Shown here: positions 1 through 30,916 of the stretch, piece after piece
Layout: each line of letters begins with the position of its first letter
How positions within the stretch are numbered: the first letter of the stretch is position 1
Virus record (IMG/VR): IMGVR_UViG_3300046829_000049
Coordinates: 1 to 30,916 of that record
Strand: one strand, 5' to 3'
Origin: a virus
DNA: 30,916 nucleotides
Notes under the pieces: model-generated
Told to the model about the DNA's origin: nothing
What the model saw: the letters and a program-made list of their open reading frames with translations, nothing else
Database searches by the model: none
Program-made: the position numbers and the translations under genes

Positions 1-210
1 CTTGAAGTGCTGGTATCTCAGTCGGCTCACATCGCGCTCCACAACCGCTCGATACGGAGAGCGAAGGTCTTAACAGAAGATTCGGTACGCGAGATCAAGC
101 GCTTATTGGCTACACAATCCAGACGATCTATCGCGAGACGGTTTAGCGTGTCTCCGAACACGGTCTGTTCAATCGCGAAAGGCGAGTACTGGCGTTGGGT
201 CACGGTGTGA
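1..210 (+). CDS. Helix-turn-helix protein, 5' end cut by window edge
   Basis: The frame is open from base 1, so the gene may begin upstream; the first start inside the window is GTG at 7, giving 67 aa. Residues 22-59 read KVLTEDSVREIKRLL, then SIARRFSVSPNTVCSIAKG, then a Trp. This is the resolvase-like helix-turn-helix pattern often found at the C-terminus of phage HNH homing endonucleases and in stand-alone DNA-binding proteins. No HNH residues lie inside the window. It is the only plus-strand gene on this side and converges on the glycosidase-like gene, with an 11-bp overlap of 3' ends. The DNA-binding role is inferred from the motif. Whether it is a free regulator or the tail of an endonuclease cannot be decided here. 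Confidence 0.6.
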   Translation, partial: LEVLVSQSAHIALHNRSIRRAKVLTEDSVREIKRLLATQSRRSIARRFSVSPNTVCSIAKGEYWRWVTV

Positions 211-1168
211 TGATGATCGGGTATCCAGCCCCCGTTGGGCAGACCCTCACCCCGTACGGGCCAGATCTGTATGTACGTAAACTTCCGCTCGCAGTTTCGT
301 CCGCAGTGTCATGCACGTAGCCGTAGTTGTTCGCCACGTCAGCCGGAAATGCGGTCAGTCCTTGAATAGAGGCTTTCGCACACGCGGCCTCTCTATCGTC
401 CGGCATTTGTCCGAACTGTCCTGAGAGTGAGTGAAAAAGTCCGCCGGCCCCAAATAGACCGTAGATGGCATGCAGGGCGAGAAAGCAGTCTACGCGGTAG
501 CCGATGTCTTGAGGTTTGGCAGGTTCATCGCCAACCCAAGGGATTTTCGCTATGTCTTGCATATCGAGAATCCCCTTGGCTTTACGAGCCGTTTCACATG
601 GATCTGAGCGATCTGTGTGGATTGTGCCGTACGTGCCTCTCACTGGCGCGGTGTCGTAACTATAGTCGCCGGTCGCGAACGGTATCGTGCCTATCGACGG
701 GAGCGCCAGATTATAGATCGGGTCTGCTGTCTGCCATTGACCGGGATGACCGACTTCATTAATCAGCTCGATGAGGACGTTCGATTCGCCTTGGAGCGCA
801 TCCAGCCACGACGGCACGAAGACAGGATTCACCTGTGACCCGAACAGCGTCAGCTCCACCATCGCACCCTGCCCCGCCATCCAGCGCACGAACGCCAGCA
901 TCGTGTCGAGCGAGGGCGTGTCCCAGCCGGGGAACTGCCCCGGAACCTCCGGTTTGTTCGCCATGACGCGGAAGGTGTTGAACCCGAGTCCCATGTAGAG
1001 GCTCACGAACGGCGCGATGTCCTGCCCTTTGCCGAACAGGTCCATGAGCTGAAATGCCGTGACCCCCATGTAGCGCCACGGCTGACCCGCCATGAGGAAG
1101 ATCTTCCGGTCGATGGTCGGGCGAGAGATCGGCGGATGTCCGCTCCATCGTTGCAACGGACGGAACAT
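200..1168 (-). CDS. Glycoside hydrolase-like (TIM-barrel type) phage protein
   Basis: 322 aa, ATG start sharing one base with the upstream stop (TGATG). It begins with an RKIFLMAGQPWRYMGVTAFQ segment, followed by GLGFNTFRVMA. This resembles the first strands of clan GH-A barrels, where a beta strand carries an Arg. ELINE (Asn137-Glu138) fits the acid/base after strand 4, and WVGDEP (Glu215) could be the nucleophile. The final ~40 residues look like a small beta domain. A phage protein of this kind could cleave host surface glycan or peptidoglycan. It lies just beyond three small membrane proteins, so a role in lysis or in tail-borne depolymerisation is possible. Family and catalytic residues are inferred by eye. 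Confidence 0.6.
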   Translation of the reverse strand: MFRPLQRWSGHPPISRPTIDRKIFLMAGQPWRYMGVTAFQLMDLFGKGQDIAPFVSLYMGLGFNTFRVMANKPEVPGQFPGWDTPSLDTMLAFVRWMAGQGAMVELTLFGSQVNPVFVPSWLDALQGESNVLIELINEVGHPGQWQTADPIYNLALPSIGTIPFATGDYSYDTAPVRGTYGTIHTDRSDPCETARKAKGILDMQDIAKIPWVGDEPAKPQDIGYRVDCFLALHAIYGLFGAGGLFHSLSGQFGQMPDDREAACAKASIQGLTAFPADVANNYGYVHDTADETASGSLRTYRSGPYGVRVCPTGAGYPIIITP

Positions 1169-2319
1169 CAGAGCACCACGATCGTGAGCCCAGCCGAGGC
1201 GTACTTCCCGCTCTGGTCATCGAAGTCCATCTGGACCTGTTTCGTCCCGTTGGCGTAGCCGCTGTAGCAGTTCAGCGCCTCGTAGCCGCCCCAGCCATCT
1301 TCCGAGGCTTTGACGTACCACTGGTTACAGACGTTTGTCGCGAACTTCGTCGCGTCCATCCCGAGCATCCCGCCCGTGGAGACCGGTCGGATCTTCGCGT
1401 GTGTCCCGTCGGGAAAGGACAGCTCCCAGAGGCAACTGTCGTCAGCCGTCGTCTTGAACTTGACCCCTCGCCAACCGGAGGACGCCCACGGGCCGGTATT
1501 GAGGGCATCGGGATAGGCGAACTGGCCGGCGGGTCCGATCAGATGAATCTGCTGCGTCTCAGCCATAACAAACCTCGACAGATGGTGAATGGGCGATTGC
1601 ACCGGCGGTGGAATCACCGGAGGGATGACCGGGGGAATGACCGGCGGGATCACGGGCGGAATCACCGGGGGCGGATCCACGGGTGGTACCACCGGCGGCA
1701 GCGCGAAGAGTTCGTCCATCAGCAACAACATGAGCACCACCCCTCCCGCTTCGACGCTGTGAAACGCGAGCCCTACCGTATCACCTTCGCGCGTGGCCCT
1801 AATGAACGTACACGCACCGGCCTCAAGGAGCCGCAACGTGGTGCCGTCCCAGACGCAAACACCGCCGTTGTCGTGTCCTTGACCAATCCAGAGGCCATTG
1901 AACAGGTCGGTGTATTGCGAGAGGCCGTTCCACGGGCCGTACGTCTCTTTCCCGCCGACGATGACGTTATCCGGTGTGACGTAGCGGTAGCCGTTGGAGT
2001 CCTCGCCGGGACCGCACGGATGCTGATAGCGCACGCCGTGAAGGTCGAAGATGACGGGCGATTCGCCGCAGCAGGGCTGTGGGTGCGGTTGCCACGAGCC
2101 GTTCCATTCCCAGCACGCGGGTTCGATGGTGTCATGGGCCTGACCGGCACACCGGAAGGACGGCACGTTCGTGCAACGGATGTAGAGAGGTCCGAAGGCT
2201 TCGGGATTCCCGAGCGAGCCCAGATGCGACTGAACCCCCACATGGGGGATCATCGCGGCCCACTCGCCAGTGGGAAGGATTTCCCCGTACCACGCGCCTC
2301 CGACAACTTGCCGTGTCAT
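1168..2319 (-). CDS. Two-domain virion or host-binding protein with Pro-Pro-Val-Ile linker
   Basis: 383 aa. Its ATG overlaps the upstream stop by four bases (ATGA). Residues 1-205 are Cys-, Trp- and Gly-rich with no hydrophobic leader (for example CWEWNGSWQPHP and GVCVWDGTTL). Residues 208-240 are a rigid linker of repeated PPVI units. Residues 250-383 form a second, beta-rich domain with Cys296, Cys331 and Cys351. Globular domain, Pro-rich spacer and globular domain is a common design for carbohydrate-binding or adhesin proteins. The gene is directly upstream of the glycosidase-like gene, so the two could act together on host surface glycan. No family was recognised; the function is inferred from architecture and position. 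Confidence 0.55.
   Translation of the reverse strand: MTRQVVGGAWYGEILPTGEWAAMIPHVGVQSHLGSLGNPEAFGPLYIRCTNVPSFRCAGQAHDTIEPACWEWNGSWQPHPQPCCGESPVIFDLHGVRYQHPCGPGEDSNGYRYVTPDNVIVGGKETYGPWNGLSQYTDLFNGLWIGQGHDNGGVCVWDGTTLRLLEAGACTFIRATREGDTVGLAFHSVEAGGVVLMLLLMDELFALPPVVPPVDPPPVIPPVIPPVIPPVIPPVIPPPVQSPIHHLSRFVMAETQQIHLIGPAGQFAYPDALNTGPWASSGWRGVKFKTTADDSCLWELSFPDGTHAKIRPVSTGGMLGMDATKFATNVCNQWYVKASEDGWGGYEALNCYSGYANGTKQVQMDFDDQSGKYASAGLTIVVL
1600..1698 (-). repeat. 12-bp tandem repeats encoding PPVI units
   Basis: About five imperfect 12-bp units sit back to back and encode Pro-Pro-Val-Ile. They are flanked by degenerate units (PPVV, PPVD, PPPV). The reading frame is kept, so copy-number changes would alter linker length without a frameshift. 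Confidence 0.8.
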
Positions 2320-2468
2320 GTCCGCGCCTTCGCGTCTTCGACCCGTCGCGCTTCGAAGGGCGGACAGGGAGCCGGCGTCGACGGACTGCCGGCAATTTTG
2401 GCAGCGAAGAACCTTAAGCCATTTGTTAATGCAGACTTAGTCGCGTCGACGACCATCGGGTCGTTCAC
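2316..2468 (-). CDS. Hypothetical 50-aa protein
   Basis: Starts at GTG (2468-2466), overlapping the upstream TGA by four bases (GTGA). Its own TGA overlaps the ATG of the next gene in the same way (ATGA). That double coupling is the main reason to call it. The protein begins MNDPMVVDATKSALTNGLRF and ends in a charged EARRVEDAKA helix. The middle (residues 27-37) is Pro-rich with one Cys. The first 60 bases are richer in A+T than the neighbours. No domain was recognised. Confidence 0.55.
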   Translation of the reverse strand: MNDPMVVDATKSALTNGLRFFAAKIAGSPSTPAPCPPFEARRVEDAKART

Positions 2469-2755
2469 GACTCATCCATTCGGCGCCGGCCGTTAATCTG
2501 CAACAGCGTCCCGAGCTCGTGTCGGGGGACGAACCGCCGGTCCATCTCGTCGGGTAGTTTTTGCACAGCGTCCGCCAGATCCGACATGTGCTCTCCGGCG
2601 CGGTTCATCCTGGTATTCAGGTTCCCCACGTCCTCGATGACGCTCTCCAGTGCGTTCTGCTGCTTCCCGAGCAGAAACGCCCCCCAGAAAATCGCCGTCG
2701 TCATCGAACACGCGCCGGTCACGATGGCGAGTATTTCTGGAATAGAGATGCTCAT
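2465..2755 (-). CDS. Membrane protein, one N-terminal helix plus coiled coil (lysis candidate)
   Basis: 96 aa. Residues 6-30 are hydrophobic (IPEILAIVTGACS, then TAIFWGAFLLG) and fit one membrane segment. Residues 32-75 have a heptad-like pattern with acidic and basic residues (NALESVIEDVGNLNTRMNRA), suggesting a coiled coil. The layout resembles small phage inner-membrane proteins such as inner spanins, or the DUF-type membrane proteins found in lysis cassettes. No Rz hallmark is present. It overlaps the 41-aa membrane gene upstream (ATGA) and the 50-aa gene downstream (GTGA). A lysis role is inferred from its company. Confidence 0.6.
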   Translation of the reverse strand: MSISIPEILAIVTGACSMTTAIFWGAFLLGKQQNALESVIEDVGNLNTRMNRAGEHMSDLADAVQKLPDEMDRRFVPRHELGTLLQINGRRRMDES

Positions 2756-2877
2756 GAATGGCGCCCGAGTTTATAGAACCCGACGAGTCCGACCGCGAAT
2801 CCGACCATACACAGACACACGATCGCCACCATTGTCGTTACCCCCAGGTAGAACAGCGGGAGCAAACGGAACGCCAT
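2752..2877 (-). CDS. 41-aa single-span membrane protein (holin candidate)
   Basis: ATG at 2877-2875. The protein is MAFRLLPLFYLGVTTMVAIV followed by a second hydrophobic stretch with two Cys, and ends FYKLGRHS. About 30 of its 41 residues form one long hydrophobic span, with Arg at the N-terminus and Lys/Arg at the C-terminus. The stop overlaps the next gene's ATG (ATGA). Size, topology and placement beside two more membrane genes fit a small holin-like or pinholin-like protein. Family membership cannot be shown from sequence alone. Confidence 0.6.
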   Translation of the reverse strand: MAFRLLPLFYLGVTTMVAIVCLCMVGFAVGLVGFYKLGRHS

Positions 2878-2883
2878 GCTGCC

Positions 2884-3048
2884 TTACAAGAGATAGCAAA
2901 AGAACGTCATCCACTCGGGGGAGTCCTTGGGAAACGACGCACAGAGGGCCGCCCAGATGCCCTCATTCGCGTAGAGCGTCCCACCCGCCGCACAGACGAG
3001 CGCGACAAGGAGACCGACGAGTAGACGGCGCACTGCGGGTCGTCTCAC
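2884..3048 (-). CDS. 54-aa membrane or secreted protein
   Basis: GTG start at 3048-3046, overlapping the TGA of the upstream 431-aa gene (GTGA). The N-terminus is strongly basic (MRRPAVRR) and leads into a hydrophobic stretch, LLVGLLVALVCAAGG, like a signal anchor or signal peptide. The remaining ~30 residues contain ALCASFPKDSPEW and end FFCYLL. The Cys in LVC is not a good lipobox, because Val occupies the -1 position. It forms a three-gene membrane cluster with its two downstream neighbours. Function unknown; a lysis accessory role is plausible. Confidence 0.5.
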   Translation of the reverse strand: MRRPAVRRLLVGLLVALVCAAGGTLYANEGIWAALCASFPKDSPEWMTFFCYLL

Positions 3049-4340
3049 GAACCACCTCCACCGAGCGCCGCCAGTAAGGACCGCAACATCGCCGGCGCAT
3101 ACGGTGCCGCTTTGTTCATAAGAATCGACGCCTGCGACGTGAGACCGGGTGCGATGTAGCCGGGTAACGCCCTGAGACTCATGGGGCCAGGATTCCGCAT
3201 CTGGGCGTTTTCGAGTGCCCGCTGAAGTCCGATAAGTTCTTGCGTGCGGGCATTGATGGGACCGACCTCTGGGGCGCGTGCTTCAATAGCTTGACGCGCC
3301 CCTGTCGCGACGCCTTTGTTGAACTGCGTCCCTGTTGTATGCACAGAGAGCGGATCCTGGTAGGCCGCATTCGCCAAATCCTGAGCGGTCTGTTTCAGGC
3401 GATTCGTGTCGGACAGCGACATTCCGTAGGGCCGCTGATCCTTGAACTTCTGCTCTAGCGCGGCGAGTGCGGATTCCGCATCAGCCGGGAATGGCGCATC
3501 TCCCGCCGCGGATCGCGCAGTGCCCATCCCACGGTCGAGGACTTCTCTCGCGCCGACGAGTTGGGGATACGTGACATCGCGAGCGCCGGGAATATTCGGC
3601 GTGTCACGTCCCAGCAGCACGCCCGTCTTATTGGGGAGTTCGATGCCTTGCGCGGGAGGCAAGAGTCCTGCGACGGTCGGACGTTCCGCATCCTTAGCGG
3701 CAAGCACGCCGGCAGCTTTATCGGCTGACGCACTCCGCATCGCGTTCACTTCAGCAGTGCCAGCCTCATTCACTGGGATGGCATCACGGAGACCCGTGGC
3801 GGCGAGGTCTCCAAAATCCTTCTGGAGTGGCACAGAGGGACGCAGGGCGCTTCGGTACAGGATCTTGGCGATCTTGGGCGCTCCCGCCGCTACAGCGGCG
3901 CCTATGCCTTGTCCGACAGCCGCCGAGGTGCCTTCATCAAACATCCGTTCGGCGTTGCCAGTCGGTGTCCCGTAGTCGCCCGTCGTGGCTCCCTTCGCAA
4001 GCATACCGACGCCTGCACCACCCGCAGCGCCAAGAGCGGCGAGTCCCATTCCTCCGCCTACTGTTCCAAGCGCGGTGAGTCCGAACGGTATCGAGGCGCC
4101 CCCGGTCGCCAGCGCACTTCCCGCCATCGCCCCAGCAGTGACGGGATGGGCCTTCGCCTGCCGTGCGATGAACTTCGCCACGCGCACATCCCACGGATCG
4201 GAAGGACTATCCGCCAGCATCGTATCGATCAGCGAGGGCAGAGAGGCAGCCGGCGCTGACGACTTCGGCTCATCGGGGATGAACCCTTTCGGTTCGTCGT
4301 CTGGAATAAATCCCGCCGGGACGAGTGGACGTTCACCCAC
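3045..4340 (-). CDS. Internal virion / DNA-ejection-like protein with glycine-rich membrane segment
   Basis: 431 aa, GTG start eight bases inside the end of the upstream gene. The N-terminus repeats a short motif: GFIPDDEPKGFIPDEPK. Tandem F-[IV]-P-[DE] motifs of this kind are frequent at the start of podovirus inner-core proteins. Residues 66-125 are very rich in Gly, Ala and Leu (VGGGMGLAALGAAGGAGVG) and could insert into a membrane. The rest is Ala-rich and helical, ending in GGGGS. As the last large gene of the run, it fits a protein ejected with the genome that helps cross the cell envelope. The role is inferred from composition, motif and order. Confidence 0.6.
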   Translation of the reverse strand: MGERPLVPAGFIPDDEPKGFIPDEPKSSAPAASLPSLIDTMLADSPSDPWDVRVAKFIARQAKAHPVTAGAMAGSALATGGASIPFGLTALGTVGGGMGLAALGAAGGAGVGMLAKGATTGDYGTPTGNAERMFDEGTSAAVGQGIGAAVAAGAPKIAKILYRSALRPSVPLQKDFGDLAATGLRDAIPVNEAGTAEVNAMRSASADKAAGVLAAKDAERPTVAGLLPPAQGIELPNKTGVLLGRDTPNIPGARDVTYPQLVGAREVLDRGMGTARSAAGDAPFPADAESALAALEQKFKDQRPYGMSLSDTNRLKQTAQDLANAAYQDPLSVHTTGTQFNKGVATGARQAIEARAPEVGPINARTQELIGLQRALENAQMRNPGPMSLRALPGYIAPGLTSQASILMNKAAPYAPAMLRSLLAALGGGGS

Positions 4341-5994
4341 CGTTCACCACCGTCCATCCTGTTGGCAGCGTCGTGCCTTTCGGCACGCGGCCTGTTTTGC
4401 CGCCCGGTCCTTGCACGCGAATCAGGTCGCCACCCCCGCCGCCCGGAGGGGGAGCGTTCCCACTGCTAGTTCCAAGCGGGACGCCATTCGCCGCCGCCAG
4501 GAACCGCCCAATGGTGTCCGACACGGTGCGCACACCCTCAAACTGCCGAGACGTGACGTTGTCCATGTCGTGTTGCATGGCGTCCACCGCCGCAGCAAAC
4601 GCCTCTGGCGATTGCGAGGCATTAAGCAACTTACTCGCCTCGCGTGCGGCCGAATCGCTTAGTCCTTGCGCACTCATCGCGCCACCGCTCGTCACCTTGG
4701 CATATTCACGCGCCGCGGTGTAGATGTAGACTTCAAACTTCGTCAGATTCGCGGCAGGCATCGCGCCTTTGACGAAAGCATTCGCGACTTGATTCACCCA
4801 CTGGGAATCCGTGCGCGTCACTTGTGGACTCTGTTGCTGCGCTAACGCGATATTGTCCTTCGCGGTATTGGCGTAATTCGCTGTCTGTTGTGCGATGGGT
4901 AGCAACTTCCCAAGCGTCGCAGCATTCGCCCGATATTGCGCCTGCACGGTGGGCAGATCCGTGCCAGCAGCGGCAGCAATCGCTCCAGCCTTGTTCTGGA
5001 TCGCCATCCGTGCGTTCTGGGCCTGTCCGACAGACGCCCGTCCACCGGCAGGGATACGATTCTCTAGGGCGTAGGTCAGCGCATTCTGATACAGCGCATT
5101 GGGCGTCATGCCGGTCTTACCATCCACCTTATTGGCGGTTGCAGGATCTGGGCGATTCGCATCGAACGTCTCTCCACCCATCCCATTCGCGCCTGCACCA
5201 ATCTGCACGCGCATCGACGCTGGCGGCATCGGCTTGAACGCCCCAGAAATATCCGCCCCCGTCGCCGGATCGGTGTATTTGCCCTCACTGAAGTTGGCAA
5301 ACATCTCGCGCCCATTCAACGTGCCCGCTTGCCGCTCGATGGTTTTCGGCTTATTCGCCGCGGTGTCCGCCGTGATGTAATGCCCGAGGAGCGCCCCACG
5401 CTCAGACTCCGGCATCGCCTGTAAGGCATCCCCTGGATTGGGATGCGCGATGTATCGATTCAGCGCGGCATCGCGTGCGGCCTGCTGTTGCTGTACCGGT
5501 AGACCTTCATCGATGAGTCTTGCCTTGTGACCCGGGTTGTTCGTCTGCGTCAGATCACCAGCCACGTTCGGCGCCCCGGTTTGCTGACCCGCGATGCCAA
5601 CGATACGCGGCGCCGTGGACCCAGCCGTGGCCCCTCCAGAGAGATTCGTACTGGAGAGCGTCGGATCCTGTGGGGTCAGCTTTGTGCCTGACGCTTGGTA
5701 TAGTGGGAGATTCGGACTGTCGATGACATCGGCGCCCATAGGCGTGTTCATCTGCAACGCCGTGCCAGCCTTCACCGCCGCATCGCGTTGTGAAGCATCG
5801 TGCTGACGCATGGATTCTTGGATCGCGAGTCGCTTGAGATCGCTCTCGTTGTTCACGCGCTGCTGTTCGATGGCGATCCGCTGTTGCTCTTGCTGCATTT
5901 GTTTGTTCGCGATCGCTTCCTTGAATCGCTGCAACAAGACGTCCTGCAGACCCGCCGCCGCGCCGGCTCCGGCTCCGATGGGATTGCCGTCCAT
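4333..5994 (-). CDS. Large Ala/Gln-rich probable internal virion protein
   Basis: 553 aa, ATG two bases after the upstream TAA. Residues 20-75 form a Gln-rich coiled coil (QMQQEQQRIAIEQQRVNN). A low-complexity Thr/Gly/Pro region follows to ~150, then a long Ala-rich helical part (residues ~290-470). A glycine run, PPPGGGGGDLIRV, lies near the end, before a small possible domain ending WTVVNGG. No enzymatic motif such as a lytic transglycosylase was seen. Size, helicity and place between other Ala/Gln-rich virion-like genes suggest an inner-core or ejection protein. Assignment is contextual. Confidence 0.55.
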   Translation of the reverse strand: MDGNPIGAGAGAAAGLQDVLLQRFKEAIANKQMQQEQQRIAIEQQRVNNESDLKRLAIQESMRQHDASQRDAAVKAGTALQMNTPMGADVIDSPNLPLYQASGTKLTPQDPTLSSTNLSGGATAGSTAPRIVGIAGQQTGAPNVAGDLTQTNNPGHKARLIDEGLPVQQQQAARDAALNRYIAHPNPGDALQAMPESERGALLGHYITADTAANKPKTIERQAGTLNGREMFANFSEGKYTDPATGADISGAFKPMPPASMRVQIGAGANGMGGETFDANRPDPATANKVDGKTGMTPNALYQNALTYALENRIPAGGRASVGQAQNARMAIQNKAGAIAAAAGTDLPTVQAQYRANAATLGKLLPIAQQTANYANTAKDNIALAQQQSPQVTRTDSQWVNQVANAFVKGAMPAANLTKFEVYIYTAAREYAKVTSGGAMSAQGLSDSAAREASKLLNASQSPEAFAAAVDAMQHDMDNVTSRQFEGVRTVSDTIGRFLAAANGVPLGTSSGNAPPPGGGGGDLIRVQGPGGKTGRVPKGTTLPTGWTVVNGG

Positions 5995-5996
5995 GC

Positions 5997-7115
5997 TTAT
6001 TTCCCCGCCATGATGGCACCGATAATCGACAACGCCTGACTGATTTTGCTGCCCGTCCCGTTCACGTCAATCTGCGGCGTCTGGGCCAACGTTGGCACTG
6101 GCACCGACTGCCCCCCACTGAACGTAAGCGGCGTGTTCTGCGCCGTAGACCCCTGCTGTCCAAACGTCTTGAGGGCTTGGAGCGCACCCGGATTCGCATT
6201 GAGCGAGTTCAGGATCCCCCCACTGGAACTCGTCGGACTCACATGTGTGGGCTGATACGTCCCGCCTCCGTAGAGGGCTCCGACGAGGGCTTGGCGCATG
6301 ACGTCCGAGCGGTTCTTTGTGGCGAACTGCTGCCGCGCGAGGTCCGTCTGGGCCTGTTGGGTCTGCGCGTTGTTCTGGGCCTGGTAGAGATTGACAAGGC
6401 TATTGTTCGCGCTGTTGTTCAGGCCGCCCTGCGCGATCCGCGCATTGTTGGCGCCGGTCTGTGCGTTCCCGATGACGTTCGCCACCGTCCCGGCGGTCTT
6501 GCCGTAGTTCTGTAGCGCCGAGAGCCACGCGGGGGTGGATGACGCGCCTGTGCCGGCCAACACGCCGCCTGTCAGGTTGCCCGCTCCGGTGGCGATGGTG
6601 GGGGCGGATCCCGCCAACGAGGTCGAGGCCAACGTCCCACCCGCGCCTGCCGCGCCGAAACCACCGAGGCCGGTCCCGGCCAATCCGGTGGTGGTCCCAA
6701 TCTCAGGGACCGCCGCGCCTGCGGCACCCCCGGCTCCACCGAAGGCGGGAATCGGGACCGCTGCCCCAGCGCCAAAGGCCGCGAGCGACTTCCACTGATC
6801 CGGCGTCCACCCGCTAAACAGGCCGTTGGGATCCTTGACGTCGCTGCTGGGTACCCAGCCCGTCTGTCCACTGTGCGTTGGCGTCGTGCCGTTGCTGGGA
6901 TAGCCGTTGGCGCCTGGCGGGGCGACATAACTCATCCCAGGGCGTGCGTGTTGATTGAAGATCCAGTCGCCTATTGACGGATCCCACTGAAAATCGCTCG
7001 ACGCAGCCCCCGGATACTTGGACAGATTCGGTCCAGCCGCCTGTCTCGCTGCGGCGAGGGCCGGTGATGCCGGACGCGCTTCTGTCGCGAGTCCGCTTCC
7101 GTCGTTGATAGGCAT
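5997..7115 (-). CDS. Gly/Ala-rich probable internal virion protein
   Basis: 372 aa, ATG preceded by an AAGGAT Shine-Dalgarno-like stretch. The N-terminal ~100 residues include SDFQWDPSIGDWIFNQHARP and GLFSGWTPDQWKSL, so this part is ordered and aromatic. Residues 110-205 are a Gly/Ala low-complexity segment that could be membrane-active. Residues 208-275 form a Gln/Asn-rich helix (NNARIAQGGLNNSANNSLVN, then QTDLARQQFATK). A C-terminal SKISQALSIIGAIMAGK could be amphipathic. This composition is typical of the small ejection proteins of podoviruses. No named family was recognised. Confidence 0.5.
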   Translation of the reverse strand: MPINDGSGLATEARPASPALAAARQAAGPNLSKYPGAASSDFQWDPSIGDWIFNQHARPGMSYVAPPGANGYPSNGTTPTHSGQTGWVPSSDVKDPNGLFSGWTPDQWKSLAAFGAGAAVPIPAFGGAGGAAGAAVPEIGTTTGLAGTGLGGFGAAGAGGTLASTSLAGSAPTIATGAGNLTGGVLAGTGASSTPAWLSALQNYGKTAGTVANVIGNAQTGANNARIAQGGLNNSANNSLVNLYQAQNNAQTQQAQTDLARQQFATKNRSDVMRQALVGALYGGGTYQPTHVSPTSSSGGILNSLNANPGALQALKTFGQQGSTAQNTPLTFSGGQSVPVPTLAQTPQIDVNGTGSKISQALSIIGAIMAGK

Positions 7116-7124
7116 ATCTATCCT

Positions 7125-8063
7125 TTAGCTCCCGCCGTAGGCGTTCCAGAAATTGCTGGCGTCCTGCGACTGTCCGAAGATGTTCGCCTGCTGTCCCAAG
7201 CCCGCGAGGCCCAACAGCAACCGCAGATTGAGATCGCCCTGCCCGAGTTGCGTCGTGCTCGTAATCCCGAGTTGTTTCAGTGCATTGTCCATGTTGGCCT
7301 GTCGCTGTTGTTCCGCGAGCGTCTGTCCGAACTCCGTCCCCTGCTGTGTCAACCCCGCCTGTCCACTCAGCATCCCACTTCCCAGCCCAAGCGCCGAGAG
7401 GAGGTTCGAGTTGTTCTGGTCCGACAAGTGTTGCACAGCCGACCCGGCATACTGGCCCTGTTGTGCCGCGTTGTTCGCAATCAGACCACTAAGGACCGAA
7501 TCGAACCCACCGCTGTTGCTCGTCCCGTTCGCCGCGGCTTGCTCCGCGAGCGTGTTCCGCTGCTGCTCGAGCCCGCGCTGACCGGCCAACTGATTGGCCT
7601 GAATCGCGGGCGCAATCGCGGGATTACTTGCGTTGACCGGCGAGGCAATCGACGGATTCAGGAGGTTCACTAAGGACTGCTGGAACGACTGTGCGACCGT
7701 CGTGGGTTGCGTCGTCGTAGCCCCAGCCGTGGTCGGGGTGTTCAGCACGTCCTGCTGGGTCGTGATTGGCGCCGGTGTCGCAGGGGCGGTAGGAGCCGTG
7801 GTCGTCGTGGTGTTGGCCGGCGCGTTCGGTTGCAGCGACCAGCCCTGCCCAGTGTTGCTCCAGTTGTAGGCGCTGTTCGCGGCTTGCCCGTTGTTCACGT
7901 TTGAGAAGTAGTCCCCTCCGGCGTTCGGGGTCATGCCCAGTTGCTGCGCGGCCTGATTCGCTTCACCGCCAGTCAACGTCCGTCCGACGTAGGGGGCAAG
8001 CGGGTCACTACTGCCTGGGAGCGGCTTCTGCTGGTTCGGATCGCCAATCGTCGTGGTCGCCAT
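7125..8063 (-). CDS. Gln/Asn/Thr-rich probable internal virion protein
   Basis: 312 aa. ATG overlaps the upstream TAA by one base (TAATG). Residues 80-125 are a Thr/Pro/Ala low-complexity linker. Residues 130-300 are helical and very Gln-rich (AGQRGLEQQRNTLAEQAAAN, later TEFGQTLAEQQRQANMDN). The closing Gln/Asn-rich helix resembles that of the next gene downstream (QQANIFGQSQ here, QTDLARQQFATK there), so the two may be distantly related. It belongs to the run of ejection-like genes between the tail and lysis regions. Functional call by composition and order only. Confidence 0.5.
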   Translation of the reverse strand: MATTTIGDPNQQKPLPGSSDPLAPYVGRTLTGGEANQAAQQLGMTPNAGGDYFSNVNNGQAANSAYNWSNTGQGWSLQPNAPANTTTTTAPTAPATPAPITTQQDVLNTPTTAGATTTQPTTVAQSFQQSLVNLLNPSIASPVNASNPAIAPAIQANQLAGQRGLEQQRNTLAEQAAANGTSNSGGFDSVLSGLIANNAAQQGQYAGSAVQHLSDQNNSNLLSALGLGSGMLSGQAGLTQQGTEFGQTLAEQQRQANMDNALKQLGITSTTQLGQGDLNLRLLLGLAGLGQQANIFGQSQDASNFWNAYGGS

Positions 8064-8848
8064 TATTTCCCCCCGCGCAACTGCGCGAGTAACGTCTGGA
8101 GCAAGGTGTCGGTCTGGGACGGTCCCGCTATGCTGCTCAGCCCAGAGTTGATCGCCGCGTAGGGATCGCCCTGCAGCGCCGAGGCGAGTCCAGACGTCCC
8201 ACTCCCCGCGCTCAGGGGAGACGCCATCGACGGGGACGCTGAAACGGTCGGGGCCGCGTAGCCAAGTGCGGGATCGCCTTCGACGTTGCTGAACTGCGGC
8301 CGATTCGCCCCACCCGCATCCCCAAGGACGTCCTGGTAGATCGACGTCTGCCCCTGCTTGCTATCCCCAGTCGCGCTATTCAGGTACGACTGTTTCTGGC
8401 GGATGTGCGGGTCGTTGGGCGAGGAGTTGGGGTCAATCTCCCATTCGTTCGGATGCTGGGCCACAAAGTTTCGCACCCAATCGGCGTTATAGGTCTGTCC
8501 GCTGTTGATGGCTTCTTGTACCGCCCGCCCGTATTCGTACTTCCCGTTGTTGTCCGTGCGAGAGGGATCCCACCCGGCGAGCGTCACGGACGCCGTGGAG
8601 GGGGGCTTCGGCTGTTGCGTGGCCGCGTAGTCAGTCGCCGCCTTGACGTTCGGGCTGGTCGGATCGCTACTGAGCGGTCCCGTCACACCAGGCACCGGCG
8701 TGAGCGTCCCAGACGTGGTCTCGCCGCCCGTCCACTTCGGTGCCGTGGCGGGTGATTCAGGCGCGGTCGGATCACCCAGTGGCGACGTCCTCCGCTGTTG
8801 CGTGGGGTCGAGTTGGTCGAGCAGCGCAGTGCGGTAGTCGACGGCCAT
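8063..8848 (-). CDS. Probable virion-associated protein, Ser/Pro/Ala-rich
   Basis: 261 aa from ATG at 8848, which shares one base with the upstream TGA; a TTG one codon earlier is also possible. Residues 1-95 are low-complexity (Pro, Thr, Ser). Residues 100-150 look folded: KYEYGRAVQEAINSGQTYNA then DWVRNFVAQHPNEWEIDP. The end is Ser/Ala/Gly-rich and closes DTLLQTLLAQLRGGK, a possible amphipathic helix. It is the first of the five ejection-like genes. No known family was recognised. Confidence 0.45.
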   Translation of the reverse strand: MAVDYRTALLDQLDPTQQRRTSPLGDPTAPESPATAPKWTGGETTSGTLTPVPGVTGPLSSDPTSPNVKAATDYAATQQPKPPSTASVTLAGWDPSRTDNNGKYEYGRAVQEAINSGQTYNADWVRNFVAQHPNEWEIDPNSSPNDPHIRQKQSYLNSATGDSKQGQTSIYQDVLGDAGGANRPQFSNVEGDPALGYAAPTVSASPSMASPLSAGSGTSGLASALQGDPYAAINSGLSSIAGPSQTDTLLQTLLAQLRGGK

Positions 8849-9510
8849 CAAAAGCCTCGCATGATCACGTAAATGTTCTTGCCAGTCGGAAAATTGGACC
8901 CGTCAAGCGTGCTGATCGTGATCTGGCTGGTCGTCGTCACGACACCAAGTCCGGGTCCTGTCGTCCATCCTGGTGACACCGTCGCCACGACGGTACTCAC
9001 GGGAGAATCCTGCCCCGATCGTCCAAAGAGGAGGATCCCGCTCGGGGTCGTGGCGCCGGAGCCTGTCGTAATGACACAGGCATAATCGAATCCCAAACTG
9101 GTGGCGCCCGTGCCAAACCCGCTCCCCGACAACGAGGGGATGGCAATGCTGTCGACGCGATGTCGGAGAAACGTCGTCCCGGCCAGATTCGCCGCGAGAT
9201 AGCCCATGAGATCGCCGTTCGCGGCGAACTCCCATCGCGATTGGGCGTTCGGCGCCATGATGATCCCGTTGGCGTGCGCCGTTCCAATCACGAACGGGAA
9301 CTGCTTCGAGAGGATCGGACTCGCGGGCGAGGGTTGCGTGTTGCTGATGTTCCCAGTCAGCGTGAGGGAATCCCCCGTGATGTCCCCGTGCGAGCCGTCG
9401 TCCTTATGCTCCTTCGACAGCCAGCCAAAGAGGTAGGAGACGAACTGCTGAATCTGCCCACCGGCTGACGCCGTGAACTCCTGCACGCTGTTGAACGAAG
9501 GAAACGGCAT
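8848..9510 (-). CDS. Tail fibre or tail-appendage-like protein
   Basis: 220 aa, ATG overlapping the upstream TAA (TAATG). An N-terminal helix (SVQEFTASAGGQIQQFVSYL) precedes HKDDGSHGDITGDSLTLTGN. That short motif, DG-x-HG-x-ITG-x-SLTLTG, is of the kind seen at the base of many phage fibre and receptor-binding proteins. The rest is Gly/Thr/Ser-rich and predicted beta (GSGFGTGATSLGFDYACVIT), ending with YVIMRGF. It follows the nozzle-like gene. Most likely a small tail appendage; the receptor is unknown. Confidence 0.5.
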   Translation of the reverse strand: MPFPSFNSVQEFTASAGGQIQQFVSYLFGWLSKEHKDDGSHGDITGDSLTLTGNISNTQPSPASPILSKQFPFVIGTAHANGIIMAPNAQSRWEFAANGDLMGYLAANLAGTTFLRHRVDSIAIPSLSGSGFGTGATSLGFDYACVITTGSGATTPSGILLFGRSGQDSPVSTVVATVSPGWTTGPGLGVVTTTSQITISTLDGSNFPTGKNIYVIMRGF

Positions 9511-11483
9511 TAGAGATTGCTCCCGACTTTGACGTTAGGGCAACGCCACTGATGCAAGAGCCAATGCACATTGGCGGAGGAAGCGTCTCCGAGTTGGACC
9601 TGGAGTGTCCATGCGTCATTCATTGCGGCATCTTCCGCCTTCTTCAGCACGATCGTTTCGGAGCCTTCGGCGGTGAGCGTCAGCGTGGTATCGCGCGTCT
9701 CGAGGCCCGCGTTCCGAATGAGGCGATGGCGGATCGTCACCGCACTCGCGGCATCGGCCATGACGTAGGGCTGCACGAGCGAGACATGGGCGTTCTCGAC
9801 AAAGCGCGGGCCACTTGTCACGTACGCTTGGAACGAGACGCTGTTGTCCTGGTTGACGCTCTCGTCGTACTTCAGGAACGTGCCTGCACTCACCGAACTG
9901 ACGTAGGGCACCTTCACGCGCGAGCGGGTTGCACTGAGTGTGTTGCTGAACAGCACAATGGCACGAGCCGCCGCGAAGTCCCCACTGTAGAGGGTCCATC
10001 CGCCCCGGAGGTCGCCGGTCTCGTCGGGTTGCTGCTTCGTGATGTCACAGACCACCGCGAGATTCGGTTCGGTGCTCCCATCGACCGCGACCGCAAAGAT
10101 CAGTTGCTGCCGATCCTGATAGAACCCCCCACAGAGCGTGCCGTCAGGGAGACGATTGACGCGTGCCGCAATGTCCGCGAGGTCTTTCCCGATCCAGCGC
10201 AAGCCATCGACGCCCCCGACGACATACGGGCCTTTCACCGGATCCCAGAAGTAGCAACAGGGTGAGCCGTTCCGGTCATGGCCCATCACAATCATGCGCT
10301 GGTTGAGGTTGCCAATCGCGGTCGAGAGCACGACGCGCCGATACGGGGTCACAGCCGAGTCCGTAGGATAGAGTCCGAAGACCCCCGAGGATTGGAACGC
10401 GTAGATGACGTTGTTCACGGGATGGGGCGAGACGCCACGATCAGCCGCATTCGCGTTCCGCGCGAGATCGATCCAGCCACGCAGACTCGCCGTGTTATTG
10501 ATGCGCTCGTCGTCGTTGACGTCGGAGGAATCGAGGACTGGCCCGAAGTAGAAGCGACCCGCCTTCGGCGCGAGGGAATCCCCCGCACTCGTTTCCCAGA
10601 CGCCAAGGCCGTAGAGACGTGAACCATCCGTACCGATGGACTTCACGGACGGGAACGGGGTGTTGGAACCGATGGCCTCTTGGGCGGTGTAGTTCGCGTA
10701 CGTGGAGACGACCGTCGAATCTGCGTAGGTCGTCGTGCCGACCACGATGGACGCACCCAGGGCTCCGGCGAGGTCCGCCGCAAGTGCGTAGTACAGGATG
10801 CCATCGGGCGAGCCGTAGACTTCCCAGTTCGTCTCACTCTCGCTGATCGACGCGGGTTTCGTGACGACGGCGCTCGCATGAGACCCATCGGGCGTGAAAC
10901 TCACGGCTGGTGAGAGTTCCGACCGATAGACCACGACGCTGCTGCGCACGACGGTATAGGCGACTTTGTAGTAGCGAAGGGTCGCGGCGTAGGCGCCGCC
11001 GCCGACGCTATTGGCGACCGTCGCCGCCGCTGGGACCGCGAGACCCGCTCGACGCACCGTGGTGGTGGATCCGCCCGGATCGAAGACGTGCAGCCGATTG
11101 ACGGCCGAGTCGTAGGCAAGATAGAGCTTCCCGTTCAGCACGGCACTGCTCGCCAACCATTGCGCTGACGAGACGTCATCGATGAGCGTCAGACTCGTGA
11201 ACGACGACCCGCCCGCACAGCGCAGGATCTTGATCGGCGAGGAATTGTCGAAGACGAACAACTCCGCAGCGGTTTCGTCCTGGCCGGGGATGAACTCAAA
11301 CGCGCTATAGATGGGCGCGGTCACCCCGGTGGTCGTGATCAGCGTCGAGCCGCCACGCCGTGTCCCGAGGCCGTCGTTGTACAGGTGGACGTTCAGGGAC
11401 TCGACGGACTCGTCCAGTCCGACATCCACGAGACTATCCCAGCCATTACGGCCCCGGTTTTTCGCCCAGATGACAGATGCCAT
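9510..11483 (-). CDS. Large beta-rich tail protein, likely nozzle/hub of the podovirus tail
   Basis: 657 aa. The sequence is dominated by short beta-strand repeats with aromatic and Asp residues, such as GTRRGGSTLITTTGVTAPI, KLYLAYDSAVNRLHVFDPGG and VIYAFQSSGVFGLYP. This pattern suggests a beta-propeller core. The opening line WAKNRGRNGWDSLVDVGLDE and the GGS turn are like the first segment of P22 gp10-type nozzle or stabilisation proteins. Length is in the usual range for such proteins. The gene lies downstream of the adaptor and upstream of the ejection-like genes, as in other podoviruses. Role inferred from fold pattern and order. Confidence 0.55.
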   Translation of the reverse strand: MASVIWAKNRGRNGWDSLVDVGLDESVESLNVHLYNDGLGTRRGGSTLITTTGVTAPIYSAFEFIPGQDETAAELFVFDNSSPIKILRCAGGSSFTSLTLIDDVSSAQWLASSAVLNGKLYLAYDSAVNRLHVFDPGGSTTTVRRAGLAVPAAATVANSVGGGAYAATLRYYKVAYTVVRSSVVVYRSELSPAVSFTPDGSHASAVVTKPASISESETNWEVYGSPDGILYYALAADLAGALGASIVVGTTTYADSTVVSTYANYTAQEAIGSNTPFPSVKSIGTDGSRLYGLGVWETSAGDSLAPKAGRFYFGPVLDSSDVNDDERINNTASLRGWIDLARNANAADRGVSPHPVNNVIYAFQSSGVFGLYPTDSAVTPYRRVVLSTAIGNLNQRMIVMGHDRNGSPCCYFWDPVKGPYVVGGVDGLRWIGKDLADIAARVNRLPDGTLCGGFYQDRQQLIFAVAVDGSTEPNLAVVCDITKQQPDETGDLRGGWTLYSGDFAAARAIVLFSNTLSATRSRVKVPYVSSVSAGTFLKYDESVNQDNSVSFQAYVTSGPRFVENAHVSLVQPYVMADAASAVTIRHRLIRNAGLETRDTTLTLTAEGSETIVLKKAEDAAMNDAWTLQVQLGDASSANVHWLLHQWRCPNVKVGSNL

Positions 11484-11484
11484 C

Positions 11485-11727
11485 CTAGTCGTTCACCAGC
11501 AAGTACTCCGCTTCCGCGACGTTCATGTTGGCGAGCCCTGGCGCCGTCGCCGCCCCACGGACAGTGGCGATGTCATGCGCGGCGAGCGTGGTGGAATCAA
11601 TGCCGGGATTCGCCGCACGCAAGACGGCGATGTGCTTCACGAAGGCATAGGTGAGGTCGGTGAAGGCATTCGCATAGCCCCCGCCGCCCCCACCGCCAGC
11701 GCCTTCAAAAAAGAACAGAAGACTCAT
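11485..11727 (-). CDS. 80-aa hypothetical protein with polyglycine
   Basis: ATG at 11727 shares a base with the upstream TAA (TAATG). The protein opens MSLLFFFEGAGGGGGGGYAN, a short hydrophobic patch followed by seven glycines. A helical region follows (FTDLTYAFVKHIAVLRAANP), ending NVAEAEYLLVND. The upstream 220-aa protein also has a Gly run near its end (LAPLGGGGGTNHN). No domain was recognised. It sits between two tail-type genes and is probably a small virion or assembly factor. Confidence 0.55.
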   Translation of the reverse strand: MSLLFFFEGAGGGGGGGYANAFTDLTYAFVKHIAVLRAANPGIDSTTLAAHDIATVRGAATAPGLANMNVAEAEYLLVND

Positions 11728-12389
11728 TAACCGACTCCGAGGAGCGTCAGCGCGTTGTGATTCGTGCCTCCCCCTCCGCCGAGTGGCGCGAGCGCCAAGA
11801 CGCCCGTGGCCCAAATACTCGATCCGTTGCCATTAGAAGCCGTCATGCTATAGCTTCCTGCTGGAGTAATAGGAGCAGCACTGTCTAATATTGCCAACGC
11901 GCCACCTGTTGATCCGATGTTCGTCCAGCGGAGAGTGGACCCCGATCCCGCCGTCGTCGCGGAGGACGTCGAGGAATCAGCACACATCACCGTCCATGAA
12001 TTGTCCGTGATCGTGATGATTGCTTGCGTGATCGATGTCGTGAACACCGAACTATTGAACACATTGGCATCCGGTTGTCCCGAGCCTTTGACCCCAGTGT
12101 AGGACGAGGACACCGCATGAATCGTCTGATTGCTCATCATCGTGACCACGACGTTGTTGCTGCCCGTCGCGGGTCCGTCGAGATACCACACGGAGATACT
12201 CTTGAGCGGCGTATTTTGCCCGATCAGGGCCATGCTCGTCCCGCTGTACGTCACCGTCGTCGGCACTTCATCCCCATAGATCCCGACGACCAAGCCGAGA
12301 TTGCTCCCGGTGCAGGTATGGGCGAACGTGATCGTATTCGTGCCGCCACCGTTATCGCCCCCAGCCGCTGCATCAAATGCTATAGACAC
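11727..12389 (-). CDS. Beta-sandwich tail or surface protein
   Basis: 220 aa from GTG (12389-12387), placed one base after the upstream TAA; a longer reading upstream would lie inside the 753-aa gene. The pattern TFAHTCTGSNLGLVVGIYGD, VTYSGTSMALIG, SVWYLDGPATGSNNVVVTM, SSYTGVKGS matches a beta-sandwich module that I recall from many bacterial and phage surface proteins. In that module an F/S-H start, a vtYgG turn and a W-Y-l-d/n-P-x-x-G strand recur. It may bind sugars or form part of a fibre. A glycine run and TNHNALTLLGVG close it. Family placement is from memory. Confidence 0.55.
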   Translation of the reverse strand: MSIAFDAAAGGDNGGGTNTITFAHTCTGSNLGLVVGIYGDEVPTTVTYSGTSMALIGQNTPLKSISVWYLDGPATGSNNVVVTMMSNQTIHAVSSSYTGVKGSGQPDANVFNSSVFTTSITQAIITITDNSWTVMCADSSTSSATTAGSGSTLRWTNIGSTGGALAILDSAAPITPAGSYSMTASNGNGSSIWATGVLALAPLGGGGGTNHNALTLLGVG

Positions 12390-12390
12390 G

Positions 12391-14652
12391 TTATTGATCC
12401 TCGTGGATGGCGAGCGACATGATCCCAATATCGGTATCCATGATCGCCAGCACCGTGGGATCGAGTCCGTGGTTATCGTACGCATCGATCCAGGCGAGCG
12501 CCGCCGCCGCATTCGGTAATCCCAACTTCTTCGCAATGATGTAGCCGATGCGGACGTGTGGCCCATAGTACTGGGTCATGGGTAGTCCAAAGGGATTGTT
12601 ACCGGCTGCCGCCAGGTTCACCATAGCCGTGTACGCATTCGCGTAGGAGGTGAAGAAACTAAACGACGCACCGGAGTTGGTCGAGTATTTCGTCAGGAAA
12701 TTGTATGGCGCACGATGATCGACGTCCCACGTTGGCTCATCATACATAGCCATAGCGATTTTCGCCGCTCGATCCATCGCTACGGCGTTATGTGACGGGT
12801 AGAGCTGCTTCGCCCACAAATCGACGTAGGCCATATACCAGATCATCCACGGAGCCGTCAGGATATAGGCGTCCGTCGCCGAGGGCAGTCCGTAAATATT
12901 TGGATAGAAACTTTCGTAGAAGAACATGCCGAGCGCATTCGTCGCGGACGAATCCGTCGCATACGTGTTCATCACGGAGAGGTTTGTCGCGATTCGCGTA
13001 TCGAAGTAGCTCTTGTACGGGTCCGCATCGGGCAACCAATAGCAACACAAGAGATTGCGGATGCTCCAGGCAGTGCCTCTCGCCCCATTCGCGCTTTCTC
13101 CCACATACCCAGCCGACCCACCACGTGAGGCATACCCTGGGGAGCCTCCACCGTCGTATGTCGAGAGCATCATCGAGTTGGCGATGTGCTTGGTCTCGTC
13201 GGCGTAGTAGCGGCGCCCGGTGAGGATGTAGGCCGCGTGCGAGGGTTGTGGCATGTGGGCTACATCCACACCGAACATCCCCTGTGGCAGCCCGCCGTAC
13301 CACGTCGTATCGACCTCCTGCGCAATGCCCGCTCCACCGTTCGTAAAATCGCGATAAGCATGAGACTGAAAATTTGGATATGTATCAAGGCTAATCAGGT
13401 CATGCGTGTCATCCACGCCCCAGTGGATCTGGTACGACCCTGAGAGATCGCCCTCTTGTATCACCTGATCGCGCAACGTCTGATTTGACGGATTCGCTAG
13501 ATACGACACGACGTGCGCGGGCATCAGGCCGATGTCGTTGCGCTTGCCTGGATTTGGTCCGTTCGGATCCATCAATCGCCAGTTGCCTGGGCCGAATGGG
13601 CCTGCGCCAGGGTTGGTCCCAGGCCAGATGTTCGCGTGCGCCGTGCCGTTGTACTTAAGAAACGCATGGCCTGTGACGTAGTGGTCTACGTCGATGGTCT
13701 GATGGGATTCTACATAGCCGCTTGTATAATAGCGCTGCACCCAGCGACAGCCCGCCCAATGTCGGTGCCCGATCACCGTACACGACAAGCCGCTCACCGG
13801 ACTGCCGGCGACGGTCGTGTTGTAGAGATCATAGAGTGCCGTGAACTGCGTGGTCGTCGGACAGCTGATCACCACGCGGACTTCTCCACTATCCAGCCCC
13901 GAGGTGATCTTGACGCAATCGCCTGTCGTGAGATTGTGGGTCGTGGACGTCGTGAAGAAGGTCGAGCCCGCCCCATTCACGCCCACCGTAAAGGGCGCGA
14001 CCCGTTGATGCTGGTCGAGGACGCCGGCCCCATTGAACGTAATCTGGATCCGGTAATCCACCGACCGCGCCGTGGGGCTCGCGTTGTTGACTTGGATGTT
14101 CTCCCCGATGACGCTGACTTCGTGCTGCCCATCGCTGTAGCTTCGCACCGAGAACTTCACGCGGAGAAACGGGTGAGCAGCGCTATCCGACACCCGCGCG
14201 GGCGTCACCCGATAATGGGTTTCTTGCAACTGCGATCCCGAACACGTCCGATCCGTAGTCGCATAGGCCGGCAACGAGGACCGATAGACATCGCCGGGCG
14301 TCCCCGACAGCGACGTGGACTCGATGGTCATGTCCACGACGCAGGTCGGCCAATTCGACGGCGTAAAGGCCGCGCCAGGTCCACCCGCACTCGTCGCTAC
14401 ATTCAGCGTACTGATGGACGGAATTGAGGCCGTCACCAGCGCGTGCTTGATCGACCCATCGGCATGGGTCGCGAGCACATCGGTCTGTGTCGTCAGGGAT
14501 CCGATCTGCAGATAGACCCCGGCTGGGACCGCCCCCAGCGTCGGCGTGATCCCAAACGTCGTCCAGCCCGTTGAGGTGAAGCCCCAACTCGCGAGACCAG
14601 TGGGGGTGAAGCTTGGTGCCTTATACCGACCGAGGAGACGCTTGTAGCGCAT
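12391..14652 (-). CDS. Large tail protein, candidate polysaccharide lyase/depolymerase
   Basis: 753 aa from ATG at 14652, sharing a base with the upstream TGA. Residues 35-75 contain TLGAVPAGVYLQIGSL and ATHADGSIKHALV, like the opening beta domain of exo-rhamnogalacturonan-lyase-like (PcRGLX/YetA-type) proteins. In those, Gly-Xaa-Pro-Xaa-Gly is followed by a hydrophobic strand and DGS-[IV]-[KR]-[HW]. Residues 222-292 look like an inserted small beta-barrel (THNLTTGDCVKITSG). The C-terminal ~430 residues are helical with TGRRYYADETKHIANSMM and AWSIRNLLCCYWLPDADP, suggestive of an alpha/alpha toroid. A tail enzyme that removes capsule or exopolysaccharide fits the context. Catalytic residues are not assigned. 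Confidence 0.55.
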   Translation of the reverse strand: MRYKRLLGRYKAPSFTPTGLASWGFTSTGWTTFGITPTLGAVPAGVYLQIGSLTTQTDVLATHADGSIKHALVTASIPSISTLNVATSAGGPGAAFTPSNWPTCVVDMTIESTSLSGTPGDVYRSSLPAYATTDRTCSGSQLQETHYRVTPARVSDSAAHPFLRVKFSVRSYSDGQHEVSVIGENIQVNNASPTARSVDYRIQITFNGAGVLDQHQRVAPFTVGVNGAGSTFFTTSTTHNLTTGDCVKITSGLDSGEVRVVISCPTTTQFTALYDLYNTTVAGSPVSGLSCTVIGHRHWAGCRWVQRYYTSGYVESHQTIDVDHYVTGHAFLKYNGTAHANIWPGTNPGAGPFGPGNWRLMDPNGPNPGKRNDIGLMPAHVVSYLANPSNQTLRDQVIQEGDLSGSYQIHWGVDDTHDLISLDTYPNFQSHAYRDFTNGGAGIAQEVDTTWYGGLPQGMFGVDVAHMPQPSHAAYILTGRRYYADETKHIANSMMLSTYDGGGSPGYASRGGSAGYVGESANGARGTAWSIRNLLCCYWLPDADPYKSYFDTRIATNLSVMNTYATDSSATNALGMFFYESFYPNIYGLPSATDAYILTAPWMIWYMAYVDLWAKQLYPSHNAVAMDRAAKIAMAMYDEPTWDVDHRAPYNFLTKYSTNSGASFSFFTSYANAYTAMVNLAAAGNNPFGLPMTQYYGPHVRIGYIIAKKLGLPNAAAALAWIDAYDNHGLDPTVLAIMDTDIGIMSLAIHEDQ

Positions 14653-15680
14653 CAGGCATACCACGCCACGAGACTGACGCCTGTTGCCGGGGCGCCGTTG
14701 CCCCCCGCCGTGGTCGTCGCCGCACAACTCCAGCCAGCGTTGGAGAACGTGATCCCAAAGGGCATCGTGAGGTTGGCCGCGGCACCCGCCGGAATCGCAA
14801 TCGTCATCTGCGGATTCGTTGTCCCCACCGTGACTGACCCTGACGCCGTGTTGTAGAAATGAACAAACGTGACCGCCGCTTCCGGGTTGTAGGCGTAATA
14901 GCCATAGAGCTGGCCCGCACTCGCCTTAATCGCCTGCGCCGTCGCGACGAGGATCGATGACCCGTCAGACCCCGACGCCATGAACGTCGAGAGACCACCT
15001 TTCGTATGCGGCGACGTCGTGACGACAGTCTTACCTTCCGGTGTCAACCACGGTAGGACCGCATCATCGTCCGCACTCACCCCAGTCGGCTCGGCCGTGC
15101 TGGCCCGTCCAAAGAGCATCGATCCCGTGACGCTGGTGATCGTGCCGAGGGCGCCATCCTGCGTGCCTTGGGTATCCGGCGTCAATGCCGTGCCCGCCGC
15201 GTTATAGAGCGCGGCGTTGACGTAGACGCGCCCGTTGGCGTCCAGATTCATCAGCGAGTAGTCGCCCGCTGTCCCGGAAGTCGAACTGGGCGTCGTATCC
15301 GACCGGACGCCAAAGACCGCCACGCCCGTATCACCGGAACTGTGGGCGGCATCTTCCGCTTTGCCCAGATGGGCCGCGCTCGTCCCAGGTGTCACTGAGG
15401 TACCAATCGTGGCGACGTTCGTCACCGTCGAGACGGTCGTCACGGTCGCCAGCGTTTGCGCCGCCGCGATGTTGACCGCGCCGATGGTATTCGAGCCTGC
15501 GGGGATCGCCGGAATGATCTGGACCGCGAGGCCATTGGTGACATCGACTGGGGCGATGCCCGCGTTCGTCGCGCCGTCCCCGATGACGACCACCTGCCGA
15601 TGGTTCCCGTTCGTCCCTTCGGTGCGGGTATCGATGTTGGTGCCAGATCCGGCTGTTATGGCTACGGCTGTGTCGGCCAA
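14652..15680 (-). CDS. Thr/Ala-rich virion structural protein (fibre or head-tail region)
   Basis: 342 aa with a TTG start at 15680-15678, seven bases after a clear AGGAG. No ATG gives the conserved-looking N-terminus MADTAVAITAGSGTNIDTRT. The opening and its GNHRQVVVIGD strand are a pattern I associate with uncharacterised phage structural proteins. The centre has Val/Thr-rich heptads (ATVTTVSTVTNVATIG) that could trimerise. The end is beta-rich (QMTIAIPAGAAANLTMPFG). It sits between the adaptor and the depolymerase-like tail gene. A structural role is likely; the exact part is not known. Confidence 0.6.
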   Translation of the reverse strand: MADTAVAITAGSGTNIDTRTEGTNGNHRQVVVIGDGATNAGIAPVDVTNGLAVQIIPAIPAGSNTIGAVNIAAAQTLATVTTVSTVTNVATIGTSVTPGTSAAHLGKAEDAAHSSGDTGVAVFGVRSDTTPSSTSGTAGDYSLMNLDANGRVYVNAALYNAAGTALTPDTQGTQDGALGTITSVTGSMLFGRASTAEPTGVSADDDAVLPWLTPEGKTVVTTSPHTKGGLSTFMASGSDGSSILVATAQAIKASAGQLYGYYAYNPEAAVTFVHFYNTASGSVTVGTTNPQMTIAIPAGAAANLTMPFGITFSNAGWSCAATTTAGGNGAPATGVSLVAWYA

Positions 15681-15699
15681 GTGCTTTCTCCTCTATGAC

Positions 15700-16677
15700 T
15701 TACCAAGACCACGTCACGGTGTCGGCGGGATACTGCCCGCCAAACTGGGACCATCGCTGCGGCTTCTTCCGCATCGACAGCAGGAACGCGCCGTCCGTCT
15801 GGACGAAATCTCGGAACTGTTGCGTGCGCGCGATGTATTCCCCAGCCGCCGCCTGGAACCGCGCATTGCCGCGATACTCGTAGTCCTTCATCCGAATCCC
15901 GATCCCGATCAGATCGTGGAAGTCCTGCGGCAGGAGCGGCTCGTCCGTCGTCGTCAGATCCGGCGTCGTGCGCGTGTAGTCCACGTAGTATGTCAACGCT
16001 GTCGCCGGGACCGGGAACCAGTGAATCCCGAGGTAGCGCGCATTCGTCTGCCCTTTGGGAATCACCGCGAGCAGGTTCCCGACTGTCACCGCATCGTAGA
16101 GACTCACGTCTCCGACACACGCCGCACTGAGCGCAAACTTGTCAATCTCGATGTAGTCCGTCTGGCCGCCGATCTGGACTCGAGCCGTGCCCGTCAACGC
16201 CTGCGCGGAGGGCTGATGCAGGAAGCCGCCCGTGCGGATCGCCGTGAGGCTGACCGTGGGACCGGAGGTGTCCGACGCGCTACTTGAGACGGCCCAGACG
16301 CCTGTCGCGGCGGACGGTTGCGCTTGCACGGCTTGAAACCCACTCCTGGCGAACGCCCACGGATTGCCAGTGCTCGTCAGGCCGGGATCGCTGCGCGCGA
16401 GTTCGGTCATCGTGGTTTCGCGCAGGAGCGTGTTGTTCGTGCGGTCCACGATCCGCTTGATGCGCGCGACGTTGAGCGGGAGGCCGATGCGCGGAGCATT
16501 CGCGACCGAGGTCACGGGCGTCGTGTCGTCCCGCAGCATTTCCATGCCGGGAAGCGAGAGGAGCGCCCGATGCACTTCGTTGGCGTGATCGGTGAGGCGC
16601 GTCACGACCGCCGTCGCCGGCGAGGACGCGTAGCCTAACCGCTCGTAACACCCCGCGAGAATAGAAGCGAGGGTCAT
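15700..16677 (-). CDS. Head-to-tail adaptor / tail connector-like protein
   Basis: 325 aa, ATG overlapping the upstream TGA (ATGA). The N-terminal helices (ILAGCYERLGYAS, VVTRLTDHANEVHRALLSLP) and C-terminal DEPLLPQDFHDLIGIGIRMK then EYRGNARFQAAAGEYIARTQ form a typical podovirus adaptor layout. In that layout, helical ends flank a beta middle domain (YYVDYTRTTPDLT), and a D-F-H-[DE]-L-I motif near the end marks the ring helix. Such proteins form the dodecameric ring below the portal. Position after capsid genes agrees. Moderately confident of the family type, not of the exact Pfam entry. Confidence 0.65.
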   Translation of the reverse strand: MTLASILAGCYERLGYASSPATAVVTRLTDHANEVHRALLSLPGMEMLRDDTTPVTSVANAPRIGLPLNVARIKRIVDRTNNTLLRETTMTELARSDPGLTSTGNPWAFARSGFQAVQAQPSAATGVWAVSSSASDTSGPTVSLTAIRTGGFLHQPSAQALTGTARVQIGGQTDYIEIDKFALSAACVGDVSLYDAVTVGNLLAVIPKGQTNARYLGIHWFPVPATALTYYVDYTRTTPDLTTTDEPLLPQDFHDLIGIGIRMKDYEYRGNARFQAAAGEYIARTQQFRDFVQTDGAFLLSMRKKPQRWSQFGGQYPADTVTWSW

Positions 16678-17330
16678 CGGCTGACGGCGAGTTCCCCGGC
16701 CTCAATGAGCCGCACTTCCGTCTTCATTGACATGACCGTGTCGGCCTTGGGGCCGAGCATCTCGCGCAGGAACACGCGCATCGCCGGGTAGAGGCCCTTC
16801 TTCTCTTCGGTCCAGCCCGTGACGAACCGCGCCTTCTCGACCTTGCCGTTGACATCGTTCTTGATCAACTGCACCGTGAGCTTGGTCTTCGTCCCGTCAA
16901 CCAGTTCGATCATGTACTCCGCCTGCCCCTGCGCGATGAGGAGGTTGCAGAGTTCCACTTCTTCGCGGTCGAGCCCGTGGTAGTTCGGGTGAATCTTGTG
17001 CGGCGCGTGAATCTCGCAGACCAGACGCGGCATCTTGTAGTCGGGCAGCAGATCGCCACGGGGATTGAACACGGAGACCCCGTTACAGACGGGCGAACTC
17101 GGGTTCTGGAGTTTCTGAATCGCTTCCGCCTGCTTCTGCGGCGCGGTCTTCTGAATATCCGCGAGGTCTTCCTGCGCCTTCGCGAGACGCTCCAGCACGG
17201 CGGTCATCGTGGCCGACGAGGGATCGGTTGCGACGGCGGCGGCTTTCGTCCACCCAGGCTTACGTCCCGGTTTTCGCTTCGGGGACACTGAGGCGTGAAT
17301 CGGGGGATCGTTCTCGTCCATCTTGGCCAT
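16674..17330 (-). CDS. Hypothetical head-region protein, 218 aa
   Basis: The ATG lies 71 bases inside the preceding gene, and a second in-frame ATG lies three codons on. A basic PKRKPGRKPGWTKA segment near the N-terminus looks like an AT-hook or other nucleic-acid-binding tail. A coiled helix follows (LERLAKAQEDLADIQKTAPQ). The core has two Cys (SSPVCNGVSVFNPRGDLLPD and MPRLVCEIHAP) and ends in helix and beta segments (AMRVFLREMLGPKADTVMSM). It overlaps the adaptor start by four bases. The gene order suggests a head-completion or assembly role, but no family was recognised. Confidence 0.55.
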   Translation of the reverse strand: MAKMDENDPPIHASVSPKRKPGRKPGWTKAAAVATDPSSATMTAVLERLAKAQEDLADIQKTAPQKQAEAIQKLQNPSSPVCNGVSVFNPRGDLLPDYKMPRLVCEIHAPHKIHPNYHGLDREEVELCNLLIAQGQAEYMIELVDGTKTKLTVQLIKNDVNGKVEKARFVTGWTEEKKGLYPAMRVFLREMLGPKADTVMSMKTEVRLIEAGELAVSR

Positions 17331-17595
17331 CTTTCAGTTGGAAAATCCGGTTACACCACGGGTCCACTTCGAGCGAGAGCGCGAGGAGTTCCTTCGCGAC
17401 GGCGTCGTACTGCATGACCCCTTCGGGGACACGCACGGTCACTTGCCGCCCGTTCAGCATCGCGACGAACGTAAAGCCTTCCGGCAACAGCGTGACGCCG
17501 ATTTGTGTCGGACGACCACCGAGACGAAAGAGCGCCTCGGTGATCGCCGCACTGAGTTTCCGCGCGTCCGCTTCGGACAAGTGCGGAAGTATCAT
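17260..17595 (-). CDS. Hypothetical 111-aa head-region protein
   Basis: Start chosen at ATG 17595, seven bases after AGGAG; a TTG one codon earlier is less likely. The ordered part (residues 1-85) includes LSEADARKLSAAITEALFRL, TQIGVTLLPEGFTFVAMLNG and GVMQYDAVAKELLALSLEVD: a helix, beta hairpins and a helix. The last ~25 residues (DGQDGRERSPDSRLSVPEAK) are polar and lie over the start of the next gene in another frame, so they may be an unstructured tail. No family was recognised. Confidence 0.6.
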   Translation of the reverse strand: MILPHLSEADARKLSAAITEALFRLGGRPTQIGVTLLPEGFTFVAMLNGRQVTVRVPEGVMQYDAVAKELLALSLEVDPWCNRIFQLKDGQDGRERSPDSRLSVPEAKTGT

Positions 17596-17646
17596 CAATG
17601 TTCTCCTGGTAACACCCAGTTGAGGGCCGATTTCATTGATGTTTTC

Positions 17647-18381
17647 TTACACGCCCATCTGGAGGTAGATCATGTTGTTTTTCGTGCTGACCCCGACCTG
17701 CATCGCGTGGCCGATGGGCTGCACCGTCACCGCGGCCGCCGCCGTGGTCCAGAGATCCACCGCACCCGCCGTCGTGCCAGAAGGCACGACCGGCGCCGTG
17801 ATCGTGGGCGTGCCGTTAATCAGCACTGAGGCCGCACCGTTGGACTGGATCCAGCCGTACTGCGTGGCGGTGATGATGTAGGTGCAGACCCCGACCGCCG
17901 TCGCCGTCTGCGTGGTCGGGCAGATGATGACGTTCTTGCAGGGGTTATGCAGCAGACCCAACCGCGAGGAACTGGTCAGCGCGATCTGGATCGGTTCGTT
18001 GAGATACAGCGTGAACGCCGTGCTCGCGGTGATGGCGGCATGACCCGAGACGCTGTAGGTGTAGCCGTTGCCAGGGGTCGTATCCACCTGGAGGTAGCCT
18101 TCCGCGTAGAGATTCGCCGCTCCAGCGGTGTTGCCGGGGGTGAACGCGAAGGAGGTCGCACCAATCGCGACGGCCGGGGCCGTGGCCGCGAGGTGATTCG
18201 CGAGCGGCGCCGTGGACTGCTGCACAGTGCCTGCAACGGTTGTCGCGACGGCCTGTGCGTACTTGAACACGCGTCCATCGTTGGCGAAGCCCAGCGTGCC
18301 GAGCGGATGCACCTGCGTGGAGGTGTCGGTATAGAGCGGGGCGAGGGCGGTGCCGTTCCGCCCGGTGAGTCCGTAAGCCAT
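17647..18381 (-). CDS. Capsid-associated (decoration-like) structural protein
   Basis: 244 aa, ATG preceded by AAAGGACAGACAC, the same leader used by the scaffold gene. The protein is Ala/Thr/Gly-rich and looks all-beta (VAIGATSFAFTPGNTAGAAN, GYLQVDTTPGNGYTYSVSGH). It has a conserved-looking LLHNPCKNVIICPTTQTATA strand pair and closes in NNMIYLQMGV. Genes of this type immediately downstream of the major capsid gene commonly encode capsid decoration or head-fibre proteins. A role on the capsid surface is inferred from location and fold pattern. Confidence 0.55.
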   Translation of the reverse strand: MAYGLTGRNGTALAPLYTDTSTQVHPLGTLGFANDGRVFKYAQAVATTVAGTVQQSTAPLANHLAATAPAVAIGATSFAFTPGNTAGAANLYAEGYLQVDTTPGNGYTYSVSGHAAITASTAFTLYLNEPIQIALTSSSRLGLLHNPCKNVIICPTTQTATAVGVCTYIITATQYGWIQSNGAASVLINGTPTITAPVVPSGTTAGAVDLWTTAAAAVTVQPIGHAMQVGVSTKNNMIYLQMGV

Positions 18382-18405
18382 GTGTCTGTCCTTTCGTTAG
18401 TGGTG

Positions 18406-18435
18406 CGCCGCCGCGAGAGGATTCCCGCGACGGCG
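18406..18435 (-). other. Strong intergenic hairpin after capsid gene
   Basis: Arms CGCCGCCGCG (18406-18415) and CGCGACGGCG (18426-18435) pair over ten bases with one G-T wobble around a ten-base loop, between the capsid gene and the next gene. No T-run follows on the minus strand, so it is not a classic terminator. It may stabilise the capsid message or trim read-through. Confidence 0.6.
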
Positions 18436-18452
18436 AATCTTCCACTCGTGTA

Positions 18453-19421
18453 CTACGTGATGGTGTTCACGACCGCGAGACGACGCGGGTTGTCCGTGGT
18501 CAGGTTCAACGAACACAGAACTTTGAACACGTCCACGAACTGATTCGACGGGTTGACCGGATCGAACGCCTTCATCCACAACTGGTAGACCAAATGCAGA
18601 TTTCTGTTGTTGAGCACGAAGGCGCTGCCAGCGGGACACGCCGCATCGAAACCGATGGGGATGTCCTTAAACATCGCCGTCTGCCCCTTGAAGCCGCTGA
18701 CCGCCTTGTCCGCACTCGAAATACGGTCGTAGCGTTCCTGCGCGAAGAGCAGTCCCATGAAGCCCTGAAACACGGTCTGCTCCGTCACCGCGAAGGTCGG
18801 CGTCTCTTTGCCGAGGCCGTTGCTCGCGGAGTTGTAGGCACTCTCCAACGACGCCTTCAGCTTGTCGAAGGCTGCCGCCGACTGCGTGCCCGTGACCTGC
18901 TGGTTGCGCCAGAACGAGAACGTCGCCCGGTTGATCTGGCCCACGGTGCCGGTCGTCGGGGTGATCGAGACGAGGTACTGCAACCCACCGATTTCCTTGC
19001 CTGCGGTGCCGTTGCCGTCTGCGAAGAGACCGGTGTTGACCGTCTCTTCGATCGTGCTCTTGAGGTTGTCGAGCTTGCGCGCCATGACGTCGAACTTGCC
19101 GGCGCCCTTGGCGGTGATCGCCTTCTCAAACTCCGACATCGGCACGTCGCCGCCGATGTTCTTCCAGGCAAACTCGGCCTGGTCGAACGGGGTCTGCGGG
19201 GTCACATCCAGCGTTTCGTACTCGGACATCCACTTGACGGTGGAGTTCTCCGCGTATTCGAGGATGTGGAAAATCGCGCGGCCATTCTGCTGCTCGAAGC
19301 TGCCGTTCGCACGGAGCTGCTCCAGCATGTAGTGGCGCGCGAAGATGTTGTCAACGGGATCCTGGGAGACGTATGCTTCCCAGGATTCGGTGACGTCACG
19401 TCCGTCATTGGGATCGGCCAT
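18453..19421 (-). CDS. Major capsid protein
   Basis: 322 aa, ATG with an AGGACAG leader. It directly follows a scaffold-like gene in the order portal, small genes, scaffold, capsid. Features include the helical RHYMLEQLRANGSFEQQNG near the N-terminus, ILEYAENSTVKWMSEYETLD, FAWKNIGGDVPMSEFEKAI, a long helix (FDVMARKLDNLKSTIEETVN) and a beta-rich end (GSAFVLNNRNLHLVYQ). The E-x-x-x-Y-E-T-L beta strand and the spine-like long helix fit the HK97 fold in size and pattern. It would assemble the icosahedral head. The capsid call is by context and pattern; the exact family was not verified. Confidence 0.75.
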   Translation of the reverse strand: MADPNDGRDVTESWEAYVSQDPVDNIFARHYMLEQLRANGSFEQQNGRAIFHILEYAENSTVKWMSEYETLDVTPQTPFDQAEFAWKNIGGDVPMSEFEKAITAKGAGKFDVMARKLDNLKSTIEETVNTGLFADGNGTAGKEIGGLQYLVSITPTTGTVGQINRATFSFWRNQQVTGTQSAAAFDKLKASLESAYNSASNGLGKETPTFAVTEQTVFQGFMGLLFAQERYDRISSADKAVSGFKGQTAMFKDIPIGFDAACPAGSAFVLNNRNLHLVYQLWMKAFDPVNPSNQFVDVFKVLCSLNLTTDNPRRLAVVNTIT

Positions 19422-19436
19422 CGGTCTGTCCTATCT

Positions 19437-20498
19437 CTAGACCCGATTCCGTGACGCGCTCTTGGCCGCCATGAACTTCGCAAGTTCGTGCGGATTCTTG
19501 GGACGCGTCTGGGGAGTCGGGGCGGTCTGCGACGGAGATTCCGTCGCCGCGACCGCTTTCTGCATGAAGGTGGCTTTCGCGTGTGCCGATCCCTGGTTCA
19601 GCAACGTCGGTCCCACAACCCGGTGATACGCTTCGTGGAGGGCGATGACGACATCCCGCGGGTCGTTGGGATTCGGAGCCAGACGCTCCACTTCCTTCGC
19701 GACCGCGACCTGTGTCTCCTTCGAGTCCATCCCCGCCCAACTTTTGGCGGTCTGATAGACCGAGGTGCCCATGCGTTCCCCTTCGGCGTGATCGATGGCA
19801 GCTTGGCGTTCGGCTTGTTGCGTCTGGGCCATCTTCTCGATGGGTCCAAAGCGCGCTTCGACCTTCGCCATCCACTGTTGTTCGAGCATCGCCTCCCGCG
19901 CGGCCATCTGTTCCGCCGTGTAGAGTCCGATTTCTTTGCCATCGGACATCTGCACACGGTAGGGATTCAGATCGATCTGCGGCGTCGTCTGACCGGAGAC
20001 GTACCGCCCCTGCGCGTCACGATTGCGCGTGGCACGCGAGAGCAGGGCGTCTTTGTACTGGGGGTTCTGGACAAGATCCTTGACAAACTTGTCCGCGAAC
20101 TCCACCGGGTCGTCCCCCATCAGGGTGGCGAACTCGATGGCTTTCTGGAGCGTCTGCTGCGGAACCGTCTTGGCCCACTCGTACTGCTTCCACTGCGCTT
20201 CGAGATCGGCCCGTTCTTTCGCACGGGCGTTTTCGAGCGCCTTGTGGTGAACCTCGTAGGGAATCGGCCCTTTCGCGGGCTGTGGGTCTCCGGGCGCCGG
20301 CAGCACTGTGGTGGCTGCGTTCCGCTTCTCGGCGGTCTTCGCGAAGGCGTCCCGCATGGACGTAGGCTTCGCGACCGGTGTCGAGGACGGCGTCTCGGAG
20401 GGAGTCGTCGGCGCAGAGGTCTCCCCACTCGGCGCACTGGGCGCTGAGACGGGAGCGGGCGAGTCTGCGACGGCACTCGTCGTGCTGGTGTCTTCCAT
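19437..20498 (-). CDS. Scaffolding protein
   Basis: 353 aa from ATG 20498, preceded by AAGGACAGACAC; an upstream GTG reading is not needed. Residues 1-70 are Ser/Thr/Pro/Ala-rich and disordered. The middle is long, charged and helical (HHKALENARAKERADLEAQW, QMAAREAMLEQQWMAKVEAR). The C-terminus is basic and helical (RPKNPHELAKFMAAKSASRN), as expected for the capsid-binding tail of a scaffold. It lies immediately before the major capsid gene. It would guide procapsid assembly and then leave the head. No protease gene was seen nearby. Confidence 0.7.
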   Translation of the reverse strand: MEDTSTTSAVADSPAPVSAPSAPSGETSAPTTPSETPSSTPVAKPTSMRDAFAKTAEKRNAATTVLPAPGDPQPAKGPIPYEVHHKALENARAKERADLEAQWKQYEWAKTVPQQTLQKAIEFATLMGDDPVEFADKFVKDLVQNPQYKDALLSRATRNRDAQGRYVSGQTTPQIDLNPYRVQMSDGKEIGLYTAEQMAAREAMLEQQWMAKVEARFGPIEKMAQTQQAERQAAIDHAEGERMGTSVYQTAKSWAGMDSKETQVAVAKEVERLAPNPNDPRDVVIALHEAYHRVVGPTLLNQGSAHAKATFMQKAVAATESPSQTAPTPQTRPKNPHELAKFMAAKSASRNRV

Positions 20499-20576
20499 GT
20501 GTCTGTCCTTGTGGCGTCTGGTGCCACTTCCCACGGTCGGTTCGTCTGGGGAACCACGCCACGAAACGTCGAGCAC

Positions 20577-20625
20577 AAAAAGAAAAAGCCCTCGTCAACC
20601 GCGCATGTCGCGGATAACGAAGGCT
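20577..20625 (-). terminator. Intrinsic terminator after packaging/portal genes
   Basis: On the minus strand a 17-base arm (20625-20609) pairs with 20603-20587 around a five-base loop, with two mismatches and G-U wobble. The tract TTTTTCTTTTT (20587-20577) follows at once. It lies just ahead of the scaffold gene, so expression of the capsid genes would depend on read-through or on a promoter in the ~80 bases after it. Confidence 0.8.
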
Positions 20626-20632
20626 AGAACTT

Positions 20633-20699
20633 CGTGCTCGTTGTCTTTGATCAGCCCGCTTCGAGCACGCGGGTTTCGGCCGGCCAGCCTAGATCAAAG
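20633..20699 (-). ncRNA. Candidate structured RNA (outer stem, hairpin, loop-tail pseudoknot)
   Basis: Read on the minus strand. CTTTGATC (20699-20692) pairs with GATCAAAG (20652-20645). Inside is a hairpin with stem CCCGC (20673-20669) and GCGGG (20659-20655). Its loop GUGCUCGAA (20668-20660) is complementary over seven bases to CGAGCAC (20640-20634) downstream, giving an H-type pseudoknot option. The element lies between the last small gene (stop at 20716) and the terminator. It is not a tRNA: no acceptor/T-arm arrangement or anticodon stem fits. Structure is seen by eye; function unknown. Confidence 0.45.
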
Positions 20700-20715
20700 G
20701 TCGCAACTCTTTACG

Positions 20716-20835
20716 TCACGGTCGGTCCTCACTCGGCTTCGGGGGCGCCGCAAAGGGCGCCGCACACCAGCCACAAATCACGCGCCCACTCGGCAACGTG
20801 GTCGGCTTCGGATCCCGACATTTGCACGTCTTCAC
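20716..20835 (-). CDS. 39-aa zinc-ribbon-like mini-protein
   Basis: GTG start (20835-20833) overlapping the upstream TGA by four bases (GTGA), the same linkage used by three genes upstream of it. It starts MKTCKCRDPKPTTLPSGRVI and then has CGWC. Cys4-x-Cys6 and Cys21-x2-Cys24 could bind one zinc as a small ribbon. The last 15 residues are Pro-rich. A 30-aa reading in another frame (from 20821) lacks this pattern. Function unknown. Confidence 0.6.
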   Translation of the reverse strand: MKTCKCRDPKPTTLPSGRVICGWCAAPFAAPPKPSEDRP

Positions 20836-21122
20836 CAGGCACCGGACCTTCGTCTCGGCAGACGTTCCCATCGATAGCCACCGATGGCCGCGCCTGGTTC
20901 TCGATCACGGAGGATGGTCGGCATCTGCCGGAACTGCTGTCGCCGGATCTGCCAGTGAAGGTCAGCGATCTGTGCCTCAAGGGCTGGGATCTGTTGCGAC
21001 CGCTCGGACAACGAACGGTAGAGGCTACGACTCACCACAAACGCTTGTGCCTCTGGAACATTCCACGTCCACGGCTCATCACCGGGCATGTTGTCAGGCA
21101 CCTGAATCTCGACGGTCTTCAC
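20832..21122 (-). CDS. Hypothetical 96-aa protein with helical centre
   Basis: GTG start (21122-21120) in a GTGA overlap with the upstream stop. It opens MKTVEIQVPDNMPGDEPWTW, continues NVPEAQAFVVSRSLYRSLSE, and has a coiled segment (SQQIPALEAQIADLHWQIRR). The C-terminus is Arg-rich (YRWERLPRRRSGAW). A longer ATG reading at 21173 would overlap the previous gene more and has no Shine-Dalgarno advantage. No domain was recognised. It belongs to the block of small genes between portal and scaffold. Confidence 0.55.
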   Translation of the reverse strand: MKTVEIQVPDNMPGDEPWTWNVPEAQAFVVSRSLYRSLSERSQQIPALEAQIADLHWQIRRQQFRQMPTILRDREPGAAIGGYRWERLPRRRSGAW

Positions 21123-21373
21123 TGGACCTTCCCCGCCTTCGGGTTCACCGACCAGAGTTCCCGACAGCCGCATCGCATCTTCAGCACCGGATCGGTCTCA
21201 GCGTTCTTCGCCACGATGTCCTGTGAACACCGTGAACAGTGGAGGCCGAGGCCGAACTGCTGGGCGATAGTGGCGTACTCCATCGTTCGGAGCATCACCT
21301 GCCACGGCAGTTCTTCCGGTGTGCGGGTCCGTTGGACGCCCTGTCCTGGGATCCAGAGACTGGGCGCGCTCAT
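21119..21373 (-). CDS. 84-aa Cys-rich (zinc-binding) protein
   Basis: ATG (21373-21371) in a four-base overlap with the upstream TGA. The N-terminal half is helical (TPEELPWQVMLRTMEYATIA). The C-terminal half has Cys46-x2-Cys49 (HCSRCSQDIVAKN) and Cys68-x-Cys70 (KMRCGCREL), a four-cysteine zinc-ribbon layout. The extended reading to 21547 is rejected because it covers the upstream 143-aa gene. It may bind nucleic acid or a protein partner; function unknown. Confidence 0.6.
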   Translation of the reverse strand: MSAPSLWIPGQGVQRTRTPEELPWQVMLRTMEYATIAQQFGLGLHCSRCSQDIVAKNAETDPVLKMRCGCRELWSVNPKAGKVQ

Positions 21374-21801
21374 CCGCGCTCCTTCGGCATGTCGTACGCC
21401 GTATTCCAGTGGTGCCGGGGATCGCCGACGGTCTCGGTCAGGCGGATCGTCATCGACTCCGATTCGGTCTTCTCGGCTTTCCCGGTTGCGAGTCGTTCTG
21501 CGAGCCATGCCATCTGGTCGGCATCGACACGCCGATACGCGCCCCACCTCGAGGGACGCTGTTTGTTTTCGACCATGCCGTCGGGAACGGGGACGTCGTA
21601 CTGATAGTCCTGCAAGCCACGGGCAGCCATAAGGGCACGACGCTGGGACCAGCTCGTGATGCGGATCGGTTGAGGGCCGAGATTGCTGTCGATGTAGTCC
21701 GTCTCATCGCCAGACACGCGAGAAAACCCGTTGCCGTGAGGACAAAAAGGGAAACTGCCCACCTCAAGCACCGCGTGACATTTCTCGCAGATCGTGGTCA
21801 C
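21370..21801 (-). CDS. 143-aa protein with N-terminal zinc-ribbon motif
   Basis: GTG start at 21801, overlapping the upstream TGA (GTGA); a longer reading to 22062 would run antisense-like through two other genes and is rejected. Residues 5-22 contain CEKCHAVLEVGSFPFCPHG, an FmdB-like half ribbon (Cys5, Cys8, Cys20, His22). RVSGDETDYIDSNLGPQPIR and SWSQRRALMAARGLQ follow. This layout, ribbon then 'genuine name plus numbering helix', is one I recall from many phage proteins of unknown function encoded near the portal. No biochemical role can be given. Confidence 0.6.
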   Translation of the reverse strand: MTTICEKCHAVLEVGSFPFCPHGNGFSRVSGDETDYIDSNLGPQPIRITSWSQRRALMAARGLQDYQYDVPVPDGMVENKQRPSRWGAYRRVDADQMAWLAERLATGKAEKTESESMTIRLTETVGDPRHHWNTAYDMPKERG

Positions 21802-22043
21802 TGGCCGTTCTTCAACTTGTACGTGAGGCTGTTGAGCATGGACTTTGCGGAGTTCTTGCCCATCTTGTACTTGGCGTGGACCGCCGCATCCACCTTGGCC
21901 TTCTCGTCTGGGGTCGCGAACTTCGTCGCGTCTTCCTCTGCCGCGATGGCGTGGGACTTGTCGTTGATCGGATAGTGCTTGCCTGGAAGCGCGTACTCGC
22001 TCTGCGGCATCGCTTTGCGCTGTGCGGCTGTTAGGACGCCCAT
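21798..22043 (-). CDS. Small phage protein with LTAAQRKAMP...YPI..KSHA motif
   Basis: 81 aa. The opening MGVLTAAQRKAMPQSEYALP then GKHYPINDKSHAIAAEED matches a motif that I recall from many phage proteins and protease-linked head genes: L-T-x-x-x-R-x-x-[LM]-P, then a short [AF]-x-P-G stretch, Y-P-I, then [DS]-x-x-H-A. The C-terminal half is basic and helical (DAAVHAKYKMGKNSAKSMLN). It lies 13 bases inside the end of the 89-aa gene upstream. Probably a virion- or head-assembly-linked protein; its function is not established. Confidence 0.55.
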   Translation of the reverse strand: MGVLTAAQRKAMPQSEYALPGKHYPINDKSHAIAAEEDATKFATPDEKAKVDAAVHAKYKMGKNSAKSMLNSLTYKLKNGQ

Positions 22044-22300
22044 TTGGGATCTCCCGGCTCAATCCACTCGCATTCCGAGTCGTAGATGTGGAGGCGTCGT
22101 CCGTCCGAGAAGATGAGCGTCATCGCGTCGAGCGCGTTTTCGCTTTCGACGGCGACGATCTCGCCAAGAAACTGGGCGTTCCGGCGCGCGATGTCCGGTT
22201 CTCGGCTCGTCACATAGTCCGCATAGGTGCGGCGATCGTGTTGATAGCGTTCACGATTCTCCGCAATGACGCGCTCAAACGCCTCGTGCATGGTCTCCAT
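22031..22300 (-). CDS. Hypothetical 89-aa protein
   Basis: ATG one base after the portal stop. Helical, charged N-terminus (METMHEAFERVIAENRERYQ) then a beta-like end (ALDAMTLIFSDGRRLHIYDS) with ECEWIEPGDP. The single Cys and the lack of low-complexity sequence suggest a folded small domain. It overlaps the next gene by 13 bases. No family was recognised. It is the first of the small genes between portal and scaffold. Confidence 0.6.
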   Translation of the reverse strand: METMHEAFERVIAENRERYQHDRRTYADYVTSREPDIARRNAQFLGEIVAVESENALDAMTLIFSDGRRLHIYDSECEWIEPGDPKWAS

Positions 22301-22301
22301 G

Positions 22302-24440
22302 TCACATCACCGGCCTTCCGTCACGATTGCCGGTGAGCGCCCCGGCATGCTTGTTCACGGGCTCCAATCCACCGGGTGTCCCCTCAAGGGCATGATGCGG
22401 TCCCGTCTGGGGTGGCGCCCCACCAATACCGGGCGTCGGCTGCGAGCCGATGACGTTGCCGGTCCCGGCACCTGGTGCGACCATGCCCCCGTGGGTCATC
22501 TGCAGCATCGTCTGGATCGCCGCCGGATCGACCTGCACGCCCAACTTGGTCAGGATGTCCAAGACGACCGGGTTGCTCATGTCGGCCCCGGTGAAGGAGA
22601 GCGCAACCTTGGGCGGTTCCGCTTGCTTGGGAGGGGGAGGCTGCACCATCCGAGACGGATCTTTTCCAAAGTCCCGCGCGGCTTCGCGAAGGACTTCAGC
22701 GCGATTCGTTTCCGGGGCGTTGCTCACCAAGTTGGCGTATTGCAGATCTTGGGCGCGTTTTTGCGCGGCGTCAATCTTTAACTGCGAATCCGGGGCGATG
22801 TCGTACGCGTACCGACCCGCGATGAGGGTCTGATCCCACATCGTGAGCTTCTTGCTGCCGTCCCGGCCGACCCAGGAGACGTAGTCCTGTTCGGTGGCGA
22901 ACCGCTGGAGGAGGCTGTCGTACTTCCGCACGCCTTGGAGGATCTGGCTCATGAAGCGATCCTGTTCCGCGCTCGTCCGCACGTTGCTCGTCGCCTGCGC
23001 GGTGCTGATCTCGGTCGCGCTCAAGACCTTGTCGTTCGTCGTGCCGCTCTGGTTCGGTCCCAAGGCGAGGGTCTCGTTGATCTTCTGTTCGATCGCCGCG
23101 CGGCCTTGGATGTCGGACATCGCCTTTTCGAGACGGGGCAACTGGGCGATGACGCGGTCAATCCCAGCCGCCAGGATAGAGGCATCGACGCCGGCGCCGT
23201 CTCCTTCGTCCCCAGAGGCGAGGATTTCCAGGGCGGTCTTAATGCGGTGGTCGTAGAGGAACTTCGGGATGTTGGCATCCCGCATCTTGATGTCCTGCGA
23301 CACCCAGCGGTTCATCTGCCGCACCAGAGGATCCGTCATCTGGGCATCCGAGGGCACGTAGGCCGCGTCGGGCATGTCCCGGAGCGTCACGACGTGGATG
23401 GGATACCCCTCCATCGAGTCCGCCGTGAGGCGTCCGCTGTTGGGATCGAGGCTCTGATACGGGCTCTTGACGTGCTTCGCGGGCGTTTCGAGGCCACGAA
23501 CCAAGACCAGACGCCGTTGAAGCTGACGATGGGTCACGGAGCCATCGATGACCGCCGGCCGGTACCAGAGTTCCACGAACTCCAGCAACTGCCCGGTTCC
23601 GGCTTCCCGCATGACCCCACCGGTCTGCGGGGTGTCGAAGACGTGCTCGTCTCTCGTCGCGTTGGGCTCGAAGTCGGCTGGGACGAGCCCTTCCTGCTTG
23701 GCAAGGGCTAGGGGTTTGACGCCTTGGAAGCCCATCCAGGGAGCATCGTCGTACCGCTGGGAGCGCCAGTCGTGCGGAATGAGCAGTTTTTTGCTGCTAA
23801 ACTTCCGCCACGTCCACTCTTCATGGATGGTCACCGGCACCGGCTCGCCGGTCATCGGATCGGGGACGGGCACCTTGTCGCACTCGTAGGCGATGTAGGA
23901 CGGTCCACACCCGGAGACCTGGAGGATGTCAAAGAGGAGTTCGTTCGCGAGCCACTTCAAGTCCACGCCCCCGGCCCCGAGCTTCGCCTTCAGGATGGCC
24001 TGCTTGATGGAGACGATGTCTTCCGCCGTGTGCTGTTGGCCGTCTGGACCAATGGTCACATCCTGCAGGGGGAAGAGCGGGGTCAGGATGAGATCGGGGC
24101 TCCGATAGAAGATCGTATCCTTCTTCTGTTCGGTGTTGCGGAAGTGGATGTTGCTGTTGAGCGTGTCCGGGTCCGTGGTCGGGAGATAGGACCGCAGGAG
24201 TGTTTCCCAGCGGGTTTCCCGATCTTTTCTCGCTCGAACGGCTTGATCGACCCGTCCCCACCACGCCGCGAGGTCGTCGGCGGACATCGGGATGGGTGTG
24301 TCGTCAATCTTCGGGACACTGGGCGGCGTCGCGGGATTCGGCGCGCCTCCGGGCATAGGCGGCATACCGGGCGACTCCGGTGGCATCGGACCCTGCCCAC
24401 CCATCTGGGGCGGCATCCCAACGGTTGGAGGCGGGTACAT
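22302..24440 (-). CDS. Portal protein
   Basis: 712 aa, ATG directly after the terminase stop codon. The first 50 residues are a Met/Pro/Gly-rich tail (MPPQMGGQGPMPPESPGMPP). The core contains TIFYRSPDLILTPLFPLQDV, an EWTWRKFSSKKLLIPHDW strand, and RQMNRWVSQDIKMRDANIPK. A long helix follows (SATEISTAQATSNVRTSAEQ), like portals of podoviruses and other short-tailed phages. The C-terminal ~150 residues are Pro/Gly-rich and probably internal to the head. The protein forms the twelve-subunit ring at the packaging vertex, partnering the terminase encoded upstream. Family is clear from content, size and position. Confidence 0.85.
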   Translation of the reverse strand: MYPPPTVGMPPQMGGQGPMPPESPGMPPMPGGAPNPATPPSVPKIDDTPIPMSADDLAAWWGRVDQAVRARKDRETRWETLLRSYLPTTDPDTLNSNIHFRNTEQKKDTIFYRSPDLILTPLFPLQDVTIGPDGQQHTAEDIVSIKQAILKAKLGAGGVDLKWLANELLFDILQVSGCGPSYIAYECDKVPVPDPMTGEPVPVTIHEEWTWRKFSSKKLLIPHDWRSQRYDDAPWMGFQGVKPLALAKQEGLVPADFEPNATRDEHVFDTPQTGGVMREAGTGQLLEFVELWYRPAVIDGSVTHRQLQRRLVLVRGLETPAKHVKSPYQSLDPNSGRLTADSMEGYPIHVVTLRDMPDAAYVPSDAQMTDPLVRQMNRWVSQDIKMRDANIPKFLYDHRIKTALEILASGDEGDGAGVDASILAAGIDRVIAQLPRLEKAMSDIQGRAAIEQKINETLALGPNQSGTTNDKVLSATEISTAQATSNVRTSAEQDRFMSQILQGVRKYDSLLQRFATEQDYVSWVGRDGSKKLTMWDQTLIAGRYAYDIAPDSQLKIDAAQKRAQDLQYANLVSNAPETNRAEVLREAARDFGKDPSRMVQPPPPKQAEPPKVALSFTGADMSNPVVLDILTKLGVQVDPAAIQTMLQMTHGGMVAPGAGTGNVIGSQPTPGIGGAPPQTGPHHALEGTPGGLEPVNKHAGALTGNRDGRPVM

Positions 24441-26090
24441 CTAGCGGACCCCCCAACGGGACGGCGCCATCGGCTTACGGAGGGCCTGTTTCACGAGCGC
24501 CCCCACGGTGCCGGGAGAGAACGACGGAGACAACACGGTCCCAATGGCTGGAGCGCCGGGGGACATCGCCCCGTAGCGCCACGCGTCCAAGGCGTGATCG
24601 TCGCCGGCCGTATCGACATCGTCTGGGTCAGATTTACTCGACTGGGCTGATGGTAGCGTACGTGTCAAGTAGCCGGCATCAGGGTGGAGCACGAGCCACG
24701 GGATGCCATCGGGGGCATCTCGGAGTAGTCCCTGACACCGTTTCCAGCCATTCACCCGGTCGTTGTTGCCGCGAAGAATCGGCAGCCCGTAGTAGCCGAG
24801 GGTCTGCCCGATCGACTTCGATGGGTCCGAGAACTCCCCCTCCGCCTTGTGGGTGGCCCCGGTCTTGTTGAACATCGACGGGTCGCCAACGGTATACGTG
24901 GAGGCGCTGTCGATACCCAACTCGGCGTCTCGCGCCAGCACCCGTCTTGCCACTTCGGGTTCATCGAGTCCTTGGAACTTCCAGTCATCCCGGATGTAGA
25001 GCCGGTGATCAGGCAGCACCGCCCACCAGAGCACACACCCCGGCGCATTGAAGCCCCAGTCCATCGAGCGGAACCACCGCACCCCCCGTGGCGTCCCCCA
25101 GTCCCGCACATGATGGCTCGCCCGGTACCGCGAGAAAAACTGCCCCGCAAAGACCCGCCAGTCCCCATGCCGCAACTGCTCGTACCGCCACCGAGGCAGA
25201 ATCGCCAGCTTCTGGGACTCATACTCCGGGTCCTGGTAGGGGTTATCCTCCAGTGATGCCGGCATATAGAGGTAGTTCTTGGGGTCGTAGACCTTTGCCA
25301 AGGCCGGATAGACCTCGAAGTCCGGCGTATGATCAATGAAGAAGTCCAACAGCCACTGGGAACAGGGCCCCCCAGGATTGCTCGCGACGAAGAACCGGGG
25401 CTTCACCGGTCGTCCCGCCTGGTCACGATACACCTCTCGCGCGCGGGTACTGAGTTCCCCCAACGGACTGATCCCGTCATCCATCAGCGGGTACTGCGAC
25501 CCCTCTTCCGCCACAATCGCCCCGTAGTTCGTGCCCAGATGGTGCCGAATCGCCGCCGCATCACTCATGTGCCCACAGTCGATGTAACTCCCGCTCGACG
25601 GAAAGTAGACCTGTGCCGGCGGTCCCTGCTTGAAGATCCCCCCTAGCAGCGGCACCTCCTGCTCCATGAACCGCAGATGCGTCTTTTTGAGTTCGTCGTT
25701 CGTCTCGCGGAGCAGCAACGCCGTATGCCCCGGCGTCATCAACGACCGCCGATACAACCACCACCGCATCCCGTGACTCTTCCCCGGTCCGGCCTGCCCG
25801 CCCCACAAGACATACGGCGCGTCCGTCTCCTCAAACGCGCACTGAGAAGGAAGAGGCAAGTTCAAGCATCGCTTTCCCGCCTCCCCGCCCAGTTCCTTCG
25901 CCGCCTTCGCCGAGACGTCCACAATGATCGCCCCGTCCACCTGCTTCTGTGTACACGGCGGATGCGCACAAAACCAACACCGCCGCCCCAAAAACTCCCC
26001 CACCACCATCGGCCCACGACACCAACAGCACACCGCCATGTGATGTCGGGTGCCAATCGGATCCCTTAGAAGGTCCGCGTAGATAGCCAT
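24441..26090 (-). CDS. Terminase large subunit, with N-terminal Cys-rich domain
   Basis: 549 aa. The ATPase has Walker A GGQAGPGKS (97-105), Walker B AIVAEE (191-196) and coupling motif VASNPGG (235-241). The nuclease has acidic motifs RSMDWGF (Asp344), VGDPSMF (Asp403) and DTAGDDHALDAWRYG (Asp497/498, Asp502). It pumps DNA into the head through the portal and cuts concatemers. Residues 21-46 hold CCWCRGPMVV then RRCWFCAHPPC, a zinc-binding-looking extension ahead of the usual start of the family. ATG overlaps the TGA of a possible small upstream frame (TGATG). Confidence 0.92.
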   Translation of the reverse strand: MAIYADLLRDPIGTRHHMAVCCWCRGPMVVGEFLGRRCWFCAHPPCTQKQVDGAIIVDVSAKAAKELGGEAGKRCLNLPLPSQCAFEETDAPYVLWGGQAGPGKSHGMRWWLYRRSLMTPGHTALLLRETNDELKKTHLRFMEQEVPLLGGIFKQGPPAQVYFPSSGSYIDCGHMSDAAAIRHHLGTNYGAIVAEEGSQYPLMDDGISPLGELSTRAREVYRDQAGRPVKPRFFVASNPGGPCSQWLLDFFIDHTPDFEVYPALAKVYDPKNYLYMPASLEDNPYQDPEYESQKLAILPRWRYEQLRHGDWRVFAGQFFSRYRASHHVRDWGTPRGVRWFRSMDWGFNAPGCVLWWAVLPDHRLYIRDDWKFQGLDEPEVARRVLARDAELGIDSASTYTVGDPSMFNKTGATHKAEGEFSDPSKSIGQTLGYYGLPILRGNNDRVNGWKRCQGLLRDAPDGIPWLVLHPDAGYLTRTLPSAQSSKSDPDDVDTAGDDHALDAWRYGAMSPGAPAIGTVLSPSFSPGTVGALVKQALRKPMAPSRWGVR

Positions 26091-26371
26091 CAGGCTACGT
26101 CGTTATACACGATTTCAGCAGAAAAGACCGCTTTCTCAAAAAAACCTCCGAAGACTTCGATCTTTTCCCTAACGATTTCGCGTTTGTGCATAAAAAGAGA
26201 ATATGTATAAAAAGCCCTTTTTACCCTAGTTTGCCTATCAGGAGACTCTCTCAGCCACCCTTTATATGAGGGTCGTCTGGGCTCCGCCATCCCGCGCCTG
26301 GAGTCCCGGATGGGACCCATCGAAAACCCCGCGCCGGCGAAGGCGGGCGTGGGAGAGGGTAGGTGTCTCAT
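26090..26371 (-). CDS. Possible 93-aa or shorter protein between the terminase genes (doubtful)
   Basis: The region 26091-26403 between the terminase genes has no clear gene. One frame is open from ATG 26371 to a TGA overlapping the large-terminase ATG by one base (TGATG), which hints at translational coupling. Its C-terminal part is charged (MHKREIVREKIEVFGGFFEK), but the N-terminal part (SPTPAFAGAGFSMGPIRDSR) is not protein-like, and alternative starts (MAEPRRPSYKGW, MHKREIV) exist without convincing Shine-Dalgarno sequences. The DNA is AT-rich around 26091-26230. It may be a leader or regulatory region instead of a gene. Confidence 0.3.
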   Translation of the reverse strand: MRHLPSPTPAFAGAGFSMGPIRDSRRGMAEPRRPSYKGWLRESPDRQTRVKRAFYTYSLFMHKREIVREKIEVFGGFFEKAVFSAEIVYNDVA

Positions 26372-26379
26372 AATGAGAC
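26365..26379. promoter_or_regulatory. Perfect palindrome between terminase genes
   Basis: GTCTCAT (26365-26371), one base, ATGAGAC (26373-26379): a seven-bp perfect inverted repeat around one base, typical of a dimeric repressor site. It lies downstream of the small terminase gene and ahead of the AT-rich stretch leading to the large terminase gene. Confidence 0.4.
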
Positions 26380-26403
26380 GTCCCCGTATTTAGCTGACCC
26401 ACG

Positions 26404-26946
26404 CTACTTTAGCGGATCTGTCTCGTTCTGGGACACAAGGGCAGGGAATGGCTGTAACTCTACCCCGTTTGCTACGTTAGCGTCCAAAGCAGGGGCCAGG
26501 AGGATACCAACCTTCACGTCCCCGACGTTCCCACCGAGCTGCACCACGACTCGAGGCACCTGGTTGTCGTCCTTTCGCAGCGCAAACTGTTCAGGATCCG
26601 TCCGTTCTAGCGTCCACGCAGCCGCCGTCCATAAGTGCTCCTTTTCGCTAGCTTTACGGATGCGCCTGAGTAGTTCCTGCTTCCCTCGAGCCCGGGCTTC
26701 TTTCAACGCGAGGCAGAACGCGACGTGGGCGGGATATTGCTGAGGGTTTTCTTCCGCGAGTTTCTGCCAGGCGATGACGGTGCGAGGATCGACGCCGGCC
26801 GCTTCACAGGCGGTTCTATCGTTTAAGCCGGTTTCGGCGCTATCGAGGAGGGCTTGAAGGGTGACGCGGTCTGTGAGGTGGGAATTCAGGGCCGCTGGCG
26901 TATGCACGTGGGCTTTATAGAGCTGAACTATCTCTGCTACGTCCAT
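26404..26946 (-). CDS. Terminase small subunit
   Basis: 180 aa. Residues 41-62 form a helix-turn-helix (LNDRTACEAAGVDPRTVIAW) followed by QKLAEENPQQYPAHVAFC. LALKEARARGKQELLRRIRK and HLWTAAAWTLERTDPEQFAL follow. The R-T-A-C-[AE]-A-x-G-V turn, the A-R-A helix and the W-x-A-x-A-W-x-L-E-R-x-x-P-E segment are the hallmarks of small terminases of this type. It recognises phage DNA and loads the large subunit, which is encoded next. The C-terminal ~50 residues are beta-like and may form the oligomer channel. It is divergent from the plus-strand early genes. Confidence 0.8.
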   Translation of the reverse strand: MDVAEIVQLYKAHVHTPAALNSHLTDRVTLQALLDSAETGLNDRTACEAAGVDPRTVIAWQKLAEENPQQYPAHVAFCLALKEARARGKQELLRRIRKASEKEHLWTAAAWTLERTDPEQFALRKDDNQVPRVVVQLGGNVGDVKVGILLAPALDANVANGVELQPFPALVSQNETDPLK

Positions 26947-27006
26947 ACGGTGGAGAGTGTAACCGAAGAATTCTTACGCTCGGTGCAGATTTCTCTATCC
27001 TAGCTA

Positions 27007-27035
27007 TTGACTCTCAATTGGGAGTCTGTTACTAT
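27007..27035 (+). promoter_or_regulatory. Sigma70-like promoter for the plus-strand small-gene cluster
   Basis: TTGACT (27007-27012), a 17-bp spacer, then TACTAT (27030-27035). The expected start is near 27042, about 44 bases before the first ATG. It lies in the 139-bp divergent gap between the small terminase and the plus-strand cluster. Confidence 0.65.
27009..27026. promoter_or_regulatory. 18-bp near-perfect palindromic operator candidate inside promoter
   Basis: GACTCTCAATTGGGAGTC is an inverted repeat with one mismatched pair. It spans the end of the -35 box and most of the spacer, where a bound dimer would block RNA polymerase. A phage or host repressor is the likely partner; none was identified. 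Confidence 0.6.
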
Positions 27036-27062
27036 CTCTCTGTTGGCGCAATGAAGCGCCCG

Positions 27063-27089
27063 TCACGCTCCGAAAGGGTACGCAGATGA
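27063..27089 (+). repeat. Translation-start repeat, copy 1
   Basis: TCACGCTC followed seven bases later by GTACGCAGATGA, which contains the ATG of the 79-aa gene. The second copy is at 27341-27370. Confidence 0.7.
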
Positions 27090-27325
27090 TCAACCTTCAC
27101 AATCTCGGCATCCACGTCATTCAGTTTCCCTCGCAGAAGTTCGGCTTTGTCGGCAATCTCTCGCTCGAGCTCGCGACGATGGTGCCGGCGACACGGTCAG
27201 ACATTATGGCCGGACGTATTGTGACAGACCCGAACGGCGACGTCTGGTCCTACAAATTTCCGGTCTTTCCGTCGAAAGCGGACGCCATCGCGTTTGCGCT
27301 CGAGCACGGCATCGTCACGAAGTAA
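27086..27325 (+). CDS. Hypothetical 79-aa early protein
   Basis: First gene after the promoter. It opens MINLHNLGIHVIQFPSQKFG and continues FVGNLSLELATMVPATRSDI. TDPNGDVWSYKFPVFPSKAD and AIAFALEHGIVTK form strands and a helix. Folded, small and without Cys, it looks like a single alpha/beta domain. Its translation start region is repeated before the next gene. Function unknown; early expression is inferred from its position. Confidence 0.75.
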   Translation: MINLHNLGIHVIQFPSQKFGFVGNLSLELATMVPATRSDIMAGRIVTDPNGDVWSYKFPVFPSKADAIAFALEHGIVTK

Positions 27326-27340
27326 CCACGTCCCATTCAT

Positions 27341-27370
27341 TCACGCTCTCGTTAAGAGGTACGCAGATGA
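27341..27370 (+). repeat. Translation-start repeat, copy 2
   Basis: TCACGCTC, a spacer with AAGAGG, then GGTACGCAGATGA holding the ATG of the 70-aa gene. It matches copy 1 but has a slightly longer spacer, so both genes share a ribosome-binding design. Confidence 0.7.
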
Positions 27371-27579
27371 CACCAGAATACTTCGCCAAACTCACCTTGG
27401 AATGCTGGCGCGCGTCAGGTCTTCGCACGGAAGCCCGCCGAGATGCGCTGCTGACGCACTACATCGAAAGCTACTTTGGACCGAAAAACGCCTGGCCGAA
27501 CGCGATTGTGCAACTCGAAGTCTCTGCACGGTTACAGCTCCGACGCGCGACACGCATCGACGAACTACAGTACGTCTAA
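27367..27579 (+). CDS. Hypothetical 70-aa early protein
   Basis: MTPEYFAKLTLECWRASGLR, then TEARRDALLTHYIESYFGPK, then AIVQLEVSARLQLRRATRID. Mostly helical with alternating aromatic residues, it has one Cys and no recognisable domain. It uses the repeated AGAGGTACGCAG start region. Second gene of the plus-strand cluster, 41 bases after the first; function unknown. Confidence 0.75.
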   Translation: MTPEYFAKLTLECWRASGLRTEARRDALLTHYIESYFGPKNAWPNAIVQLEVSARLQLRRATRIDELQYV

Positions 27580-27597
27580 TCGCAGAGAGATTATACC

Positions 27598-27849
27598 ATG
27601 ACAAACCGTCAAATCTTCCTCTGTGATCCATCGGACGTGCAATGGTTGCTGGACACCCACTTGGCACCATCCAACGTCAACCAGCCCGTCCCCGCGTTCG
27701 AGTCCTTCATGCTCGCCGGACGGGAGGACCGACCCGATCGCCTCGATCTGTTCGATGAGCAGGAGCCCCGGTACTACGCCTTGCCGATTGCCGTCTATTA
27801 CCTGGAACCGTCAACCGGACGCTATACGACTGGAGTTGCACGCTCATGA
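27598..27849 (+). CDS. Hypothetical 83-aa early protein
   Basis: MTNRQIFLCDPSDVQWLLDT, then PVPAFESFMLAGREDRPDRL, then EPRYYALPIAVYYLEPSTGR. A helix followed by beta strands, acidic in the centre (DLFDEQEPRYY). The stop overlaps the ATG of the 141-aa gene by four bases (ATGA), so the two are probably translationally coupled. No family was recognised. Confidence 0.7.
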   Translation: MTNRQIFLCDPSDVQWLLDTHLAPSNVNQPVPAFESFMLAGREDRPDRLDLFDEQEPRYYALPIAVYYLEPSTGRYTTGVARS

Positions 27850-28271
27850 CCAGCATCCACACGATTAACACCGGCGACCGCGTGCATGGGGAATATTTCG
27901 GCATCCCGTATACCGGCATCGTCACCCATCAACGGCCGCACACCATGAATCACCATATCCAGATGTTTTCCGTGCAATTAGATGCGCCGCTCACGGTCTT
28001 TGGTCTTGAGCGAAACAGCCTTCTGATTAACGCCTCCGACGATCCGGCAGCACTCGCACACTTTCTCGGGCACGCCCCAGACACGACACCAATCGCGCCA
28101 GAACCGACACGCGTACAGCCAGAGGCATGGCGCCTCTACCGTGATCCACTCTCAGTCAAGGCGCCACCCTGCGCCACATGCGAAAAGCCAGTACCCGATG
28201 CCTACGCCATGCTGGCCGATGCGACCAGGTTCTGCTCCGCCGCATGCTACGAACATTACGTCAGGAGATAA
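27846..28271 (+). CDS. 141-aa early protein with C-terminal zinc-finger-like motif
   Basis: The N-terminal 60 residues form a beta-rich SH3-like or Tudor-like opening (INTGDRVHGEYFGIPYTGIV). The middle is Pro-rich (residues 78-104). The C-terminus carries Cys109-x2-Cys112 and Cys130-x3-Cys134 (PPCATCEKPV then RFCSAACYEHYVRR), like MYM/TRASH-type or HIT-type zinc fingers. The TRFCSAAC phrase with an aromatic tail is the strongest cue. It may bind a host nucleic-acid or protein partner. The role is not known. Confidence 0.65.
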   Translation: MTSIHTINTGDRVHGEYFGIPYTGIVTHQRPHTMNHHIQMFSVQLDAPLTVFGLERNSLLINASDDPAALAHFLGHAPDTTPIAPEPTRVQPEAWRLYRDPLSVKAPPCATCEKPVPDAYAMLADATRFCSAACYEHYVRR

Positions 28272-28275
28272 CGCC

Positions 28276-28521
28276 ATGACCACAATCCTAAAAGAGTACT
28301 GCGCCGTGCGATATGCCTACGTGCAATGGCGCCTCAACGAACCCATCGAGGAGAACAGCCAGCGGTGGACGAAGGTGCATCGCATCTCGCGGCACGCCGA
28401 CGATCTGACCGCGTGCCATATCAAAATCCCGGAGCATCCCTACGACACGCACTACGACAACTGGATTCCAGAAGGGGCGCCGCGTTGCAAACGTTGCTTG
28501 AAACCGTCGGCCATAGAATAA
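28276..28521 (+). CDS. 81-aa early protein with CxxC
   Basis: ATG at 28276, 12 bases after AGGAG; a longer in-frame reading from 28141 is rejected because it runs through the previous gene. Text: MTTILKEYCAVRYAYVQWRL, RWTKVHRISRHADDLTACHI, DNWIPEGAPRCKRCLKPSAI. Cys71-x2-Cys74 lies at the end; Cys9 and Cys47 could complete a zinc site. No family was recognised. Four or five genes in this cluster share single CxxC motifs, so they may be parallel host-interaction proteins. Confidence 0.65.
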   Translation: MTTILKEYCAVRYAYVQWRLNEPIEENSQRWTKVHRISRHADDLTACHIKIPEHPYDTHYDNWIPEGAPRCKRCLKPSAIE

Positions 28522-28551
28522 CACGTAACACGTTGAAAGCAGGGTAGTTAT

Positions 28552-28767
28552 ATCCCGTTTATTTTACGCGACACCACGAATCTCAAGGGCCTTCCAGAGA
28601 AAGCCCCGCAAGCGCAGCTCTGGAAAGCCTTCCATACCCGCGCCCGGTCCGAAGGCCACTCAATCACCTGGCTGATCTGGGCGTTGATCCGGCAATACGT
28701 GGATCACGGGATCGACCGCTCACGCCTCACTGGCCATCCGATGGATCAGGAAAGGAAAATCTCATGA
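28552..28767 (+). CDS. Ribbon-helix-helix-like DNA-binding protein, apparent AUC start
   Basis: The frame is open from 28537 to the TGA that overlaps the next gene's ATG (TCATGA). It has no ATG, GTG or TTG before residue ~45. The first plausible start is ATC at 28552, seven bases after AGGG; ATT at 28561 is less likely. The protein would read (M)PFILRDTTNLKGLPEKAPQ, then AQLWKAFHTRARSEGHSITW and LIWALIRQYVDHGIDRSRL. The strand, then helix (LWKAFHTRARSEG), a turn and helix (ITWLIWALIRQYV) match the CopG/Arc-like ribbon-helix-helix fold. It may repress early transcription. If a sequencing error replaced ATG by ATC, the start is ordinary. Confidence 0.55.
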   Translation: MPFILRDTTNLKGLPEKAPQAQLWKAFHTRARSEGHSITWLIWALIRQYVDHGIDRSRLTGHPMDQERKIS

Positions 28768-29051
28768 TTCGCGGCCACATCGTGCTCGAATGCGACGAAA
28801 AATCATGCCATGCGGAGGAACGCATCGACGTCGATGCCGATTCCTTTGAAGCGATCACACGCTCGCGCGTCGGGATGGAGTCGATTATCTTCGTGAGCGA
28901 CTGGCGCATGAACGACGACGGCGAGCTGGTCTGCCCGCAATGCGTCGAAGACGCCGAACGCCGAGACGATAGCCACGAACGGGCGGCAGCCCGATCCCGC
29001 AACTGTGACTTCGCGGACAACCCTAGGCACCCAGGACGCGACTGGACCTAA
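28764..29051 (+). CDS. 95-aa early protein with zinc-binding cysteines
   Basis: ATG overlaps the stop of the ribbon-helix-helix gene. MIRGHIVLECDEKSCHAEER is followed by VCPQCVEDAERRDD. Cys10, Cys15, Cys57 and Cys60 form a candidate zinc site. The region between is alpha/beta (FEAITRSRVGMESIIFVSDW). The C-terminal 25 residues are charged and probably flexible. Last gene of the plus cluster. Its 3' end overlaps the 99-aa minus gene by 29 bases. Confidence 0.65.
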   Translation: MIRGHIVLECDEKSCHAEERIDVDADSFEAITRSRVGMESIIFVSDWRMNDDGELVCPQCVEDAERRDDSHERAAARSRNCDFADNPRHPGRDWT

Positions 29052-29322
29052 CTCGCGCAAGGCGCAGCCGATACTGCGTTCTCCAGGGAATCTCACGACG
29101 AGGCGCCGGCCGTGGGCTTGGCGCCTCGTCGGCCGTACGCCATTCCCGCGCCCCAATGCGAAAATTCCACAGGTTCCAATAGCGCCGCCCATCCCACAGC
29201 CGCGCCTGGGTCGGCCGATGACGCATACGGGCCCATAGGTCATCGGACCACTCCGGCGATCCTAACGTCATCGCCCGGTCCCACGCCTCGGCCACCAGCG
29301 CCCCGTGATTCGCGTAAGACAT
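29023..29322 (-). CDS. Hypothetical 99-aa basic protein
   Basis: ATG preceded by AGGGGGAAGGTAGGGG. Aromatic and charged: MSYANHGALVAEAWDRAMTL, LWARMRHRPTQARLWDGRRY, then NLWNFRIGAREWRTADEAPS. The last ~30 residues are Arg/Pro-rich (SPRPAPRREIPWRTQYRLRL) and include the DNA of the 12-bp inverted repeat at 29096-29131. It sits at the end of the minus-strand run of small genes. Function unknown. The C-terminal part may be an artefact of the terminator-like repeat. Confidence 0.5.
   Translation of the reverse strand: MSYANHGALVAEAWDRAMTLGSPEWSDDLWARMRHRPTQARLWDGRRYWNLWNFRIGAREWRTADEAPSPRPAPRREIPWRTQYRLRLARVRSSRVLGA
29096..29131. terminator. 12-bp perfect inverted repeat at convergent gene ends
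   Basis: CGACGAGGCGCC (29096-29107) and GGCGCCTCGTCG (29120-29131) around a 12-base loop, 44 bases past the stop of the plus cluster. No T-run follows on either strand. It could end or stabilise converging messages, but it lies inside the 3' part of the 99-aa minus gene. Confidence 0.45.
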
Positions 29323-29369
29323 CAGACCCCTACCTTCCCCCTAGCTGCCGGCGCCGCATCGCTTACAAG

Positions 29370-29795
29370 TCAATTCTGGCTGTTCTTGGGCCTCTCTGGG
29401 ACGGTCCCTGACGAGGCCAGCGCCGCCTCTACTGCAGTCTCAACATGTTCGGACACACGATCACCCCCGTAAAATTGGGCCATATACCGCGCAGCCTCCA
29501 GCGCCGCCCTGAGCCGTGCCGCCTCGGCCTCGGCTTGTTCCGCTCGCTGAACGAGGTCATGCGCGGATTTGCTAATGGCCGGGTCTAACGCTTCCTGCGT
29601 GATGCAGGCGATGAGGTCAGCAATAGCCTTATGCGGATTCGTTTCGTGCTCTTTACGATAGGTCCAGTTGACGACGGATGCGTCGATGATAGCACCCTCA
29701 AACCCCTTCAGCCTGTCTCGTTCCGCGTGGAGGGCGGTGACCTCGGCTTCCAACTCGGCAATCCGCTTCGGGTCCGTCGTCGTCGCGTCAGCCAT
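29370..29795 (-). CDS. Hypothetical 141-aa coiled-coil protein
   Basis: Start at ATG 29795, three bases after the upstream TGA; a longer reading to 29939 covers the 52-aa gene. The start is followed by heptads (RIAELEAEVTALHAERDRLK), a middle alpha-helical piece (SVVNWTYRKEHETNPHKAIA), and a second coil (VQRAEQAEAEAARLRAALEA). Such proteins are common in phage early regions. No motif fixes its role. Confidence 0.65.
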   Translation of the reverse strand: MADATTTDPKRIAELEAEVTALHAERDRLKGFEGAIIDASVVNWTYRKEHETNPHKAIADLIACITQEALDPAISKSAHDLVQRAEQAEAEAARLRAALEAARYMAQFYGGDRVSEHVETAVEAALASSGTVPERPKNSQN

Positions 29796-29797
29796 GA

Positions 29798-29956
29798 TCA
29801 GCGTCCCTTCCGTTTCGGGCGTCTCGGCCGGCCTTCCGGCTGTCCATCGGATCGCGCGATCCCCGCTTTCGTCGCGTGATAGCCCGTCTGGACATAGGCG
29901 TGGATCTTCGGATCCCACCGGGCGGCGCCACAGGGACACGGTTTCGCTTTAGTCAT
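29798..29956 (-). CDS. 52-aa basic protein with CPC motif
   Basis: ATG overlaps the upstream TGA by four bases (ATGA). The text is MTKAKPCPCGAARWDPKIHA then YVQTGYHATKAGIARSDGQP, ending in the basic tail RPRRPKRKGR. The Cys7-x-Cys9 pair and the strongly basic tail suggest nucleic-acid contact. Short, but chained on both sides by start-stop overlaps or 2-base spacing, so probably real. Function unknown. Confidence 0.55.
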   Translation of the reverse strand: MTKAKPCPCGAARWDPKIHAYVQTGYHATKAGIARSDGQPEGRPRRPKRKGR

Positions 29957-30144
29957 GAAAATTGCCTCGCATACACTTTGACGTGATCGTCTAGTTGGCA
30001 GCGCATGTCCTCGCCTTTGTCCTCCGGTGGGCCATAATCATAGGGATCGAGGCAATTCTCATGCACAACGCCATGACGATCACACCAGACATAGCCATCA
30101 ATGGGCGTCAATTTGCCACGGGGCTTGGGTGGACGTTTCGCCAT
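29953..30144 (-). CDS. 63-aa protein with CxxH...C motif
   Basis: ATG 30144 shares a base with the upstream TAA (TAATG), giving MAKRPPKPRGKLTPIDGYVW then CDRHGVVHENCLDPYDYGPP. Cys, His and a second Cys are spaced like part of a zinc site. The upstream extension to 30210 is rejected because it would cover the 52-aa KGG-type gene. No family was recognised. The start-stop overlaps make it part of one co-translated group. Confidence 0.6.
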   Translation of the reverse strand: MAKRPPKPRGKLTPIDGYVWCDRHGVVHENCLDPYDYGPPEDKGEDMRCQLDDHVKVYARQFS

Positions 30145-30302
30145 TACGCGGCCTCCTTCTGGCGCATCCGACGCCCTGCCTGAAATCCGGCCTGATAGCC
30201 ACGCATCCAATCCGGTGTCCGTGTCAACGGGCGCATCGTCCGTCCACCTTTCCGACCCGCTTCGACCGCACGCGGATCGCCTTTCCGAAAGCCCTTGGCC
30301 AT
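30144..30302 (-). CDS. 52-aa basic protein with KGG-like motif
   Basis: ATG placed directly after the upstream TAG. It opens MAKGFRKGDPRAVEAGRKGG, a G-[DN]-P-x-A-x-x-A-G-x-K-G-G pattern seen in stress-related KGG-repeat proteins and in many tiny phage proteins. The rest, RTMRPLTRTPDWMRGYQAGF then QAGRRMRQKEAA, is basic and helical. Its TAA shares a base with the next ATG. Function unknown; nucleic-acid binding is plausible from charge. Confidence 0.6.
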   Translation of the reverse strand: MAKGFRKGDPRAVEAGRKGGRTMRPLTRTPDWMRGYQAGFQAGRRMRQKEAA

Positions 30303-30536
30303 CTAGCGTGCCCTCCGATCTTCAACGACACCCGCCAAGGCTTGCGCGATCTGTCGCTCGAGTTTGCGCGCGATCATTTGGACCGCCGTGATGGCGAACA
30401 GATCCGTGACGGCTTCGACCACGCTCTCGCCTTGGCCTTCGAGTTGCGTCCCGCCAAGGAACGCGGTCACCGGCTGGTCTAACCCCTGTAACGAGGGTCG
30501 GATGTAGATCACGAGGTAGTCGTTGGGACGGGTCAT
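30303..30536 (-). CDS. Hypothetical 77-aa protein
   Basis: ATG overlaps the nuclease TGA (ATGA). MTRPNDYLVIYIRPSLQGLD is a beta opening; SVVEAVTDLFAITAVQMIAR and KLERQIAQALAGVVEDRRAR form a long helix. Without Cys or a recognisable domain, it may be a partner of the nuclease, with which it is co-translated. Function unknown. Confidence 0.65.
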   Translation of the reverse strand: MTRPNDYLVIYIRPSLQGLDQPVTAFLGGTQLEGQGESVVEAVTDLFAITAVQMIARKLERQIAQALAGVVEDRRAR

Positions 30537-30916
30537 GGCTCTTGAACCTCACAGGTATGCCCATGACCTAAGAATCCGTGACATCTTCGGCATGTCGAAA
30601 TGGGCGAATGATGCCCCGCCACCCATCCACTGCCGTAATGGTCAGCGATAGACGGTGTCCGTTGTGGCGTCTCCATCGCCAATAGCGCAAATCGGCACGC
30701 GTCATCAACCGAGCGCAACATGATCGGCGGCGGTCCGGCAAATCGTTTCCGCCAGGCCACCTGCGACAGACTGAGCTTCCCTTTCACCATCTTGACCTCA
30801 CAGAGCCACTGGCGCCCCGCCCTGGAGACGAGCAAATCTGGGAGACCTGGCCCTGAGATGCGATCCACGATGAAGCCTTGCGCCTCGAGGGCTTGCACAA
30901 TGGCCGGCTCATTAGC
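30533..30916 (-). CDS. VRR-NUC-like nuclease, 5' end cut by the window edge
   Basis: 127 residues are visible; the frame stays open to the edge, so the true start may lie beyond (an internal GTG at 30898 is possible). The visible part has ALEAQGFIVDRISGPGLPDL then LVSRAGRQWLCEVKMVKGKL and SLSQVAWRKRF. The G-x-P-D-L-L-V, E-V-K and Q triad is the VRR-NUC/PD-(D/E)XK nuclease signature, with Asp, Glu and Lys as metal-binding residues. A C-terminal STCRRCHGFLGHGHTCEVQE adds a Cys-rich knuckle after the usual end of the fold. Such enzymes cut branched DNA during phage replication. Confidence 0.75.
   Translation of the reverse strand, partial: ANEPAIVQALEAQGFIVDRISGPGLPDLLVSRAGRQWLCEVKMVKGKLSLSQVAWRKRFAGPPPIMLRSVDDACRFALLAMETPQRTPSIADHYGSGWVAGHHSPISTCRRCHGFLGHGHTCEVQEP

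Follow-up and report, generated by a model that had tools for sequence, protein, structure and literature searches.

A candidate two-state leader RNA of the int-alpA structural class upstream of phage capsid genes

A structured RNA encoded upstream of a phage scaffold-like gene is probably a cis-acting, two-state leader of the int-alpA structural class, with interchangeable terminator or ribosome-site outputs. The element lies on the minus strand of the window, by which we mean the whole stretch analysed (30,916 nucleotides, positions 1 to 30,916 of IMG/VR record IMGVR_UViG_3300046829_000049). Its fold, the competing complementarities within it, their covariation and their position are all directly supported. 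The junction class itself, int-alpA, is already known and is listed by Rfam as an sRNA; what appears to be new here is (i) the terminator version, (ii) the competing partners, and (iii) the evidence for cis action on neighbouring genes. Our literature search found no paper describing the terminator version, the competing partners or such cis action, and since most subscription papers lay outside that search, an earlier description is possible. The same search met int-alpA in a single paper, incidentally, and RF02996 nowhere. The motif was reportedly presented in a Weinberg paper of 2017.

Results

Architecture of the leader and its gene neighbourhood

The element and the surrounding genes comprise the following features; R1 is a search model described below.

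20645..20699, minus strand: three-way-junction RNA, int-alpA-like (Rfam match, R1 model, covariation)
20699-20692 and 20652-20645, minus strand: P1 outer stem of 8 bp, CUUUGAUC with GAUCAAAG (read directly and folded)
20689-20678, minus strand: P2 hairpin inside P1, GGCUGGCCGGCC (read directly and folded)
20677-20674, minus strand: junction linker GAAA between P2 and P3; the other linkers are UA between P1 and P2, and CU after P3
20673-20655, minus strand: P3 hairpin with loop L3 (read directly and folded)
20662..20668, minus strand: L3 loop segment GUGCUCG, the arm with alternative partners (read directly; covariation in relatives)
20634..20640, minus strand: copy 1, CGAGCAC, pseudoknot partner of L3 (swap tests)
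about 20587..20625, minus strand: bipartite intrinsic-terminator hairpin, AGCCUUCGUUAUCCGCGACAUGCGCGGUUGACGAGGGCU (fold; counterparts in relatives)
20577..20587, minus strand: U-tract, UUUUUCUUUUU (read directly)
20570..20576, minus strand: post-terminator copy GUGCUCG, pairing with copy 1 around the terminator (swap tests)
20539..20555, minus strand: leader hairpin GGUUC-CCCAGAC-GAACC, loop CCCAGAC (loop-motif count)
20511..20527, minus strand: leader hairpin GUGGC-ACCAGAC-GCCAC, loop ACCAGAC (loop-motif count)
20716..20835, minus strand: 39-aa C4 zinc-ribbon-like ORF, its stop 16 nt before P1
19437..20498, minus strand: scaffold-like gene downstream of the leader (named by its position before the major capsid gene)
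18453..19421, minus strand: major capsid protein gene (PHROG 9953, major head protein, E 1.5e-42)

Direct reading and folding of the sequence showed the coordinates of the initial annotation to be exact. The eight-bp outer stem lies where it had been placed; the single hairpin it was said to enclose is in fact two, P2 and P3. The complementarity noted between the loop GUGCUCG (20668-20662) and CGAGCAC (20640-20634) was borne out, and the two segments covary in relatives; so do copy 1 and its other proposed partner, the second GUGCUCG past the terminator (20576-20570). The element had been described as following the portal region. It does lie between terminase- and portal-side genes on one side and the scaffold and major capsid protein genes on the other, as it does in many related phages, but the gene directly upstream is the 39-aa ORF and not portal. 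This ORF carries two cysteine pairs (MKTCKCRDPKPTTLPSGRVICGWCAAPF...), and relatives with a PSG..C..CG motif occupy the same place in L003, L004, L005, L014, L016, L017, L018 and L138. A PHROG search with the scaffold-like gene gave no match.

The phage element has the GC-rich hairpin followed by a U-tract that marks an intrinsic terminator. Our strict promoter and terminator scan missed this hairpin because of its internal mismatches, and found no sigma-70-like promoter between the RNA and the scaffold gene. The fold is more stable than shuffled sequences (z -4.61; 0/200 shuffles as stable), though the covariation of both competing pairings in relatives carries more weight than this energy. 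Left to fold freely, the RNA favours the state in which copy 1 is held by the post-terminator copy, with the terminator between them (-67.3 kcal/mol); the pseudoknot state comes to about -64.1 kcal/mol, taken as the nested part plus the pseudoknot helix with no loop penalty, so that the two states are close in energy. The match of L3 to the terminator arm is short in this phage, CGAAG/CUUCG only.

The two small leader hairpins sit between the terminator and the scaffold start. Among 37 related leaders, 17 hairpins with an NCCA[CGT]AC loop and a stem of at least 4 bp were found, against 0.09 expected from mononucleotide shuffles; the loop is constant and the stems vary. They are possible protein-binding sites.

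Relatives and covariation of the junction

A blastn search of phages with 501 nt gave no match, and relatives were therefore sought through the capsid protein. In the relatives found through the major capsid protein, the module sits immediately before a scaffold-like gene; some capsid-gene relatives show no such module by these searches. Over 28 relatives the RF02996 model found essentially nothing, the scaffold leaders being too diverged for it. As MAFFT alone misaligned the leaders, a search model, R1, was built from six of them using anchor-padded sequences. The family was then widened by a core-pattern scan of viral contigs and bacterial genomes filtered by R1; pattern matches in bacterial genomes were near the chance number, and we therefore kept only matches that the model supported. 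Many sequences came in this way, which biases their core letters towards the pattern, but those found without it keep the same core, C-UA-G and C-G[A/C]A. Two contigs carry two RNA copies within a few kb, the second copies being weaker: L235 (4324-4375 and 3615-3664) and L262 (5454-5508 and 1814-1869).

In an alignment of 81 distinct sequences that is itself fitted to the structure (A7), 98.4% of stem cells were paired, compared with 61.3% after shuffling, and the stem covariation score was 0.786, compared with 0.142 after shuffling and at most 0.10 with partners slid. An anchor-based swap test made without that alignment, on 92 sequences, whose parse required a P1 of at least five pairs, yielded 7.48 contiguous P1 pairs with a sequence's own partner and 2.85 with swapped partners. 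The junction is held by an invariant C-UA-G and a nearly invariant C-GAA, about nine such nucleotides in all; with so few conserved nucleotides there is no obvious ligand pocket.

Relationship to int-alpA

Rfam searched at its gathering threshold gave no match in this phage sequence. A permissive cmscan matched RF02996 (int-alpA) over the full model length, 1-71, with 29.8 bits and E 2e-4, and a one-family search of the record with RF02996 gave E 4.4e-6. The Rfam search that the initial annotation had proposed did, in this sense, name a family, yet the gathering threshold of 35.8 bits was not reached, and because of that score the phage element is int-alpA-like rather than a filed RF02996 member. 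All pairs of the three-stem consensus structure form in it, and the conserved core CUAG ... CGAAA ... CU is present; its location between the 39-aa ORF and the scaffold gene differs from the int-alpA place between an integrase and an alpA-type gene. R1 scores the element at 36.7 bits, having been built in part from this sequence. In the reverse direction R1, made from scaffold leaders only, recovers the int-alpA element that a Klebsiella record (L039) carries, with 22.9 bits and E 5e-4.

The phage element and int-alpA share the three-way junction P1-UA-P2-GAAA-P3-CU together with the core letters. They also share the loop-to-tail pseudoknot: the Rfam consensus loop CCUUUA is complementary to the 3' tail UAAGGG, and the same pairing occurs in other letters in E. 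coli (L037, GCCUUA/UAAGGC) and Klebsiella (L039, CCCUA/UAGGG). In contrast to int-alpA, the phage element precedes a scaffold gene and carries a terminator as well as a partner beyond it. From core letters and topology we also considered hammerhead, twister and viral exonuclease-resistant RNA, and did not adopt them.

The terminator version

We assembled 25 curated, non-redundant phages of this version, the present phage included, with the limits of L3 set by hand; this set replaced an automatic splitting of versions that had misfiled several terminator-version sequences (second copy z 2.1 only). A terminator-equivalent hairpin is present in every member. When each segment was paired with its own partner or with those of the other phages in swap tests, L3 with copy 1 gave z -7.6 / -8.0 and copy 1 with its post-terminator segment gave z -7.9. 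The control pairing of L3 with the post-terminator segment gave z -1.4 for the 25 phages and -0.4 for the eleven further ones below. L3 with the upper terminator arm, a further control, showed no pairing signal among the 25 (z +1.8), and pairing of L3 with the region before the scaffold start codon, including the ribosome site, was not seen in this version (z -1.0). Eleven further capsid relatives have diverged cores that R1 missed, and their layout was found by searching for terminators; copy 1 with the post-terminator segment gave z -4.7 in these (0/5000), and L3 with copy 1 gave z -2.6. The structured RNA is conserved, and compensatory change maintains the pseudoknot as well as the pairing that competes with it and encloses the terminator; compensatory changes and conserved stems, whose absence from related phages the initial annotation had named as evidence against it, are both present there.

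One part of that annotation is not supported, namely that the post-terminator copy decides read-through into the scaffold and capsid genes. Polymerase reaches this copy only once it is past the U-tract and the termination decision has been made, so the copy cannot itself set read-through and could act only on read-through RNA. The base of the terminator 5' arm appears a better-placed partner for L3 in that decision, with a signal across the 25 phages that is weaker but real (z -4.5).

The module precedes scaffold genes in phages with several coat protein types; it also precedes a predicted capsid gene (L173) and predicted tail genes (L139, L164, L171), all named from position and sequence appearance. 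In most terminator-version loci, P1 begins roughly 9-23 nt after the upstream stop codon.

Upstream of scaffold genes in L028, L070, L089, L024, L044 and L071, the same pseudoknot-terminator layout occurs with a different junction core. GACA replaces GAA in several of these, and the top of P2 contains UAAUUACC in L028, L070 and L089, the last of which gave no convincing Rfam match. This group is possibly a sister class. Two contigs carry two RNA copies within a few kb, the second copies being weaker: L235 (4324-4375 and 3615-3664) and L262 (5454-5508 and 1814-1869).

The ribosome-site version

In a second version, represented by 58 non-redundant sequences, the terminator is missing and L3 has two complements, copy 1 and the Shine-Dalgarno region of the adjacent gene. 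Swap tests gave z -17.0 for L3 with copy 1 and z -12.1 for L3 with the region before the start codon (n=58), and the mean energies of the two pairings are balanced (-8.6 and -9.3 kcal/mol, respectively). Usually the second copy is looped out by a small hairpin and contains the Shine-Dalgarno sequence, and the start codon follows P1 by 24-39 nt (median 31). The true RF02996 members (several loci above threshold) fall among these sequences.

The ribosome-site version often stands ahead of homing-endonuclease genes or behind integrases. Genes downstream of it include HNH, AP2-HNH and GIY-YIG endonucleases, a Rha regulator and a lambda-like tail tube. The RNA precedes free-standing endonuclease genes of the HNH/GIY-YIG type in L193, L125, L146, L134, L150, L161, L131, L162 and L148, some of them recognized by sequence appearance only; RNA and endonuclease gene are placed as if they moved together as a cassette. 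In the bacterial genomes L280, L278, L258, L202, L214 and L206 an integrase-like C-terminus is found upstream of the RNA, and in L208 and L270 a HigA-like helix-turn-helix protein instead (both by appearance).

Discussion

As in riboswitches and attenuators, mutually exclusive pairings are here tied to an expression platform and kept by covariation. We propose that the three-way junction would present L3 as a movable antisense arm, which is either taken up by copy 1, immediately past P1, or freed for a second site. In the terminator version, that site would be the base of the terminator 5' arm in most relatives: with L3 on copy 1 the terminator would stay intact (off), and with L3 on the terminator base it would be weakened, permitting read-through into the scaffold and capsid genes. 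Following read-through, the post-terminator copy would capture copy 1, extend the terminator stem and lock that form of the RNA. In the ribosome-site version, the second site would be the Shine-Dalgarno sequence in the small hairpin beside the start codon, free when L3 is on copy 1 and hidden when L3 is on the second copy. The on/off logic, the read-through lock, the direction of control and regulation as such are what we infer from these pairings; the two versions would work by opposite logic, which counts against this reading. Candidate triggers would be a ligand, a protein, or ribosomes translating the preceding gene. Because P1 follows the upstream stop codon so shortly, a ribosome completing that gene is a plausible one.

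Several other explanations were weighed against the two-state leader. One is a ligand-binding riboswitch with interchangeable expression platforms, in that a single conserved junction is joined to either a terminator or a ribosome site, as in known riboswitch classes; we consider it unlikely, as only about nine nucleotides are invariant or nearly so and the controlled genes share no pathway. Equally unlikely is an element for mRNA processing or stability, in which the extended hairpin would act as an RNase III-type site or block decay, and so keep capsid mRNA apart from upstream mRNA. The helix of copy 1 with the post-terminator segment would indeed lengthen the terminator stem in read-through RNA, but the L3 pairings and the ribosome-site version would be left unexplained. 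Scaffold autoregulation is known for P22, and the present leader might similarly bind its own product or another phage protein, its switch-like shape being secondary. The position before the scaffold gene, and the tandem hairpins with invariant loops by the start codon, which resemble protein sites, speak for such binding; the same junction, however, stands before unrelated genes (endonucleases, Rha-type regulators, tail tube, integrase-linked genes), and the protein may bind the hairpins, with another role for the junction. We regard the binding-site reading as quite unlikely.

Rfam types int-alpA as 'Gene; sRNA', and sRNA genes usually look like this, with folded RNA at the 5' end and an intrinsic terminator behind it. 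We nonetheless consider it very unlikely that the element is a small RNA acting in trans and ending at the terminator. Copy 1 covaries with sequence past the terminator that a terminated RNA lacks, and this covariation argues for cis action; in the version without a terminator, the Shine-Dalgarno region that L3 matches belongs to the adjacent gene and lies at an almost constant distance. The present evidence points instead to a cis leader. HK022 put is a cis RNA upstream of a phage terminator that works without matching terminator or ribosome site; a processive antitermination RNA of this kind, modifying polymerase in cis, would suit an element directly upstream of a terminator inside a structural-gene operon, but it is highly improbable given a version with no terminator and given that put-type action needs no match of L3 to copy 1, terminator base or Shine-Dalgarno. 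In topology put, with its consensus sequence and two-hairpin fold, differs from the present element, not being a three-way junction with a pseudoknot.

For the two-state leader, a close precedent in regulation is in T4, where homing endonuclease genes (I-TevI, segB, mobE) have hairpins that sequester the ribosome site (PMC2988022). In both systems, RNA structure hides, or here would hide, the ribosome site of phage endonuclease genes on long transcripts; T4 uses a simple hairpin, avoided by a late promoter, whereas here a three-way junction would offer a loop that chooses between a decoy copy and the ribosome site. A close precedent in topology is the flaviviral exoribonuclease-resistant RNA, a three-way junction whose P3 loop is paired just 3' of P1. 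The topology is the same and the core letters are different. To our knowledge, E. coli has no 5'-3' exoribonuclease of the kind that flaviviral RNA resists, and unlike that RNA, members of the present class occur in E. coli; we know of no counterpart to the competing partners in the flaviviral RNA.

More tentatively, and with somewhat less than even confidence, we suggest that these RNAs form a signal-responsive switch class of phages and other mobile elements in many bacterial groups, with one junction and two outputs, of which int-alpA would be only one branch. The terminator output would serve capsid, coat and tail genes, and the ribosome-site output homing endonucleases and integrase-linked genes.

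The two-state leader reading points to a function for a motif that is otherwise filed simply as an sRNA. It also suggests a leader switch within the structural operon as the means by which phages govern the onset of capsid production, the same RNA part being reused with two different outputs. The balance of scaffold and coat against terminase and portal from one operon becomes testable in one short RNA, with a sharp prediction: disrupting and re-pairing the three named segments should change read-through or translation.
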